DNA of 64,000 nucleotides from Alphaproteobacteria bacterium (GTDB lineage Bacteria; Pseudomonadota; Alphaproteobacteria; Micavibrionales; Micavibrionaceae): the NCBI GenBank assembly GCA_028289285.1, contig JANQRF010000002.1, forward strand, positions 620,001-684,000. Reading direction: 5' to 3'. Of the stretch, positions 1 to 64,000 are shown piece by piece. The notes below the pieces were generated by a model. It made no database searches and was not told the DNA's origin. It saw only the letters and a program-made list of their open reading frames with translations. The translations under genes were made by a program, and so were the position numbers. Position 1 is the stretch's first letter. Each line of letters starts with the position of its first letter.

Positions 1-1
1 T

Positions 2-754
2 ACCTACAACGCGGCATATCTATTGTATGGAAAATTTGTTCAATCTGACGCAGAACATACTATATCTGGTTATCAAACGCTGCAACATACCCCATATGAC
101 AACTTTGATGAAATATCAGGGCTCATGCCCAGAAAAATATATCTTGCTGACTTTTGTGTAGCACACATTGAAAACCAAGACGTAGAAGATTTATATAAAG
201 AGGTGGGCGTTCTTATTTTTATAGTCCCCGAAGACAGATCAGGTTTTAAAGCCATGCGTGTGCGATTTCGCCCGGAAGATGGTAAAAATGGAAACGCCAG
301 AAACTTTTCAATCACCTCATCTATTCATATACCTGAAATAAGAACCTGGGATGATGTACCAAGCGCACTGATCACATGGTGCTTTCACAATCTAAAAGCC
401 GATCCTATAACCCGGGATGACAAGAGAGTTGTCCCGCCAATCGAAATTGATATAACGGGTATAGAACCAAATCCCGAGCTTGATGGATTGATACAAAAGG
501 CAGATGGAAAGCAGTTTTTTTCCATAGGCTTAAAAGATATTGAGACGTGCGCTCAGATTTTTTTAGATACGTTTTTTAAAGCTGAAGACTCAACAACAGA
601 ATTGGCTGATACATTCACTGGCAAATCTAACTCCGAGCAAACAGACAATACTAAATCAATACCCCCAAAACCGGATATTGGAACTGACACAAGAACAGAT
701 TCAATAGGAAGAAAAATTGGTACGGAGGGATTCTCGGTTCCGGTAAAATTCTAG
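2..754 (+). CDS. Hypothetical protein, 5' end outside the window
   Basis: The reading frame is open from base 2, so the gene starts upstream; about 250 residues are visible up to the TAG at 752-754. A TTG lies in frame at 23, but the uninterrupted frame before it argues that the true start is outside. I recognise no family. The visible part looks globular and mixed alpha/beta, with a stretch beginning VGVLIFIVPEDRSG near residue 70 and a Ser/Thr/Pro/Asp-rich, probably disordered C-terminus over the last 50 residues. There is no membrane segment or signal peptide in the visible part. The DNA is more AT-rich than the pepN gene that follows 70 bp later, which may mark accessory sequence. Confidence 0.6.
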   Translation, partial: TYNAAYLLYGKFVQSDAEHTISGYQTLQHTPYDNFDEISGLMPRKIYLADFCVAHIENQDVEDLYKEVGVLIFIVPEDRSGFKAMRVRFRPEDGKNGNARNFSITSSIHIPEIRTWDDVPSALITWCFHNLKADPITRDDKRVVPPIEIDITGIEPNPELDGLIQKADGKQFFSIGLKDIETCAQIFLDTFFKAEDSTTELADTFTGKSNSEQTDNTKSIPPKPDIGTDTRTDSIGRKIGTEGFSVPVKF

Positions 755-824
755 AACTTAATCTGGAAAAATTACTTCGTATTCGTTATCGTTTGAAGAC
801 TTTAAGCAAAAAGGTTTCAAATAG

Positions 825-3422
825 ATGATGCGAACAGATACCCCCAAAACAATTTACCTCAAAGATTATACGCCGCCGCCTTACCTGGTGGAGCATGTGA
901 ATTTATATTTTGAGCTCTTTGAAGACAAGACAGTCGTTAAAGCTGAAACACATTACAAAAGAAACGGAGATCACGAAGATCCGCTCTTTTTAAATGGAGA
1001 AAATCTAAAGCTTGTTTCCATTGAAAAAGATGGCGCGGCGGTCACTGATTATAAAATTATCGATCAAATGCTGGAGCTCAAAAACCCCGGCGAGATATTT
1101 TCTCTGACGATTGTCACGGAAATTGACCCGGCCTCCAATACGGCGCTTGAAGGCCTGTATAAATCAGGCGGGAATTACTGTACGCAATGTGAAGCTGAAG
1201 GCTTCAGGCGGATTACTTACTATCAGGACCGGCCGGATGTGCTCTCCACTTTTTCCGTACGTATCGAGGCCGACAAAGAAAGATATCCCGTTCTTCTATC
1301 CAACGGTGACCTTGTTGATGCGGGTCAGGCAGATAAGGACCGGCATTATGCTGTGTTTAACGATACAACTCCCAAGCCATGTTACCTGTTTGCCCTTGTT
1401 GCCGGAGACCTTGTACATGTGCATGACACATTCACAACCATGTCCGGGCAGGAGGTTGATCTGTATATTTACGTTCGCAAAGGTGATGAGCATCAATGCG
1501 ACCATGCAATGCGCTCACTCATTAAATCCATGAAATGGGATGAAGAAGTTTACGGGCGGGAATATCAGTATAACCGCTTTAACATTGTTGCCGTAGGTGA
1601 CTTCAATATGGGCGCGATGGAAAACACATCTCTAAACATCTTTAATACAGCACTTGTTTTAGCGCATTCTGATACGGCGACCGATACGGATTTCATGCGT
1701 GTTGAAAGTGTGATTGCGCATGAATATTTTCACAACTGGACGGGCAACCGTGTGACTTGCCGCGATTGGTTTCAATTATCTTTAAAAGAAGGTTTAACGG
1801 TTTTTCGTGATCAGGAATTTTCCGGCGATCTGCATTCGCGACCCGTTCAGCGTATTGATGATGTCCAGCATCTGCGCCAGCACCAGTTCCCGGAAGATGC
1901 TTCCCCCCTCGCCCATCCGATCCGCCCGGATAATTACATTGAGATCAATAATTTTTACACCATGACCGTGTATGAAAAAGGCGCAGAAGTGATCCGTATG
2001 TTTCATACGCTGCTTGGACCGGAGACCTATCGTCAGGCAACCGATCTTTATTTTGACCGCTTTGACGGGCAGGCTGTTACCTGTGATGACTGGGCGCAGT
2101 GTATGGAAGATGTCTCTGGTCTTGACCTGGAACAATTCAAGTTTTGGTATACGCAGGCCGGGACTCCTGAAGTCAACGCAAAAACATCTTATGATGAAGA
2201 GAAAAAACAATTTACACTTACGCTGTCTCAATCCATCCCGGATACACCGGGGCAAACAAATAAACAACTCATGCATATTCCGGTGGCTGTTGGATTGCTG
2301 GGTGATAACGGAGATGACCTGATTGAAACGCAGGTGCTGCATCTTAAAGAGAAAGAACAAACATTTACATTTGAAGATATCGGTTCAAAGCCTGTGCCGT
2401 CGATCCTGCGGAATTTTTCAGCGCCTGTGAAACTTAACAGTGATTTGAACGACGATGATCTGGCTTTTCTCATGGTGCATGACAGTGATGGGTTTAACCG
2501 TTGGGAGGCCGGGAATAAGCTTGGCCTGCGCACGCTTAAAGAAATGACAGACAGCCAAAGTGCGCCGCCTGATTTTTATCTTAAAGCCTATAGTGATTTA
2601 CTGGACCGGGCGCTTGATCCCTCAGAAGATAAGGCTCTCATGGCGCGTGCCCTATCGCTTCCAACGGTCCCGGCCATTGCGCAAGGGCAGGATGTGATTG
2701 ACACAGATGCAATCCATAGCGCACGGGAAAATTTGCTGAATACTATCGCTGATCAGTTCAGTGATAGGCTTGAACAGATATATACACAAAACAGATCGGG
2801 CGTAGACTTTTCGCTAGATGCGCAGGCGATGGGCAAACGCCTGCTTCAAAATACGGTGATGCTCATCGGGGCAAACCGTTTGACAGACGAAGACGCGCAG
2901 ACATGCAAAACCCATTACGACACTTCAAACAATATGACCGACCGGATGGCAGGTTTTCACCTGGCGTGTGCTTTGGACGGCCCAGTGCACGAAGAAATTT
3001 TAAAAGATTTCTATGAGCGCTTTAAGGACTATCCGCTCGTCATTGATAAATGGTTTTCAGCGCAGGCTCAGATACATTTACCCAAAACAATAGAGGTCGT
3101 TCAAAAATTGCGGGAGCATCCTGATTTCAACATGAAAAATCCGAACCGCGTGCGCTCCCTTTACAGTGCATTTGCGATGTTGAACCCGGTGCAGTTTCAC
3201 CGCACGGACGGGCGCGGCTACGCGTTCTTAAAAGAAGCGATTATTGAGCTGAATGCAATCAACCCGCAGATTGGCGCGCGCCTGCTGACCCCTTTACGGG
3301 AATGGAAACGCTATACCCCGGACCGGCAGGAAAAGATGAAAGCCGTTCTGGAAGAAATTTGTACTCTTAAAAACATCTCTCCCAATGTCTATGAAATCGC
3401 AAGCAAGAGTTTAGGTGATTAG
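825..3422 (+). CDS. pepN: Aminopeptidase N (M1 family, PepN type)
   Basis: An 865-residue zinc aminopeptidase that removes N-terminal residues from cytosolic peptides. The M1 signatures are intact: the exopeptidase motif GAMEN at residues 263-267 and the zinc site HEYFH at 299-303, followed 18 residues later by the third zinc ligand Glu322 in LKEGLTV. Length and the complete C-terminal helical domain match the Escherichia coli PepN subfamily (about 870 residues). The start is ATG ATG at 825/828 with an AAGG about a dozen bases upstream; either Met could be used. The N-terminus contains a TPPPY run, a possible EF-P-dependent site. The stop codon overlaps the stop of the convergent small ORF by 4 bp. 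No signal peptide is visible. Confidence 0.96.
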   Translation: MMRTDTPKTIYLKDYTPPPYLVEHVNLYFELFEDKTVVKAETHYKRNGDHEDPLFLNGENLKLVSIEKDGAAVTDYKIIDQMLELKNPGEIFSLTIVTEIDPASNTALEGLYKSGGNYCTQCEAEGFRRITYYQDRPDVLSTFSVRIEADKERYPVLLSNGDLVDAGQADKDRHYAVFNDTTPKPCYLFALVAGDLVHVHDTFTTMSGQEVDLYIYVRKGDEHQCDHAMRSLIKSMKWDEEVYGREYQYNRFNIVAVGDFNMGAMENTSLNIFNTALVLAHSDTATDTDFMRVESVIAHEYFHNWTGNRVTCRDWFQLSLKEGLTVFRDQEFSGDLHSRPVQRIDDVQHLRQHQFPEDASPLAHPIRPDNYIEINNFYTMTVYEKGAEVIRMFHTLLGPETYRQATDLYFDRFDGQAVTCDDWAQCMEDVSGLDLEQFKFWYTQAGTPEVNAKTSYDEEKKQFTLTLSQSIPDTPGQTNKQLMHIPVAVGLLGDNGDDLIETQVLHLKEKEQTFTFEDIGSKPVPSILRNFSAPVKLNSDLNDDDLAFLMVHDSDGFNRWEAGNKLGLRTLKEMTDSQSAPPDFYLKAYSDLLDRALDPSEDKALMARALSLPTVPAIAQGQDVIDTDAIHSARENLLNTIADQFSDRLEQIYTQNRSGVDFSLDAQAMGKRLLQNTVMLIGANRLTDEDAQTCKTHYDTSNNMTDRMAGFHLACALDGPVHEEILKDFYERFKDYPLVIDKWFSAQAQIHLPKTIEVVQKLREHPDFNMKNPNRVRSLYSAFAMLNPVQFHRTDGRGYAFLKEAIIELNAINPQIGARLLTPLREWKRYTPDRQEKMKAVLEEICTLKNISPNVYEIASKSLGD

Positions 3423-3679
3423 GTTTTTTGATAGGCCATACCCGTGATTTCCCACTTTATGGGATTTCCTTTCCTATCAGTAACTAGGCTGTGAGTAACA
3501 CCCATAACACCATCTGCTTCAGGTTTTTCTGTTAAGGCATGCTGAGCAAAAAGCAGTTCTAATTTAGCGCTGTCCGAGCATGTTGCATGAGGGACACATA
3601 GAGAGACATCTCCTTGCCTATTAACACCTTTAGGTCCGGTGTATAGATTATCTGTTGTTAGTGTAAACTCTTTACGCAT
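3419..3679 (-). CDS. Small hypothetical protein, 86 aa
   Basis: An 86-residue ORF read from ATG at 3679 to a TAA overlapping the pepN stop. A good ribosome-binding site (AAAGGG) lies about 7 bases upstream of this Met. The same frame runs open further upstream into rnhB on the opposite strand, but that extension is antisense to rnhB and has no separate support. The protein is hydrophilic, with two cysteines in a CVPHATC segment and no membrane helix. No family recognised. The head-to-head gap to rnhB is only 60 bp, so both promoters must be packed into it. Confidence 0.55.
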   Translation of the reverse strand: MRKEFTLTTDNLYTGPKGVNRQGDVSLCVPHATCSDSAKLELLFAQHALTEKPEADGVMGVTHSLVTDRKGNPIKWEITGMAYQKT

Positions 3680-3739
3680 GGCTAAACCCTTTCTAGACTC
3701 TATTGGATAAAAAAAGTTATAAACAAAGTCAATAAAAAT

Positions 3740-4333
3740 ATGAAAAATAGTTTTGATTGGCAATTTAGCATGCCCGTCTGCGGTATTGATGAAGTCGGGC
3801 GTGGACCGCTGGCCGGACCGGTTGTGGCAGCCTGTGTGTTTATTCCGGACGGGGCAAAAACCCTGCCCTTTTGGGGTATCGTCACCGACAGTAAAAAGCT
3901 CTCGGCGAAGAAACGGGAAATGCTTTACGGCGATATTACAAAACACTGCGTTTATGCCGTTTCAGAAATTTCACCGCAGGAGATTGACGATCTCAATATT
4001 CATCATGCGACATTAAAGGCGATGAAGATGTCTTATGAAAGCATGGAGGTTACCAACGATCATATTGCGCTTATTGATGGTAAATTCGTTCCTGATATAA
4101 CTTGCGCAGCACATAATGTAGTAAAGGGTGACAGTAAGTCCCTTTCCATTGCTGCGGCCTCTATTGTTGCCAAAGTGCATCGTGACCGGTTAATGCAGGA
4201 ATTACACAAAACATTCCCCCATTATGGCTGGGCGCGGAATGCAGGCTACGGCACAGCCGAGCATATGGAGGGTATCCGTACTCACGGCATCACACCTCAT
4301 CACAGAAAATCCTTTGCGCCGTGTAAAATTTAG
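3740..4333 (+). CDS. rnhB: Ribonuclease HII
   Basis: A 197-residue RNase HII, which cuts the RNA strand of RNA-DNA hybrids and starts removal of single ribonucleotides from DNA. Family landmarks are all present: GIDEVGRGPLAGP with the acidic pair Asp17-Glu18, DSKKLS, Asp113 in LIDGK, Asp131 in GDSKSLSIAAAS, and the C-terminal GYGTAEHMEGIRTHG plus HHRKSFAP. Length is usual. The start is ATG at 3740. It lies directly upstream of ccrM, an arrangement conserved in many alphaproteobacteria, although here a palindromic repeat and a GANTC-rich leader separate the two genes, which implies independent transcription of ccrM. Confidence 0.96.
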   Translation: MKNSFDWQFSMPVCGIDEVGRGPLAGPVVAACVFIPDGAKTLPFWGIVTDSKKLSAKKREMLYGDITKHCVYAVSEISPQEIDDLNIHHATLKAMKMSYESMEVTNDHIALIDGKFVPDITCAAHNVVKGDSKSLSIAAASIVAKVHRDRLMQELHKTFPHYGWARNAGYGTAEHMEGIRTHGITPHHRKSFAPCKI

Positions 4334-4335
4334 TT

Positions 4336-4401
4336 GTCATCCCTGCGAAAGCAGGGATCGCGTTTTGTTTTAACCCGATCCCGGATCAAGTCCGGGATGA
4401 C
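4336..4401. repeat. Dispersed palindromic intergenic element, copy 1
   Basis: A 66-bp element beginning GTCATCCC and ending GGGATGAC, so its ends are inverted repeats. Inside are two hairpins: CCCTGC-GAAA-GCAGGG at about 4341-4356 and CCCGGA-TCAAG-TCCGGG at about 4380-4396. It starts immediately after the rnhB stop. Related copies lie at 27781-27847 and 40548-40605, each just after a coding gene. The layout resembles REP/BIME-type or Rickettsia-type palindromic elements; it may also act as an mRNA 3' end or transcription attenuator. Confidence 0.8.
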
Positions 4402-4423
4402 AGTAAAGATATAAACTACTGAA

Positions 4424-5692
<1,269 letters not shown>

Positions 5693-5742
5693 TTATTTCT
5701 CATAAATATTGATTTTTAAAAAGACGCGGGTATAAGGACCGG

Positions 5743-6186
5743 ATGAATACGCTGTTTAAAACCGTGACCTCTTTGCAGGAACACCGCAACCAGAAACTAT
5801 CTGCGGCCCCTGAAGCAGATCAGCTGGACGCTATTTTTATCAAAGACATGGTCTTTAAAGCCTCTATCGGTGTCTATGAGGACGAGAAGAAAGCCCCACA
5901 AAACCTAAAAGCCAATATTATTGTCCATGTCAGTACGTCCGGCGCGGCCTATCAAAAAGACGATATTCAGGATGTCATGTCTTATGAGTATATCGTCCAG
6001 GCGATTGAAGACGTCAAAAGCGAAGGCCATATCCATCTTTTAGAATCATTTGCCGAGCGTCTTGCGCAGAAATGCCTGAACCATCCGATGGCTTTAGATG
6101 TGGATGTGACGCTCGAAAAAGAAAATATGTTTGGCTACGGCGAAATGGCCGGTGTGCGCATTACTCGAAAGAAATACTCTCGATAG
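5743..6186 (+). CDS. folB: Dihydroneopterin aldolase family protein
   Basis: A 147-residue FolB-type enzyme, which converts dihydroneopterin to 6-hydroxymethyl-dihydropterin and glycolaldehyde in folate synthesis. Family signs are DAIFIKDMVFKASIGVYEDEK, the DDIQDVMSYEYIV segment, LLESFAERLAQ containing the conserved Glu, and the final strand MAGVRITRKK. About 25 extra residues precede the domain. The start is ATG at 5743 with AAGGACC upstream. The last 26 bp overlap the 3' end of the convergent gene at 6161-7036. Some alphaproteobacterial FolB paralogues act as epimerases or in other pterin steps, so the exact reaction is inferred from the family. Confidence 0.85.
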   Translation: MNTLFKTVTSLQEHRNQKLSAAPEADQLDAIFIKDMVFKASIGVYEDEKKAPQNLKANIIVHVSTSGAAYQKDDIQDVMSYEYIVQAIEDVKSEGHIHLLESFAERLAQKCLNHPMALDVDVTLEKENMFGYGEMAGVRITRKKYSR

Positions 6187-7036
6187 TTTCTTCAGGCTGC
6201 GTTGCGGCAGCTGACTGATCTGCAGGCCTGAATACAGTTGAAGATAAAAGCCGCTTGCCTTTCGCATCTTCAAATAAATCCACCCCGTCCAGCTCAGCTT
6301 TTAAGACAGCCAGCGTATCAGAACCGCTTATGATGTTACCCTGATACTCTTCAATATCCAGGCGAAAGCGTAAGTAAGCGGTTCTCTCATAGCGTCTTTG
6401 ACGCAGATCAATCGGAAGATCCAGAATTTCTTTTTGCTTACGCAGGATGTAGGCCTGAGCCACATGCTCATCCACCTCAGAAAAAACATATGTCAAAGCT
6501 TCTTCCAAAATAAATAAAACAGCCATTGGATAATCTTTAATTGCACGGCTCTCTCCGCAAATCTCGTCGGTACGCACATAGCTATTTACTTCCATGCGGC
6601 GGATATTCCGGTAGCCGGTATCATCAACCAGATCAAAGCCCTTTTTTTCCGTGTCATACCGGCCAAGATGAACCGGGACAAAAAATTCAAATTTGGTTGA
6701 AAAATCATTTTTATTTTGTTTGATATGCTGCTTGGCAGCTTCACGGATTTTATTCCATTCAAAATCATTGTTGAAGTTATCTTGATAAATGTCGCACTCA
6801 TTGATCAGCATATAATTATCAATCGCCCGGTTATCGCCACTATCAAAAACCTGTAAGCGCCAATACAGATCAGCAAGGCTTTGCGGTGTGATGCGGACAT
6901 ACTGACCGGAATATTTATCCTCGATCGTGGTGGCATCGATAAAATATTCCTCAATGTTTATTTTCTCTTCTTCCGCAAGAGCGGAAAAAGGTATCAACAA
7001 AGCGGCTATTGTCAGGATAGAAAAAAGAAATTTCAT
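6161..7036 (-). CDS. Exported hypothetical protein, 291 aa
   Basis: A 291-residue protein with a clear Sec signal peptide: Lys at position 2, a hydrophobic stretch of about 15 residues and a likely cleavage after SALA near residue 21. The mature part is acidic, rich in Tyr, Asp and Arg, without further membrane helices or repeats I can see. It is probably periplasmic. I do not recognise the family. Its 3' end overlaps folB by 26 bp on the opposite strand. It lies 44 bp downstream of the mutY stop on the same strand, so it could be read together with mutY. Confidence 0.75.
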   Translation of the reverse strand: MKFLFSILTIAALLIPFSALAEEEKINIEEYFIDATTIEDKYSGQYVRITPQSLADLYWRLQVFDSGDNRAIDNYMLINECDIYQDNFNNDFEWNKIREAAKQHIKQNKNDFSTKFEFFVPVHLGRYDTEKKGFDLVDDTGYRNIRRMEVNSYVRTDEICGESRAIKDYPMAVLFILEEALTYVFSEVDEHVAQAYILRKQKEILDLPIDLRQRRYERTAYLRFRLDIEEYQGNIISGSDTLAVLKAELDGVDLFEDAKGKRLLSSTVFRPADQSAAATQPEETIESISFE

Positions 7037-7080
7037 AGAAGAAGTATACTATGTTTTTGGTTGAGGCTGCAAATACGCTT

Positions 7081-8124
7081 TTATTTCAAAAGCTTGTAAA
7101 ATTTTCGAAAGACGGTTGGTAGCGCTTTCCCGTCAAAATCATCAAGGCGCTGCCAGAAATGATCTTCCGGGATACGGCCTGTATGAATGCGTGTCTGAGC
7201 GCCCTGCAAATGCAGTTCGAAATGTGTAAAGACATGCTTGACTTTTGCATTGGGGAGCTTTTTAAGAGATTTTACCTGAGCAAAAGCACTGTGATGCGCG
7301 GCTTTCTTTTCCGTCCACTCAGAGGTTGGAAAGCCGATCATCCCGCCCAAAAGCCCTTTCTCAGGACGCCTGTGCAAGAGGATCTCCCCGCGCTTATTTT
7401 CAATCCAGTAAATATAACCTTTGCGGACAGGCTTTGGTTTCTTTTCAGCTTTTACAGGATAGGTTTCCGGATTGCCCTGTGCATTAGCTTTGCAATATAA
7501 ACTGACTGGGCATAATAAACATTTCGGAGAGGTTGGCGTGCAAATCGTTGCGCCTAAATCCATAAGGCTTTGAGCATAATCCCCTGCCCGCTTTGTTTCA
7601 CCTGCAGCCAGAAAAGCCGCATGGCTTTTTAATGTTTCTTTTGAGTCCGGTAACGGCTCATTAACAGCATAGATCCGTGCCATGACACGCTCCACATTTC
7701 CATCAACAACGTTTGCGGATTTGTTAAACGCAATAGACCTGATAGCGGCAGCTGTATAGGGCCCAACCCCCGGGAGTTTCAATAGTTCTTTTTCCTCTTC
7801 AGGAAAAACGCCGCCGCGTTCAAACGCAATCACCTGCGCGCATTTATGGAGGTTACGCGCACGGGCATAATAGCCAAGCCCGGCCCATGCATTTAAAACA
7901 TCCTGCTGATCCGCTTTTGCCAGCTTCTCCACGGACGGCCAGGTTTTGACGAATTTCAAGAAATACGGGATAACAGCCTGCACGGTCGTTTGCTGAAGCA
8001 TGATCTCCGACAGCCAGACATGATACGGATTTGGAGTTTGCCCTGAGACGGCCCGCCAGGGCATTGCGCGTTTATGGGTATCATACCATTTCAGTAAAGA
8101 CCGGCGGAAGACAGCCGGGTTCAT
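7081..8124 (-). CDS. mutY: Adenine DNA glycosylase MutY
   Basis: A 347-residue A/G-specific glycosylase that removes adenine mispaired with 8-oxoguanine. The helix-hairpin-helix LPGVGPYTAAAI and the catalytic segment VVDGNVERVMAR are intact, and four cysteines in a C-x6-C-x2-C-x5-C pattern ligate the 4Fe-4S cluster. The C-terminal third is the NUDIX-like domain that reads 8-oxoG, with FTHFELHL. The frame continues upstream to 8316, but that extension would run antisense to the DUF721 gene; ATG at 8124 has AAGGA about 9 bases upstream and begins the normal family N-terminus. It diverges from DUF721 across a gap of about 46 bp, as in other alphaproteobacteria. Confidence 0.95.
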   Translation of the reverse strand: MNPAVFRRSLLKWYDTHKRAMPWRAVSGQTPNPYHVWLSEIMLQQTTVQAVIPYFLKFVKTWPSVEKLAKADQQDVLNAWAGLGYYARARNLHKCAQVIAFERGGVFPEEEKELLKLPGVGPYTAAAIRSIAFNKSANVVDGNVERVMARIYAVNEPLPDSKETLKSHAAFLAAGETKRAGDYAQSLMDLGATICTPTSPKCLLCPVSLYCKANAQGNPETYPVKAEKKPKPVRKGYIYWIENKRGEILLHRRPEKGLLGGMIGFPTSEWTEKKAAHHSAFAQVKSLKKLPNAKVKHVFTHFELHLQGAQTRIHTGRIPEDHFWQRLDDFDGKALPTVFRKFYKLLK

Positions 8125-8170
8125 CTCTTTATCCTTGTTCGCGAGTCCTGAAGCTGCCAATATACGTGCC

Positions 8171-8662
8171 ATGTGTGCTTTCCGGTCTATATCCGCTGCT
8201 CTGCCTAAAGCCAGCGAGAAAATCTTTTCCCGTAAATATATGTCTTTGGGGCGTATTGTCACCCAGTGGGAAGATATTATCGGGCCTAAAATGGCAGCCC
8301 GCGCCCAGCCTGTCAAAATTTATACACGCCGCCCAAAATCAAAACGGGATAAGCCGCAAGTAACTTTAGAAATCGCAGCCTCAAGTGCTGATTGCGCACA
8401 GCTTCAAATGCAAAAGGATGTGATTTTACAGCGGATCAACCTGCTTTTTGGGGATTCCTGGATCACGGATATCAAATTTTTACATGTCGCCCCGGACGTA
8501 AAGCTGTCAAAAAAGCCGTCAAAGCCGAAAAACCTGGATGGTGCGCAGTCTGGCATGCTTGAGGAATGGCTTGAAAAGATCGCCGATCCCGATATAAAAG
8601 AGCGCCTGAGACAGATGGGCAGCGCCCTTTTGGGTAAAGAGACAAAAACCAAGGATCATTAA
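8171..8662 (+). CDS. DUF721 (DciA-like) protein
   Basis: A 163-residue protein with a DUF721 domain: a helical N-terminus, the WEDIIGPKMAARAQPVKI segment, then a beta strand and the LQMQKDVILQRIN helix. DciA, the best studied DUF721 member, loads the replicative helicase DnaB in bacteria lacking DnaC; alphaproteobacterial copies beside mutY are usually assigned to this family, but whether this one loads helicase is inference. The C-terminus is basic and low in complexity. The start is uncertain: I used ATG 8171, while an in-frame TTG at 8135 would add 12 residues. One base separates its stop from efp, so the two are co-transcribed. Confidence 0.8.
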   Translation: MCAFRSISAALPKASEKIFSRKYMSLGRIVTQWEDIIGPKMAARAQPVKIYTRRPKSKRDKPQVTLEIAASSADCAQLQMQKDVILQRINLLFGDSWITDIKFLHVAPDVKLSKKPSKPKNLDGAQSGMLEEWLEKIADPDIKERLRQMGSALLGKETKTKDH

Positions 8663-8663
8663 G

Positions 8664-9233
8664 ATGAAAGTAACGGCCATTACATTGCGCCCCGGAAACG
8701 TGCTTGACCGCGACGGTAAGCTCTGGGTTGTAACAGGCTATGAGATTATGCAGCCCGGCAAAGGCGCATCGGTCATCCAGGTCGAAATGCGCGATATCAA
8801 ATCGGGTAACAAAGATAATGTCCGTTACCGGACTCAGGAAACGGTTGAGCGCGTGCGTCTTGAACAGCGCAATTTCCAGTATCTGTTTAATGACGGCGCA
8901 GACACTTTCACTTTCATGGACCTGGAAAGCTATGAGCAGGTTGAAGTCTCCGGTGAGTTAATCGGTGATCCGAAAGTCTTTTTACAAGACGGCATGCAGG
9001 TTGAAATTGAAAGCTTTGAAGGCCAGCCTTTAGGCATCACGCTTCCAACCAGTGTCACGATGGAAGTGGTTGAGGCCGAACCTGTTGTGAAAGGACAGAC
9101 AGCAACGACATCCTATAAGCCGGCCATTTTAGAAAATGGCGCAAAAGTCATGGTCCCGCCCTTTATCGAAGCAGGTACGCGCATTGTCGTGAAAACGGAA
9201 GATTCAACGTATGTTGAACGCGCCAAGGATTAA
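8664..9233 (+). CDS. efp: Elongation factor P
   Basis: A 189-residue translation factor that rescues ribosomes stalled at consecutive prolines. All three beta-barrel domains are present at the usual length. The tip loop of domain I reads MQPGKGASV, with Lys33 in the position that is beta-lysylated by EpmA; an epmA gene is present at 41781-42803. The start ATG follows the DUF721 stop by one base, so translation is probably coupled. Proline-rich proteins in this window that could need it include ValS, TolA, PepN and the OmpA-domain protein. Confidence 0.97.
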   Translation: MKVTAITLRPGNVLDRDGKLWVVTGYEIMQPGKGASVIQVEMRDIKSGNKDNVRYRTQETVERVRLEQRNFQYLFNDGADTFTFMDLESYEQVEVSGELIGDPKVFLQDGMQVEIESFEGQPLGITLPTSVTMEVVEAEPVVKGQTATTSYKPAILENGAKVMVPPFIEAGTRIVVKTEDSTYVERAKD

Positions 9234-9239
9234 TCGGAT

Positions 9240-10049
9240 ATGGCTACCCTCTCCCCGACCCTGACGATTATGATCCGCGCAGCGGAAAAAGCGGGCCGCG
9301 TACTTGTACGCGATTTTGGCGAAGTCGAACAGCTTCAGGTCTCACGCAAAGGTCCAGGCGATTTTGTTACGGCGGCCGATAAACGCGCCGAAGAAATCAT
9401 CTTTGAAGAGCTTCAAAAAGCGCGGCCCGATTATTCTTTCCTAATGGAAGAAGGCGGCAAGGTTGAAGGCAAAGACCCGGATAATGCCTGGATCATCGAC
9501 CCGATCGACGGTACGCATAATTTTATGCACGGTATCCCGCATTGGTGCATTTCTATTGCGCTTGAAAGCAAAGGTAAAATTCTGGCGGGCGTGATTTATG
9601 ACCCGGCCAAGGATGAGTTGTTCTATGCTGAAAAAGGCATGGGCGCGTTCTTACGCGGTGGAAAGCGCCTTCGCGCTTCCGGCAGGAATGATCTTGAAAG
9701 CTGTGTTGTTGCAACAGGCTATACAGGCAAAGACCCTGCATACCGGACAGCTTTTGTGAATGCTTTGAATGATATTATCGAAGACGCCCCTATGATCCGT
9801 CGCTTTGGGTCTGCAGCACTTGATCTGGCCTATATCGCGGCGGGGCGTCTGGATGGATATTATGAAATGCTGATCAAACCGTGGGATGTGGCCGCCGGGA
9901 TTTTGCTGGTACGCGAAGCCGGTGGTATGGTATCCTCCATCAATGACAGGAGCGATCCTGTTTATTCCGGCAATATCATCGCAGCAAATACACATATCCA
10001 TGGCGACCTTCTTAAAATCCTTCAAAGCGCAGGTAAAAAAGCGGCCTGA
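9240..10049 (+). CDS. suhB: Inositol monophosphatase family protein (SuhB-like)
   Basis: A 269-residue magnesium-dependent phosphatase. The metal site is complete: Glu70-Glu71 in FLMEEGG, then DPIDGTHNFMHG (Asp87, Asp90) and the C-terminal KPWDVAAGILLVREAGG. In proteobacteria SuhB dephosphorylates inositol phosphates and in E. coli also supports ribosomal RNA synthesis; which role applies here cannot be read from sequence. It starts 6 bp after efp. Its last 50 bp overlap the apparent start of the next gene, giving an unusually deep same-strand overlap. Confidence 0.93.
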   Translation: MATLSPTLTIMIRAAEKAGRVLVRDFGEVEQLQVSRKGPGDFVTAADKRAEEIIFEELQKARPDYSFLMEEGGKVEGKDPDNAWIIDPIDGTHNFMHGIPHWCISIALESKGKILAGVIYDPAKDELFYAEKGMGAFLRGGKRLRASGRNDLESCVVATGYTGKDPAYRTAFVNALNDIIEDAPMIRRFGSAALDLAYIAAGRLDGYYEMLIKPWDVAAGILLVREAGGMVSSINDRSDPVYSGNIIAANTHIHGDLLKILQSAGKKAA

Positions 10050-11190
10050 TTTTAGTATATTCCTAGTAGGAGTATTTTTGTTGGCCTTGCCTGCACAGGC
10101 ACAAGACGCTGCAAGAACCAGTACCTATGAACCGCCACCAATGTTCGGAAGCCCGCCGACGGCGCAGCCCAGATCGGAAGGAGGATTTGTTGTCCGCCCC
10201 TCTACCTCACCTACTTCAACAGATGTAAATGATTATATAGTGCCGTCTGTACGTGGGCGCAGATCCAGCCCGGAAGATGCGGAGCTAAGCGATGATTACC
10301 AGCCTTATATCCCGAATATCGCTCCGCCGCCTTTGGCGCCTGAGCCAATCCAGCAGGCGCCCGCACAACAGGGCATTATCGTGGAAAGTGTGATTACGCC
10401 GCCAACACCTCCTTTGCCTGTTAAAAAGCCTGCCGTCCCTGTCATAGAAACCGCTATACCGGAAATAGAAGTACAAACCGAAACAACACCTGAAGTGGCC
10501 GCGCCTATAGCTGAACCCCCGGTTATAGAGGCGCCTGAAAGACCAGATATTCCGGAGCCGACACCGGTAACGCCTGCCGAAACAGTTAGCGCCCCTGCCC
10601 CTCTTGCTTTACCTGAACAACCAACAGCGCCGGAAGCACCCGAACAAACAGGTATTGTGACAGGTCCAAAAACCATGCCGGCGGCACCTGCCACTGAAGT
10701 TTTGGCCGCTCCTGAAGAAATATTGCCTGCAACGCCTGAAGAGGAAGTAATTGAAGATGGCGCTCTTATGGAGCGTTTTGTGGAAGAGCAACCTGCCCCG
10801 GAACCTGAAATCACCATTCCTGAAGGCACCGTGCCATCTGGCTTTAAGGCTACGCCTGAAGGCGAAAATATGCATCAAAAGCTGATGGTTTTTGAAAAAG
10901 GCACCACGGACTTCTCAGCCGTTGACATAACTTTTTTGCGTGAAGAGCTTGCCCCGTTTTTAAAAGCATCTCCGGACGTAAAAATCGAAGCGCTTGGTTT
11001 TGCAAGCCCGCTTGAATCCGAGGCTAACTCTGAAAACCGTATTGCCCTGTCCCGTGTGATGTCTCTGCGATCTGTGCTCATTAATGAAGGGGTTGCGCCT
11101 GATCAGCTCAATATTCGCGCTCTGGGCTCCAAAACGGATAAAACCCCGCTGGATCGCATAGATATTTATTTGCGTCAAAACAGCCCTTAA
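10000..11190 (+). CDS. Exported proline-rich protein with C-terminal OmpA domain
   Basis: A 396-residue envelope protein. The first 35 residues form a signal peptide with a basic segment (KKRPD), a hydrophobic core and cleavage after LPAQA. Residues from about 60 to 270 are dominated by Pro, Glu, Ala and Thr, forming a flexible spacer, with PPP runs that could stall ribosomes. The last 110 residues fit the OmpA/Pal peptidoglycan-binding fold (FSAVDITFLREELAPFL, then LGFASP and NRIALSRVMSLRSVL). The start ATG 10000 lies inside suhB; a later TTG at 10078 with AGGAG nearby exists but would destroy the signal peptide. It probably tethers the outer envelope to the cell wall. Confidence 0.8.
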   Translation: MATFLKSFKAQVKKRPDFSIFLVGVFLLALPAQAQDAARTSTYEPPPMFGSPPTAQPRSEGGFVVRPSTSPTSTDVNDYIVPSVRGRRSSPEDAELSDDYQPYIPNIAPPPLAPEPIQQAPAQQGIIVESVITPPTPPLPVKKPAVPVIETAIPEIEVQTETTPEVAAPIAEPPVIEAPERPDIPEPTPVTPAETVSAPAPLALPEQPTAPEAPEQTGIVTGPKTMPAAPATEVLAAPEEILPATPEEEVIEDGALMERFVEEQPAPEPEITIPEGTVPSGFKATPEGENMHQKLMVFEKGTTDFSAVDITFLREELAPFLKASPDVKIEALGFASPLESEANSENRIALSRVMSLRSVLINEGVAPDQLNIRALGSKTDKTPLDRIDIYLRQNSP

Positions 11191-11359
11191 AACACCTAAG
11201 GCCCTTGTGGAAAAAGCCTTGCAGGCCTATATCCAGCATTGACGCTGCCTGGGGAAAACTGCACTCTGCTCTGGTAATTCCCGACCGAATACGTTAAGTA
11301 ATACGTCAAATTATAAACTTTATGGCAATTTTAAAGCTATAAAAGAAAGTTATGCATTG

Positions 11360-12115
11360 ATGACTGTGAACTCAAAAACCATTGCGATTGCCGCCATTGC
11401 CCTGACCGTTTTCGGTCTGGCCGTCTTTGCAGGCTTTGGCATGCAGGCAAAAGAGGCTGATGATACGCCCGAAATAGTCACGCAGACTCAGGAGCAAGAA
11501 AGTACGGCCTCCACATCTTTAAACCTTGCATCGCTTAATCATATTGAAGAGACCGAAGACGGGCTTGGCATTCGTGGGCTTGGTAATCCAGATGCGCCTG
11601 TACGGATGGTTGAATATGCTTCTTTGACGTGTTCGCATTGTGCAAGTTTTCACCTGAATACATTGAATGATCTTAAAAAGCGTTATGTTGTGACGGGCGA
11701 TCTCTATATACAGTTTGAAGAATTTCCATTAAATGCCCCTGCCCTGGATGCAACGCTTTTAGCAAGATGCCTGCCCGGGGAGCGCTATTTTGGATTTATT
11801 GACCTTCTCTTTAAAACGCAGGAAAGCTGGGCCGGACGCCCTGATTACCGCGTTGCGCTTATTCAAAACGCAAAGCTTGCAGGTTTGAGCGAAGATAAAG
11901 CCAATGAATGCCTTGAAGATACAGAGCTTAGAGAGGCGGTTGCCGGGCGCATCCAGGCCGTATCCCAAGAACACAAGATTTCCTCTACACCGACTTTTAT
12001 TATAAATGAAGGCGAGGAAGTGATTAGCGGCGCGCAGCCCCTTTACGCATTTGAACAGATTTTCCGCAAAGTTTCAGATAACAAAGTAGCCACCATTAAA
12101 GACAAACCAGAGTAA
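11360..12115 (+). CDS. DsbA-family thiol:disulfide oxidoreductase
   Basis: A 251-residue periplasmic thioredoxin-fold protein. An N-terminal hydrophobic segment (about residues 8-27) acts as signal or anchor, followed by a Thr/Glu-rich spacer. The redox motif CSHC is at about 91-94, preceded by VRMVEYASLT, and the cis-proline loop is in SSTPTFII near residue 207. The helical insertion carries an extra Cys pair. This type (thioredoxin_4) beside smc is common in alphaproteobacteria. The annotated frame includes a TTG at 11357; ATG at 11360 is the better start. The gene sits 11 bp upstream of smc. Confidence 0.88.
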   Translation: MTVNSKTIAIAAIALTVFGLAVFAGFGMQAKEADDTPEIVTQTQEQESTASTSLNLASLNHIEETEDGLGIRGLGNPDAPVRMVEYASLTCSHCASFHLNTLNDLKKRYVVTGDLYIQFEEFPLNAPALDATLLARCLPGERYFGFIDLLFKTQESWAGRPDYRVALIQNAKLAGLSEDKANECLEDTELREAVAGRIQAVSQEHKISSTPTFIINEGEEVISGAQPLYAFEQIFRKVSDNKVATIKDKPE

Positions 12116-12126
12116 TACTTCTTCCC

Positions 12127-15100
12127 ATGATCCAGTTTAAAAAAATACGCCTCAGCGGATTCAAATCTTTCGTCGATAAAACAGAGCTTGATATTGGCGA
12201 AGGACTGACTGGCATTGTCGGGCCGAATGGCTGTGGTAAATCCAATACAGTGGAAGCTTTACGCTGGGTGATGGGAGAGAACTCTTCAAAGCGCATGCGC
12301 GGCGGCGGGTCTATGGAAGATGTGATCTTTAACGGCACTGCTACCCGCCCGCAAAGAAACTTTGCCGAAGTAACGCTTTTACTCGATAACTCTGATCGTT
12401 CTGCGCCCGCCGCTTATAATGATATGGATGAGATCGAGGTGACCCGTAAAATCGAACGCGATCACGGCTCGGTTTATCGCATTAACGGCAAGGTCGTGCG
12501 GGCGCGTGATGTGCAGATGCTTTTTGCCGATACGGTGACGGGTGCCAATTCTCCTGCGCTGGTCTCTCAAGGGCGCGTAACCGAGATGATCAATGCCAAG
12601 CCGCAGGCGCGCCGTTTGATTTTAGAAGAATCTGCTGGGGTTTCCGGCCTCTATGCTCGCCGCCATGAGGCAGAATTACGCTTGCGCGCGGCAGATCAAA
12701 ATTTGCAGCGCGTGCAGGATTTAATTGGGTCCATGGAAGGACGTTATGGCGCGCTTAAAAAACAGGCCCGCGAAGCGATCCGCTATAAAAACCTTTCAGA
12801 GGAAATCAAACAGCTTGAGGTCACGATTGCCTGGCTTGAATGGCAGTTGCTCTCTAACAAGATCAATCAGGCCCGGACCAAGTTTGGCGAAAGCGAAAGC
12901 TATGTTGCCGATCACATGACAACAGTGACGCAGCTCACCAAAACGCAAAATGCGCAATCTGAGGATTTACCCGAATTACGCCAGGCCGAAGCGGAAGCTG
13001 CTGCTGCGCTTCAGGCCAATAAAATGGCCTTACAACGTCTTGAAGATCAGGAACGCGCGCTCCTTGATCAAATTGAAGAAACAAAAGAACAGCTCGCACG
13101 CATGACCGAAGACCGTGCCCATGAACAGGAAAATATGCGTGAAGCGGCTGAGACACTTGAAAAGCTAAAAACCGAAGAAAGCACCATTCAGGATAGCGCA
13201 GGCAATCAGGAAGAGGTTCTGGCTGAAAAAATCAAAATCCGCGACGATCTGGAAGAAAAAGTCGTGGCTCTTGAAAAAGATTATGAAGCCCTCATGGCCA
13301 GCACGGCGGAAAAGAAAGCCGCCCGCACGGCCCTTGAAAAGCAGATTGCCGCTGATCAAAGCCGCATGCTGGTGGCCGAAGAGCGTAAAGAGGCACTGAA
13401 ACAGGACCTCGCGACAGCCAAAGAGAGATTTGAGGAAGATAACCGGCTGGATGAGATTAAATCCGCGCTGATCACCCTGGAGCAGGAAGTGGCCGAGCTG
13501 ACCGCAGATCAGGAAAGCGCCGAAAAAGCAGCCATTGAAAGCCGTCAGGGCGTAGATGAAAGCCGTGCGCAGCTGCAGGATTTGGAAAAACAAAAAGCAA
13601 CTTTAATAAGTGAAATCAGTACATTAGAATCTATTCTTAAATCAGATTCTCAAAATGAGTTCAGACCCGTTTTAGACGATATCCGCCCCGATCCGGGCTT
13701 TGAAACGGCGCTTTCGCGCGCGCTTGGCGACACACTCATGGCCTCCACACAAGGCGATGCGCCTGTTTTATGGCAGCAGCGCAGCTTCAATCAGGCTGAT
13801 TTCCCTGCCCTGCCCGCCGGTGCCGCCGCGCTTCAGCCGCATATTCAGGCACCTGAGGAATTAAAGGCAGCTCTGATGCTGATCGGTGTCATTGATAATA
13901 CAGATCAGGGTGATGCAATCGCTGCGCAACTTAAACCCGGCCAGTCCATTGTCTCTAAAGACGGAGCTTACTGGCGTTGGGATGGATTGCATGTGAAGGC
14001 AAGCGCAGCGGATAAACATGCTTTGCAGCTTCAGCAGAAAAACCGCCTCACCGAACTCGGGACGCTCTTGCCGAGAGTGGAGCAAGAACTCGCGCAGGCC
14101 AGCAGCGCATATGAAAACGCCATGGAAACCCGCAAGATTGAAGAAGAGCGCCGCAATGATTTGCAGCTTCTCTTACGTGAAAAGCAAGGAGATCTGAAAT
14201 CAAAACAGGCAGATCTGAACCGTCAGACTGAAGAACGCTCTGGCCTGTTTGCAGATATGGCGCGCTTTGAAGACGCCCTGAAACGCTGCGTCGAAGATAT
14301 CGAAAACTACAAAACCGCGATCACGGAAAACACGCAAGGTCTGTCTGCCTATGATGAAAGCGCACTGGCCGATCAGACGGCGCAAACGGATGCTTTACGT
14401 GAGAAACTGGGCGAAGCCCGCGGCACTTATAATGAAGCTGTGCGTGAGCTTGACCGGATTCAGCAGGAAAATCGCAGCCGCGATGCCCGCCTGCATGCGA
14501 TTGCAGATGAACGGGTTAATCTTGAAAACCGTTCTATCCGGGCCCGTGAGCGTATTAAAGATCTCGATGAGCGGGAAATTGCGCTGAAAGAAAAACAGGA
14601 AGCCCTTGAAAATTCTCCGCGCGCAATGACGGAAGAGCGCGAAGCGCTGATGAGTAAAATTTCAGAGCTTGAAAAACTGCGCGGAGAAGCTGCAGATAAA
14701 CTGGCTGCAGTTGAAAATGAGTTGTCTGATACGACGAAGGCTCTGAAAGAAGCCGAAGCCCAGATGAGCAGCGCCCGTGAAGACCGCGCCGCTGCGCAGG
14801 CCACGGTGACGGCAGGTGAAGAGCAGCTTCAAGAACTCGTTGAAAATATCATCTCAACCTTTGATAAAACCCCTGAGGCTTTGGCTGAAGATATTACAAT
14901 CGCCAAAGACCTTGAAAATCTGCCGGAAATTGAGCCCCTCAAAGCCAAGAAAGAAAAGGCGATCCGTAGCCGGGATAATATCGGCGCTGTGAATTTGCGC
15001 GCTGAAACTGAAGCTGAAGAGCTTGAAAAACAGCTTGGCGGTATTTTTGAAGAACGTGATGATCTCATCCAGGCAATTGACGAATTACGCGGCGGCATTA

Positions 15101-15612
15101 ACACACTGAATAAAGAAGCGCGCCAGAGACTTCTGGATGCATTTGATACCGTTGACGGCCATTTCCAGGAGCTCTTTACAAAATTATTTAGTGGCGGGAA
15201 AGCACATCTGAAACTCATTGATTCTGACGATCCGCTGGAAGCAGGTCTTGAAATTTATGCGCAGCCGCCGGGCAAAACACTTCAATCACTCTCCTTGCTC
15301 TCCGGGGGAGAACAAACGCTTGCTTCTATTGCACTGATTTTCGCGATGTTCCTGACCAATCCATCCCCTATTTGTGTCCTAGATGAGATTGACGCGCCGC
15401 TTGATGATGCCAACGTGGATCGTGTCTGTAATTTACTTGAGGATATTTCAGGACGCGGCGATACACGCTTTATTATCATCACCCACCACCGCCTGACCAT
15501 GGCCCGCATGGACCGGCTTTACGGTGTAACGATGGCTGAACAAGGGGTTTCCCAGCTTGTCTCCGTTGACCTCGGCCAGCAGGAGCTCGACTTCCTGGAA
15601 GCAGCCGAGTAA
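12127..15612 (+). CDS. smc: Chromosome segregation protein SMC
   Basis: An 1161-residue SMC ATPase that organises and compacts the chromosome. The head parts are split as expected: Walker A GPNGCGKSN at residues 32-40 and, at the C-terminus, the signature LSGGEQ and Walker B CVLDEIDAPLDD. Between them are two long coiled coils (about 170-490 and 650-1000, rich in Glu, Lys, Ala, Leu and Gln) and a central hinge (about 510-630). Length is typical for alphaproteobacteria. Its ScpA/ScpB partners are not in this window. The gene starts 11 bp after the DsbA-like gene, so it is probably in the same transcript. Confidence 0.97.
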   Translation: MIQFKKIRLSGFKSFVDKTELDIGEGLTGIVGPNGCGKSNTVEALRWVMGENSSKRMRGGGSMEDVIFNGTATRPQRNFAEVTLLLDNSDRSAPAAYNDMDEIEVTRKIERDHGSVYRINGKVVRARDVQMLFADTVTGANSPALVSQGRVTEMINAKPQARRLILEESAGVSGLYARRHEAELRLRAADQNLQRVQDLIGSMEGRYGALKKQAREAIRYKNLSEEIKQLEVTIAWLEWQLLSNKINQARTKFGESESYVADHMTTVTQLTKTQNAQSEDLPELRQAEAEAAAALQANKMALQRLEDQERALLDQIEETKEQLARMTEDRAHEQENMREAAETLEKLKTEESTIQDSAGNQEEVLAEKIKIRDDLEEKVVALEKDYEALMASTAEKKAARTALEKQIAADQSRMLVAEERKEALKQDLATAKERFEEDNRLDEIKSALITLEQEVAELTADQESAEKAAIESRQGVDESRAQLQDLEKQKATLISEISTLESILKSDSQNEFRPVLDDIRPDPGFETALSRALGDTLMASTQGDAPVLWQQRSFNQADFPALPAGAAALQPHIQAPEELKAALMLIGVIDNTDQGDAIAAQLKPGQSIVSKDGAYWRWDGLHVKASAADKHALQLQQKNRLTELGTLLPRVEQELAQASSAYENAMETRKIEEERRNDLQLLLREKQGDLKSKQADLNRQTEERSGLFADMARFEDALKRCVEDIENYKTAITENTQGLSAYDESALADQTAQTDALREKLGEARGTYNEAVRELDRIQQENRSRDARLHAIADERVNLENRSIRARERIKDLDEREIALKEKQEALENSPRAMTEEREALMSKISELEKLRGEAADKLAAVENELSDTTKALKEAEAQMSSAREDRAAAQATVTAGEEQLQELVENIISTFDKTPEALAEDITIAKDLENLPEIEPLKAKKEKAIRSRDNIGAVNLRAETEAEELEKQLGGIFEERDDLIQAIDELRGGINTLNKEARQRLLDAFDTVDGHFQELFTKLFSGGKAHLKLIDSDDPLEAGLEIYAQPPGKTLQSLSLLSGGEQTLASIALIFAMFLTNPSPICVLDEIDAPLDDANVDRVCNLLEDISGRGDTRFIIITHHRLTMARMDRLYGVTMAEQGVSQLVSVDLGQQELDFLEAAE

Positions 15613-15621
15613 ATAAGCTTT

Positions 15622-15987
15622 ATGCCCGATAAACTCGACGATCTTGAAAAGCGGCTCGAAGCGGCCCAAAAAGAGTTCGATAAGGACTATAATCCAAAGC
15701 CATCCAAAACCGATCAGGGCCTGAATATGGGCGCCCGCGCAGGGATTGAGCTTGTGGGCAGCCTGCTTGGCGGCGGTCTCATCGGCTATCTTCTGGACAA
15801 GTGGCTGGAAACCGGCCCGACACTGTTCATTATCTTCCTGATTTTAGGCGCGATCACAGCCTTTTATAATATCTATAAAATCACGATAAATGCAGGTACT
15901 TCAGTCGGTTTTAAGGGGTTGCAAGAGGGATCAAAACCCGCTAAACAATCTCCAGATTTTAAGAATCAAAACGACAAAAACGATTAG
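15622..15987 (+). CDS. atpI: ATP synthase protein I (AtpI/AtpZ-like)
   Basis: A 121-residue membrane protein at the head of the F0 operon. The N-terminal 45 residues are charged; two transmembrane helices follow (about 49-67, GIELVGSLLGGGLIGYLLD, and 74-95). This matches the alphaproteobacterial AtpI family, which helps assemble the c-ring and may carry Mg2+. It begins 9 bp after smc, so the F0 genes could be read through from the smc transcript. The C-terminus is rich in Lys, Asn and Gln. Confidence 0.85.
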   Translation: MPDKLDDLEKRLEAAQKEFDKDYNPKPSKTDQGLNMGARAGIELVGSLLGGGLIGYLLDKWLETGPTLFIIFLILGAITAFYNIYKITINAGTSVGFKGLQEGSKPAKQSPDFKNQNDKND

Positions 15988-16011
15988 GGTATTTAAGGGA
16001 CGACCGCACAC

Positions 16012-16755
16012 GTGGCCAATCCGATTAAACAGTTTGAAATCAAGCCTCTCATCGAAATTCCCGTCGGGGGGCTGGACCTTTCCTTTACAAATTCTTCGCT
16101 CTGGATGGCTATTGCCGTCGTGGTTTCAACAGGCCTGTTGACGCTTGCCATGCGCAAAAAGGCACTTGTGCCGTCTCGCGGGCAGATTTTTGCAGAGATG
16201 ATGTATGAATTTATCGCGGGTATGATCCGCGAAAATATCGGCCCGAAAGGCCGTCAGTATTTCCCGCTGATCTTTACCCTGTTTATGGTGGTACTACTCG
16301 GGAACATGCTGGGCATGATCCCCTACTCCTTTACCTATACAAGCCATTTATCCGTGACCATGGCGCTGGCCTTTATGATCTTTTTCACGGTCATTATTAT
16401 CGGGCTGTTTAAGCACGGCACCCACTTCTTCAGCCTGTTTGTGCCGCCGGGTGTGCCGATGTGGTTGATGCCGCTCGTGCTGCCGATTGAGATTGTCTCT
16501 TTCCTGGTCCGCCCGATTACACTGTCCGTACGTTTATTTGCCAACATGATTGCAGGCCACATCATGCTGAAAGTCTTTGCAGGCTTTAGTGCAGGCATGA
16601 TCGGTCTTGGCATTTGGGGCGTTTCCGCACTCGGGCCTATGCTGTTTAACGTGCTGCTGATCGGGTTTGAAATCCTGATCGCGTTTTTGCAGGCTTATGT
16701 GTTTGCGATTTTGAGCTGTATTTACCTCAAAGATACGGTGGAAATTGACCACTAA
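16012..16755 (+). CDS. atpB: ATP synthase F0 subunit a
   Basis: A 247-residue integral membrane subunit that provides the proton half-channels against the c-ring. Five to six hydrophobic helices are visible, and the conserved essential arginine lies in the segment SVRLFANMIAGHIML. The start is GTG at 16012, supported by AAGGGA about 11 bases upstream. It is followed by atpE after 39 bp, as in the split F0 operon usual in alphaproteobacteria, with the F1 genes elsewhere. Confidence 0.96.
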   Translation: MANPIKQFEIKPLIEIPVGGLDLSFTNSSLWMAIAVVVSTGLLTLAMRKKALVPSRGQIFAEMMYEFIAGMIRENIGPKGRQYFPLIFTLFMVVLLGNMLGMIPYSFTYTSHLSVTMALAFMIFFTVIIIGLFKHGTHFFSLFVPPGVPMWLMPLVLPIEIVSFLVRPITLSVRLFANMIAGHIMLKVFAGFSAGMIGLGIWGVSALGPMLFNVLLIGFEILIAFLQAYVFAILSCIYLKDTVEIDH

Positions 16756-16794
16756 AATTTTAGTTTAACTTTTTAACCAAAGAAGGAAGAAAAA

Positions 16795-17019
16795 ATGGAA
16801 CTCGAAGCAGTAAAACTTTTGGCAGGCGCGATCGCTCTTTTGCCCCTGATCGGTGTCGGTATCGGTCTTGGGCTGATCTTTGCCTCATATAATGACGCGA
16901 TTGGCCGCAATCCGGGCGCAGCAGAACTTCTCGACAAGAAGTACTTCCTGGCCTTCGCCCTGACCGAAGCGCTTGCGATTTTCGCGCTTGTTATCGCGAT
17001 GTACCTTGTCTTTGCGTAA
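16795..17019 (+). CDS. atpE: ATP synthase F0 subunit c
   Basis: A 74-residue hairpin of two membrane helices. The glycine-rich first helix (GVGIGLGLIFA) and the polar loop NDAIGRNPGA are typical. The ion-binding carboxylate is Glu58 in FALTEALAIF. There is no sign of the Gln/Ser set that marks sodium-dependent c subunits, so protons are the likely coupling ion. A strong ribosome-binding site (AGAAGGAAG) precedes the ATG, fitting the high copy number of this subunit. Confidence 0.97.
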   Translation: MELEAVKLLAGAIALLPLIGVGIGLGLIFASYNDAIGRNPGAAELLDKKYFLAFALTEALAIFALVIAMYLVFA

Positions 17020-17028
17020 AGGCATTTC

Positions 17029-17619
17029 ATGATCCGGCAAGCTTTGCTTACAGCTCTTATACTTTTGCCTTCCGCGGCCATCGCTGCGGAAGATAAAGCT
17101 GCTGCGAGCGGTGGCTTGCCGCAATTTGATCCGACCTGGTTCCCGTCCCAGCTTTTCTGGCTGGCAATCGCTTTTGGCGTGATGTACCTGTTTTTCTCGC
17201 GCAAGACATTGCCGGAAATTTCTTCGGTCATTGATAACCGCCGCAACCATATCCAGTCCGACCTGGAGCTTGCGGACAAGCTGACCAAGGAAGCTGAAAG
17301 CGTTCAGGAAGCTTATGAAGGGTCCCTGCAATCGGCCCGTGAAGAAGCTTCGCAGGTGATTGTCAAAACCGAGGAAAGCATGAAAGAAAAGGCAGCCCAG
17401 TCTTTTGAAAGTTTCCGCAAGAAATCGGAAAGCGATATTCAGGCCACAGAAACACGTCTTGAAAAAGCAAAGACCGAGGCTTTATCCGATATGACGGATA
17501 TTGCAGCCCAGGTCACAAGCCAGGCGGTTGAAAAAATCACCGGGCAAAAAACGGATGAAGCGCGCGCAAAATCGGCGATTGATGCGCTGACCTCTCCTAA
17601 ACAGAAAAAGGCGGCCTGA
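17029..17619 (+). CDS. atpF': ATP synthase F0 subunit b'
   Basis: A 196-residue peripheral-stalk subunit. It has a hydrophobic N-terminus that resembles a signal peptide (residues 1-20), then the b'-specific segment GLPQFDPTWFPSQLFWLAI leading into the membrane anchor at about 42-60, and a long charged coiled coil. Alphaproteobacteria have separate b and b' genes, and this one precedes atpF by 4 bp. Alternative symbols include atpG and atpX. Confidence 0.93.
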   Translation: MIRQALLTALILLPSAAIAAEDKAAASGGLPQFDPTWFPSQLFWLAIAFGVMYLFFSRKTLPEISSVIDNRRNHIQSDLELADKLTKEAESVQEAYEGSLQSAREEASQVIVKTEESMKEKAAQSFESFRKKSESDIQATETRLEKAKTEALSDMTDIAAQVTSQAVEKITGQKTDEARAKSAIDALTSPKQKKAA

Positions 17620-17623
17620 AGAG

Positions 17624-18118
17624 ATGATTGATGCATTGACACATGACAGCACGCTTTGGGTTCTGATCTCCTTTGTCCTGTTTTTATATGTTGCTTACCG
17701 CTTTGGGAAAAACGCGGTGATTGGCGGGCTGGATTCTAAAATCGAGGAAATCCGTAAAGAGATCGAAACGGCTGAATCTTTGCGTGTCGAAGCGCAGGAG
17801 CTGTTGGCCCAATATCAGCGCAAGCAACGTGACGCCGAACAGGAAGCCGGAGAGATTATCGCCCGGGCAAAAGATCATGCCGAGAAAATCAAAGTTCAGG
17901 CTGAAACAGACCTTGCAGAAGTCATGGCACGCCGGGAAGCGCAGCTTGCGGACCGCATTAAGCGGATCGAACAAAACGCTATGGCGGAGATCAAAGCCCA
18001 CGCCGCGCAGCTTGCCATTCAGGCAACGCACGACGTGATCGCGCAGGATCTGGATCAAAAGACCGAAGAGGATCTCCTCAGCGCGTCGATTAAAACCGTT
18101 TCTTCCCAGCTGAATTAA
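17624..18118 (+). CDS. atpF: ATP synthase F0 subunit b
   Basis: A 164-residue stalk subunit with one N-terminal membrane helix (about residues 8-27, STLWVLISFVLFLYVAYRF) and a continuous charged coiled coil rich in Ala, Glu, Gln and Lys. It forms the stator as a heterodimer with b'. It is the last gene of the F0 operon; proA follows after 38 bp on the same strand with no obvious terminator between them. Confidence 0.93.
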   Translation: MIDALTHDSTLWVLISFVLFLYVAYRFGKNAVIGGLDSKIEEIRKEIETAESLRVEAQELLAQYQRKQRDAEQEAGEIIARAKDHAEKIKVQAETDLAEVMARREAQLADRIKRIEQNAMAEIKAHAAQLAIQATHDVIAQDLDQKTEEDLLSASIKTVSSQLN

Positions 18119-18156
18119 AGCTTTTCTTTGGCCCATCGCGGCTTTATCTTTTGATA

Positions 18157-19434
18157 ATGTCTCAAGCGGCAGAAACACAGTTAGATAACACCCTTATTCA
18201 CCGGCTTGGCCTGCAGGCCCGTGAAGCGGCATCCGTGCTTGGCGCAGTACCAACAGAACAAATCGATCAGACCCTTACCGATTTATCAGCGCTTATTCTT
18301 AAGAATGAAGCTTCTTTGCTTCAGGCCAATCAAAAAGATGTAAAGGCAGCCGAAGAAAAAGGCTTAAGTGCCGCCATGATCGACCGGCTGACCCTGACAC
18401 CGGAGCGCCTGAAGGGAATTGCCGAAAGTGTCACCAGTATTCGTAATCTAGATGATCCGGTCGGTATTATTCTGGAAGAAACCACGCCCCCGAACGGTTT
18501 GAATATTCAAAAAATCTCCGTGCCGATTGGCGTGCTCGGCATGATTTATGAATCCCGCCCGAACGTCACCATTGATGCGGCAGCGCTTTGTTTGAAATCA
18601 CACAATGCCGTGATCCTGCGCGGCGGGTCTGAAAGCATTCATTCCTCTAAGGCGCTTCATGACCTTGTTGTGCAGGCATTCAAGAAAAACGATCTGCCGG
18701 AATCTTGTGTCTGTTTTGTTGATGATCCGGACCGATCCCATGTCGGTGATATGCTGGCAGCGCATAACCTGATCGATGTTATGATTCCGCGCGGTGGGGC
18801 TGGCCTGACAAGCCGTGTGATGCGTGAAGCCACTATGCCCGTCTTTGCGCACCTGGATGGAAATTGTCACCTCTATGTCCATCACAGCGCGGATCAGGAT
18901 ATGGCTGTTGAGATTGTCAGGAATGCAAAACTCCGGCGCACAGGCATTTGCGGTGCGGCGGAATCTTTACTCTTCGATCAGAACCTGCCGGAAGATACTG
19001 CACGTGCTATTATCCAAAACCTTCTGGAAGAAGGCTGCACGGTTGTCGGAGACACAAAGACTCAAAAACTGGATGAACGTGTTCAGGCAGCTACCAAAGA
19101 AGACTGGGGCACGGAATATTTAGAGTCTAAAATCTCCTGCAAATATGTTGCCGATGTGAATGAAGCGATTACGCATATCAATACATATGGCTCCCATCAT
19201 ACGGATGCGATTATCGCTGAAGATAAGCAGGTCGTGTCCGCTTTTCTCAAAAATGTCGATAGCGCGATTGTGCTGCATAATGCCTCAACACAATTTGGAG
19301 ATGGCGGGGAGTTCGGCATGGGCGCAGAAATCGGGATCGGCACAGGCAAGCTTCATGCACGCGGCCCTGTGGGCGTGCGCCAGCTGACAACCTTTAAATA
19401 CCTTGTCCATGGAAACGGGCAGACCCGTCCATGA
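18157..19434 (+). CDS. proA: Gamma-glutamyl phosphate reductase
   Basis: A 425-residue NADPH-dependent enzyme that reduces gamma-glutamyl phosphate to glutamate semialdehyde in proline synthesis. The catalytic Cys is Cys265 in LRRTGICGAAES; other family segments are YESRPNVTIDAAALC, LRGGSES and the C-terminal GARGPVG-like LHARGPVGVRQLT. Length is normal. ATG at 18157 is preferred to the in-frame TTG two codons earlier. The stop overlaps the nadD start by 4 bp (ATGA), an order conserved in alphaproteobacteria. Confidence 0.96.
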   Translation: MSQAAETQLDNTLIHRLGLQAREAASVLGAVPTEQIDQTLTDLSALILKNEASLLQANQKDVKAAEEKGLSAAMIDRLTLTPERLKGIAESVTSIRNLDDPVGIILEETTPPNGLNIQKISVPIGVLGMIYESRPNVTIDAAALCLKSHNAVILRGGSESIHSSKALHDLVVQAFKKNDLPESCVCFVDDPDRSHVGDMLAAHNLIDVMIPRGGAGLTSRVMREATMPVFAHLDGNCHLYVHHSADQDMAVEIVRNAKLRRTGICGAAESLLFDQNLPEDTARAIIQNLLEEGCTVVGDTKTQKLDERVQAATKEDWGTEYLESKISCKYVADVNEAITHINTYGSHHTDAIIAEDKQVVSAFLKNVDSAIVLHNASTQFGDGGEFGMGAEIGIGTGKLHARGPVGVRQLTTFKYLVHGNGQTRP

Positions 19435-20042
19435 CTCTAACGCCGCCTACCCTGACAGATTCACAACGCTGGGCCGGTTTGCGCATCGGGCTTTTGGGCG
19501 GATCGTTTAACCCCCCGCATGAAGGGCATCTGCATATTGCAAAATTGGCCCTTGCCAGTTTCGGACTGGATTTTGTCTGGTGGATCGTTACCCCTCAAAA
19601 CCCGCTGAAAGACCGGGCAGGCATTGCGCCTTATGAGCAGCGTTACGCCCAAGTTGAAGACATCACAGCGGATGATCCGCGGCTGATGCCCACGCATTTG
19701 GAGCACTGGCTGGGTACGGCCTATACCTATGAAACAGTCTGTGCGCTGCGCCACCGCTACCCCAAAACGGAGTTCCTGTGGATCTGCGGGATGGATAATG
19801 CGGCAATCTTTCATCACTGGGACCGCTGGCAGGACCTTGTTCAAGCCGTGCCGATTACCTTTATCGCCCGTCCACCTGCCCCGCTTTTGGTCAAAAACTG
19901 CCCCGTGCGGATGCTGGATGTGCCTCAATCCTATGCGCCAAAGGGGCGGAAAACTGCCCTTTCCAGCCCTTCTATTACCTGGATTCGGGGCGCAAAAATG
20001 GTCGATATTTCCTCAACACAGATCCGTAACACACTGAAATAA
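19431..20042 (+). CDS. nadD: Nicotinate-nucleotide adenylyltransferase
   Basis: A 203-residue nucleotidyltransferase that makes deamido-NAD from nicotinate mononucleotide and ATP. The class I motif GGSFNPPHEGHLH at about residues 23-35 and the C-terminal DISSTQIR hold the ATP. WWIVTPQNPLK and FLWICGMDNAAIFHHWDRW are typical NadD segments. An N-terminal extension of about 16 residues precedes the core. Translation is coupled to proA by the ATGA overlap. A perfect 8-bp inverted repeat (CATACATA-TT-TATGTATG, 20043-20060) directly follows the stop. Confidence 0.95.
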   Translation: MTLTPPTLTDSQRWAGLRIGLLGGSFNPPHEGHLHIAKLALASFGLDFVWWIVTPQNPLKDRAGIAPYEQRYAQVEDITADDPRLMPTHLEHWLGTAYTYETVCALRHRYPKTEFLWICGMDNAAIFHHWDRWQDLVQAVPITFIARPPAPLLVKNCPVRMLDVPQSYAPKGRKTALSSPSITWIRGAKMVDISSTQIRNTLK

Positions 20043-20300
20043 CATACATATTTATGTATGCAGCATATCTTCATTGCTGATTAACCGAATCCGGCGTAAA
20101 ATAAAGGTATGAGGTTTGTGGGTTACACACACAATCACAGCAGCTCTTACGGAGGCCAGGCGCAGGTTTGAGGTATTTTGCGCAAATAGGCTTTCACGCT
20201 TTTTCAAACAGTTTTGTTTTTGAGAAATCAGCATCTTGCGGATGCAGGCGAGTTGCATTATGACATTAAACTTGTGTTTCACAACAAAGGAGGCAGACAC

Positions 20301-20690
20301 ATTCTTACATATGATCAATCTTCAGGTTTAAGCCCTGAAAATCTACGGGATTTGGCAATAAAATCACTTGATGATGACAAAGCCCAAAATATCGACCTTA
20401 TTGACCTGTCCGGTCAATCTGCGCTTGCCGATTACATGATCATCGCAAGCGGAACTTCTTCAAGACAAGTTGTTGCCCTGGCTGAAAAGCTGAAAGACCG
20501 CCTTGCCGCGCGCGGGGTGAAAGGCATTCGTCTTGAAGGCGCAGACCAGGGGAACTGGGTTGTCGTTGATGCAGGTGACATCATCGTCCATGTGTTCCGC
20601 CCGGAAGTCCGCGAATTTTATAATATCGAAAAAATGTGGAACATTCCGGCTATTCCGGCATCTGTAACTGAAGGTCTGCAAACCGCCTGA
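20301..20690 (+). CDS. rsfS: Ribosomal silencing factor RsfS, apparent ATT start
   Basis: A 129-residue RsfS/Iojap protein, which binds L14 and keeps ribosomal subunits apart in starvation. Family segments are SALADYMIIASGTSSRQV, EGADQGNWVVVDAGDIIVHVF and REFYNIEKMW. The frame has no ATG before the middle of the domain. A near-perfect Shine-Dalgarno AAAGGAGG at 20286-20293 is followed after 7 nt by ATT at 20301, which gives the length expected for the family. In-frame GTG at 20274 and several TTGs further up are alternatives with weaker binding sites. ATT starts are rare; infC is the classic case. Confidence 0.82.
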   Translation: MLTYDQSSGLSPENLRDLAIKSLDDDKAQNIDLIDLSGQSALADYMIIASGTSSRQVVALAEKLKDRLAARGVKGIRLEGADQGNWVVVDAGDIIVHVFRPEVREFYNIEKMWNIPAIPASVTEGLQTA

Positions 20691-20702
20691 TAGCATAGCT
20701 TT

Positions 20703-21143
20703 ATGCTATCCATTTCCATTATTGCGCCGGGGCGCATGAAGCGCCATGTGCTTGAACCCGCCTTTGAAGACTATGCAAAGCGGATCAAATGGTCTATCGA
20801 GATTATTGAGATCGAGGCCAAAAACACGGCAGACGAACATCAGAAAATAGACGATAAGATAGACCCGAAAGCCGCGCTGATTATTCTGGATGAGCGCGGC
20901 AAATCTCTGCCCAGCCGGGATTTTGCATCCAAAATAGAAAATTTTCAAAATCAGGGGATTAGCAAAATCCAGTTTATTCTTGGCGGCGCCAACGGGCTAA
21001 ATGACTCCATCCGCCAAAAAGCAAAGCTGCTTTTATCTTTTGGCGCCCAGACCTGGCCACATATACTTTGCCGTCTGATGCTGGTAGAACAGATATACCG
21101 GGCCGAACAGATTTTGGCCGGCCACCCATATCACAGGGATTAA
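20703..21143 (+). CDS. rlmH: 23S rRNA pseudouridine-1915 N3-methyltransferase
   Basis: A 146-residue SPOUT methyltransferase that modifies helix 69 of 23S rRNA. Conserved segments are ILDERGKSLPSRDFA, FILGGANGLNDSIRQKA and the knot end TWPHILCRLMLVEQIYRA with the final HPYHRD. It follows rsfS by 12 bp, matching the widespread rsfS-rlmH pairing of two ribosome-related genes, and precedes the EnvC-like gene by 1 bp. Confidence 0.96.
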   Translation: MLSISIIAPGRMKRHVLEPAFEDYAKRIKWSIEIIEIEAKNTADEHQKIDDKIDPKAALIILDERGKSLPSRDFASKIENFQNQGISKIQFILGGANGLNDSIRQKAKLLLSFGAQTWPHILCRLMLVEQIYRAEQILAGHPYHRD

Positions 21144-21144
21144 G

Positions 21145-22284
21145 ATGCGTTTAATTGCCCTCCTTTTTGTTTTTATTCTCCCGCTCTCTGCGCAGGCGGA
21201 AACGGCCCCTGTGCCCGGCCAGCATCCTGTTGCCGAAACCAAGCAGGAGCTTCAGAGCAAAGAGGCCGAAAAGCAGGCGCTTGAAAAGGATATGAAATCC
21301 ATCAAGGGCACGCTCAAAGATACGCGGCAGCGCGCCGTGCGCCTCAGCACCAAGGTCCGCAAAAGCGAAAGCACGCTTGTTGCTCTTGAAACGCAGATAA
21401 AACGTAACGAGCTGGAAAAAACTCAAATTCAAAAACGTCTTGGCGAAGATGAAAAATCTCTGGGTCAGCTTGTGCTTGCGCTCTCGCGGCTTGGCCGCGT
21501 GCCGCCTGAGGCTGTTATTATGAAACCGGGCGCGCCCCTTGAAACAGCCCAAAGCGCCCTTGTGCTTGAAAGCACCCTGCCCCGGCTTTATGGCCGGGCA
21601 GAACAATTAAAGAATGATCTTGGCCGCCTGTCCGAATTGATTGACAGTTTAGAACGCCAGAAAATGCAGGCGCAAAGAACGGCTGCACAACTCAAAAAAG
21701 AACAAGCTGAATTGGAAGGTCTGCTTCAAAAACGCGAAAAGCTTTATGCCCGCACGGAAACCAATATCAACAAAACCAGGGCCGAAATCGCCCAGATATC
21801 AAAGAGGGCGGACAACCTGAAAGATCTCGTGAATAAGCTTGATCGCTATGAAAACAGGCAGGCAACTCCAGCTCCACGCAAAATACCCCAAAATCCAAAA
21901 AACCTGCCGCGTCTGTCCAAACTCAAAATGCCGGTTTCAGGTGCTATCCAGGTGCGCTTTGGGGATAAAGATAATATCGGCGCGCCCAGCCAGGGCCTGC
22001 GTATTCAGGGACGACGGGGCGGAATTGTCACCGCGCCTTTGGCCGGAACGGTGCGCTATGCAGGCCCTTTTCGGAATTATGGTCAAATTATCATCATAGA
22101 ACATCAAAAAGGCTATCACAGCCTGCTTGCAGGATTGGGCAGAATTGATACAGTAGAAGGCCGCGAGATTGTCTCCGGCGAGGCTGTCGGCATTATGCCT
22201 TCAGAAAGACAGCCGCAGCTTTATTATGAACTGCGCTATAAAGGCAAGCCCATTAACCCGGACCCTTTTTTAGCGTCCTCTTAA
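21145..22284 (+). CDS. envC: EnvC-like murein hydrolase activator (degenerate M23 domain)
   Basis: A 379-residue exported protein: signal peptide (cleavage after SAQA near residue 18), a long coiled coil (about 30-240), then an M23/LytM domain. The zinc residues of active M23 peptidases are missing: the usual first His is replaced in GLRIQGRRGG and the HxH is replaced by LYYELRY. This is the pattern of EnvC, which activates amidases at the septum rather than cutting itself. It is followed by ctpA after 13 bp; this envC-ctpA pairing is conserved in alphaproteobacteria. Confidence 0.88.
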   Translation: MRLIALLFVFILPLSAQAETAPVPGQHPVAETKQELQSKEAEKQALEKDMKSIKGTLKDTRQRAVRLSTKVRKSESTLVALETQIKRNELEKTQIQKRLGEDEKSLGQLVLALSRLGRVPPEAVIMKPGAPLETAQSALVLESTLPRLYGRAEQLKNDLGRLSELIDSLERQKMQAQRTAAQLKKEQAELEGLLQKREKLYARTETNINKTRAEIAQISKRADNLKDLVNKLDRYENRQATPAPRKIPQNPKNLPRLSKLKMPVSGAIQVRFGDKDNIGAPSQGLRIQGRRGGIVTAPLAGTVRYAGPFRNYGQIIIIEHQKGYHSLLAGLGRIDTVEGREIVSGEAVGIMPSERQPQLYYELRYKGKPINPDPFLASS

Positions 22285-22297
22285 ATGTGAAACCAAC

Positions 22298-23614
22298 ATG
22301 ACGCATAAAATTTTATATCCTGTTTTTATCTTTCTTTGTCTGATAGCGGTTCCGCCATTTGCTTTTGCACAGGAAGACCGCACCGCACCTGCCGGAGAAG
22401 AAAAACAAAAGAACCATGATGATCTGGATACGTATCGCCAGCTGAATTTATTCGGCGATGTGTTTGAGCGCGTGCGTGCGCAATATGTTGAACCTGTGAC
22501 CGATGAAGAGCTGATTGAAACAGCGATCAACGGCATGCTGATCTCTCTCGACCCGCATTCTTCTTATCTCGATGATGATGATTATGCGGATATGCAAGTC
22601 CAGACTAAAGGCGAATTTGGCGGGCTTGGAATCGAAGTCACCATGGAAAATGGTTTCGTTAAAGTTGTTTCACCGATTGACGATACGCCCGCTTTTCGCG
22701 CTGGTGTTGAAGCCGGAGACTACATCACTCATCTGGATGATGAGCCTGTGATGGGCCTGAACCTTAGCGAAGCCGTGGACAAGATGCGCGGCAGGGTCGG
22801 GACTAAAATTAAAATCACGGTGGCCCGCGAAGGCGCGGATGAGCCGATTGAGATTGAAATTACCCGGGATATCATCCGTATTAAATCTGTCCGTCACCGT
22901 ATTGAAGAAGAAGATATCGGCTATATCCGGATTACCACTTTTAACCAGAACACGGAAACAGGTGTTAAAAAAGCAATTGATGAGATTCAAAAAGATGTTG
23001 GTGAAAAGCTTTCAGGGTATGTACTCGATCTGCGTAATAATCCGGGCGGGCTTTTGGACCAGGCCATTGCTGTTTCCGATCTCTTCTTAGATCAGGGCGA
23101 AATCGTTTCTACACGCGGGCGCAATGAAGAAGACACCAAACGCGATAATGCCACCAAGGGAGACGTCACGGGCGGTAAACCGATTGTCGTTCTTATCAAT
23201 GGCGGATCGGCATCGGCGTCCGAAATTGTCGCCGGCGCTCTTCAGGATCACCGCCGCGGTATTTTGCTTGGGACAAAATCATTCGGGAAAGGCTCTGTGC
23301 AAACGGTTATCCCGCTTCCCGGTCATGGCGCGATGCGTCTTACCACGGCGCGTTATTACACCCCGTCCGGGCGCTCCATTCAGGCCAAAGGGATTGAGCC
23401 CGATATCGAAGTCGAACCTGCCAAGATTGAAGAGATCGCTGTCCGGCGGATGCGCGAAGGTGATTTACGCGGCGCCCTTGATAAAGATGACGGTGAAAGC
23501 GGTGAAGACGATAATGAAAAAGAAGATGAACCGATTGATTATCAGCTTTCACGCGCAATCGATCTTCTGCGCGGCGTTTCTATGTACGGGGCAACGCTTA
23601 ATCTCAACCCTTAA
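22298..23614 (+). CDS. ctpA: Carboxy-terminal processing protease CtpA (S41)
   Basis: A 438-residue periplasmic serine protease with a signal peptide (about residues 1-24), a PDZ domain (about 95-180) and a tail-specific protease domain. The Ser/Lys dyad is intact: Ser306 in GGSASASEI and Lys331 in KSFGKGSVQT, spaced 25 residues as in the family. The C-terminal 50 residues are acidic (GEDDNEKEDEP). Such proteases trim envelope proteins and control cell-wall enzymes; the neighbour EnvC-like gene suggests a related role. Confidence 0.95.
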   Translation: MTHKILYPVFIFLCLIAVPPFAFAQEDRTAPAGEEKQKNHDDLDTYRQLNLFGDVFERVRAQYVEPVTDEELIETAINGMLISLDPHSSYLDDDDYADMQVQTKGEFGGLGIEVTMENGFVKVVSPIDDTPAFRAGVEAGDYITHLDDEPVMGLNLSEAVDKMRGRVGTKIKITVAREGADEPIEIEITRDIIRIKSVRHRIEEEDIGYIRITTFNQNTETGVKKAIDEIQKDVGEKLSGYVLDLRNNPGGLLDQAIAVSDLFLDQGEIVSTRGRNEEDTKRDNATKGDVTGGKPIVVLINGGSASASEIVAGALQDHRRGILLGTKSFGKGSVQTVIPLPGHGAMRLTTARYYTPSGRSIQAKGIEPDIEVEPAKIEEIAVRRMREGDLRGALDKDDGESGEDDNEKEDEPIDYQLSRAIDLLRGVSMYGATLNLNP

Positions 23615-23620
23615 ATTTAT

Positions 23621-24637
23621 ATGATTGCTCTTCCAAAATCCCTGCCCTTTCCTTTTTCAATGACCGCGTTCGGTCAGGGGGCGATCGGATGGGGCGTTGT
23701 GCTCTTGCTCCTGATCGGCTGGATGGGCTTGCGCGCTGATGAAACAAAAACCCTGCTTCAAAGCCAGATGCCAAGTAAAGCAGTTTTGATTGAAAGTAAG
23801 GCTGCAGCTAGCGCTGCTGCACAAGCGCCGCAGGAAGCACAAACACCTTTAAATGAAAGACTGGCGGAAGAAATAGATGGCCGCCTGGTTCCGCGCGCCG
23901 ATTTAACAACCGGACAAACCCCATTTGAGTTTTATAGACGCCCTGTGACACTCCTGCCCGGACGCAGCGCAGTGGCTGTTATTTTTATGAATGCCGGTCT
24001 GGCTAAAACACTTACTGAAAAAGCAATCACAGATCTTCCCGAAGATATCACCCTCGCTTTTAGTCCTTATGCCGATGTGATCACCATGCAGGCACAGGCC
24101 GCGAGAGAGTCTGGTAAAGAAATCTGGCTGCACTTGCCGCTTCAAAATGAAAATTATCCAAACCCTGATCCTGGTCCGGCGACACTTTTATTAAATGCCA
24201 GCCTGGAACAAAATGCCTCCCGTCTTTTGGATATACTCTCCATTATGCAAGGCTATCCCGGGCTCATTTCATACCCGGATCACGCCTATACAAATGTTGA
24301 TCCGATGGTTAACCCAATCCTGCGCCAGGTTTTTGGACGCGGTCTTGGTTTCGTTGATGGGCGTATTGACAGAGCCTTTTGGGGAACGCCGCTTGCGCTT
24401 GAAAATCAATATCCGTTTGCTCAGGTTAATGTCCTTATAGACCCAATGGAAGCGCCTGATATGATTGAGATGAAACTCAAACAGGCGGAAAACCTGGCGA
24501 CTAAGTTTGGTCAAGCAATGATCATGACACCGCTGACACCGCTCACTTTTGCAAAAGTTCAAAACTGGACCAATACGCTTGAAAATAAATCACTTCAACT
24601 TGTCCCAGTTTCCGCCCTTTTAAAGCATAATGACTGA
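23621..24637 (+). CDS. Divergent polysaccharide deacetylase family protein (YibQ-like)
   Basis: A 338-residue protein with one N-terminal membrane helix (about 20-36) that places the rest in the periplasm, an Ala/Gln-rich linker and a NodB-like barrel. The family core is visible in VAVIFMNAGLAKTLTEKAI, LPEDITLAFSPYA and KEIWLHLPLQNENYP. These divergent deacetylases lie downstream of ctpA in many proteobacteria; their substrate is unknown. Its last 8 bp overlap rppH. Confidence 0.85.
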   Translation: MIALPKSLPFPFSMTAFGQGAIGWGVVLLLLIGWMGLRADETKTLLQSQMPSKAVLIESKAAASAAAQAPQEAQTPLNERLAEEIDGRLVPRADLTTGQTPFEFYRRPVTLLPGRSAVAVIFMNAGLAKTLTEKAITDLPEDITLAFSPYADVITMQAQAARESGKEIWLHLPLQNENYPNPDPGPATLLLNASLEQNASRLLDILSIMQGYPGLISYPDHAYTNVDPMVNPILRQVFGRGLGFVDGRIDRAFWGTPLALENQYPFAQVNVLIDPMEAPDMIEMKLKQAENLATKFGQAMIMTPLTPLTFAKVQNWTNTLENKSLQLVPVSALLKHND

Positions 24638-25100
24638 CCTGTCGCTCTACCGCCCCTGCGTTGGGATTGCGCTCTTTAACGCGCAAGGCCATGTCTTTAT
24701 CGGTGAGCGCATTGATACACCCGGCGCCTGGCAAATGCCACAAGGTGGCATTGATCCAGATGAAGACCTTATGATTGCAGCTTTACGTGAGCTGAAAGAA
24801 GAAACCGGCACCGATAAAGCAGAACTGATCCGCATTCACTCTGAAAAGATAACATATGACACACCTTTGGATATCCGACCGCGTTTGCAAAAAATCTGGG
24901 GCAAACCTTATATCGGACAGGTGCAAAGCTGGATTGCCATGCGCTTTACAGGCGAGGATAGCGATATCATTTTAGATGCGGATGACCACCCTGAATTTTC
25001 ACAGTGGCAATGGATTGACCTGAAAGGCACGCTTGACCTGATCGTGCCATTTAAACGAGAAGTTTATAAGAGAGTCATTAGAGCTTTTCAGGATGTTTGA
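24630..25100 (+). CDS. rppH: RNA pyrophosphohydrolase RppH
   Basis: A 156-residue Nudix enzyme that removes pyrophosphate from mRNA 5' ends and so starts decay. The opening YRPCVGIALFN and AWQMPQGGID are RppH-specific, and the Nudix box GGIDPDEDLM...RELKEETG keeps the G-x5-E-x7-REL-x-EE pattern. The start overlaps the upstream gene by 8 bp. The 3' end overlaps the convergent EamA-like gene by 23 bp. Confidence 0.95.
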   Translation: MTDLSLYRPCVGIALFNAQGHVFIGERIDTPGAWQMPQGGIDPDEDLMIAALRELKEETGTDKAELIRIHSEKITYDTPLDIRPRLQKIWGKPYIGQVQSWIAMRFTGEDSDIILDADDHPEFSQWQWIDLKGTLDLIVPFKREVYKRVIRAFQDV

Positions 25101-25536
25101 AAAGTAATATCAAGACTATTCCGCAGACACATAATAAAATCCCAACCCACTGGTGTGGCGTCAGCTTCTCTCCTAAAATATATACTCCCAACAAAGCAGT
25201 GAATAATGTACCACCGGCTCGTACATAACTTAATAAAATACTGACATCCGCACCCGCCTGAAGGGCTTTAATATAGGGCCATGTATCTAAAAACATTAAA
25301 AACGCTACAACAAGGATTAAAAAAGCAAAATATTTCCTGGATAAGGTGACTTCAATCACCCCGCTAAACTCACCCCGAATTAACAAGAAAGTCAGCGATA
25401 CCAGGGTAAGTAATAACGAAATTATAAATAAAACCTGCATATCTGAAAAAGCTTGAGAAAGCTGTTTCATAAATAAAGGCAACACACTCATCGAGAACAA
25501 AATGAGAGATGCGTATATAAAAACGACTAAATTCAT
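25078..25536 (-). CDS. Small EamA/DMT-family membrane protein
   Basis: A 152-residue protein with four predicted membrane helices (about 3-22, 35-53, 68-88 and 122-146), a single EamA repeat of the kind found in small drug/metabolite exporters that work as dimers. Helix 4 ends in [14 protein letters not shown] and the conserved stretch [23 protein letters not shown] precedes it. The start codon overlaps the tolB stop as ATGA, so translation is coupled to tolB. Substrate unknown. It occupies the place where pal is usually found. Confidence 0.75.
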
Positions 25537-26846
25537 GGGTTTATCGGCGACCAGGCAGGATCAGAGCCATCGCGCGGTGTTGGCAAAAGCCGCTCATTAT
25601 AGCCTGTGATATCGATGGTATAGAGCTTGGACTGACGTCCCGTTCCACCCGCAGTGACTTCTTCCTTAAAATAGGTCAGCACGCGCCCGTTCGGAGACCA
25701 GCTTGGCCCTTCAACATGACGTCCACCCGTGATCAGGCGCTCGCCCTGCCCGTCGGGGCGCATCACCCCAATAAAGAACTGTCCCTGCTGCATCTTGATA
25801 AAGGCGATCAGATCGCCGCGCGGCGACCAGACAGGGTTCGCATAGCGCCCGCTTCCAAATGAAATCCGGCGGACATTCTGCCCGTTACTATCCATCACAT
25901 AAAGCTGCTGCTGCCCGCCCCGGTCACTTTCAAAGACCAGTTGACGCCCATCCGGCGCATAAGACGGCGCCGTATCAATGCCGGTATGTGATGTTAAACG
26001 CCGCGGTTTACGCGTGCGCAGATCAAGTTCATAGATATCGGTATTGCCCCGGCTGGACATGCTCATAATGACGCGGTTGCCATCCGGTGAAAAACGCGGC
26101 GCAAAAGTCATGTTTGGAAAATTGCCCAAAAGCTCCTGCCGGCCTGTATCAATGTTGTAAAGATAGACGCGCGGACTTCCACCGCGATAGGACATATAGG
26201 TAATTTCCTGCGCGGTCGGTGAAAAACGCGGCGTTAAAACAAGCGTGCGCTCATCGGTCAGATAGCGGTTATTGGCGCCGTCCTGATCCATAATTGCCAG
26301 ACGTTTCACACGCTGCGTTGCCGGGCCGTATTCAGCAATATAAACGATACGGGTGTCAAAATACCCATCCTCACCTGTAATACGCTTATAGACATCATCT
26401 GAAATAATATGCGCGATGCGGCGCCAGTTTTGTGGCGTGGTCATATAGGCCATGCCGGACATTTGCTGCTGGGTCATCACATCCCATAAACGGAACTCAA
26501 CGCGTGTACGTCCGTCCGGTGCCTGCGTCACAGAGCCACTCACCAGAGCTTGTGCATTAATCGCCCGCCATTCGGCAAAGCGCGGACCGTCTGCATGAAT
26601 AGAAGCTGAGTCCTGAATAAACGCGCCTGGATTAAGCGGTGCAAACAGGCCGGAACTGCGCAGGTTATTTGTAATGATATCGGGAATATCACGGGCGAGA
26701 TCATTAAACTCTGGGCGCTGTGCATGAAACGGGCTGACCGCAATCGGCAAAGCCTGCACTGTCCCCTTGGTGACATCCACCTGAAGCTGCGCCCGGGCAG
26801 GCATCGCCGCAAAGATTAAAACACAAAACGCTAAAATATATCTCAT
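25533..26846 (-). CDS. tolB: Tol-Pal system translocation protein TolB
   Basis: A 437-residue periplasmic beta-propeller. A signal peptide ends after MPARA near residue 19, an N-terminal alpha/beta domain follows, then six WD40-like blades with recurrent SPTAQ/SPDGN/APDGR turns such as [10 protein letters not shown] and [10 protein letters not shown]. TolB links TolA and Pal during cell constriction. The open frame extends 27 codons upstream, but that reaches into tolA and lacks a signal peptide; ATG 26846 is the right start. Confidence 0.95.
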
Positions 26847-26865
26847 TACTTTTCCTCTATTGGCT

Positions 26866-27759
26866 TTACAGCATTTCTCTCGGGTCGAAGTTAATGACCA
26901 TTTGTTTCCAGACTTCATATTTACCATCAGGCAGAATTAAAGGATCACACATGGGTGAGTGGACGGCCCGAATGGCACTGTCTGCAGCAGCCCGGAAGAA
27001 ACTATCGCTGTTATAACGTCCCTGGTCAACTACGCCTGAACGAATAACGCGTTTATCAGGCCCAACAGAAAGGCGTACCTCAACCACCAGATCTTCGGCA
27101 TAGCGTGCACCGGCCTGAATGCTCCAGCAACGGGAAAGCTGCATGCGCAGCGCATCAAATTCACTCATGGTGAGTTGCTGGGAAAATTTTGCTAACGGCG
27201 ATGGCGCCGGATTTTGAGCTTCGGGATTAATATCCGGTACATCGGGCTGGGCTTCGGCCTCCTGTAAATTACGCAGGAGAGATGCAAACTGATCCTGTTC
27301 GGGAGCGCTCTCTTCTTCTTTGACAGGTTCCGGTTCAGGCTCCGGTTCAGGTTCTTTTAAAGCCTCAGTTGGCGGTGGCGGCACTTTCGGTTTTGGTTTG
27401 ACCACTTTCTTTGGCGGTTCAGGCGCTTTCACGGGAACAGCCTTTGGCGGTTCTTTTGCTTCTACCTTAGGCGGCGCTTTGGGCAGTTCCTGTTTCTTGG
27501 CGATCAGCTCTTCGGGCTTTGGTGGTTCTTTAGGCTGGGGCGCATCAACCGGCGGATTGGGGCTTTGACGTTCTTCAGCGATATCCAGAATTTCAATAGA
27601 GATGGCCGTTTCGGGAATCGGCGGCGGTTTATGAATATGTGGCAGGCCGAAAATCATCAACCCAATCACAAAGCCGTGAAACACAAGCGATGCAATCATG
27701 CCTCCGCTCAAAGAGCCGGAAGAAACCTGTTGGTGTCTGGAAAGAACGGCCGTGTTCAT
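26866..27759 (-). CDS. tolA: TolA-like energy transducer
   Basis: A 297-residue protein with an N-terminal membrane anchor (about residues 19-41), a periplasmic spacer very rich in Pro, Lys and Glu (about 60-150) and a C-terminal TonB/TolA domain beginning near [16 protein letters not shown]. It transmits force from TolQR to the outer membrane. The spacer is short and proline-rich rather than the long alanine helix of E. coli TolA. PPP and PPPP runs ([15 protein letters not shown]) would call for EF-P. A palindromic repeat separates it from tolR. Confidence 0.9.
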
Positions 27760-27780
27760 CTTTTCTATATAACCTTATTT

Positions 27781-27847
27781 GTCATCCCGGCGAAAGCCGG
27801 GATCGGGTTGCCAAAAATTACCAGATTCCTGCTTGCGCAGGAATGAC
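27781..27847. repeat. Dispersed palindromic intergenic element, copy 2
   Basis: A 67-bp element with ends GTCATCCC and GGAATGAC, lying between tolR and tolA. Hairpins are CCCGGC-GAAA-GCCGGG at about 27786-27801 and TTCCTGC-TTGC-GCAGGAA at about 27826-27843. It shares the arm layout and the GAAA loop with copy 1 at 4336-4401. Being inside an operon, it may shape the relative stability of the tolR and tolA parts of the mRNA. Confidence 0.8.
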
Positions 27848-27867
27848 ATTGTGGTTTTGATTTATGG

Positions 27868-28311
27868 CTATTTTGGGTTCGAAATCAGGGCAACTTTACG
27901 AAAACCCGCCCCGTTGATATCCCCGAGAACCCCCATCACATCACCATAATCAAGGCCCTGATCGGCGCGGATAAAAATGCGCCGCTCCTGATTATCGCCT
28001 GTAATAGAGGTCAAAAGATTGACTAAACGCTCACGCGTGACTTCCTGCTCACCGACAAAGATTTGGCCATCCCCGTCAATAGAGACTTCGAGAGGTTTGT
28101 TGTCTTCCTCCTGGATCGCCTTGGCCTGTGAGTCAGGAAGGTCGATTGGCACCCCTGCTGTTAATAACGGCGCAGTTACCATAAAAACAATCAGTAAGAC
28201 CAACATCACATCAACGAAGGGCGTGACGTTAATTTCCGCCATCGGGCGGCGGCTGTTACGGCCCCGTCCGGGCCCGCGCTGACGTCCATCCATATCGAGT
28301 TGAATGCCCAT
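27868..28311 (-). CDS. tolR: TolR (ExbD family)
   Basis: A 147-residue inner-membrane protein. After a basic, Gly/Arg-rich N-terminus comes AEINVTPFVDVMLVLLIVFM, the single transmembrane helix with the conserved Asp that takes part in proton-driven motion with TolQ. The periplasmic domain ends in YGDVMGVLGDINGAGFRKVALIS, typical of ExbD/TolR. It starts 2 bp after tolQ. Confidence 0.95.
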   Translation of the reverse strand: MGIQLDMDGRQRGPGRGRNSRRPMAEINVTPFVDVMLVLLIVFMVTAPLLTAGVPIDLPDSQAKAIQEEDNKPLEVSIDGDGQIFVGEQEVTRERLVNLLTSITGDNQERRIFIRADQGLDYGDVMGVLGDINGAGFRKVALISNPK

Positions 28312-28313
28312 TC

Positions 28314-29081
28314 TTACGCTGCCTTTTTACCCTTGCCGCCGTTCCGGTCCTGCGATTCCAGATGGCGTGAGAGAATGGCCGAGAAATCGGCGATAAACAT
28401 ATCCAGACGGCCTGCATAGCGTGAGAGCTGGTTACTATAGCCGTTATAAGCCACCACGGCCGGAATTGCCGCCACAAGCCCTAAAGCCGTTGCAAAAAGC
28501 GCTTCGGCCATGCCTGGGGCGACAACGGCCAGAGAGGTGTTATTGCTTTGGGCGATCGCGGTAAAAGAATTCATGATCCCCCAAACTGTACCGAAAAGCC
28601 CGATAAAAGGCGCGGTCGAGCCGACCGTGGCCAGAAAGGTCATGCCTTTTTCAAGCCGGTTCATTTCGGTGTTGATCATATTGGACATGGCGCGTTCAAC
28701 GCGTTGCCGCAAAGAGGCCTGCATGCTTTCCCGGTCCGGAATGCCTTCAGAGATAGTGTTTTGCCATTCTTCCATACCTGCGGAAAATGTTTTTAACATA
28801 GGGTCTTGCGGCCCTTTCTTAATCCTTTGATAGAGCTTATCGAGCGGTTCCCCCGACCAGAAAGCATCTTCAAATTTATTGGCCCGGCGGTTGAGCTTGC
28901 CAAGCGTGGCCTTTTTTTCAAAGATAATCGCCCAGCACCACACAGACGCCAGGACAAGCATGATCATGACGGTTTTCACCACCGGGTCGGCCATCATAAA
29001 CAGCCCCCACATGCTCAAATCACCTGTATAAGATGTGCCGACCGCTGCGGCTTCCACGGCTCTGTTCGGTATATCCTGCAT
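28314..29081 (-). CDS. tolQ: TolQ (ExbB/MotA family)
   Basis: A 255-residue proton-channel subunit with three membrane helices (about 25-45, 135-160 and 170-195). The conserved stretch LATVGSTAPFIGLFGTVWGI and the GLVAAIPAVVAYN helix identify the family. With TolR it uses the proton gradient to energise TolA during division. Order ybgC-tolQ-tolR-tolA-tolB is the classical one. Confidence 0.96.
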   Translation of the reverse strand: MQDIPNRAVEAAAVGTSYTGDLSMWGLFMMADPVVKTVMIMLVLASVWCWAIIFEKKATLGKLNRRANKFEDAFWSGEPLDKLYQRIKKGPQDPMLKTFSAGMEEWQNTISEGIPDRESMQASLRQRVERAMSNMINTEMNRLEKGMTFLATVGSTAPFIGLFGTVWGIMNSFTAIAQSNNTSLAVVAPGMAEALFATALGLVAAIPAVVAYNGYSNQLSRYAGRLDMFIADFSAILSRHLESQDRNGGKGKKAA

Positions 29082-29094
29082 CTCTACCTATCCT

Positions 29095-29493
29095 TTAAAC
29101 ATAATCCTTAAATTTGTCCCGGATCATTTCGGGCACACGCACCGGTTTTCCGGCCTTATCGACGCACACCACGGTGACCGTCATAGAGAAAAGCACGGAA
29201 TCTTGGCAAAAGATAGACTGCTCCATAATAAAAGACGAATTTTTTAGCTCTTTTATGCCTGTTTCAACGGTCAGCAGATCATCCAGTTTTGCCGATTTAA
29301 AGTAATCCGCTTCCAGATGGCGGATGACGAACAAAATACCATGCTCTTCATCCAGAAAAGAGCAGCTTAATTCCAGGTCACGCAGAAACTCCGTCCGGCC
29401 CCGTTCACAAAAACGGATAAAGCTGGCGTGATACATAATCCCGCCCGCATCTGTGTCTTCATAATAAACGCGGAAATCTATGTTGTGCTTCAT
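29095..29493 (-). CDS. ybgC: YbgC-type acyl-CoA thioesterase
   Basis: A 132-residue hotdog-fold thioesterase. The catalytic region [20 protein letters not shown] contains the active Asp and Tyr of the 4HBT/YbgC family. It is thought to act on acyl-CoA or acyl-ACP in connection with phospholipid metabolism and is linked to tol operons in many proteobacteria. Its start codon overlaps the ruvB stop as ATGA. Confidence 0.92.
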
Positions 29494-30521
29494 GACGGAT
29501 CAGAAAATAAATCATTCTGATCCTTTTGAACAGGCTCAAGGCCAAAATATGTGTAGCCTTTGGAAGCAATGACACGCCCGCGCGGGGTGCGCTGAATAAA
29601 GCCCTGCTGGATGAGGTAAGGTTCAATAATATCTTCAATCACATCACGCTGTTCAGACAGCGCGGCGGCAATGGTTTCAACGCCCACGGGCCCGCCGCCG
29701 TAATTATCAATGATGGATCGTAAATAGCGGCGGTCCATCATATCGAGCCCGGACCCATCCACATCCAGGCGCTGAAGCGCCGCATCGGCAGTTTTGGAAT
29801 CTACCTGCCCTGCTTTTTCAACATGAGCAAAATCGCGCACGCGTCTTGTGAGGCGCCCTGCAATACGCGGCGTTCCGCGCGAGCGCTTTGCAATTTCTTC
29901 TGCGCCGTCTTCGGTGAGAGACATCTCCAGCAAAGAGGCAGATCGCTTAACAATAAGCGTCAACTCATCCAGCTCATAAAAATCAAGCCTAAGCGGAATG
30001 CCAAACCGATCGCGCAAAGGCCCCGTCAAAAGCCCGCTGCGGGTCGTAGCACCGATCAACGTAAAAGGCGGCAGGTCAATTTGCACGGAACGAGCCGCAG
30101 GCCCTTCGCCAATAATCAGATCCAGCTTCCGGTCTTCCATCGCAGGATACAAAATTTCTTCCACGGCTGGATTGAGGCGGTGAATTTCATCGATGAACAA
30201 AACATCATGTGCCTGCAGGTTTGTCAGGATTGCAGCGAGATCGCCTGCCTTTGAAATCACAGGCCCACTTGTGGCGCGAAATCCGACACCAAGTTCTTTT
30301 GCAATAATCTGCGCAAGCGTCGTTTTACCGAGCCCCGGTGGACCAAATAGAAGCACATGATCCATTGCATCCTGACGCGCGCGGGCCGCTTCAATAAAAA
30401 CACGCAGATTATCCCGTACGGCTCGCTGGCCGATGAATTCTTCGAGCTTAAGTGGCCGTAGGGAGCCTTCCTCGATTTGCTCTTCATGTAATTTTTCAGG
30501 CTGAAGGGCTGGATTGCTCAT
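29490..30521 (-). CDS. ruvB: Holliday junction helicase RuvB
   Basis: A 343-residue AAA+ motor that drives branch migration. Walker [13 protein letters not shown], Walker [11 protein letters not shown], sensor 1 GATTRSGLL and the Arg finger region GPLRDRFG are intact, as is the C-terminal winged helix (RTPRGRVI). The ATG overlaps the ruvA stop as ATGA, so the two partners are made together. Confidence 0.97.
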
Positions 30522-31123
30522 GCGCTTAACTCCTTGAGCGCCAGTCTAATCAGTTCGGAGAGATTGTCATTCGATTCATTCTGGACTTTCAGAACCGCCT
30601 GATAGGCATCGGAGCGACCATAGCCCAGATTGATAAGGGCCGACACCGCATCTTTATGAATTCCACTATCGTTCACAGCTTTGCTCACAGCTCCATCCAC
30701 AGGCGCTGGGGATAAGTCCATCTTCCCGGCCTTGTCTTTGAGTTCTGTTAGAATACGTGCAGCCAGTTTTGGTCCGACCCCATCTGCGCGTGTCAGCGCG
30801 GCTTTATCCCCGGAAGCGATTGCAAACCCAAGCTGGTCCGGCGGACAGGCGCCTAAAATCGCCATAGCGGCCTTCGGCCCCACACCCTGCACGCTGTAAA
30901 GGAGTCGGAACCAGTGCTGCTCGACCTCTTCTAAAAACCCGAACAGCGTAAGCGCGTCTTCCCGGACATGGGTATCAATTAAAAGGGATATCTGATCCCC
31001 CTTCTGTCCGCATCTGGAGAGCGTTACCGGCGAACATTGCACCAGGTAACCCACACCATTTACATCTAAAAGAAGATGATCCTGCGCCGTTTTATCTAAA
31101 ATCCCGGAAAGCTTCCCAATCAT
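30518..31123 (-). CDS. ruvA: Holliday junction DNA helicase subunit RuvA
   Basis: A 201-residue tetrameric junction-binding protein. It has the OB-fold N-terminus ([10 protein letters not shown]), two helix-hairpin-helix motifs ([13 protein letters not shown] and [13 protein letters not shown]) and a C-terminal UBA-like domain that contacts RuvB. The gene is separated from ruvC by the oppositely oriented gene at 31227-32027, so it needs its own promoter in the 103-bp gap upstream. Confidence 0.96.
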
Positions 31124-31226
31124 AAGAACAATACTAGAACAAAACTAAGGTAAGGGCTATAGAAATTACTTGTAATATCTGATTTATTTATTGTCATAAT
31201 TAAAAAACATTGCTACTAGCTTAGAT

Positions 31227-32027
31227 ATGTTATCAAAAGCTTTTAGTTTCGGCACAGATACCGACTTTGTCCAAATATCCGGAAAAACACAGGGTATGAC
31301 AACTACAGAATTCAAAGCTTTGATTACAGAGCGTTTTGAATGGGAAGAAATGGAATACAAAGGTCACATCCATATCAGTCCTTGTGGAAAGTATATTTTA
31401 AAACTCTCTTCTGGAAATCATCAATATTCAGAAAAAGCTTTTGCAGAATTTTGTATGAGCGCTCAGTTAACAGCCGCTCGTACATCGTTACCCAAAACAA
31501 TAACTATAGAAAATCTGGAAGACGGTATCTTTATTGTTATGGAACGTCTTGAACCTCTCTCAGAAGATACGCCTGAATCGCAAATCACAGACCAATTGAT
31601 AATTGCTTACAAAGGTTTTTCAGAAGATCGTTCTTACGAAGCGACGCTAGCAGAAAGAAAAAAAATAGTAGAAGAAATCAAAAGTCAGATACCCGATTTG
31701 ATATCCGCACTTATTGCTACTCAAGAACATGTTATATTGCAATATATATACAGCACTCCCGATGAAAGAAAATTTATTAGTCCAATTCTTGATTTTTGGA
31801 GTTGCAACTTCATGCTCCGTCAAACCAACGGGGAGCAAAAAGAAATTGTTATGATTGATCAGTTTACAAGACCTTTAACAGTAGAAATGGTTCAAAAAAA
31901 TTGGTGCGAAGCTGGAGTGATAGCTGAGATTCTTGGAATTGATTTAAACAAAATAGTCCAAGGAAAAGATCATCCTCTGATTGCACCGGAGAGCTTTCCT
32001 CCAAACTTAAGCGCGCTTTCACGGTGA
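31227..32027 (+). CDS. Hypothetical protein, possible degenerate kinase fold
   Basis: A 266-residue AT-rich gene on the plus strand within a minus-strand block. Sequence order suggests a protein-kinase or aminoglycoside-phosphotransferase fold: a Lys in GKYILKLSS, a hinge-like IFIVMERLEPLSED, then FWSCNFMLRQ followed by IVMIDQFTRPL where a catalytic loop and the metal-binding Asp would be. The usual HGD and DFG residues are not clearly conserved, so activity is doubtful. The start is ATG 31227. The 3' end overlaps the end of ruvC by 58 bp. Base composition and position suggest a late insertion. Confidence 0.65.
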   Translation: MLSKAFSFGTDTDFVQISGKTQGMTTTEFKALITERFEWEEMEYKGHIHISPCGKYILKLSSGNHQYSEKAFAEFCMSAQLTAARTSLPKTITIENLEDGIFIVMERLEPLSEDTPESQITDQLIIAYKGFSEDRSYEATLAERKKIVEEIKSQIPDLISALIATQEHVILQYIYSTPDERKFISPILDFWSCNFMLRQTNGEQKEIVMIDQFTRPLTVEMVQKNWCEAGVIAEILGIDLNKIVQGKDHPLIAPESFPPNLSALSR

Positions 32028-32482
32028 TGGGCGTGAGTGATGGCAACGGCAAGGGCGTCTGCTTCATCTTCTGAGAGATCGCCGCAGGCCGGTAAAAGCG
32101 TTTTGATCATCACCCCCACCTGATCTTTGGAGGCCTTCCCTGCTCCGACAACGGATTTTTTCACCAGATTGGCAGGATATTCTCCAACGCGTAGGCCTAA
32201 CCGCGCAGGACAAGCCATCGCAACCCCTCGGGCCAGACCAAGCTTAAGTGCACTGGCTGGATTTTTATTCACAAAGGTTTCTTCAATCGCTGCGCAGCCC
32301 GGATCAAATTCCGTGATAATTTTTTGAAGGCCTTCGTCAATCTCTTGGAGCCGCTGGGCCATTTCCTGATTTGAGTTTGGCTTGATTAAACCAGAAGCGA
32401 TATAGGTCAGGCGATTATCTTCCGCCTCAAGGATTCCCCAACCGGTTTTCACAAGACCCGGATCTATGCCAAGAATTTTCAT
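31970..32482 (-). CDS. ruvC: Holliday junction resolvase RuvC
   Basis: A 170-residue endonuclease that cuts four-way junctions. The acidic site is intact: Asp7 in GIDPGLVKTGWG, Glu near residue 67 in AIEETFVNKNP, and the Asp pair in EDEADALAVAITH. The C-terminal 19 codons overlap the convergent gene at 31227-32027. Only 9 bp separate it from the upstream methyltransferase gene. Confidence 0.96.
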   Translation of the reverse strand: MKILGIDPGLVKTGWGILEAEDNRLTYIASGLIKPNSNQEMAQRLQEIDEGLQKIITEFDPGCAAIEETFVNKNPASALKLGLARGVAMACPARLGLRVGEYPANLVKKSVVGAGKASKDQVGVMIKTLLPACGDLSEDEADALAVAITHAHHRESALKFGGKLSGAIRG

Positions 32483-32491
32483 TACTGAGTT

Positions 32492-33214
32492 TTATCCCTT
32501 TAAACAAAAAATCATATATTTCGATCTGTCCGGTTTAAAATTGGCGCCACGCCAATCACCCCAAAGCACACTCAATTCTAATCCTGCTTTTGAGAACGCA
32601 TTTTCTATCTCTTTGCGAGTCCAGAATTTTATTTTGCTGTTAGAGGTCACCTGGTCCTTCGGAAAAACGTAATCCAATCTGAAGCTCATTATACCATCTT
32701 CCATGCTTTCAAATGTGCGCGTTTCATGGACACAGCCAAACGGTGTGTCAAAATCCATTTTATAGTTCCAGATGTTTTTCCAGCCTATCTCCGGGTTTCT
32801 TGTTTCAAATACGATCATACCACCAAGTTTGATGTGGGCTTTAATTGTTTTGAAAACATTAAGAATATCTTCTTGTGTCAGATAAACCTGAAAAACATTC
32901 CCGGTCATAACAATTAAATCAAATACATCAGGAGACCTGAAATCCTGCGCTGTCGATAAAACCCAGTCTATATCTGAACCACATTCCTTTTGACGCCCAA
33001 CATCCAGCATGGCCGCACAAGGATCAACGGCTGTAACTTTATGGCCGGCCCTGGCATAGGCATTGCTCAACAGGCCAGTGCCACAACCTATATCCAGAAT
33101 GTGTAAAGAATCGCCTTTTGCCAGCGACAGGTAAAAATCGCGATCCTCCGACCAGGGGCTGTCATAATCGTAAATTTGCGCAAGCCTGGAATCCTCATAG
33201 TGAAAATCAGGCAC
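32492..33214 (-). CDS. Class I SAM-dependent methyltransferase
   Basis: A 240-residue methyltransferase with motif I HILDIGCGTGLLSN, the acidic residue in VTAVDPCAAML and motif IV DLIVMTGNVFQV. The C-terminus (FWTRKEIENAFSKAGLEL) is a strand-helix element common in small-molecule methyltransferases. The start is GTG at 33214, 5 bp after the yebC stop, with a GCGGGAT upstream. Substrate unknown. It is placed between yebC and ruvC, which normally adjoin, so it may be an insertion. Confidence 0.82.
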   Translation of the reverse strand: MPDFHYEDSRLAQIYDYDSPWSEDRDFYLSLAKGDSLHILDIGCGTGLLSNAYARAGHKVTAVDPCAAMLDVGRQKECGSDIDWVLSTAQDFRSPDVFDLIVMTGNVFQVYLTQEDILNVFKTIKAHIKLGGMIVFETRNPEIGWKNIWNYKMDFDTPFGCVHETRTFESMEDGIMSFRLDYVFPKDQVTSNSKIKFWTRKEIENAFSKAGLELSVLWGDWRGANFKPDRSKYMIFCLKG

Positions 33215-33219
33215 AATAA

Positions 33220-33969
33220 TTATCCCGCCAGTTTTTCGAGGATCTCATCGCTGGCCTCGAAATTCGTATAGACAGCCTGTACGTCATCATTATCTTCAAG
33301 CATGTCGATCAGTTTTAAAATCGATTCTGCTGTTGCTTCGTCAACTTCCGTACCTGTATTGGCCCGCCAGACAAAACCGGATTTTTCGGCCTCCCCTAAT
33401 TTTGCCTCTAATGCATCACGTACCTGAGCCAGATCATCGGTTGCGCAGGTAATTTCGTGAATGTCATCTCCACTTTCACAATTTTCAGCGCCTGCTTCTA
33501 CGGCTGCTTCAAACATTTCATCAGCAGAGGCCTTATCGGCCGGATAAATAATCTCTCCAACCTGGTCGAACATAAAAGTAACAGCGCCTGTTTCCCCAAG
33601 AGACCCATTTACTTTTGTGAAAGCCAAGCGTACTTCACCGACTGTACGGTTTCGGTTATCTGTTAGTGCTTCAACAATGACAGCCACGCCGCCTGGGCCG
33701 TATCCTTCATAGCGAATTTCTTCATACTCAGCGCCATCTGTGCCGCCTGCCCCGGTCTGGATTGCTTTTTTGATTTTATCGTTCGGCATATTTACGCCGC
33801 GCGCCTTTTGAACCGCAAGCCGTAAGCGTGGATTCATTTCTGGATCAGAGCCGCCAAGTTTTGCCGCAACAATTATCTCACGCCCAACCTTGGTAAATAT
33901 TTTTGCACGCTTGGCATCCTGGCGGCCTTTACGGTGTTGAATATTCGCCCATTTGGAATGTCCTGCCAT
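33220..33969 (-). CDS. yebC: YebC/TACO1 family protein
   Basis: A 249-residue protein of the widespread YebC family. The start [20 protein letters not shown] and the segment [20 protein letters not shown] are diagnostic. Members were long annotated as transcription regulators; the mitochondrial homologue TACO1 and recent bacterial work point to relief of ribosome stalling at proline stretches. It precedes ruvC in many proteobacteria. Confidence 0.95.
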
Positions 33970-33990
33970 AAAATACTCCTTTGCCCTATT

Positions 33991-34800
33991 TTAGACAGGC
34001 GGCATTGCTTCTGGCAAGAAGGGCCCGCGGCGCACGGGGTCTACGGAAACGGCAAGTCCGGTTTTATCATCTATCACAACAAACGCTCCGCATAATGTCG
34101 CTTCTCCTTCTGCAGGCACCAAAGGCCGTGGCATTTTGGTTGTAAAACGGTACATGGAATCATCAATACGCGCGCCAATGACGCTTTTATAATCACCCGT
34201 CATACCTGCATCACTTTGATAGGCCGTCCCACCATCCAGAATGTAAGCATCTGCCGTCGGCACATGGGTATGTGTTCCAATCACGGCACTCACACGCCCA
34301 TCCAGGAAATGCCCCATCGCGACTTTTTCAGATGTCGCTTCACAGTGAAAATCAACAAAGATGGTTTTGTTCGAACCGATCTTATAGCTTTCCAAAATTT
34401 TATTCACCGCCCAAAAAGCGCTGTCCGTTTCCTTCATAAAAATCTGGCCCTGCAGATGAATGACCGTCAGCTGCCGTCCGTCAGAAAAAGTCTTTTCCCA
34501 AACTCCCATCCCCGGCGTACTTTGTGCATAATTGGCCGGGCGGATCAGGCGTTTTTCCTGATCTATGTAAGCAATGATTTCATTTTGATCCCAGATATGA
34601 TCCCCGCCTGTAATGCAATCCACGCCGAGATTAAAAAATTCATCGCAGATTTTACGGGTAATTCCCCGCCCGTGCGCTGCATTATCACCGTTCACGATAA
34701 TGGCATCGGGCTGAAGAGAGTCTTTAAGATCAGGCAAATAAGTCTGCAGTGCTTCGCGGCCGGAACGCCCGAACACATCACCGATAAAGAGGAGTTTCAA
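33991..34800 (-). CDS. YmdB-like metallophosphoesterase (TIGR00282 family)
   Basis: A 269-residue phosphodiesterase. Metal ligands are visible in order: IGDVFGRSGR, VNGDNAAHGRGIT, GGDHIWDQNE, VDFHCEATSEK and GTHTHVPTADA. Bacillus YmdB hydrolyses 2',3'-cyclic nucleotides; the substrate here is not known. The start is TTG at 34800 with AGCAGG upstream; the protein then begins MKLLFIGDVFG, as expected for the family. It lies 13 bp after the fau stop on the same strand. Confidence 0.9.
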   Translation of the reverse strand: MKLLFIGDVFGRSGREALQTYLPDLKDSLQPDAIIVNGDNAAHGRGITRKICDEFFNLGVDCITGGDHIWDQNEIIAYIDQEKRLIRPANYAQSTPGMGVWEKTFSDGRQLTVIHLQGQIFMKETDSAFWAVNKILESYKIGSNKTIFVDFHCEATSEKVAMGHFLDGRVSAVIGTHTHVPTADAYILDGGTAYQSDAGMTGDYKSVIGARIDDSMYRFTTKMPRPLVPAEGEATLCGAFVVIDDKTGLAVSVDPVRRGPFLPEAMPPV

Positions 34801-34813
34801 GAAAACCTGCTTT

Positions 34814-35386
34814 CTAGTCTGTTTTTCTCAGCTCGTTTTCAGTCAGAATATAATCGAGCTTTTGGTCATGTTCTTCTATCGGCAAATTAAATAGCACGGC
34901 CTGCGCGGCGTAGCCAACCCCGATTGCAAGAATGTCTTTCTGCGCTCTTAAAGATTGAAGCGTTGAATCATAATGCCCGCCGCCATAGCCCATCCGGTAA
35001 CCGCGGCGGTCAAAGGCCAAAAGCGGGATTAATAAAACATCCGGATCGACGCTATTCTCTCCAGGCGGTTCCATAATGCCGTGCTTTCCAGGCGTGAGCA
35101 CTTCTTGCCCATCCCAGCTTATAAAATCTAAAGGCTCAGCTTTCCCGTTTGTTTTTGGCAAACATATTTGAAACCCCGCCTGCATGGCTTCATCCAGACA
35201 GGGCCGGACATCAAATTCTTTATCTTTGGGCCAGTAACCGGCAATGATCTTATTTTTATCAATCTCCTTTAAAAACGCTGCAAACTGCGCAGCTGCCTGC
35301 TCGCCCATTTCAGGCAAGACTTCTATCCGGTCCCGATGGAACTTGGCCTGGTCACGGATTGTTTCTTTGGAAAGCGTTTCAGTCAT
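34814..35386 (-). CDS. fau: 5-formyltetrahydrofolate cyclo-ligase
   Basis: A 190-residue enzyme that converts 5-formyl-THF to methenyl-THF using ATP. Diagnostic parts are the basic N-terminus, LLIPLLAFDRRGYRMGYGGG followed by HYD, and IGVGYAAQ. The frame stays open to 35509, but that extension is a translation of the 6S RNA gene; ATG 35386 begins the normal protein and lies 12 nt downstream of the 6S RNA 3' end. A 6S RNA before this gene (ygfA in E. coli) is a classic arrangement. Confidence 0.93.
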   Translation of the reverse strand: MTETLSKETIRDQAKFHRDRIEVLPEMGEQAAAQFAAFLKEIDKNKIIAGYWPKDKEFDVRPCLDEAMQAGFQICLPKTNGKAEPLDFISWDGQEVLTPGKHGIMEPPGENSVDPDVLLIPLLAFDRRGYRMGYGGGHYDSTLQSLRAQKDILAIGVGYAAQAVLFNLPIEEHDQKLDYILTENELRKTD

Positions 35387-35397
35387 GAAATGAAAAA

Positions 35398-35563
35398 GAA
35401 GGGTACCGCGAGGATCGTGCAGAATTCTTATTCGCATGAAGCCCGGAAAAACCAGGTGGGCGCCGCATAACCGGCCCACGAGCCGGACAGTGGTAGCTCC
35501 CTCATGCAAATTGCATCGGCCTCACGAATATAGACCTGTCACGCAAACCGCAGTAGCACCTTC
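35398..35563 (-). ncRNA. ssrS: 6S RNA (RNA polymerase regulator)
   Basis: About 166 nt between zapA and fau, the conserved place of ssrS. On the minus strand the 5' segment GAAGGTGCT pairs with the 3' segment GGTACCCTTC. Further in, CGTGACAG pairs with CTGCACG with one bulged base, and TATTCG pairs with CGAATA, followed by smaller hairpins such as CCGGC-TCGTG-GGCCGG. This long interrupted stem is the 6S architecture that mimics an open promoter and sequesters sigma-70 RNA polymerase. The exact ends are inferred from pairing and promoter position. No protein family matches translation of this stretch. Confidence 0.82.
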
Positions 35564-35565
35564 AA

Positions 35566-35608
35566 TATATCTATTTTACAGTTTTCCGATATTTCCTGCA
35601 ATGGAATC
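35566..35608 (-). promoter_or_regulatory. Sigma-70 type promoter for 6S RNA
   Basis: Read on the minus strand, TTGCAG and TAAAAT are separated by exactly 17 nt, followed within 8-10 nt by the predicted 6S RNA start. The promoter lies inside the last codons and just after the stop of zapA. The -35 matches four of six and the -10 five of six consensus bases. Confidence 0.65.
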
Positions 35609-35923
35609 TATGCGGGCGGCCAGATTATCAATAGTTTGAACGATTTCAGCCTCTTCAGCTTCGGTCATTTGCAGACCAAGCGGCTCAGATCTGGCATTTC
35701 CATTGGCAGCTGCTAGCCCGTCTTTGAGTTCAAAGACCTCATCGGCCAGAATAATGGAGAGCAAGAACATCAGATGTGACTCAGAGCTGGCCATGCCGGC
35801 CTGAGCAATTTCCTTTACACGCTGATCCACATAGGCTCCGAGCGCTTTTACACGCTCTTCCTGCCCGTCATCACAGGCCAGACCGTAATTGCGTCCATTA
35901 ATACGTAGCGTTACTTCAGCCAT
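35576..35923 (-). CDS. zapA: Cell division protein ZapA
   Basis: A 115-residue FtsZ-ring stabiliser. The N-terminus VTLRINGRNYGLACDDGQEERV is the conserved ZapA beta-hairpin and first helix, and HLMFLLSIILADEVFELKDG is the dimer helix. The gene order DUF4164-like protein, zapA, 6S RNA, fau is usual in alphaproteobacteria. Its 3' end carries the 6S promoter. Confidence 0.92.
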   Translation of the reverse strand: MAEVTLRINGRNYGLACDDGQEERVKALGAYVDQRVKEIAQAGMASSESHLMFLLSIILADEVFELKDGLAAANGNARSEPLGLQMTEAEEAEIVQTIDNLAARIDSIAGNIGKL

Positions 35924-35939
35924 ATCTTGTAAATCCCTT

Positions 35940-36188
35940 TTAGGCCCGTCCTGTTTTCAGCATATCTTCTACACGGCCGATCGCTTGGTCAAGACGCGCT
36001 GCAAAAGCTGCTGAGTTAATTTGTTCGACATTAGAGGCATTTGCATTTGAGGCGGCCGCTTTTTGTCCACCGCTGAATAATTCCCGCTGATCCGGTTTAG
36101 GCTTTGAAGCTGCATCGACAACAGCCATATCCAAAACTTCAATCGATTCAGATAATCCTTGAAGTGATCTTTTAATTGCCGCGCTCAT
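35940..36188 (-). CDS. Small ZapA-linked protein (DUF4164-like)
   Basis: An 82-residue helical protein with a middle low-complexity part rich in Ala, Asn and Ser and a C-terminal helix (FAARLDQAIGRVEDMLKTG). Small coiled-coil proteins of the DUF4164 type precede zapA in many alphaproteobacteria; assignment here rests on position and general character more than on a firm motif. It is 16 bp upstream of zapA and may act with it at the division site. Confidence 0.7.
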   Translation of the reverse strand: MSAAIKRSLQGLSESIEVLDMAVVDAASKPKPDQRELFSGGQKAAASNANASNVEQINSAAFAARLDQAIGRVEDMLKTGRA

Positions 36189-36341
36189 TTTTGCCCCTCT
36201 TTTATTTTGAAAATAATCGTCATTATGGACCTGCCAGAGATCAGGTCAAGGAATCTCTATCATTTTTTCGCAGCTTTTTTAACGGTGCGCAAATATTGAC
36301 CTGAAGCCCCGCGCAAGGCATTGTAGGGGCGATTTTTTAAC

Positions 36342-38342
36342 ATGAATGGAGTTGATATGTCCCCAAGCCAAACGGCCATGCCCGCCCAAAGTGAAACCCC
36401 TGCCCCGGCGCTTGATTTTAAACAAATGTCCAATGCAATCCGTGCCCTGTCGATGGACGCCGTCCAAAAAGCAAATTCAGGCCATCCGGGTATGCCGATG
36501 GGCATGGCAGATGTAGCTACTGTTCTTTACTCCAAATTCCTGAAATTTAACCCCGCGGCGCCGGACTGGGCGGACCGGGACCGGTTCATTCTCTCTGCAG
36601 GTCATGGCTCGATGCTTTTATATGCGCTGAATTACCTGACCGGCTATGACAAGATGACGTTGGAAGAAATTAAAAATTTCCGACAGCTTCACGCCAAAAC
36701 AGCCGGGCACCCGGAAGTGGATGTGCCTTTAGGCATTGAAACAACAACCGGACCTTTGGGACAAGGTATTTCAACTGCCGTTGGATTTGCTTTGGCGGAG
36801 CGTATTCTGAACGCCCGGCACGGCAATGACAAAGTAAACCACTTTACTTATGTGATCGCCTCAGATGGTGATCTTATGGAAGGCATCTCCCATGAAGCCT
36901 GTTCGCTGGCCGGACATCTGGGCTTATCTAAACTCATTGTCCTGTACGACCAAAATGGAATTACCATCGACGGATCAACGGACCTGTCTTACACGGAAAA
37001 TGTTCCAACCCGCTTCAAAGCCTATGGCTGGAATGTCCAGACGATTGACGGGCATAATTTTGAAGACATTGAAGCTGCTATTGACGCAGCCGCGCACAGT
37101 GATGCACCGTCTTTGATATGCTGCCGGACAAAAATCGGCTTTGGCGCCCCAACAAAAGAAGGCAAAGCCTCCTCCCACGGCGCGCCTCTCGGCGATGATG
37201 AAATTGCGGGCGCGCGTGAAAATCTCGGATGGGATCATCCTCCTTTTGAAGTTCCTGAAGATGTTCTTTCTATGTGGCGTTCCGTCAGCGAGCGCAATCA
37301 GCCCGCTTATTCCAAATGGCAGTCAAACGGATCTTTTGCCCCTGAGATTGATCTTTCCAAATTAGAAGAAATAACGGCAGAACTGAAAAAATCATTTGCA
37401 GAAGAACAGCCCAAAAAGGCCACACGCCAAACCTCCGGCGCGTGTCTTGAAAAGCTAGTCCCTGGAATTGATGCTTTGATCGGCGGATCGGCAGATTTAA
37501 CAGGCTCTAACAATACAAAAGTTGAAGCCTCTACTTCTATTGATTCCAAAAACTATAACGGAAATTACATTAATTACGGCGTGCGTGAGCACGGTATGGC
37601 CGCGATCATGAACGGCATGGCGCTGCATGGCGGCCTCATTCCTTATTCCGGTACCTTTCTTCAGTTTGCAGATTATGCCCGCCCGGCAATCCGTTTAGCC
37701 GCGCTCATGAAGCAACGCGTTATTCATGTAATGACGCATGATTCCATCGGGCTTGGCGAAGATGGGCCAACACACCAGCCCATCGAACACCTGGCGGCCT
37801 TACGCGCTATTCCAAACACGTATGTCTTTCGGCCATGCGATGGTGTTGAAACAGCCGAGTGCTGGCAACTGGCCATTCAAAAAGAAAACGCCCCATCCAT
37901 TCTGGCACTGACCCGGCAGGGACTGCCGACTTTACGGGAAGACCCAGACCCGGTGAATAAATCTTCCTTAGGGGCCTATATCCTGGAAGAGTGTGCAGGC
38001 GATGAACCTGAAGTAACCTTGTTCGCTTCCGGCTCCGAAGTGCAGATCGCGATGGAGGCTGCTGAAGAGTTAGGCGATGGCGTGCGTGTTGTCTCAGTCC
38101 CCTGCATGGAATTGTTCTGGGAACAAGACGGTGCTTATATTGAATCGCTTCTATGCAACAAATCTATCAAGGTTGCCATTGAAGCCGGCATACGCCAGCC
38201 CTGGGATGCCTTCATCAGCGGCCATAGCGCATTTATCGGCATGAGCACCTTTGGAGAAAGCGCCCCTGCAGGCGATCTCTACAAACATTTTGGAATTACC
38301 AAAGAGGCCGTTATAGACGCCGTAAATAAGAAAAGAAAATAG
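36342..38342 (+). CDS. tkt: Transketolase
   Basis: A 666-residue thiamine-diphosphate enzyme of the pentose phosphate pathway. Cofactor and substrate segments include NSGHPGMPMGMADV, the ThDP motif SDGDLMEGISHEA to YDQNGITIDG, and EDGPTHQPIEHLAALR. Length is typical. Two starts are possible: ATG 36342, or ATG 36357 with GGAG at a better distance; the second removes five residues. It leads a sugar-phosphate cluster with gap and a class I aldolase. Confidence 0.96.
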   Translation: MNGVDMSPSQTAMPAQSETPAPALDFKQMSNAIRALSMDAVQKANSGHPGMPMGMADVATVLYSKFLKFNPAAPDWADRDRFILSAGHGSMLLYALNYLTGYDKMTLEEIKNFRQLHAKTAGHPEVDVPLGIETTTGPLGQGISTAVGFALAERILNARHGNDKVNHFTYVIASDGDLMEGISHEACSLAGHLGLSKLIVLYDQNGITIDGSTDLSYTENVPTRFKAYGWNVQTIDGHNFEDIEAAIDAAAHSDAPSLICCRTKIGFGAPTKEGKASSHGAPLGDDEIAGARENLGWDHPPFEVPEDVLSMWRSVSERNQPAYSKWQSNGSFAPEIDLSKLEEITAELKKSFAEEQPKKATRQTSGACLEKLVPGIDALIGGSADLTGSNNTKVEASTSIDSKNYNGNYINYGVREHGMAAIMNGMALHGGLIPYSGTFLQFADYARPAIRLAALMKQRVIHVMTHDSIGLGEDGPTHQPIEHLAALRAIPNTYVFRPCDGVETAECWQLAIQKENAPSILALTRQGLPTLREDPDPVNKSSLGAYILEECAGDEPEVTLFASGSEVQIAMEAAEELGDGVRVVSVPCMELFWEQDGAYIESLLCNKSIKVAIEAGIRQPWDAFISGHSAFIGMSTFGESAPAGDLYKHFGITKEAVIDAVNKKRK

Positions 38343-38351
38343 GAGAGAGAA

Positions 38352-39386
38352 ATGACAGTTAGAATAGCTATTAATGGATTTGGGCGGATCGGACGGAATG
38401 TCTGCCGGGCCTTATTTGAAAGTGGACGCAGTGATCTGGAGCTTGTCGCCATTAACGACCTCGCCCCGCTTGAAACCAACAAGCTGCTGTTAAAATATGA
38501 CTCGGTACATGGCAAGTTCGACAAAACCGTTGAAACCATCGACGAAGATACAATTATCATTGACGGGCACAAGGTAGACGTCATTCAGGAACGTGATCCG
38601 ACGGCCCTGCCCTGGGGTGAGATGAATATTGATATTGTCATGGAATGTACAGGTATTTTCACCGCGCGCGATAAAGCATCGATGCACCTGCAAGCCGGCG
38701 CAAAGAAAGTCCTTATTTCAGCCCCGGCGACAGATGAAGATATTACTGTCGTCTATGGTGTTAATTCAGACATGCTGACTCCCGAACACCAGATTGTCTC
38801 GAACGCTTCTTGCACAACAAACTGTCTTGCCCCTGTTGCCAAGGCTTTGAACGATGCGATCGGCATTGAAAGCGGATTCATGACCACCATTCACTCTTAT
38901 ACAGGCGATCAGCGCATCGTCGATACAATGCATAAAGATCTGCACCGCGCCCGCGCAGCAGCGGTTAACATGATCCCGACTTCAACAGGTGCTGCAAAAG
39001 CGGTCGGCAAAGTTCTGCCTGAACTGAATGGAAAATTGGACGGTGTCTCGATGCGCGTGCCGACCCCGAATGTCTCAGTTGTTGATTTTAAATTCACAAC
39101 GTCAAAGCCAACAACTGTTGAAGAAGTGAATAAAGCCATTCTCGGCGCCGCGTCCGGCGATATGGATGGCGTACTTGGGTCTTATGATGAACCGCTTGTC
39201 TCAGGTGATTTTAACCATAACCCGCTCTCTTCGATCTTTGCGGTCAATGAAACCAAAGTTATCGGTGGTAATTTAGTTCGTGTTATGAGCTGGTATGACA
39301 ATGAATGGGGTTTTTCAAACCGCATGCTGGATACAGCTGTGAAGATGCACGTTGTCGGATATTCGTCAAACAGCAAAGCTGCATAA
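38352..39386 (+). CDS. gap: Glyceraldehyde-3-phosphate dehydrogenase
   Basis: A 344-residue glycolytic enzyme. The NAD-binding start INGFGRIGRNVCRALFE, the catalytic Cys in SNASCTTNCLAP (about residue 154), and WYDNEWGFSNRMLD are all intact. A strong ribosome-binding site AGGAGAGAG precedes the ATG. In many alphaproteobacteria pgk follows gap; here a small ORF and an aldolase gene follow. Confidence 0.97.
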   Translation: MTVRIAINGFGRIGRNVCRALFESGRSDLELVAINDLAPLETNKLLLKYDSVHGKFDKTVETIDEDTIIIDGHKVDVIQERDPTALPWGEMNIDIVMECTGIFTARDKASMHLQAGAKKVLISAPATDEDITVVYGVNSDMLTPEHQIVSNASCTTNCLAPVAKALNDAIGIESGFMTTIHSYTGDQRIVDTMHKDLHRARAAAVNMIPTSTGAAKAVGKVLPELNGKLDGVSMRVPTPNVSVVDFKFTTSKPTTVEEVNKAILGAASGDMDGVLGSYDEPLVSGDFNHNPLSSIFAVNETKVIGGNLVRVMSWYDNEWGFSNRMLDTAVKMHVVGYSSNSKAA

Positions 39387-39412
39387 CTAAATTAAAGTAA
39401 AAAGGAGTAACT

Positions 39413-39607
39413 ATGAGAAAAAATTTACAATATTTGCGATTAAAAATATTTAATCCAAGTGAGTTGCAATGCGGTGTAGATTTATTCAAGGCATTTAAAA
39501 GCGCAAAACGTTATTATGAAATGCAGTGTATAGCTGCTGAAGTGATGGCGGAAGGCGCTTCTCCGGAAGATATACAGTCTATGCAACCTCCAGTAAAAAA
39601 TTATTAG
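39413..39607 (+). CDS. Small hypothetical protein, 64 aa
   Basis: A 64-residue ORF between gap and the aldolase gene. An excellent ribosome-binding site (AAAAAGGAG, 39400-39408) precedes ATG 39413 by 4 nt, and the gaps on both sides are small (26 and 15 bp), so it is probably a real member of the transcript. The N-terminal half is basic (MRKNLQYLRLKIF), the second half mixed and helical. No family recognised; a role linked to the neighbouring enzymes is speculation. Confidence 0.65.
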   Translation: MRKNLQYLRLKIFNPSELQCGVDLFKAFKSAKRYYEMQCIAAEVMAEGASPEDIQSMQPPVKNY

Positions 39608-39622
39608 AAAAGTGACACTAAA

Positions 39623-40537
39623 ATGATGAATCAAGACATGTTTAATATTGCTAAGGACGGTAAAGGCTTCATTGCAGCCCTCGATCAAAGCGGCGGATCG
39701 ACGCCCAAGGCACTTGCTCAATATGGCGTGGAAGAAAGTGAATATAACGGCGAAGAGGAAATGTTCGCTGAAATCCATAAAATGCGCAGCCGGATTATCA
39801 CTTCTGCCTCTTTTACAGGAGATAAAATCATCGGCGCAATTTTGTTTGAAAAAACCATGGATGGGGAAATTAATGGCACACCAACGGCAACCTATCTCTG
39901 GAATAAATTGAAGGTTGTTCCTTTTCTGAAAGTCGATAAAGGTCTTGCGGATGAAGAAAATGGCGCCCAACTTATGAAACCAATGCCGGATTTAGATGTG
40001 CTTCTTGACCGCGCAGTCTCCAAAGGCATTTTCGGTACCAAAATGCGTTCTGTTATTCATGAAGCCAATCAAGACGGCATTGCAGCTGTTGTGGCTCAGC
40101 AATTTGAGGTTGGCAAACAAATTCTAGCTAAAGGCTTGGTACCGATTATCGAACCTGAAATCTCCATCAACAGTCCGGACAAACAGACTTGTGAAGACGT
40201 GATGAAGGCTGAAATTAAAAAGCAGCTTGATGCGCTTGGTCCGGATCAAAAGGTAATGCTCAAACTCACATTGCCGGAAACACCCGGCTTTTATGATGAC
40301 CTGGCAGCGCACCCGAATATCGTGCGCGTGGTTGCCCTTTCCGGCGGTTATGATCTGGAAGAAGCCTGTAAACGCCTGAGTGAAAACGCAGGCATGATTG
40401 CCAGTTTTTCCCGCGCCTTAAGCAATGATCTACGCGCCCAGCAAAGTGATGAAGAGTTCAATGCGGCTCTTGGCAATGCGATTGATAAAATTTATGACGC
40501 GTCCGTTGCTGGCGCCACAAACGCGCAAGCTGCCTAA
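39623..40537 (+). CDS. fda: Fructose-bisphosphate aldolase class I
   Basis: A 304-residue Schiff-base aldolase that splits fructose 1,6-bisphosphate. The start [19 protein letters not shown], the segment [28 protein letters not shown] and the Schiff-base Lys region VMLKLTLPE identify the short bacterial class I family (as in Staphylococcus). Alphaproteobacteria more often use class II enzymes in this place, so the class I form is notable. Start ATG 39623 or the adjacent ATG 39626. Confidence 0.93.
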
Positions 40538-40547
40538 AACCACACAT

Positions 40548-40605
40548 GTCATTGCCGGATTTATTCCGGCAATCCATAGATTACCGGGACAAGCCCGGTA
40601 ATGAC
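40548..40605. repeat. Dispersed palindromic intergenic element, copy 3
   Basis: A 58-bp element with ends GTCATTGCC and GGTAATGAC directly after the aldolase gene. It holds two perfect hairpins, ATTGCCGGA-TTTAT-TCCGGCAAT and TTACCGGG-ACAAG-CCCGGTAA. Overall layout (terminal GTCAT/ATGAC, two internal stems, ACAAG/TCAAG loop) matches copies 1 and 2. It probably also functions as an mRNA 3' end. Confidence 0.8.
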
Positions 40606-40617
40606 AACAGGAGTAAA

Positions 40618-41046
40618 ATGAAAAAGTCTATCGCTATGGTCTTTATCCTGCTGCTCTGCGCAGGATTTCTGATTTATGAAGGACTTGAAACGCCTCAAAC
40701 CCTGGAGCCGCAGGCAGGTATTATGCCGGTGGTGATTACACCAGAGCGCCGCACGCATATCCTCTATGGCGATGAAACGGGCGGCGGACATTTTCATACC
40801 GCCAATAAGCCCTGCAAATCTGAATTCCCTGAAGACTGGAGCGTAGAAAAAGTCATTGAAACCATTTCGCTTATTGCTGCCAATGACAATTTAAACTGGC
40901 GCAAAGAACGAAACGGCTATCATGTTGCTGAACAACAAGTCGAAAATTTAGAAGTGCGCGTAGTTTTAGACGAAAACCGCCAAAGCGTGATCACGGGATA
41001 CCCGATTAACGTGGCCCGCAATCCCTGCCCCGCGAATGATCCGTAA
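40618..41046 (+). CDS. Exported or membrane-anchored EndoU-type nuclease domain protein
   Basis: A 142-residue protein with a hydrophobic N-terminal segment (about 5-20, IAMVFILLLCAGFLIYEG) and a C-terminal domain of the bacterial EndoU family. Family features in order: RRTHILYGDETGGGHFH with two candidate catalytic His, CKSEFPEDWSVEKVIETI, and the final SVITGYPINVARNPCP. EndoU domains are RNases, best known as the toxic tips of contact-dependent inhibition and polymorphic toxins. Here the domain stands alone behind a signal or anchor. ATG 40618 has AGGAG upstream; the frame upstream runs through repeat copy 3 and is not coding. No immunity gene is recognised. Confidence 0.78.
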   Translation: MKKSIAMVFILLLCAGFLIYEGLETPQTLEPQAGIMPVVITPERRTHILYGDETGGGHFHTANKPCKSEFPEDWSVEKVIETISLIAANDNLNWRKERNGYHVAEQQVENLEVRVVLDENRQSVITGYPINVARNPCPANDP

Positions 41047-41238
41047 ACCTATCTTGGTTGCTGCACTTGTCCAGATGGTTTTACAGGCTGCCTTTTCTCC
41101 GTTGGTGAAGACGATCCGGGTGTTGCGGACGTTCCCCCAAAGCTGCCAGTTGCCGGTATTCCAGTATTAATTAGAGCGCCTTTAATCATGACTATTCATT
41201 TACCATCATTTTTAAAATATGTAAAGAGAGAATTATAA
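41036..41238 (+). pseudogene. Frameshifted small lipoprotein-like ORF
   Basis: ATG 41036 overlaps the end of the EndoU gene and opens a 44-residue frame with a basic, hydrophobic start (MIRKPILVAALVQMVL) that ends at TAA 41168-41170. The next frame over, open from 41047 to TAA 41236-41238, encodes TGCLFSVGEDDPGVADVPP and more. Adding one A in the TTTACA around 41088 joins them into a lipoprotein signal with lipobox VLTGC, followed by a short Pro/Val-rich mature part. This suggests a recently broken gene or a base-call error. The join is my reconstruction. Confidence 0.4.
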
Positions 41239-41253
41239 TAATTTATTATATTT

Positions 41254-41784
41254 TCAGCAGCAATGAAGATTTCTAGGTTTTTGAGCAAAGTCTTGGCGCT
41301 CAAAATCTTCCGGCCTTGATATGTGACATGCTGCATCGTTGAAACCCGTCCCATCTCCTGGAACACATCCTCTTGCTGCTAAAAGTAAATCCGCATTTAA
41401 CCCGTATTTGTCTGCATTATGTCGTATATAAAATTCGGCGGAAACCTGTAATGCATAAAGATCGGAGGCATCAAAGAAAGCCACATTAGAATCTTCAATT
41501 TCAGAAACAATATTTTCAAATTGGCGTCTATTTTCAGGATTTGCCCAAAAATCACCCTTGGTATTTTGGGATATTCTTATGAGATCTACGAATTTTTCAT
41601 GTATAGAGCTGTCTGTAAGAATATTTTCTATTGTTTCTCTAAGCTTGATGGAGGCCGTTGCAATTCTATAAATAGAAATCTGCGTTTTTAATTCCAGATC
41701 AACAGAAGGTGCGGCCATAGCAACTCCGTTATTAAAGGTCATGGCCGCAGTTATAAAAAGTCCGGCAATACTACGTTTTTTCAT
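41254..41784 (-). CDS. Exported hypothetical protein, 176 aa
   Basis: A 176-residue protein with a signal peptide cleaved after GVAMA near residue 24. The mature part is helical and ends in a region with several Cys (RGCVPGDGTGF, AACHIS, LHCC), which could form disulfides in the periplasm. No family recognised. Its ATG overlaps the epmA stop as ATGA, so translation is coupled to epmA, although an exported protein has no obvious link to EF-P modification. The DNA is AT-rich. Confidence 0.7.
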   Translation of the reverse strand: MKKRSIAGLFITAAMTFNNGVAMAAPSVDLELKTQISIYRIATASIKLRETIENILTDSSIHEKFVDLIRISQNTKGDFWANPENRRQFENIVSEIEDSNVAFFDASDLYALQVSAEFYIRHNADKYGLNADLLLAARGCVPGDGTGFNDAACHISRPEDFERQDFAQKPRNLHCC

Positions 41785-42803
41785 TTTTGTATGTCTGCCC
41801 AGAGAATATCTTGAATAGTTTCGACGCCGCAGGATAACATCACAAGCCGATCGAGGCCAAGAGCGATCCCCCCGCTTTCAGGCAAACCATACGTGAGTGC
41901 GTTCAGAAAATCTTCGTCGACCGGATAGCGCTCCCCATATAGTTTTTCTTTGAGATTCATTTCTTCTGTAAAGCGCGTACGCTGTTCTTCTACATCCGTG
42001 AGTTCTGAAAACGCATTGGCAAGCTCAATCCCGCAAACATAAAGCTCAAAACGTTCCGCAAAGCGCGGATCATCTGCTTTACGGCGGGACAAAGATGCCA
42101 TAGACACCGGATAGTCACATAAAAAAGTCGGACGCCCTACCCCCAGATACGGTTCAATTTTCGCATCCATGACCCGGAAAAATAAATCATCCCATCCGTC
42201 ATCCTCAGCGGTATGTAAACCCAGAGCAGACACAGCTTCTCGGAGGCCGTCCTTATCTTCCAGATATTTTTCTAAATCGATATCTGCATATGCTTGAAAA
42301 GCTTTACAGACTGTCAGCCGTTCAAAATCAACAAACGGATCACTGGACAGGTCTTTATATTTATAGTGTGAAATATTGCAGGCCGTTGCCACATCCCGCA
42401 GCAGATTTTCACAATCTCTCATAATATCGGTATAATCAGCCTGCGTCCGGTACCATTCAATCATGGTGAACTCAGGGCTATGGCGTTTGGAGTCCTCACA
42501 ATTCCGAAACACGTGGCAGATCTGATAAAGCCGCTCGACCCCCGCCACCATCAGCTTTTTCATCGCAAATTCAGGGCTGGTATGCAGATACATCGTCCGG
42601 GCCACCTGCCCGTCTACCCCACGCAAATCTGTGGCAAAAGCCCGTATATGCGCATCCATAACCGGGCAAACCTGCAGGATTGGTGTTTCCACTTCCTCAA
42701 AGCCCTGCCCGTCAAAATAGGCTCGCACAGCCCGGATAACCCGTTGACGTTGTTTAAGATTTTCCCGTTTGGCTTCAAAATTATGCGGCAGCCACCAATT
42801 CAC
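41781..42803 (-). CDS. epmA: EF-P--(R)-beta-lysine ligase EpmA
   Basis: A 340-residue class II lysyl-tRNA-synthetase paralogue lacking the anticodon-binding domain. Motif 2 is seen in YQICHVFRNCE to SPEFTMIEWYR and motif 3 in GGIALGLDRLVML. EpmA attaches beta-lysine to EF-P; the target Lys33 is present in efp of this window. EpmB, which makes beta-lysine, is not here. The start is GTG 42803 with AAGGA about 9 bases upstream. It is divergent from rpmE. Confidence 0.92.
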   Translation of the reverse strand: MNWWLPHNFEAKRENLKQRQRVIRAVRAYFDGQGFEEVETPILQVCPVMDAHIRAFATDLRGVDGQVARTMYLHTSPEFAMKKLMVAGVERLYQICHVFRNCEDSKRHSPEFTMIEWYRTQADYTDIMRDCENLLRDVATACNISHYKYKDLSSDPFVDFERLTVCKAFQAYADIDLEKYLEDKDGLREAVSALGLHTAEDDGWDDLFFRVMDAKIEPYLGVGRPTFLCDYPVSMASLSRRKADDPRFAERFELYVCGIELANAFSELTDVEEQRTRFTEEMNLKEKLYGERYPVDEDFLNALTYGLPESGGIALGLDRLVMLSCGVETIQDILWADIQK

Positions 42804-42875
42804 ACCAATAATCCTTGCATTTTGGGGTTTTGCCCCTTATAAACGGGCCGGAATTTATTGCAAGGAGCTACGAAG

Positions 42876-43115
42876 ATGAAAGCCGACACTCACCCGGATT
42901 ACCACACAATTAAAGTGGTTTTGACCGATGGTACAGAATACGAAACCAAATCGACCTACGGCAAGGAAGGCGATGTGCTGAAACTTGACGTCGATAGCCT
43001 GTCCCACCCGGCCTGGCAGGGCGGCGCAGCGCAAGTGGTTGAAAAAGGCCAGCTCAAGAAGTTTGAGAATAAATACGGTGACTTTCTGTCTTCGGGCGGC
43101 GAAAAGAAAGAATAG
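42876..43115 (+). CDS. rpmE: 50S ribosomal protein L31
   Basis: A 79-residue L31 of the form without zinc-binding cysteines, usual in alphaproteobacteria: [19 protein letters not shown], then [25 protein letters not shown] 42876 has AAGGAG at 42862-42867; an in-frame TTG further up is not needed. A hairpin with T-tract follows the gene. Confidence 0.95.
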
Positions 43116-43139
43116 ACTTTCTTAAAAAGACAAAATTTA

Positions 43140-43163
43140 AAAAGCCGCTTTTAAGCGGCTTTT
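43140..43163. terminator. Bidirectional terminator between rpmE and valS
   Basis: An 11-bp inverted repeat AAAAGCCGCTT-TT-AAGCGGCTTTT with A- and T-tracts on both sides. It serves rpmE on the plus strand and, because its right arm overlaps the last codons of valS, possibly valS on the minus strand. Confidence 0.85.
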
Positions 43164-45802
43164 ATTTGTTCTAAAGCTGCGCTGAGTTTATCGCGAATAT
43201 TCTGCGCTTCGGCCTTACGTTCTTTTTGCTCTGCGACGACTTCATCCGGTGCATTGGCGACAAACTTCTCATTGCCGAGTTTTTTATCGATCGCTTCAAT
43301 ATCTTTTTCAAGCTTTTCGATTTGCTTGGCCAGCCGTGCACGCTCTTTATCCAGATCAATCAGATCAGCAACAGGTAGAACAATCGTTGCTTCATCGACA
43401 ATCGATTTTACGGCGCCTTTTTTGGCTTCTCCGTCTGTCGAAATAGAAGCTAATCGCGCCATCTGGCTGAGCGCAGGTTCATATTGTTTTAAACGCTCTT
43501 TGGTTTGATCGGATGCTTCTAGAACCAGGAGGTCTATATTTGCACCAGCCGGGACATTGAGATCCGCACGCAAAGACCGGATTTCAGAAATCATTCGTTG
43601 TAACCAACTGATTTCATCCATTGCGCTTTCACCAACTGATAAAGCACTATAATCTGGCCAGTCGGAAGAAAGGAGGCGCGTGCCCTCTTCCCGCTTTGCA
43701 ATCTGCGCAAATAATTCTTCGGTGATATAAGGCATAAACGGATTGAGCAGCAGTAGAATCTGGTCTAATACCCAGCCGGTTGTGCCCTTGATTTCCTCTT
43801 TTAAGGCTTCATCACCGCTTTGTAGAAATGGTTTGGTAAACTCCAGATACCAGTCACAGAACGTACCCCATATAAATTGGTAAATCGCGCCGGCCGCTTC
43901 ATTATAACGATACGCTTCCATAGCCTTATCGATGGCTGTTTTAGTCTCTGAAACACTTTGAATAATCCATTGGTTGAGGGGCGCCTGGACAGATGCCGGA
44001 TCAAAGCCTTCCTTTGGAAGGCAATCATTCATCTCGCAATAGCGCGCCGCGTTCCAAAGCTTGGTTGCAAAATTGCGGTACCCTTCGACGCGCTCTTCAG
44101 ACATTTTAACGTCCCGCCCCTGCGCCGCCATTGCCAGCAACGTAAAGCGCAACGCATCCGCGCCGTACTGATCAATAATATCAAGCGGGTCGATGACGTT
44201 ACCCTTGGACTTAGACATTTTCTGGCCCTTACCGTCGCGGACAAGCGCATGGATATAGACCTTCTTAAACGGTACCTCGCCGTCCATGAAATGAATGCCC
44301 ATCATCATCATCCGCGCAACCCAGAAAAAGATAATGTCAAAGCCTGTGATCAGAACATCGCCCGGGTAATATTTGGAAAGCTCGGGCGTTTTGTCCGGCC
44401 AGCCAAGGGTTGAAAACGGCCAGAGTGCAGAGGAAAACCATGTATCCAGAACATCTTCATCACGCGTGAGCGTTTTATCTGCACCGGCCTGCGCTTTCGC
44501 CTCTTCTTCGGTCATCGCAACATAGACCTTGCCCTCTTCATCATACCAGGCCGGGATCTGGTGCCCCCACCAAAGCTGGCGTGAAATACACCAGGGCTGA
44601 ATATTTTCCAGCCAGTCAAAATAGGTATTCTCCCAGTTTTTTGGCACGAATTCGGTTTTGCCGGTTTTCACGGCCTCAAGCGCAGGTTTTGCCAAAGTTT
44701 TGGCATCTACATACCACTGATCGGTCAGATAAGGTTCAATCACCACACACGAGCGGTCTCCATACGGGACCTGATGGACATGATCTTCAACCTTTTCAAG
44801 ATATTCGAGCTCATCTAAATCTTTGACAATTTTTTTGCGCGCTTCAAACCGATCCAGCCCAACATAATCAGGCGGACAGTTTTCATTCATATGCCCGTCC
44901 GGGGTCATCAGGTTAATGAGCGGGATTTCCGTTGTATCTTTATGCCGTAGATAAACTTCAAAATCGTTATAGTCATGCGCCGCGGTGATCTTCACCGCCC
45001 CGGAGCCAAATTCAGACTGCACATATTCATCGGCAATAATCGGGATGATCCGGTTACAGACAGGCACGACCGCGCATTTGCCAACAAGGTCTTTATATTT
45101 TTCATCGTCCGGGTGAACGGCAATGGCGCCATCTGCCAAAATTGTTTCAGGACGCGTGGTCGCAATACTGATCGACCCGCTCCCATCTTCAAGCGGGTAC
45201 GCCACATGCCAGAGCTTGCCTTTAACTTCTTTATGTTCGACTTCGATATCAGAGAGCGCCGTCTGGAATTTCGGGTCCCAGTTTACAAGTCGCTTGTCGC
45301 GGTAAATCAGCCCGTCCTTATACAGATCAACAAAGACTTTTAAAACGGCCTGCGACAGGCCTTCATCCATTGTAAAGCGTTCACGCGGCCAGTCCGGCGT
45401 TGCTCCAAGGCGGCGAAGCTGACGGACGATTGTCCCGCCGCTTTCTTCTTTCCATTGCCAGACTTTCTCCAGGAATTTGTCCCGGCCCATATCGCGGCGA
45501 TTTTCTCCCGCTTCTGCCAGTTGCCGCTCGACCACCATTTGCGTTGCAATCCCGGCATGATCCGTCCCCGGCATCCAGAGCGCATCTTTGCTGTTCATAC
45601 GCTGATAGCGGGTCATCACATCCTGCAGCGTCATCGTCAGGGCATGCCCCATATGCAGGCTGCCCGTGACATTGGGCGGCGGCATCATGATCGTAAACGG
45701 GGTTTTATTGCTTTCCGGATGCGCAGCAAAGGCACCGGAGCCTTCCCAGTCCGTATAATGCTTTTCTTCTATATCTTTCGGATTGAACGTCTTATCCAGC
45801 AT
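43151..45802 (-). CDS. valS: Valyl-tRNA synthetase
   Basis: An 883-residue class I synthetase. The HIGH-type motif is in MMPPPNVTGSLHMGHAL, the KMSKS loop in GQKMSKSKGNV, the editing domain in the middle and a C-terminal coiled coil (about the last 65 residues) that grips tRNA. The conserved PPP before the HIGH motif is the best-known EF-P-dependent site. The frame is open to a TTG at 45820, but ATG 45802 has GAGGAAAG directly upstream and gives the normal N-terminus. Confidence 0.97.
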   Translation of the reverse strand: MLDKTFNPKDIEEKHYTDWEGSGAFAAHPESNKTPFTIMMPPPNVTGSLHMGHALTMTLQDVMTRYQRMNSKDALWMPGTDHAGIATQMVVERQLAEAGENRRDMGRDKFLEKVWQWKEESGGTIVRQLRRLGATPDWPRERFTMDEGLSQAVLKVFVDLYKDGLIYRDKRLVNWDPKFQTALSDIEVEHKEVKGKLWHVAYPLEDGSGSISIATTRPETILADGAIAVHPDDEKYKDLVGKCAVVPVCNRIIPIIADEYVQSEFGSGAVKITAAHDYNDFEVYLRHKDTTEIPLINLMTPDGHMNENCPPDYVGLDRFEARKKIVKDLDELEYLEKVEDHVHQVPYGDRSCVVIEPYLTDQWYVDAKTLAKPALEAVKTGKTEFVPKNWENTYFDWLENIQPWCISRQLWWGHQIPAWYDEEGKVYVAMTEEEAKAQAGADKTLTRDEDVLDTWFSSALWPFSTLGWPDKTPELSKYYPGDVLITGFDIIFFWVARMMMMGIHFMDGEVPFKKVYIHALVRDGKGQKMSKSKGNVIDPLDIIDQYGADALRFTLLAMAAQGRDVKMSEERVEGYRNFATKLWNAARYCEMNDCLPKEGFDPASVQAPLNQWIIQSVSETKTAIDKAMEAYRYNEAAGAIYQFIWGTFCDWYLEFTKPFLQSGDEALKEEIKGTTGWVLDQILLLLNPFMPYITEELFAQIAKREEGTRLLSSDWPDYSALSVGESAMDEISWLQRMISEIRSLRADLNVPAGANIDLLVLEASDQTKERLKQYEPALSQMARLASISTDGEAKKGAVKSIVDEATIVLPVADLIDLDKERARLAKQIEKLEKDIEAIDKKLGNEKFVANAPDEVVAEQKERKAEAQNIRDKLSAALEQIKAA

Positions 45803-45819
45803 CTCTTTCCTCAAAGTCA

Positions 45820-45843
45820 AAACCCGGCGCGCTGGCCGGGTTT
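45820..45843 (-). terminator. Hairpin terminator between popZ and valS
   Basis: A 9-bp stem AAACCCGGC/GCCGGGTTT with a 6-nt loop. On the minus strand it is followed by TTTTGACTTT. It lies 31 bp after the popZ stop and just before the valS ribosome-binding site, so it could end the popZ transcript or attenuate entry into valS. Confidence 0.7.
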
Positions 45844-45874
45844 GGTTTTAGCTAAGTTCTTCAAAAAAGTCTAA

Positions 45875-46393
45875 TTATTCATCCAGTGCCCGGCGGGTCA
45901 GTTTTGAGATTTCTTTTTGGACCACGCCTTCCACGACCTCACCAAGGTGATTATCGGCCCATTCGCGGATCACAGGGGTCATCAGCTCGCGGACAATATC
46001 TTCCACCGTTACCCCGTCATAGCCTTCCTTACGGTTAACCGGCATGGAGCTGGCCAGCTTGGCCATACTTGCCAAGGCTGCGCTTTTGGCTTCATCAGAG
46101 AGAACTGCATCATCTGCAGCAGGTTCTTGCATATCGATCTCAATATCCTCATCAGGCTCTTGCATTTCCGGCGTTAATTCCAGAACATCCTCTTCGGGTT
46201 CCGGTTCAGGCTCTGGGGCAGGCTCAGGTTCTGGTTCTGGTTCTGGTGCGGGCGCAGGTTCCGGCTCTGGCTCAGGCTCCGGCGCAGGTTCAGCCGCAGC
46301 TTCTTCCTGCGGTTCGTCATCATCAGATATAATCTGGCGAATGGATGCCAAAATCTCTTCGATGGATGGTTCTTCTTCTGTTTCCTCTGACAT
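45875..46393 (-). CDS. popZ: Polar organizing protein PopZ (DUF2497)
   Basis: A 172-residue protein with the three-part PopZ layout. The N-terminal helix EPSIEEILASIRQIISDD binds client proteins; a central acidic, proline-rich spacer (about residues 30-80) is made of repeated EPEP and PAPEPEP units; the C-terminal helices RELMTPVIREWADNHLGEVV drive assembly at the pole. In Caulobacter PopZ anchors the chromosome origin through ParB. The frame starts 9 codons earlier, but ATG 46393 begins the family N-terminus. Position next to valS and a TolC-type gene is conserved. Confidence 0.93.
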   Translation of the reverse strand: MSEETEEEPSIEEILASIRQIISDDDEPQEEAAAEPAPEPEPEPEPAPAPEPEPEPEPAPEPEPEPEEDVLELTPEMQEPDEDIEIDMQEPAADDAVLSDEAKSAALASMAKLASSMPVNRKEGYDGVTVEDIVRELMTPVIREWADNHLGEVVEGVVQKEISKLTRRALDE

Positions 46394-46505
46394 AGGCCCG
46401 CAAGAATCAAATTGAATCAATAGACTATCATTGGAGTTTTACTCATACGAGAAGGCTTGTCAAAGAGGGAATCTGACCTGTCCTCATACTTATCAACGGG
46501 AGTTT

Positions 46506-47924
46506 TTAGTCAAACGCTGTGCTAGACGTTGAAAAGGCCAGTGTTTCAGGGCTCAGCATCCCCATCAGGGCCACCAGTTCGAAGCGTGCCACGACCTCAT
46601 CCCGGCGCGCGGTGACCAGATCCACCTGCGCATCCAGATATTCCTGCTCCGCATCCAGAGAATCTAGAACCGTACGCTCGCCGAACTCTGTTTCGTAATT
46701 GACCCCTTCACGTGCAATCGCAGCAGCTTCCACCTGCGCTTTGCGGGAAATGATCTGGGCTTCTGCGGCTTTAAGCGCTTCCCAGGCAGCAATCGTCTGC
46801 GCGCGGATGGAACGTTTAGATTCTGTAATTTCAATAATACGTTGATTGGCTGTTTGCCGGGCCTCCCGCACGCGGGACTGAACGGAACCTGCCTGGTAAA
46901 ACGGAACACTCAGCCGCAGACCTGCTGAAATATTTTGCTGATCATCGAAACTGTTCGGGACCGGATCGTAAAATTTATCGTACGTCCCGACCGCATTTAA
47001 AGTCGGCAAAAGCTCTCCAAAAATCTCATCGACATTATCATCTGCCGCCAGCGCCAGATATTCGGACGAGACGATTTCCGGGTTTTTGTTGATCGCCAAA
47101 GTCAGAATTTCTTCTAAATTAGGCGGCACCACAATCTTGGTGCGCGGATAAAGCAGATTATCCGCCGGCCATTGGCCAATTATATTTTCATAACGAGATT
47201 GGCTTTCCCGCAAATCTGCCCGCGCTTCAATTAAATCTGCATCCGCGCCTGCAAGCCGTGCCTGCGCCTGAGATACATCCGTCCGGGTTAACTCCCCGAC
47301 CGTGAACCGGTCCTGCGTCGCCTCAAGCTGTCTTGCGATTAGCGCCTGGTTATTGATCCGTAAATTCACAACCGCCTGATCGCGCAATACATCCATATAG
47401 GCTGTTGCCCCGCGGACAAAAATATCCTGTTCGAGCGCCCGCAAAGAGGCCTGCTGTCCTGTGATCAGATTATTAGCTGCCCGCGTGGCCGCCAATGTCC
47501 GCCCGCCGCGAAAGATCGGCTGCGTGATATCCACCCCTGCCTGCTTAGAGACTCCATCATCATCAGACGCCGTAAAATTATTCGTGGACCCGTTTGTTTC
47601 CACATCCTCATAAAGCGCTTCGGCAGAGCCTGTAATGGTTGGTTGAAAGCCCGCCAAAGCCTGCGGTAATTGTTCTTCAACGGCTTTTAATTCAGCGCGT
47701 GCCGCTTTGAGTTCAGGATTGGTTTCATAGGCTTTTTGCAGATCCTGATAAAGCTGCATACTGCGTTCTTGTAGATAGCTGATCGACTCTTCGGTGGTTT
47801 CAACCGGAATCTCGCGCACTTCTTGTAAAAGAGGCTCAGGATCGTCCTTTGCGCCAGCCATCACGGAAGAAGGCCCAAGACACACAAGCAAAAGCCCTAG
47901 AAAAATTGAGAAATAAGATTTCAT
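46506..47924 (-). CDS. tolC: TolC-family outer membrane efflux protein
   Basis: A 472-residue outer-membrane channel. The signal peptide ends near SSVMA at residue 23. Two homologous halves of long helices follow, with LYPRTKIVVPPNLEEIL between them and repeated families of QARLAGADADLIEAR type helices. It forms the exit duct for type I secretion or drug efflux. The pcm-tolC-popZ-valS order is typical of alphaproteobacteria. Its partner pump is not adjacent; the MsbA-type exporter at 60201 is not of the kind that needs TolC. Confidence 0.9.
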   Translation of the reverse strand: MKSYFSIFLGLLLVCLGPSSVMAGAKDDPEPLLQEVREIPVETTEESISYLQERSMQLYQDLQKAYETNPELKAARAELKAVEEQLPQALAGFQPTITGSAEALYEDVETNGSTNNFTASDDDGVSKQAGVDITQPIFRGGRTLAATRAANNLITGQQASLRALEQDIFVRGATAYMDVLRDQAVVNLRINNQALIARQLEATQDRFTVGELTRTDVSQAQARLAGADADLIEARADLRESQSRYENIIGQWPADNLLYPRTKIVVPPNLEEILTLAINKNPEIVSSEYLALAADDNVDEIFGELLPTLNAVGTYDKFYDPVPNSFDDQQNISAGLRLSVPFYQAGSVQSRVREARQTANQRIIEITESKRSIRAQTIAAWEALKAAEAQIISRKAQVEAAAIAREGVNYETEFGERTVLDSLDAEQEYLDAQVDLVTARRDEVVARFELVALMGMLSPETLAFSTSSTAFD

Positions 47925-47951
47925 ATCAAGAGGATATATAACTTTTTTAAA

Positions 47952-48614
47952 CTAAAAAACAAACTCTTTACGCGGCTCAAAGTCCGGCAAACACGGTATA
48001 TTTGCATCAAATAGGGTGCGATCAGAGAATTGTCCAGGGCCCGTACATTCAATCAGCATCGCTTTTCCGGCATCCTGTCCGGGCTTTGAAGATAAAACGG
48101 CAATCATCCGCCCGCCAATATCGAGCTGCCCAAGAATCTCTTCAGGGACATTGGAAATGGCGCCATTAAAGAAAATCAGGCTGTAAGGCGCATGATCCGG
48201 GCAACCGGCCCTTAAGGAACCTTGTACAGAAACAATATTGGTATATTCCAGGTCCTGCCAAATACTCTCTGCCCGGCTCAGAAGGCCCTGATCACTCTCA
48301 AGAGCAAAAACCGTTGAGACAAGCGAAGACAGGATGGCTGTGCTGTATCCTGCTCCACTGCCGATTTCTAAAACAATATCTTCTGGTTTTGGTGCAGCGT
48401 GTTGTAACAACCGTGCATGCACGCTTGGCTCCATCAGATAGCGCCCGCCGCCAAGCGGAAGATCTTCATCACAATAGGCGATACCTTCCTGACCAGGGGC
48501 TGCAAACTTTTCACGCGGGACAGTCAAAAAGCTGTCTAAAACACCCCGATCGACAACCCCAAGCGGGCTTATCTGACAATCGACCATATTTTCGCGGGCG
48601 GCTTCAAAATTCAT
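47952..48614 (-). CDS. pcm: Protein-L-isoaspartate O-methyltransferase family protein
   Basis: A 220-residue PCMT-fold methyltransferase. Family parts are VPREKFAAPGQEGIAYCDEDLPL and the AdoMet motif VLEIGSGAGYSTAILS. In this alphaproteobacterial subgroup the substrate-binding residues differ from E. coli Pcm, so repair of isoaspartate is inferred from the family. It is 27 bp upstream of tolC and its ATG lies 117 bp from tRNA-Cys on the other strand. Confidence 0.85.
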   Translation of the reverse strand: MNFEAARENMVDCQISPLGVVDRGVLDSFLTVPREKFAAPGQEGIAYCDEDLPLGGGRYLMEPSVHARLLQHAAPKPEDIVLEIGSGAGYSTAILSSLVSTVFALESDQGLLSRAESIWQDLEYTNIVSVQGSLRAGCPDHAPYSLIFFNGAISNVPEEILGQLDIGGRMIAVLSSKPGQDAGKAMLIECTGPGQFSDRTLFDANIPCLPDFEPRKEFVF

Positions 48615-48731
48615 GCGCCTAATCTATCTGATTTGCCGTGTGCAGACCAGTGCTTTCCTGCAGCGCATAACCATAAAGTTTTGTTGGATTTTTCCCGGAA
48701 AGGCTGGTAAATGCGTAAATCTGATTTATAT

Positions 48732-48805
48732 GGCGCGATGGCAGAGTGGCTATGCAGAGGATTGCAAATCCTTGTACGCCGGTTCGATTCCGGCTCGTGC
48801 CTCCA
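48732..48805 (+). tRNA. tRNA-Cys (GCA)
   Basis: A 74-nt cloverleaf. Acceptor arms GGCGCGA and TCGTGCC pair with one G-U; the discriminator is U73, a cysteine tRNA identity base; the anticodon loop is TTGCAAA (GCA); the T arm GCCGG-TTCGATT-CCGGC is perfect. CCA is encoded. Confidence 0.96.
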
Positions 48806-48860
48806 AGCCTTCACGATGTTGACAGCTTTCGAAAGAGAGCATACAAACATCGCACACGTT

Positions 48861-48935
<75 letters not shown>

Positions 48936-48959
48936 TTCTTTTCACAAAAATTTTATACC

Positions 48960-51359
48960 CTACGAAGGTTCCCTTTTGCTGCCCCATATGACGGATGGAT
49001 CAGGTAGCTGTATTCTCTCGTTATCCTCTGCAGGCCTTTGAGGTAATAAATCGGATAGCTCCTCGGGTAAATCTGTACCAGGCCTGGGGAAAGGCGATCC
49101 TTTAGGCCGTGTAACATATGACGTTCTATCAAAATCACGGGGCAGTTGTGGCGGGATAAGGCCGGCGTGAACAGCTATATTTGCGCGTATATCAGGCAAA
49201 AAATTAGGCGCATCTTCTGACATAGAAACTTTTTCAAAAATGTCTTCTTTGCAACATCTCCAGATGTATGAATTTAAGGCGTCCAGATTACCAGGCATAG
49301 GCGTTTCTTTTGTAAATGCATTGGCGGGATCACGCTTGGAATCATTTTTATCTGAATTGCTTTCAGATTCCTCATGCCCGTTCTCAACCCAAAGACAGTC
49401 ACGACCAGATCGCCCCTCCAGTGCATTAAGAATAGTAATCGCACTGTGTTGAGGTTCATAACGTTTACGTCTTGTAAGGCAATGTAGAGCGTAGCTACGC
49501 TCTTCTGATAATAGATCTGCAGGTGATTGCGATTCATTTATTATTTGATCAAGCACACTGGTATGACCTCTACGCCTTGAGAATTCTATATCTTGCATAT
49601 AATGGTTGCATATATCGTCAATTTTTTGCTGATAGCGCAATAACCTGTCCGTTGATATTGCAGCCTCTTTGAATTGTTCCTGAAGGGGAAGGTCAGAATT
49701 CGGATCGCCAAAAAAAGTAACGGATCGCCTGAATAGTTCCCCCGTGCGCTCTACCAAATTATCTTCTGCAATGCTTGCCAGTGCCGTAGCTTGATCGGGT
49801 TGGGAATTATCTGCAATCTGCTTTAATGTTGGGAAATGCCCTGTTCCATCCGGCAAAATACCCGTCAGCGTTCCATGCGCAAGGCTGGCAACCTGAAGAA
49901 AAGCCAACTGCGCATTATCACCCCTGCCATACAGAGCCAAAATATCGAGCAGGCCCTTATCAACCATTTGCTCCGGATCAACGCCATCAAAATTCCCCAA
50001 CTGATCCGCAAGACGCAAATGATCGCTGGAATAGTCATCCCTCAAATCGCCGGGTGATATTAACGGACCGCATTCCTCTGCATAACGCGCAGATTCTAAT
50101 TCCTGCGCAACTTTAACGCTTGGCGTTAAAAACGCGTCACAAAATTCATAAAGCTGTAAAACATCATCCAGGATCAAGGTGTTCCTTAAAACCACATGAC
50201 CTTCATCGTTAATGACTGTATAGCGATAGCTTTCAGCAACATCCGAAGCTTTCTTTATGTCACCTACAAGTTTTTGCGGGATATCCTCAGGAAAATCGCC
50301 GGACAACAAACATTCATATATTATATGGCCACTAATTTTAGAACTTTCATCGAAGACCTCCCCTGTATCCTCATCACGTACATAGAAAAAATCCCAAAAC
50401 TCATCGACAATCTCAGGATTATCCATCTTCCAGAAGCCTAAAAAATTTCTCCAGTAATCTTTGTAGTCGCTTTCATCAATTGCCCCAGGCCTTTTGTAAA
50501 CATTGTCAGGTTTTTTATAACGAGATGTCGGCGGTCGAAATGTAATCTCACCTTCTTCAGCCAGACGATGAACCGCATGCTCAACATATCTTTGTAATTC
50601 TCGCGGATTAACACCTTGTTTGGGCTTAAAATGTATAGAAAATGACGTGACTTCAGCAATCGTGTCACCGTATATATCATAATGAAAATCACGCTCTATA
50701 TCTGCATATGGCTCGATAGCAACCAGCCGCGCAGGCATGACGCTGATATCGTCACATAAATTCTTGTTTTCAGGTTTGTTGGCTTTGCGTTCCCTGTAAA
50801 CAAGCGAGCGTTTGTCATCCCAACTTAAAATATCATTCCCCACAACAGAAGCCAGCTCAGCAAAATCCTGTTTACTTCCCCAAATATTCAACATCATCAA
50901 TGCAACAAAACGCGGGTCTTCTTTCTCTAACAAATCGGTAAATGTGTTTGGGTCAGGCTGGTTATTAACCTGCCATTCCGATAAAGGGGGAAGGTTGTAA
51001 TATAGTCTTGAATGTTGCCAGCCCCAAACAGCATCAAAAATACGATAAAGAACAATGGCGCGAGCATTTTCTGGCTCTTTGGACAATTCAGTGACAGATT
51101 CTTTGATCGCTGACTTTAGCTTATCCAGAAGTTCCGGGTCCGGCTTATGCACGGAATCATAAATACTTTTATCCCCGAATTTGAGACTTAGCTCTAATAG
51201 AACAGGATCCGGGTTTTTGATTCCATGTTTTGCCTTCAATGCGCTTATTACATCAGCGCGCAACTGGGGGTCATTTGCAGCAAAAAGCTCTTCATAAAGC
51301 TTTTCGCCATCTTTTTCTTCAGAGTCATTGTCCATTATGGAGTCTCTAACAATCGTCAT
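48960..51359 (-). CDS. Large hypothetical protein, 799 aa
   Basis: A 799-residue protein that nearly fills the 2.5-kb segment between the tRNA-Asn end and its repeat. It is hydrophilic and acidic, apparently mostly helical, with no signal peptide, no membrane helix, no Walker motif and no nuclease motif that I can recognise. Segments such as YWRNFLGFWKMDNPEIVDEF (about 300-320) are aromatic-rich; the C-terminal 150 residues are low in order and rich in Pro, Ser and Asp. ATG 51359 is used; a second Met eight codons in is possible. Codon use is more AT-rich than the neighbouring housekeeping genes. Function unknown. Confidence 0.7.
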   Translation of the reverse strand: MTIVRDSIMDNDSEEKDGEKLYEELFAANDPQLRADVISALKAKHGIKNPDPVLLELSLKFGDKSIYDSVHKPDPELLDKLKSAIKESVTELSKEPENARAIVLYRIFDAVWGWQHSRLYYNLPPLSEWQVNNQPDPNTFTDLLEKEDPRFVALMMLNIWGSKQDFAELASVVGNDILSWDDKRSLVYRERKANKPENKNLCDDISVMPARLVAIEPYADIERDFHYDIYGDTIAEVTSFSIHFKPKQGVNPRELQRYVEHAVHRLAEEGEITFRPPTSRYKKPDNVYKRPGAIDESDYKDYWRNFLGFWKMDNPEIVDEFWDFFYVRDEDTGEVFDESSKISGHIIYECLLSGDFPEDIPQKLVGDIKKASDVAESYRYTVINDEGHVVLRNTLILDDVLQLYEFCDAFLTPSVKVAQELESARYAEECGPLISPGDLRDDYSSDHLRLADQLGNFDGVDPEQMVDKGLLDILALYGRGDNAQLAFLQVASLAHGTLTGILPDGTGHFPTLKQIADNSQPDQATALASIAEDNLVERTGELFRRSVTFFGDPNSDLPLQEQFKEAAISTDRLLRYQQKIDDICNHYMQDIEFSRRRGHTSVLDQIINESQSPADLLSEERSYALHCLTRRKRYEPQHSAITILNALEGRSGRDCLWVENGHEESESNSDKNDSKRDPANAFTKETPMPGNLDALNSYIWRCCKEDIFEKVSMSEDAPNFLPDIRANIAVHAGLIPPQLPRDFDRTSYVTRPKGSPFPRPGTDLPEELSDLLPQRPAEDNERIQLPDPSVIWGSKREPS

Positions 51360-51426
51360 AAAATCTTATTGAGTTATGACTTTTGCATAATTTTCCATAT
51401 GTTTGCAACGCAAAAACACTAGAGGT

Positions 51427-51439
51427 GGGGAGCCATTTC
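51427..51439 (+). repeat. Distal attachment-site copy (partial tRNA-Asn 3' end)
   Basis: Second copy of GGGGAGCCATTTC, without the rest of the tRNA. It lies 67 bp upstream of the start of the 799-residue gene and marks the far boundary of the segment. Confidence 0.65.
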
Positions 51440-51477
51440 AAACAATTTATCATCTCCGTGAACAAGCCATACGTAAA

Positions 51478-51510
51478 TGCGGTGCTTGATATGCAACCTC
51501 AAACACCGCA
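51478..51510 (-). terminator. Stable hairpin downstream of the 181-aa gene
   Basis: TGCGGTG-C-TTGA and TCAA-A-CACCGCA form a 12-position stem with a single mismatch around a 9-nt loop. It sits 35 bp after the stop of the minus-strand gene at 51545-52090. No strong T-run follows, so an intrinsic terminator is possible but not certain. Confidence 0.45.
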
Positions 51511-51544
51511 TAAACCTTATTAGATATTTAGATAAAACCTGTCT

Positions 51545-52090
51545 TTATTGATTAGCCGGCTGCGGCTGTCCTGCTGCTGGTTCTATTGTCGGCTGCTCAC
51601 CCGATATAAGGGTAGCAACTTTCTCTTTATCAAGGTGTGGGTAGTGCATGCCCATAATGAATTCGATTTTTTTCTGAAAGGCTTTCAGAGTTAAACTATA
51701 ACCTTGCTCTTTTGAGCGTTGTGATGGATATGATCGCCCAAATTCCTCTGAGTGTGTCTTTGTTATACGCGTTATTGTGTAAGGACCAAATTCTATGTCC
51801 TTATTAAGGCTACCAAAACGCTCTTTACTGCCATTACAACTAATCAAATATTCATGAGAGCCAACAGCCAAAATAATATGAGGGTAACGATCGGTAGGAA
51901 TAATATGAATATCTATGTCAGCTCTAAAAGCATTCCCTAATCTGGCAACAAAATCTCTAACCGGTTGAAGCTGCCCTTCAATGCGAGCTCTTCTTTTATT
52001 TTGTTCATCTTGCGCAGCTCTATGCTGCTCAGAAAGTTGTAACCCCATGCCTGCAAGAGCACTAGGCCTCTCGGTTGAAACTGTGCGCAT
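51545..52090 (-). CDS. Hypothetical protein, 181 aa
   Basis: A 181-residue soluble protein. The N-terminal third is a charged helix (LSEQHRAAQDEQNKRRARIEG), the middle is beta-rich (IDIHIIPTDRYPHIILAVGS), and the C-terminus is rich in Gln, Pro and Ala, probably disordered. No family, signal peptide or catalytic motif recognised. It lies just outside the tRNA-Asn segment. The DNA is AT-rich, like other accessory genes here. Confidence 0.6.
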   Translation of the reverse strand: MRTVSTERPSALAGMGLQLSEQHRAAQDEQNKRRARIEGQLQPVRDFVARLGNAFRADIDIHIIPTDRYPHIILAVGSHEYLISCNGSKERFGSLNKDIEFGPYTITRITKTHSEEFGRSYPSQRSKEQGYSLTLKAFQKKIEFIMGMHYPHLDKEKVATLISGEQPTIEPAAGQPQPANQ

Positions 52091-52170
52091 ATATCCACTC
52101 CCAAAATATCTTCAAAGTTTTTTAAGTTATGTAAATGTATATATTTAAACGTTTTATTGGAAGCTCTTTT

Positions 52171-53217
52171 TCAGAGAATAACCTCTTCCCACAAATTTGT
52201 TTGATAGGCTGGATCAAGCGCTTGACGCTGGCTATGTGTTTTTGCCGCTTGCGAATAGCGAGTATAAGCATCCTGATCTGACCAAAGTAACCGCACTTGT
52301 TTTGCCCAGTCTGAAACGGGCGCATCGATTGGTAAGGTAATGCCCCCTGCCCCCACGGACTCAGGCAGGCCGCCTTGCGTGCTGGCAATCACGGGGATGG
52401 CATTTATCTGCGCTTCAGCAACAACGCGCCCGAACGCTTCCTGCCACCGGCTTGGGACGAGCAAAATTTTGGTTTGCGCATAGATTTTACAAACATCCTT
52501 TTGCACCGGAACAAATTTGATATTGGGCCTGTCTTTTAAGGCCACATTGAAATCACGCTTTTCCTGTGCACTCATCGGCCAGCCGCCTGCAAAAAGAAAC
52601 GGAATATCCGGACATTTCCCGGCAACAGACAAAGCAATATCCAGTCCTTTTACAGCGTGCGGATTAATAAAGGTCACATAAGACGGTTTGACGTCTGTTT
52701 GATAAAGTTCCGGTTCAATAATTGGGTGAATGACCGATGCGTCTATTCCAAAGGCCTTTTCGTAGGCTTGTGCTGTGAACTGTGAATTCGCAACAAATCT
52801 TGTTTCTTTGTGAAGCTCTTTAAAATCACCACCAAGTTCTTCCATCTCCGCATCCTGGAGCATCATAATCATTGGAATATTTTCCGCCTGCACGGCAAGC
52901 CCCATCCGCACAGGCTGGCGTGCAAGTATAATGGCGAGACTAGGCTGAAAATCCTCTTTTACCTCTTTCACATGCGCCCAGGGAGTCCAGCTCCGGTAGA
53001 TCGGATACCCAAAATCATGATCCAGGCTAAAAGAAGACCGGGTGAGTTTTCGCCGCATCCTGTATTTCAAACCCGCAAATGATTGCCCCATATGGCATAG
53101 CAAAGCCGGTTCGTGGCCGCGCTCTTGCAGGCGTTTCATCAACGCGTGGGCGGAGCGCTGCGCGCCGCCAATCATATCAGGCAAAAACGGATGCGCGGTA
53201 ACAAACAGAATTTTCAT
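52171..53217 (-). CDS. Glycosyltransferase family 4 protein
   Basis: A 348-residue GT-B fold glycosyltransferase. The N-terminal domain begins MKILFVTAHPFLPDMIGGAQ with the glycine loop, and the nucleotide-sugar domain has the E-x7-E motif in SRWQEAFGRVVAEAQ followed by IPVIASTQGGLPE. It likely adds a sugar in surface polysaccharide or lipid synthesis; acceptor and donor are unknown. It stands alone, divergent from the AlaX gene, with no other polysaccharide genes nearby. Confidence 0.88.
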   Translation of the reverse strand: MKILFVTAHPFLPDMIGGAQRSAHALMKRLQERGHEPALLCHMGQSFAGLKYRMRRKLTRSSFSLDHDFGYPIYRSWTPWAHVKEVKEDFQPSLAIILARQPVRMGLAVQAENIPMIMMLQDAEMEELGGDFKELHKETRFVANSQFTAQAYEKAFGIDASVIHPIIEPELYQTDVKPSYVTFINPHAVKGLDIALSVAGKCPDIPFLFAGGWPMSAQEKRDFNVALKDRPNIKFVPVQKDVCKIYAQTKILLVPSRWQEAFGRVVAEAQINAIPVIASTQGGLPESVGAGGITLPIDAPVSDWAKQVRLLWSDQDAYTRYSQAAKTHSQRQALDPAYQTNLWEEVIL

Positions 53218-53255
53218 TGGTTTTTTATGGCCGTTTTTTCTATAAAGAGAGCATC

Positions 53256-53978
53256 ATGCCCGAAAAACTGTTTTACGACCATCCTTACGATCAAAGCTTT
53301 TCTGCAAAAGTCATCGCAGCTGATGAAAACGGCATTCGCCTGGACCGGACTCTTTTTTATGCCACCTCCGGCGGGCAGCCCGGCGATACAGGTACTCTTA
53401 AGGTAGCCAATGAAAATTTCAAGGTTGTTACCACACGCAAAGGGGACGGCCCGGACGATATCCTTCATGTTTTAGAAGACGGCGCCCCCCTGCCCGCTAT
53501 TGGCGCCGAAGTTTCCGGCGAGATAAATTGGGAGACCCGCCATAAATATATGCGCATGCACACATCCATGCATCTTATGTGCAGCCTAATTGAAGGCTAT
53601 GCGACCGGCGGGCAGATTGGTGCAGAAAAAAGCCGTGTGGATTTTGATGTCCCTGCCGGCACCTATGATAAAGAGACCCTGACCGAACAGATTAATGAAC
53701 TGATCAAAGCCGATTACCCTGTCATTTCAGGCTGGATCAGCGAAGAAGAGCTGGAAGCAAACCCGCAACTAATCCGCACCATGTCCGTTAAACCCCCTTC
53801 CGGCGCAGGAAAAGTCCGGACGATCCGAATCGGCACCGAAGAAAAACGTATTGATTACCAGCCCTGCGGTGGAACGCATGTAAAATCAACCGGTGAAATC
53901 GGCCCGATCCGCATTTCAAAGATCGAAAATAAAGGTAAACAAAACAGGCGTTTTCATATTGTTTTTGATTCTGTCTAA
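53256..53978 (+). CDS. Alanyl-tRNA editing protein (AlaX)
   Basis: A 240-residue free-standing editing domain that hydrolyses Ser- or Gly-tRNA-Ala. The zinc ligands are in HTSMHLM (HxxxH) and PCGGTHV (CxxxH), and ATSGGQPGDTG is the conserved N-terminal barrel part. Length fits the medium AlaX group. ATG 53256 was chosen over an upstream in-frame start that overlaps the glycosyltransferase start. Confidence 0.92.
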   Translation: MPEKLFYDHPYDQSFSAKVIAADENGIRLDRTLFYATSGGQPGDTGTLKVANENFKVVTTRKGDGPDDILHVLEDGAPLPAIGAEVSGEINWETRHKYMRMHTSMHLMCSLIEGYATGGQIGAEKSRVDFDVPAGTYDKETLTEQINELIKADYPVISGWISEEELEANPQLIRTMSVKPPSGAGKVRTIRIGTEEKRIDYQPCGGTHVKSTGEIGPIRISKIENKGKQNRRFHIVFDSV

Positions 53979-54324
53979 CAAAAGCCCATAATTGCATTAT
54001 GCGCATAGCGAATCAGCAAGTTTTGCATAGATAGAACAAAGAAAGAATCAGTTGATTCTTAATAAACAAAAAACCTCCCTACGCTTATGGATTAGAATTT
54101 TAAGTAATAATATACATTATTTACTATAAAAAATTTTAAAATAATGAAAAAAATATTTACAAATAGTTAAGATATATAAACCCATACTATAAATAATGTA
54201 AATTACATGTATTTTTACTACCTATATTAATTTTTATTTATAAGCAGCCTGTAAAATACTAAACGAAAGAATATTTCTTCTTTTTTTTCTTGAAGTCAGT
54301 TGGTTTTTGGCATATAAAGAATGT
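53979..54324. other. AT-rich intergenic stretch
   Basis: About 345 bp with very high A+T (long runs of A and T between 54050 and 54290) and no ORF I would support on either strand. It holds a small inverted repeat GAATCA-GT-TGATTC near 54045-54060 and leads into the promoter of the probable small RNA. Nothing else is visible. Confidence 0.6.
54290..54318 (+). promoter_or_regulatory. Sigma-70 type promoter for a probable small RNA
   Basis: TTGAAG at 54290-54295 and TATAAA at 54313-54318, spaced exactly 17 nt, in an AT-rich context. A transcript started near 54325 would reach the terminator at 54349-54384. Confidence 0.55.
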
Positions 54325-54384
54325 ACACACCCTCTATTACCGCCGTTTGTCCGGAGTTCCTTTTGGTTCTCCGGACCTTTTTTT
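54325..54384 (+). ncRNA. Probable small RNA of about 60 nt
   Basis: A consensus-like promoter and an intrinsic terminator stand about 60 nt apart with no ORF between them. The 5' part is single-stranded and pyrimidine-rich (CACCCTCTATTACC), the 3' part is the terminator stem with its U-tract, the usual form of base-pairing small RNAs. Existence and ends are inferred; I do not recognise the sequence. Confidence 0.45.
54349..54384 (+). terminator. Rho-independent terminator
   Basis: GTCCGGAG (54349-54356) and CTCCGGAC (54369-54376) form a perfect 8-bp stem with a 12-nt loop that can pair further (TTCC with GGTT in part), followed by a run of seven T. It points along the plus strand. Confidence 0.85.
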
Positions 54385-54402
54385 GGAAGAAAATTAATGG
54401 CC

Positions 54403-55011
54403 TTATGAATTGTTAAGCCTAAAGTTTGCCTCAAGGCGTTCTAAATTTCTGTGTACGCGAGGTGCGTTTTCTACCCTGTCGCTTGTAAGTTTTACTGTTA
54501 CTTTACGCCTCCAATCATCTTCCTCTGGCCAGTCCTCTCCTGTGACAGTGTTAAACCAAACATTCATGTCGGTTCCGCTGAGGGGACCCTGGCTTAAAAC
54601 GTAGATTTTTCTTTTGGCTTTAAATTTATGCTTAGCATCTTTATCTAAAATAAACTGCCTTAGCGCCTGCAAAGCTTCTCTTTTTGAATCATGATGAAGG
54701 GGCATTTTAATTAGCCCAGAACTTAAACTGGCGCAGATAAAATGTGTGGACATAGAATTGTCTGCCCATACTTCACAGATCCTTCTAGTTGTTAGATGCC
54801 GTAGAAGTTGAAAGTCATGGCCGGGAATGGTTGAACGAATTTCATCCCACCATAGGCTTTTGCCACATCCCCATTGCCCATTAACAGACAGCATAAAAGG
54901 TGATCTGCTGGTTTGCATGTCTTCTAAGCCCAGACTCAGCGTAATAGAGCTGATGGCTTCAACAGCCTGCCCTCTAGAAGATACAATAAAATTGTAGCTT
55001 GTTTTTAGCAT
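54403..55011 (-). CDS. P-loop protein of unknown function, 202 aa
   Basis: A 202-residue protein with a Walker A motif NGQWGCGKSLW at about residues 44-54. The G-x-W-G-x-GKS form, preceded by a hydrophobic strand (PFMLSV), recalls the P-loops of KAP-type NTPases, but the protein is far shorter than KAP members and a Walker B is not clear. The C-terminus is basic and charged (RRKVTVKLTSDRVENAPRVH). It stands alone, AT-rich, 100 bp downstream of the tRNA-Arg 3' end, a common place for transferred genes. Confidence 0.65.
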   Translation of the reverse strand: MLKTSYNFIVSSRGQAVEAISSITLSLGLEDMQTSRSPFMLSVNGQWGCGKSLWWDEIRSTIPGHDFQLLRHLTTRRICEVWADNSMSTHFICASLSSGLIKMPLHHDSKREALQALRQFILDKDAKHKFKAKRKIYVLSQGPLSGTDMNVWFNTVTGEDWPEEDDWRRKVTVKLTSDRVENAPRVHRNLERLEANFRLNNS

Positions 55012-55110
55012 AAGAAGGCATAACTTATATATATCGTTATGTCAAATCTTTATCCGGGCGTTAAACTACATAAATTCTAAATATAAATATTCACAATATA
55101 GATGTAAAAA

Positions 55111-55187
55111 TGGCGATCCCGGGAGGACTCGAACCCCCAACCCTCTGCTTAGAAGGCAGATGCTCTATCCAGTTGAGCTACGGGACC
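55111..55187 (-). tRNA. tRNA-Arg (TCT)
   Basis: A 77-nt cloverleaf on the minus strand. Acceptor arms GGTCCCG and CGGGATC pair with one G-U, D arm GCTC/GAGC, anticodon loop CTTCTAA (TCT), T loop TTCGAGT, CCA encoded. It begins 4 nt after the stop codon of the NDUFS4-like gene, so it is likely cut out of the same transcript. Confidence 0.95.
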
Positions 55188-55191
55188 TGAT

Positions 55192-55497
55192 TTAATTTTG
55201 AGCTTCATCCGGCGGAAAATACTTGAAGTTATCGCCGTAATTACGCGGTCGAACGATACGGGTTTTTGGCTTGGAAATCAAATACTGCCAGCCTTTACTC
55301 TCTGCAAACGCAATGGCCTGGTCTTTACTATCAAATTTTAGTTTAACCTGATTGAGCGTATCGCCACTGGCCGTCCAGCCCATCAAACTTTCCGGGCCGC
55401 GGCGTGTTTCAGGGATATATTCTAAAATCCATTGCTCCGTTTTGGCAAAACCGGACTGCATGGCTGTTTTGGACGGCTTGTAAATCTTGACTCGCAT
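55192..55497 (-). CDS. Complex I accessory subunit, NDUFS4 (18 kDa) family
   Basis: A 101-residue member of the ETC complex I subunit family shared by alphaproteobacteria and mitochondria. Conserved parts are RVKIYKPSKTAMQSG, WILEYIPETRR, LMGWTASGDTLNQV and the end RPRNYGDNFKY. It stabilises NADH:quinone oxidoreductase. The nuo operon is not in the window. Its stop lies 4 nt from tRNA-Arg. Confidence 0.93.
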   Translation of the reverse strand: MRVKIYKPSKTAMQSGFAKTEQWILEYIPETRRGPESLMGWTASGDTLNQVKLKFDSKDQAIAFAESKGWQYLISKPKTRIVRPRNYGDNFKYFPPDEAQN

Positions 55498-55529
55498 AAT
55501 GCTATGATAAACTAAAAAAGGTTAAAAAG

Positions 55530-56174
55530 TCACCAGCGGAATAGACGCCTGGCCAAAAGACCGACAATCGTGCCAATAATGGCCAAAGGCAGGAACTGAT
55601 AAAGAAATCCATGGCCAACATCATCCATCGGGCAGCTCATCCGTAGGCCAAGCCAGCCGATGGAGGCAATCACAAGCGCATTCATAATCGCCATCTGATA
55701 AGGCTGGGTTGTTGTCCCGCTGTGACCCATAAAGATCGTCAGGACAAGTGGCACGCTGGCAAGCAATAGACCATGCTCTATACAGCTATCCCAATACATC
55801 GGAAAGAAGGTAGCCCCTTCCACAATACCCCGGATGAAAACCCACAGGCCTAAAACAAAGGTCAGCATATACGGCACCATTTTCAGCCAGTGCTGACCGC
55901 GCATATCCGGCACACACAGCCATGCGCCTGCAACAATCGCGCTGATCCAGATTAACAGCGCCATAACCATTTCAAAGACAAAACCGGCTTGGCCGATAAC
56001 TTCCATAAAATCCGGACGTAAACTGCCAAAACTGATAACAGCGCATATATAAGCAGCTGTAAGAACAAAATAGAAAATTGCGCGTACAAGCGGCGAACGC
56101 AAAGGCTTTTGCCGCCCTGCCTCAGAGGACAGCTCTCCTATTAAATCTGAAAAATCGCGTGTACTTTCACTCAT
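55530..56174 (-). CDS. nrsF: NrsF-like anti-sigma factor (DUF1109)
   Basis: A 214-residue inner-membrane protein with a short cytoplasmic N-terminus and six hydrophobic helices. Two periplasmic cysteines, in WDSCIEHG and LRMSCPMDD, match the positions through which Caulobacter NrsF senses oxidants and metals and releases SigF. It lies 10 bp downstream of the sigma gene, the standard sigF-nrsF pairing. Confidence 0.88.
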   Translation of the reverse strand: MSESTRDFSDLIGELSSEAGRQKPLRSPLVRAIFYFVLTAAYICAVISFGSLRPDFMEVIGQAGFVFEMVMALLIWISAIVAGAWLCVPDMRGQHWLKMVPYMLTFVLGLWVFIRGIVEGATFFPMYWDSCIEHGLLLASVPLVLTIFMGHSGTTTQPYQMAIMNALVIASIGWLGLRMSCPMDDVGHGFLYQFLPLAIIGTIVGLLARRLFRW

Positions 56175-56184
56175 GACTTTAACT

Positions 56185-56730
56185 CTATGTTTTTAATAGA
56201 TCCTGTAATTTTTTCATCGCACGATGTGCGCTCACCTTCACGGCAGATTCATTCATTTCCATCTCATTCGCCACCTCGCGGGCAGAATAGCCTTCAATCT
56301 TAATCATTTCAAAAATCCGGCGCTGCTGGTCAGGAAGTGCATTCATGGCCGCTTCGATATCTTTATATTCGCCCTTATGGGCCTCAAAAGTTACAAACTC
56401 GGATGAAAATTCCAAAACATCATCCGAAACGGTTTTATCCGCCTTTTGACCGTAATGTTTGCGCAGATAGTCAATTTTACGAAATTTAATAATGGCATGC
56501 AGCCAGGGCATAAAAGGCTGCTCCGGGTCATAGGTTTTTAAAGACTTATGAATGGAGATTAAAACATCCTGCGTAATATCATCCGCATCTTGCGGACGTG
56601 ACAGGCCGGATACCAGAACATTTCGAATATAGCTGCTAAGATCTGTCAGGAGCGCCCCGTATGCCTGCCGATCTCCTTTCAGAGCCAGCTTGGCCAGATT
56701 TTGCCATTCCGAATTCTTGGCTGCGCCCAT
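56185..56730 (-). CDS. sigF: ECF sigma factor, SigF type
   Basis: A 181-residue sigma-70 family factor of the extracytoplasmic function class. Region 2 is seen in DADDITQDVLISIHKSL with WLHAIIKFRKIDYLRK, and region 4 in LPDQQRRIFEMIKIEGYSAREVA to ESAVKVSAHRAMKKL. With NrsF it should form a redox or metal stress switch. The open frame extends 53 codons upstream through a hairpin-rich non-coding stretch; ATG 56730 with AAAGG upstream is the family start. Confidence 0.92.
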   Translation of the reverse strand: MGAAKNSEWQNLAKLALKGDRQAYGALLTDLSSYIRNVLVSGLSRPQDADDITQDVLISIHKSLKTYDPEQPFMPWLHAIIKFRKIDYLRKHYGQKADKTVSDDVLEFSSEFVTFEAHKGEYKDIEAAMNALPDQQRRIFEMIKIEGYSAREVANEMEMNESAVKVSAHRAMKKLQDLLKT

Positions 56731-56744
56731 TAAATGCCTTTCTT

Positions 56745-56888
56745 GCGAAAGCGGTTGGCTGCACCATGCGTAGCCTGTAAAAGCCCGTCTTCCGCCGTCG
56801 CCCTTAGGGCTATGGCGGACAAGTCGCCTGAAGGCTGCGCCGGGCATGCTTCTCGCTAATCTCGCTGCGCTCAATAAGCTGCGAAGCA
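56745..56888. repeat. Hairpin-rich spacer between tRNA-Pro and sigF
   Basis: About 145 bp with nested inverted repeats. On the plus strand CCGCC and GGCGG enclose GCCCTTAGGGC-type stems near 56788-56815, and GCTTCTCGC to GCGAAGC flank 56848-56888. The sequence is more GC-rich than its surroundings and resembles the palindromic spacers found beside tRNA genes in some alphaproteobacteria. It may act in tRNA 3' processing or be a repeat element. Confidence 0.45.
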
Positions 56889-56965
56889 TGGTCGGAGTGG
56901 AGGGATTTGAACCCCCGGCCCTCTGCTCCCAAAGCAGATGCGCTACCAGGCTGCGCTACACTCCG
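56889..56965 (-). tRNA. tRNA-Pro (TGG)
   Basis: A 77-nt cloverleaf on the minus strand: acceptor CGGAGTG paired with CACTCCG, anticodon loop TTTGGGA (TGG), T loop TTCAAAT, encoded CCA. The sigF gene follows about 160 bp downstream on the same strand. Confidence 0.96.
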
Positions 56966-56994
56966 AACAATACAGGGTTTTACAGATTTACATC

Positions 56995-57459
56995 CTAAGG
57001 TGCAAGCGGATTTCCAAAGAAATTGTGATGCACGCGATCCCCTTTTTGGATACCCAAAAGCCTTGAAACACCGCCATTGAGTTCCAAAACAGCTGCGACA
57101 GGCCCTTGTGAAGAAACAGACGTGAGATTCTCAGGCTGTGCACTATGATGAATATGATGGATGGTCCCGTCTGCACGGACAAAAATCATATCTAAAGAGA
57201 TCAGCGTATTTTTCATCCAAAAAGAGCGCATCTGCTCCGCGCCGCCGAACCAGAAAAGCATGCCCTGCTCCATCGGCATTTCGGTTCGGTGCATCAGCCC
57301 TTGCGCCTGCTCTTTTGGCGTAACAGCTAATTCCACCATAAAATCATGGGTAATACCTGATGCCGTGCGAATGGAAAGCGGGCTTAGCTCTCCCACCTCA
57401 TTTTCCTGACAAGCTGTCAGAACAAACAGGCAGATAAGACTAAGATATAAGCGTTTCAT
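56995..57459 (-). CDS. DUF192 family lipoprotein
   Basis: A 154-residue protein with a lipoprotein signal (lipobox LTAC, Cys at about residue 17) and a DUF192 domain: LAVTPKEQAQGLMHRTEMP, MLFWFGGAEQMRSFWMKNT, ISLDMIFVRADG, and the closing VLELNGGVSRLLGIQKGD. The family is widespread in envelopes of bacteria and archaea but its job is unknown. It starts directly after the transporter stop (1 bp), so the two share a transcript. Confidence 0.88.
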   Translation of the reverse strand: MKRLYLSLICLFVLTACQENEVGELSPLSIRTASGITHDFMVELAVTPKEQAQGLMHRTEMPMEQGMLFWFGGAEQMRSFWMKNTLISLDMIFVRADGTIHHIHHSAQPENLTSVSSQGPVAAVLELNGGVSRLLGIQKGDRVHHNFFGNPLAP

Positions 57460-58812
57460 TTATTGCAAAAAGGCAAACCAGAAATAGGCATGCGCGATTG
57501 CGATCGTCACAAGCATAAGCGGGAAAGCCAGTGTCAAAAACTTGATAAAGGCAATCCGGTGTCCGGCGCGCTCAGCAAAACTGGCAACCATGACGTTTGC
57601 ACTTGCCGCAATCAAAGATCCGTTTCCACCCAAACACGCCCCGAGCGCAAGCGCCCACCAGAGAGGTTCAATTGCTTCCGGGCCGCCCATACTGTCAGCC
57701 GTGGATTCAATAATCGGGATCATGGTCGCCACGAACGGAATATTATCCACGATGGCCGAGAAAATCGCAGAGCCCCAGAGGATAAGAAGAGAGGTATAAG
57801 CCAGATCTCCACCCGTGATCTCCAGCATCTTGTTCCCGATAAGGGCCAGAAGACCTGTATGCTCCACCCCGTAAACCAACATAAACAGGCCCATGAAGAA
57901 GAAGATTGTTTCCCATTCAACAGTTCCAAGCGCTGCATGCACTTTATGTGTTTGTTTTTCCGGGCTGAATTTATAAATCTGCAGCAGCATCAAAAGGGCT
58001 GCCCCAGTAAGTGCGGATGTACCCGGCTCAATGCCGTGCCCATGCCCCCAGATAAAGCCAAATAGAACAATACCAAGAACAATCAGGGATTTAATCAAAA
58101 GCTCTTTATCTTTGAGCGCTTCAGCAGGCTTATATCTTAAAAGGTGCGCCTTGGCTTTCAGGGTCGTATCCATTTTCCGGCCCCAGACCAAATCAAAAAA
58201 GATTGTCAGGAAAATCATGATGACAACTGTTGCCGGGCCAAGATTATAAACAAATTCCATGAAACTAAAGCCAACCGCAGAACCGATAATGATGTTCGGC
58301 GGGTCCCCGACAAGAGTTGCCATCCCGCCGACATTCGATGCAAAAATCTGCGAGAATAAAAATGGATACGGGTTAAGTTTAAGCTGCTCCGTTAAAAGCA
58401 ATGTCACCGGAACAATCAGCATCACCGTTGTAACGTTATCCAGAAGCGCAGAAAAAATTGCTGTCACAAAGGCCAGGTTTATTAAAAGCAGCCTTGGATT
58501 GGCGCGCACCATTTTAGCCGAGAGAATGGCAACATACTGAAAGACCCCGGAATCCTTCATAATTCCGACAATAATCATCATCCCGATCAACAGGAAGATT
58601 GTATTAAAATCGACCCCTTCAATCGCCAGATCCTGGTTAAGGACGCCCAAAATCATTAAGGTGCCAGCCCCTAAAAGCGCGGCAACGCAGCGGTTTAACC
58701 GTTCAGTGATAATAAAAACATAGGCTAGGCACAAAACCACCGTTGCGGTGATCATCGGGTCCCACCCAAAAACGACTTCCCTCACATATTCTTCGCCATG
58801 TCCTACACTCAT
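57460..58812 (-). CDS. ArsB/NhaD-family ion transporter
   Basis: A 450-residue membrane protein with about eleven helices of the ion-transporter superfamily. Its two halves each hold a family hairpin: SALLDNVTTVMLIVP with VGDPPNIIIGSAVG in the first and SAIVDNIPFVATMIP with CLGGNGSLIAASANV in the second. This pattern is shared by ArsB, the melanosomal P protein and NhaD-like exchangers; the substrate cannot be read from sequence. It follows a CBS-domain gene, which may regulate it. Confidence 0.85.
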   Translation of the reverse strand: MSVGHGEEYVREVVFGWDPMITATVVLCLAYVFIITERLNRCVAALLGAGTLMILGVLNQDLAIEGVDFNTIFLLIGMMIIVGIMKDSGVFQYVAILSAKMVRANPRLLLINLAFVTAIFSALLDNVTTVMLIVPVTLLLTEQLKLNPYPFLFSQIFASNVGGMATLVGDPPNIIIGSAVGFSFMEFVYNLGPATVVIMIFLTIFFDLVWGRKMDTTLKAKAHLLRYKPAEALKDKELLIKSLIVLGIVLFGFIWGHGHGIEPGTSALTGAALLMLLQIYKFSPEKQTHKVHAALGTVEWETIFFFMGLFMLVYGVEHTGLLALIGNKMLEITGGDLAYTSLLILWGSAIFSAIVDNIPFVATMIPIIESTADSMGGPEAIEPLWWALALGACLGGNGSLIAASANVMVASFAERAGHRIAFIKFLTLAFPLMLVTIAIAHAYFWFAFLQ

Positions 58813-58843
58813 AACACTAACCCTCTATACCTTTTTATTTTTT

Positions 58844-59344
58844 TTAAGCCGTGTCTTCACCCTGCGCCGCTTTTTCTGCCTGAATTTCCTTCATCGTTTG
58901 ATCTAGTTCAGTCAAAGTCGATTGCGCTGTCATCACACCTTTTAGTTCGCGTGTTTTTTTATCAATGACTGGCAGAATCGTATTGGATTTGACCATCAGA
59001 CGGATGGCCTCCCATTTAGACGTATCCGTACTTGCGCACACACAATTTTCATCCATCAAATCCGCAACAGGCTTATCCAGAATTTTTCCAAGCTTCTTGG
59101 CTGCGCCTTCCGTTGTGTCCGCCAGAAAGTCCAGGCTTTCCAGACCATGCTCCATAGTTGCCGAGATCGGGAGAACGTTTTTTAAAATAATCCGAAGCGT
59201 GATCAGACCCAGCAGCATGCCATTTCCATCAACAACAGGAACGGCACGAACCTTCTTATCTGTAAAAATTTTGATAACATCCCCGATCGTCTGCTCGGGA
59301 CCAGCCGTGAAAGGCTCTTTGATCATTGCGCGCGCAGCAGTCAT
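58844..59344 (-). CDS. CBS-domain protein
   Basis: A 166-residue protein of two CBS domains (about 1-60 and 80-145): ARAMIKEPFTAGPEQTIGDV, VRAVPVVDGNGMLLGLITLR, and the second VADLMDENCVCASTDTSK. Such pairs bind adenine nucleotides and sense energy status or ionic strength. It lies 31 bp upstream of the ion transporter on the same strand, which suggests control of that transporter. Confidence 0.85.
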   Translation of the reverse strand: MTAARAMIKEPFTAGPEQTIGDVIKIFTDKKVRAVPVVDGNGMLLGLITLRIILKNVLPISATMEHGLESLDFLADTTEGAAKKLGKILDKPVADLMDENCVCASTDTSKWEAIRLMVKSNTILPVIDKKTRELKGVMTAQSTLTELDQTMKEIQAEKAAQGEDTA

Positions 59345-59411
59345 ATTTTACCTCAATATGCATATTGAATTTTGGCGCACTATACGCCTCTGATATCTCA
59401 ATGCAAGCCCC

Positions 59412-60200
59412 TTAAGGTAAATGCGCCAAAATGCCCTCAGCGCCCCCATTTGCCATGAGATTATTATGATCAGCCCCTTCAAACTCAAGAAAGATTTTAG
59501 GCTCATTTGCTGCTTCATACAGCTCTTTACCGAACCGGAACGGGATGACCTGATCCCGGTGCCCGTGCTTAATAATCAAAGGCATTGTGATGTCTTTGAT
59601 TTTGGAAAGACTATCAAAGCGGTCTTTCATCAGCAGACGGACAGGCGCCCAGAAAAACCGCCAGGCACCAACATCAACAGTAGATGTATAAGGCGCCTCT
59701 AATACGAGTGCGCGCATATCCGGATTTTCAAACGCCATCTGAACCGCAACGCCTGTCCCCAGAGATTCTCCATAGAGAATGGTATCTTTATCCTGAAAGC
59801 CTTTTTCTTTTAACGCTGCCAGATAGGCCCGCGCATCTGCATAGAGCCCTTCTTCCGTTGGATTGCCCGGATTACCCGCATAGCCGCGATAGCCTGCCAG
59901 CAAGACATTATACCCCTCTTCTATATAAGGTTGGACGCGCGGTAGCCGTACGGCATGATCCTGTGCATTCCCGTGAAAATAGAGAATAACGGGTTTGCCT
60001 TTCCTACTCTCAATGTACCAGCCCGTAATTTCCAGACCGTCCTGCGTTGTCACGGTGATTTCTGAAACATCTTCAACCAATGCAGGTTTGTTCGTGTCCG
60101 GAAAATACATCAGGCTGCGCTGGAACATATACATACAGGCAACAACCAAAACATATGCCGCCGCTGCCCAGAGAAGATTTTTGAAAATAATTTCTATCAT
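59412..60200 (-). CDS. Alpha/beta hydrolase (ABHD13-like)
   Basis: A 262-residue hydrolase anchored by one N-terminal helix (about 8-27). The oxyanion segment LYFHGNAQD, the nucleophile elbow YGESLGTG, the acid in HGHRDQVIPF and the His in GADHNNL make a complete triad. This family sits on the inner membrane; substrates are unknown. Its start directly adjoins the stop of the ABC exporter gene. Confidence 0.87.
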   Translation of the reverse strand: MIEIIFKNLLWAAAAYVLVVACMYMFQRSLMYFPDTNKPALVEDVSEITVTTQDGLEITGWYIESRKGKPVILYFHGNAQDHAVRLPRVQPYIEEGYNVLLAGYRGYAGNPGNPTEEGLYADARAYLAALKEKGFQDKDTILYGESLGTGVAVQMAFENPDMRALVLEAPYTSTVDVGAWRFFWAPVRLLMKDRFDSLSKIKDITMPLIIKHGHRDQVIPFRFGKELYEAANEPKIFLEFEGADHNNLMANGGAEGILAHLP

Positions 60201-61958
60201 TTAAGCAGCCAGCCCTGCTGCGTGGATACGCGCATAGACCCCGTCTTCATCAATCAGATCGCCATGCGTGCCCTGCTCGGCAACACATCCATCTTCCAGC
60301 ACAAGAATCTGGTCTGCGTTTTGAACAGTCGACAGGCGGTGCGCAATGACAAGGGTCGTCCGGCCTTTTTGCAACTCAGACAAAGTCTGCTGAATGGCCG
60401 CCTCGACTTCATTATCAAGCGCAGAGGTTGCCTCATCTAAAAGCAGGATCGGCGCATCGCGTAAAATGGCCCGCGCAATCGCAATGCGCTGGCGCTGACC
60501 GCCGGAAAGTTTAAGCCCCTCTTCCCCAAGGCGCGTATCATATCCTTGTGGTAACTCCCGGATAAATTCATCTGCTTCGGCTGCAATCGCCGCCTTGATA
60601 ATCTCATCGCGGAACGCGCCCTGCTTACCGTACCCGATATTCGCCCAGACTGTATCGTCAAAGATGGTGATGTCCTGAGAGACAAGCGCGATGTGGGCGC
60701 GCAAAGAGCTTAATGTAAAAGATTTAATATGGTGCCCGTCAATTGTGACATGCCCTTCCCCGACATCAAAAAAGCGAGGGATCAGATTCATAATTGTTGT
60801 CTTACCGCTCCCCGAAGGCCCGACAAGCGCGGTCACTTTCCCGGCCGGCAAGGTTAAAGACACATTGTCCAAAGCTTTCTTTTCATCATCTTCATATTGA
60901 AAAGACACATTATCGAACACAATCTCCGGCGCTTTCAGAGCAACATCGACGGCGCCTTCTTCGTCTTTCACGCCCGGCGCGGTATCCATCATCTCAAACA
61001 CCCGGTCGGCAGCCCCAAGTCCCGTCTGCATCGAGTTATTCAGCCGGGCCAGTTTTTTCATCGGCTCATAGGCAAGCGTGAACGCTGTGATAAAAGACAA
61101 AAGCTCTCCGGCAGATGTTAAACCTGCCGCCACTTTATACCCGCCATAGACAATAATTCCGCACACAACGAGACCGACCAAAAGCTCATTGACCGGCGTC
61201 GATAAGTTCCCGATCCGGACAGATTTAATGACTAAATCCCGCACACGGTGAATGGCCCGCGCGGAGCGGTCTTTTTCATGCGGTTCCTGTCCATAAGCTT
61301 TCACCAGCCGTATGCCCTGAAACGTCTGGGACAGCAGATCAGACAAGCCCGCCAGATCTGTTTGAATATGCCCGGACATTTTCCGAAGACGCCGTCCGAT
61401 CCAGGCGACAAAAGCAGCCGCAAACGGAAAGATCATAAAGGCCGCCAAAGCCAGCACCCAGTCCTGGTAAAACATCACCCCGACTAAAAAGACCAAAGAC
61501 AAAAGGCTTTTTCCGATCCCCGTGAGACTGTCCGTGACGGCTGTGCGCATGACATTCACGTCTGAAATCATCCGCGAAATCAGCTGCCCGCTGGGGTTAT
61601 CGTGAAAGAATTTCAGGTCCAGCCCCATAAAATGCCCGAACTGGTCTTTTTGAATATCGGCGACAATATATTGCCCGATCTTGTTCATCATGATCGTGTG
61701 CAGATAAGTCGTGATCCCGCGGATGAAAAAGATCAGGAACATCCCGCCCCCCAGCAGCCAGACTTTGCCCAGATTGCCGTCGGTGAGAATCTCATCGATC
61801 ACAGGCTCGATCATTAGCGCAAAACCGGCCGTCAGCGCCGCCGCCACAGCCATAAACAGCAATGCGAGGAAAAGCTGTCCTTTATAGGGGCGCAGATAGC
61901 TCGTGATCATGCGGCGCACAATCGGCCAGCTCTTTGATTTCATATCGTTATTGTGCAT
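60201..61958 (-). CDS. msbA: ABC exporter with fused ATPase, MsbA type
   Basis: A 585-residue half-transporter: six membrane helices (about residues 20-310), then an ATPase domain with Walker A GPSGSGKTT, signature LSGGQRQRIAIARAIL and Walker B ILLLDEATSALDNE. The order and length match MsbA-like lipid flippases, which move lipid A core or other lipids across the inner membrane. A start five codons further in (ATG 61943) is possible. The hydrolase gene follows without a gap. Confidence 0.88.
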   Translation of the reverse strand: MHNNDMKSKSWPIVRRMITSYLRPYKGQLFLALLFMAVAAALTAGFALMIEPVIDEILTDGNLGKVWLLGGGMFLIFFIRGITTYLHTIMMNKIGQYIVADIQKDQFGHFMGLDLKFFHDNPSGQLISRMISDVNVMRTAVTDSLTGIGKSLLSLVFLVGVMFYQDWVLALAAFMIFPFAAAFVAWIGRRLRKMSGHIQTDLAGLSDLLSQTFQGIRLVKAYGQEPHEKDRSARAIHRVRDLVIKSVRIGNLSTPVNELLVGLVVCGIIVYGGYKVAAGLTSAGELLSFITAFTLAYEPMKKLARLNNSMQTGLGAADRVFEMMDTAPGVKDEEGAVDVALKAPEIVFDNVSFQYEDDEKKALDNVSLTLPAGKVTALVGPSGSGKTTIMNLIPRFFDVGEGHVTIDGHHIKSFTLSSLRAHIALVSQDITIFDDTVWANIGYGKQGAFRDEIIKAAIAAEADEFIRELPQGYDTRLGEEGLKLSGGQRQRIAIARAILRDAPILLLDEATSALDNEVEAAIQQTLSELQKGRTTLVIAHRLSTVQNADQILVLEDGCVAEQGTHGDLIDEDGVYARIHAAGLAA

Positions 61959-62020
61959 CTGCAGCGTGCTTTAAAGCCGTTAACCATGTTATACTTATAC
62001 TCATAAGAGGGAGGTAGCTT

Positions 62021-63073
62021 ATGACATATGGACGGCGGAGTACAGATGTCCCCTCGCTACATGCTTCTCCGGGGATCGGCCTTGCTTTGGGCGGCGGTAT
62101 GGCGCGCGGATTTGCCCATATCGGGGCGCTAAAAGCCCTCAATCGCCACGGTATTTACCCCACTATTATTGCAGGCACCTCGATTGGCGCCGTGGTCGGC
62201 GGGTCTTATCTGGCCGGAAAACTCGATGAACTTGAAGACTGGGCCAGATCACTCAACCGTTTCCGGGTCTTTTCCTATCTCGATTTCAGGGTCCGTAGCC
62301 CGGGCATGATTGCCGGCGGACGCCTGATTAAAACCATGCAGGACTATTTTGAGGATATGAGCATCGAGGATTTACCTCATCCTTTCATATCGATAGCAGC
62401 CGATCTTGTGACAGGACATGAAGTCTGGCTGCGTAAAGGCGACCTCATTCAGGCCATGCAGGCCTCTTTTGCCCTGCCCGGCGTTTTCCCGCCCGTGGAG
62501 CGCAATCACCGTTTCCTTGTTGATGGCGCGCTGGTCAACCCGGTGCCGGTCTCTGTCTGCCAGGCCCTTGGCGCACGCATGACGATCGCCATTGACCTGC
62601 ACGCAGATATGATCGGAAAGGCGGCCAAGCCTGAACAAAAATACCAGACCGTCACCGGCTTTGATATTTTTAACGATGCGGATGTCCCCGAAGACACCCA
62701 GAAAGATTTCAAAAGCTCCAGCATGATGAGACGGCTCTTTCGCCGCCAGGACACGGAAACCCCCAGCCTGTTTGGCGTCATGGTCTCTGCCCTTGGCATT
62801 ATTCAGGACCGGATCACGCGGTCTCGGCTTGCGGGCGATCCGCCCGATGTCCATATCAAGCCCAAAATCGGGCATATCGGCATGCTTGAATTTGAACGTG
62901 CAGATGAACTCATCGCCCTTGGCGAGGAAGCCGCTGAATCCTGCATGACAGAAATTAAGGCAGCTGTGGATGTCCTCATCCCGCCGACGATGCGCCCGGA
63001 TATTAACGGTCAGCATGGTGAAAGTGATTTACCGGATCAATCTGATCACCCGGACAGCCCGAAAGAGCCTTAA
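62021..63073 (+). CDS. Patatin-like phospholipase (RssA-like)
   Basis: A 350-residue patatin-domain protein. The oxyanion hole GGGMARGFAHIGAL, nucleophile GTSIGAVVGG and the catalytic Asp in VDGALVNPVPV are present, so it should be an active acyl hydrolase. The C-terminal 20 residues are a run of charged, proline-containing sequence. ATG 62021 has AGGGAGG upstream. A TTAACCAT motif resembling a CtrA half-site lies at 61980-61987. Its stop overlaps the convergent HAD gene by 4 bp. Confidence 0.9.
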   Translation: MTYGRRSTDVPSLHASPGIGLALGGGMARGFAHIGALKALNRHGIYPTIIAGTSIGAVVGGSYLAGKLDELEDWARSLNRFRVFSYLDFRVRSPGMIAGGRLIKTMQDYFEDMSIEDLPHPFISIAADLVTGHEVWLRKGDLIQAMQASFALPGVFPPVERNHRFLVDGALVNPVPVSVCQALGARMTIAIDLHADMIGKAAKPEQKYQTVTGFDIFNDADVPEDTQKDFKSSSMMRRLFRRQDTETPSLFGVMVSALGIIQDRITRSRLAGDPPDVHIKPKIGHIGMLEFERADELIALGEEAAESCMTEIKAAVDVLIPPTMRPDINGQHGESDLPDQSDHPDSPKEP

Positions 63074-64000
63074 CCCGTCGGCTGTTTGCGTTTTTTGTGC
63101 TTGCGGTCGGGGAGCGCTTTCCCCCATTTCATTTCATCGCACATATAGATCGGCATGACGTTGTTATAGACCGCGATCAGGTTTTTGAGCGCCGCCCAGG
63201 TTTCCTTGGGCGTTAACGTTTCCGGGAAGTTCGCCGCATGCAGGCCGGACTTAAACAGGCAGGTATCAATATCCTGCGCATGCGCACCGATCACATCATG
63301 CGCCATCGTATCGCCCAGCATCACCGTATGAGAGGGGAAAATATCCTTATCTTTGAGAACCTCAATCGCATGCTTGAAAATCAGCGGATAGGGCTTGCCG
63401 AAATAATGTACGATCCCGCCTGAATCTTCATAGCGGCGTGCAAGCAATGTCGGCCCGGTCAACAAGTTCGTTCCGATCATAGATAGACTATCCGGATACG
63501 GGCAAACAGCTTTCAGGCGTTTTTGGATTGCCCGGCGGATCAGCGGCTCATACTGCTCAAGTGTTTTGCGCGGATAATCCATCCCGGTAATCAGGACAAA
63601 ATCCGCCTGGTCCATATCTTCAACGGCTTCCACGCCCGTGCCTTCGATCAGGCTTTGATCGCCGCCGCGGTTAAACAGGAAGGCTTTTTGCCCGAGCCCT
63701 TTAAACGGTGCATCTTTTTGATCGGTCAGGCCCTGCGCAATCACTTCGCCCGGCGTGATAATTTTATGATACAGGCTCGGCCCCAGCCCCATTTTTTTCA
63801 GGCGCTCTTTATGGACCTCTGCCCGCTCCATGGAGTTCGACATGATCAGGATGGTTTTCTTGCGCTCTTTAAGCTCTTTCATGCAATCGAGCACGCCGTC
63901 AAACAGGCTTTCCCCGTCATGGAGCACGCCCCATTGATCGATGATAAAGCCCATATAACTATCCGAGATATCGGAAACGCCTGCGCAGAATTTCGTCTTG
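63070..64000 (-). CDS. HAD-type hydrolase, TIGR01459 family, 5' end outside the window
   Basis: At least 309 residues are visible and the frame is open to the window edge, so the start lies beyond 64000. The catalytic motif is IIDQWGVLHDG, the form used by TIGR01459 proteins in alphaproteobacteria; motif II is LIMSNSMERAE, the C2 cap is NagD-like, and motif IV is VMLGDTMAHDVIGA. The family is related to NagD nucleotide phosphatases, substrate unknown. The ATG at 63954 is internal because the conserved residues TKFCAGVSDISDSY precede it in frame. Confidence 0.88.
   Translation of the reverse strand, partial: KTKFCAGVSDISDSYMGFIIDQWGVLHDGESLFDGVLDCMKELKERKKTILIMSNSMERAEVHKERLKKMGLGPSLYHKIITPGEVIAQGLTDQKDAPFKGLGQKAFLFNRGGDQSLIEGTGVEAVEDMDQADFVLITGMDYPRKTLEQYEPLIRRAIQKRLKAVCPYPDSLSMIGTNLLTGPTLLARRYEDSGGIVHYFGKPYPLIFKHAIEVLKDKDIFPSHTVMLGDTMAHDVIGAHAQDIDTCLFKSGLHAANFPETLTPKETWAALKNLIAVYNNVMPIYMCDEMKWGKALPDRKHKKRKQPTG

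What the first reader, a model, noticed from the sequence alone, without database searches (positions are those of the whole stretch)
48927..51439. A 2.5-kb segment bounded by a tRNA-Asn end and its 13-bp copy, carrying one unknown 799-residue gene and no integrase
GGGGAGCCATTTC, nine bases of which are the tRNA-Asn acceptor end with CCA, recurs in direct orientation exactly 2,500 bp downstream. Such copies are the known mark of site-specific integration at tRNA genes. The single gene inside has no family I can name and is AT-rich. A one-gene unit without its own recombinase could be a satellite mobilised in trans, a cargo (for example defence) unit, or the remains of a larger island.
Basis: partly seen in the sequence, partly recalled or inferred. 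Interest (0 to 1): 0.72.

Follow-up and report, generated by a model that had tools for sequence, protein, structure and literature searches.

The report
One-gene insert at tRNA-Asn hotspot
In a relative of the predatory bacterium Micavibrio, a 2.5-kb stretch carrying one gene of unknown function appears to have been inserted at the end of a tRNA gene that mobile elements, some carrying anti-phage defences, use repeatedly across this bacterial order.

Summary
GGGGAGCCATTTC lies at 48926-48938 and 51427-51439 (offset 2,501), with no other copy in the 2.08-Mb genome. The segment holds one long gene (799 codons, minus strand) and no recombinase. The genome belongs to the order of uncultured Micavibrio.

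The insertion reading is supported. Across the order, the tRNA-Asn 3' flank is hypervariable. Several recombinase families use it, and two of the elements there carry defence genes (Gabija; type IIG restriction-modification). Copies of the tRNA 3' end of at least 12 bp lie downstream on the same strand in 6 of 54 loci, and on the opposite strand in none.

The gene is sporadic: 4 of 142 genomes in the order. A 63%-identical copy in another family sits in the same orientation beside tRNA-Asn, while a same-family copy is only 26% identical. This points to horizontal exchange.

Most likely it is an integrase-less remnant or minimal passenger of an island that entered through a short acceptor-end att core. 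What the protein does is unknown: no family matched, and both structure predictions failed. A same-genus empty site could not be tested, because that assembly breaks there.

The parts
48732..48805 (+). tRNA-Cys; a frequent upstream neighbour of tRNA-Asn in the order
48860..48934 (+). tRNA-Asn(GTT), the presumed integration target (attB)
48926..48938 (+). left copy of the 13-bp repeat GGGGAGCCATTTC (presumed attL core)
48960..51359 (-). 799-codon ORF of unknown family, pI 4.7, no predicted membrane segment; likely start at codon 9 (about 51335); converges on the tRNA-Asn 3' end
51427..51439 (+). right copy of the 13-bp repeat (presumed attR core)
51545..52090 (-). 181-codon orphan ORF just outside the right repeat; no relative in the 34 other order genomes searched; GC 42%
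53217..53978 (+). AlaX-like gene (named from sequence motifs by eye, no family search run); its relative follows tRNA-Asn at once in G125, a near-empty site

Best explanation
The 2.5-kb segment 48939-51426 is accessory DNA inserted at the 3' end of tRNA-Asn by site-specific recombination through a short core (GGGGAGCCATTTC) at the acceptor end. Such short cores at this position are left by the large-serine-recombinase elements and by the G101-type tyrosine-integrase element found at the same tRNA in relatives. Elements that recombine in the anticodon loop leave 45-48 bp copies instead. The recombination leaves the tRNA intact and a copy of its end at the far side. The recombinase is now absent, so the segment is most likely the remnant of a larger island, or a one-gene passenger that needs an integrase supplied in trans. 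Shown: repeat, its rarity, the hotspot, the sporadic distribution, the gene-tree conflict. Inferred: the integration event, which recombinase did it, loss versus trans supply. What the cargo does is not known; anti-phage defence is a guess from its location.
For: Repeat unique in the genome and beyond the null. Same-strand copies of the tRNA-Asn 3' end of at least 12 bp in 6 of 54 loci, 0 of 54 on the opposite strand. Recombinases at this tRNA: serine recombinase in G032, G088, G012 (split) and C-terminal remnants in G084 and G051; P4-type tyrosine integrases in G020, G127, G056 and, in part, G025; an integrase in G100; an integrase, relaxase and Gabija genes in G101 with a 16-bp repeat ending GGGGAGCCATT. 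The G012 repeat has the same GGGGAGCCATT core. tRNA 3'-half copies starting in the anticodon loop in G100 and G028. 40 of 54 first downstream genes have no relative among the downstream genes of the other loci. The gene is in 4 of 142 order genomes, and in a sample of 385 class genomes only in this one. 63% identical copy in G128 (another family), same orientation, beside tRNA-Asn. Same-family G019 only 26%. Median reciprocal-best identity of 27 protein pairs G000-G128 is 42%. G125 has tRNA-Asn followed at once by the AlaX-like gene.
Against: G128, with the gene in the same place, shows no tRNA-end copy of 10 bp or more on its other side. The same-genus genome G001 breaks at the tRNA pair, so a clean empty site is not shown. 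13 bp is short; two of 80 control stretches reached 12. Between the right repeat and the AlaX-like gene lie two more genes, so the repeat may bound only part of what was inserted. 63% lies within the range of conserved proteins between the two genomes, so it does not prove transfer by itself.
Confidence: 0.72

Rival explanations
1. An old resident gene beside tRNA-Asn, inherited vertically and lost in most lineages; the 13-bp repeat is chance.
For: G128 in another family has the gene in the same place and orientation without a repeat. ValRS is 63-64% identical between this genome and two other f7 genomes, so 63% is possible by descent for a strongly conserved protein.
Against: 138 of 142 genomes lack it. 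Same-family G019 has only a 26% relative. Median reciprocal-best identity with G128 is 42%. The repeat is unique and the site is a demonstrated hotspot.
Confidence: 0.17
2. A compact non-autonomous element (satellite or passenger) that still moves, using an integrase supplied in trans by another element that recognises the tRNA-Asn end. This is one branch of the best explanation, scored here on its own.
For: Single gene between intact short repeats; several integrase families in the order use this tRNA.
Against: Of the PF00589 matches in this genome, the two examined closely lie beside tRNA-Glu and tRNA-Met, not tRNA-Asn. No relative of the G032 serine recombinase or the G101 integrase was found in the roughly 40% of the own genome searched. 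No second copy of the gene in this genome.
Confidence: 0.15
3. The gene arrived by homologous recombination between conserved flanks (the tRNA pair and its neighbours), not by an integrase.
For: Same position and orientation in two families without a repeat in G128.
Against: Flanking genes are far diverged between these families (the PCMT-type protein is 30-35% identical in f7 genomes), which makes such exchange unlikely; the 13-bp repeat stays unexplained.
Confidence: 0.08

Closest known systems
Integrative mobilizable element with Gabija at the same tRNA-Asn in G101 (L139)
   Same: Same tRNA, same acceptor-end core GGGGAGCCATT, direct repeats
   Different: About 10 kb with tyrosine integrase, relaxase and gajA/gajB; the window segment has none of these
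Large-serine-recombinase elements at tRNA-Asn in G032, G088, G012
   Same: Same tRNA; short core at the acceptor end (11-12 bp) where the far end could be found; cargo includes type IIG restriction-modification in G012
   Different: They carry, or carried, the recombinase; none carries the 799-aa gene
Genomic islands of Micavibrio aeruginosavorus ARL-13
   Same: Same kind of bacterium; 4 of 9 islands are flanked by a tRNA gene (PMC3189940)
   Different: 11.4-27.4 kb, seven of nine with a lambda-type integrase
Defence-island hotspots at tRNA genes in E. coli
   Same: tRNA loci as sites for exchangeable islands with diverse cargo (PMC10121019)
   Different: There the islands of unclear mobilisation typically keep an integrase or recombinase; here none is present and the cargo is of unknown function

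Membership tests
tRNA-site-specific genomic island | Direct repeat of the tRNA 3' end at the far boundary | tested here: met
   13 bp, unique in the genome, beyond the null of 80 stretches
tRNA-site-specific genomic island | Integrase or recombinase gene inside | tested here: not met
   Only the 799-codon ORF is of any length; no recombinase family matched
tRNA-site-specific genomic island | Sporadic presence among relatives | tested here: met
   4 of 142 order genomes
tRNA-site-specific genomic island | Empty site in a close relative | tested here: inconclusive
   G001 contigs break at the tRNA pair; the more distant G125 has tRNA-Asn followed at once by the AlaX-like gene
tRNA-site-specific genomic island | Excised circular form | not testable with these tools
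   no reads available
Phage satellite (P4 / PICI type) | Integrase, replication and packaging-interference genes | tested here: not met
   single gene; best PHROG match E 0.37, chance level
Known anti-phage defence system | Match to a described defence protein | tested here: not met
   no PADLOC match at E <= 1
Known anti-phage defence system | Protects cells against phage | not testable with these tools
   needs an assay

The most novel reading that the evidence does not exclude
The 799-aa family is itself tied to the tRNA-Asn locus: three of its four known members lie within about 3 kb of tRNA-Asn and no recombinase was found beside them. It could be a new defence protein carried at this hotspot or, less likely, a new kind of protein that brings its own gene to this site.
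Probability: 0.12. Interest if true: 0.75.

Novelty: new member of a known kind. Interest (0 to 1): 0.42.

Why it matters
It adds an order-wide integration hotspot at tRNA-Asn in little-studied, Micavibrio-related bacteria, with several unrelated recombinase families using the same site and defence systems among the cargo. The 799-aa protein is an uncharacterised, lineage-restricted family and a candidate for a defence or predation assay, because of where it sits.

Tried and rejected
Structure: AlphaFold2 on the full protein (mean pLDDT 36) and on residues 376-600 (33.5) failed, so no fold search was run. Pfam, NCBIfam, PADLOC and PHROGs gave nothing usable; a profile against PDB sequences gave only E 0.58 or worse. 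Phage and plasmid records and IMG/VR gave no relative. Rejected: anticodon-loop integration as in G100 and G028, because those leave 45-48 bp copies. Looked for and not found: a tRNA-Cys repeat around the G019 copy (none of 9 bp or more). The counts of tRNA-Arg downstream (19 of 54) and tRNA-Cys upstream (15 of 54) are limited by how much flank was fetched.

Full report
Observation. tRNA-Asn(GTT) lies at 48860-48934 on the plus strand, behind tRNA-Cys at 48732-48805. GGGGAGCCATTTC occurs at 48926-48938 and at 51427-51439, an offset of 2,501, and nowhere else in the 2.08-Mb genome. I asked for the longest exact match that spans the last base of the tRNA. The 16 kb downstream gives 13 on the same strand and 8 on the opposite strand. 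Eighty 16-kb stretches of the same genome give 7 to 12. The repeat is therefore unlikely to be chance, but at about the 1% level rather than beyond doubt. Between the copies lies one long ORF, 48960-51359 on the minus strand, 799 codons. Its nearest relative begins at the codon that aligns with codon 9, so the true start may be there.

Host. A 10.1-kb contig that carries the nearest relative is recorded as uncultured Micavibrio. It is genome G128, in another family of the same order as the window. M. aeruginosavorus is reported to have nine genomic islands, four of them flanked by a tRNA gene (PMC3189940).

The gene. No Pfam, NCBIfam or PADLOC family matched, and PHROGs gave only chance-level hits. 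No relative was found in phage or plasmid records or in IMG/VR contigs; the IMG/VR scans used short peptide patterns and could miss distant relatives. With a profile of three members, 4 of 142 genomes of the order match: this one, G128, G019 and G049. Of 385 genomes drawn from the class, only this one matches. The protein is acidic (pI 4.7), about 91 kDa, and its most hydrophobic 19-residue stretch is too weak for a membrane helix. AlphaFold2 failed on the whole protein and on its conserved middle, so no fold comparison was possible.

Where relatives of the gene lie. In G128 the 63%-identical copy (L071:6815-9235) ends 11 bp from the 3' end of tRNA-Asn and converges on it, as in the window. 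In G019, of the window's own family, a 26%-identical copy lies between tRNA-Cys and tRNA-Asn. In G049, of G128's genus, a partial relative lies elsewhere, with no tRNA in 18 kb. So three of four members lie close to tRNA-Asn. That the window protein is far closer to one from another family than to one from its own family suggests horizontal transfer. Between 464 kb of this genome and about 253 kb of G128, the 27 reciprocal best pairs have a median identity of 42%; this protein (61% in that comparison) ranks eighth. ValRS is 63-64% identical between this genome and two other genomes of G128's family. Transfer is likely, not proved. G128 has no copy of the tRNA end of 10 bp or more on the far side of the gene.

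The site across the order. I read 53 tRNA-Asn loci of relatives, mostly with about 10 kb or more downstream. Counting the window, 40 of 54 first downstream genes have no relative among the downstream genes of any other locus. Same-strand copies of the tRNA 3' end that span its last base reach 12 bp or more in 6 of 54 loci (37, 31, 16, 15, 13 and 12 bp) and in none on the opposite strand. Recombinase genes lie at this tRNA in many relatives. A large serine recombinase is whole in G032 and G088 and split in G012, and only its last 40-48 residues remain in G084 and G051. P4-type tyrosine integrases lie in G020 and G127, and by similarity in G056 and, in part, G025. Another tyrosine integrase follows tRNA-Asn in G100, whose contig C80 also holds two 3' halves of tRNA-Asn that start in the anticodon loop. 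In G101 a 10-kb element holds an integrase, a relaxase and Gabija genes (GajA E 4e-276, GajB E 2e-238) and ends in a 16-bp copy, TTCCTGGGGAGCCATT. The G012 element holds a type IIG restriction-modification gene. G017 has a 2.95-kb stretch in which no recombinase was recognised, closed by an 11-bp copy whose flank resembles the G012 element's end.

Empty site. The same-genus genome G001 breaks just before the tRNA pair, and no tRNA-Asn was found in it, so the best test was not possible. In G125, of the same family, the first gene after tRNA-Asn, 11 bp away, is a relative (56% identical) of the AlaX-like gene at 53217-53978 in the window. Everything between tRNA-Asn and that gene in the window (the segment, a 181-codon orphan and a glycosyltransferase-like gene) may thus have come in by one or more events. 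The names AlaX-like and glycosyltransferase-like come from reading the sequences, not from a family search.

Mechanism. The short repeat at the acceptor end fits the large-serine-recombinase elements and the G101-type element, and not the anticodon-loop integrases, which leave 45-48 bp. The segment has no recombinase. Of the PF00589 matches in this genome, the two examined closely lie beside tRNA-Glu and tRNA-Met. No relative of the G032 serine recombinase or of the G101 integrase was found in the roughly 40% of the own genome searched for them. Hence remnant or passenger, with loss more likely because partly eroded elements are seen at this site in G084, G051, G012 and G017. What the protein does is not known. 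Defence is suggested only by the company this site keeps in two relatives. A role in predation or another function is also open.

Verdict. A real, probably inserted, one-gene accessory segment at a well-used tRNA-Asn hotspot: a new member of a known kind with an uncharacterised protein.

Noticed in passing
L048:11725-11790, L111 and L145 just downstream of tRNA-Asn, L053:11960-12090: Partial tRNA-Asn copies that start at the T-loop (GGTTCGAATCC) and run through CCA into the trailer; they lie roughly 55-115 bp after tRNA-Asn in L048, L111 and L145, and about 8.8 kb downstream in L053.
   Followed up: partly
L139:1023-11074: A 10-kb element at tRNA-Asn with tyrosine integrase, relaxase and Gabija gajA/gajB, bounded by a 16-bp repeat.
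   Followed up: yes
L102:6061-7569, L115:10571-12079, L053, L121, L118: A large serine recombinase family whose gene ends at the tRNA-Asn 3' end, in whole, split and nearly erased states.
   Followed up: partly
L071:5211-6359: A 382-residue protein beside the G128 copy with a motif (PIHDGFLVE) that recalls family A DNA polymerases; no Pfam match; resemblance by eye only.
   Followed up: no
window:54403-55011: A 202-codon ORF with a below-threshold KAP P-loop NTPase match (E 0.0064).
   Followed up: no
window:51477-51511: Inverted repeat (13-nt arms) between the right 13-bp copy and the 181-codon ORF.
   Followed up: no
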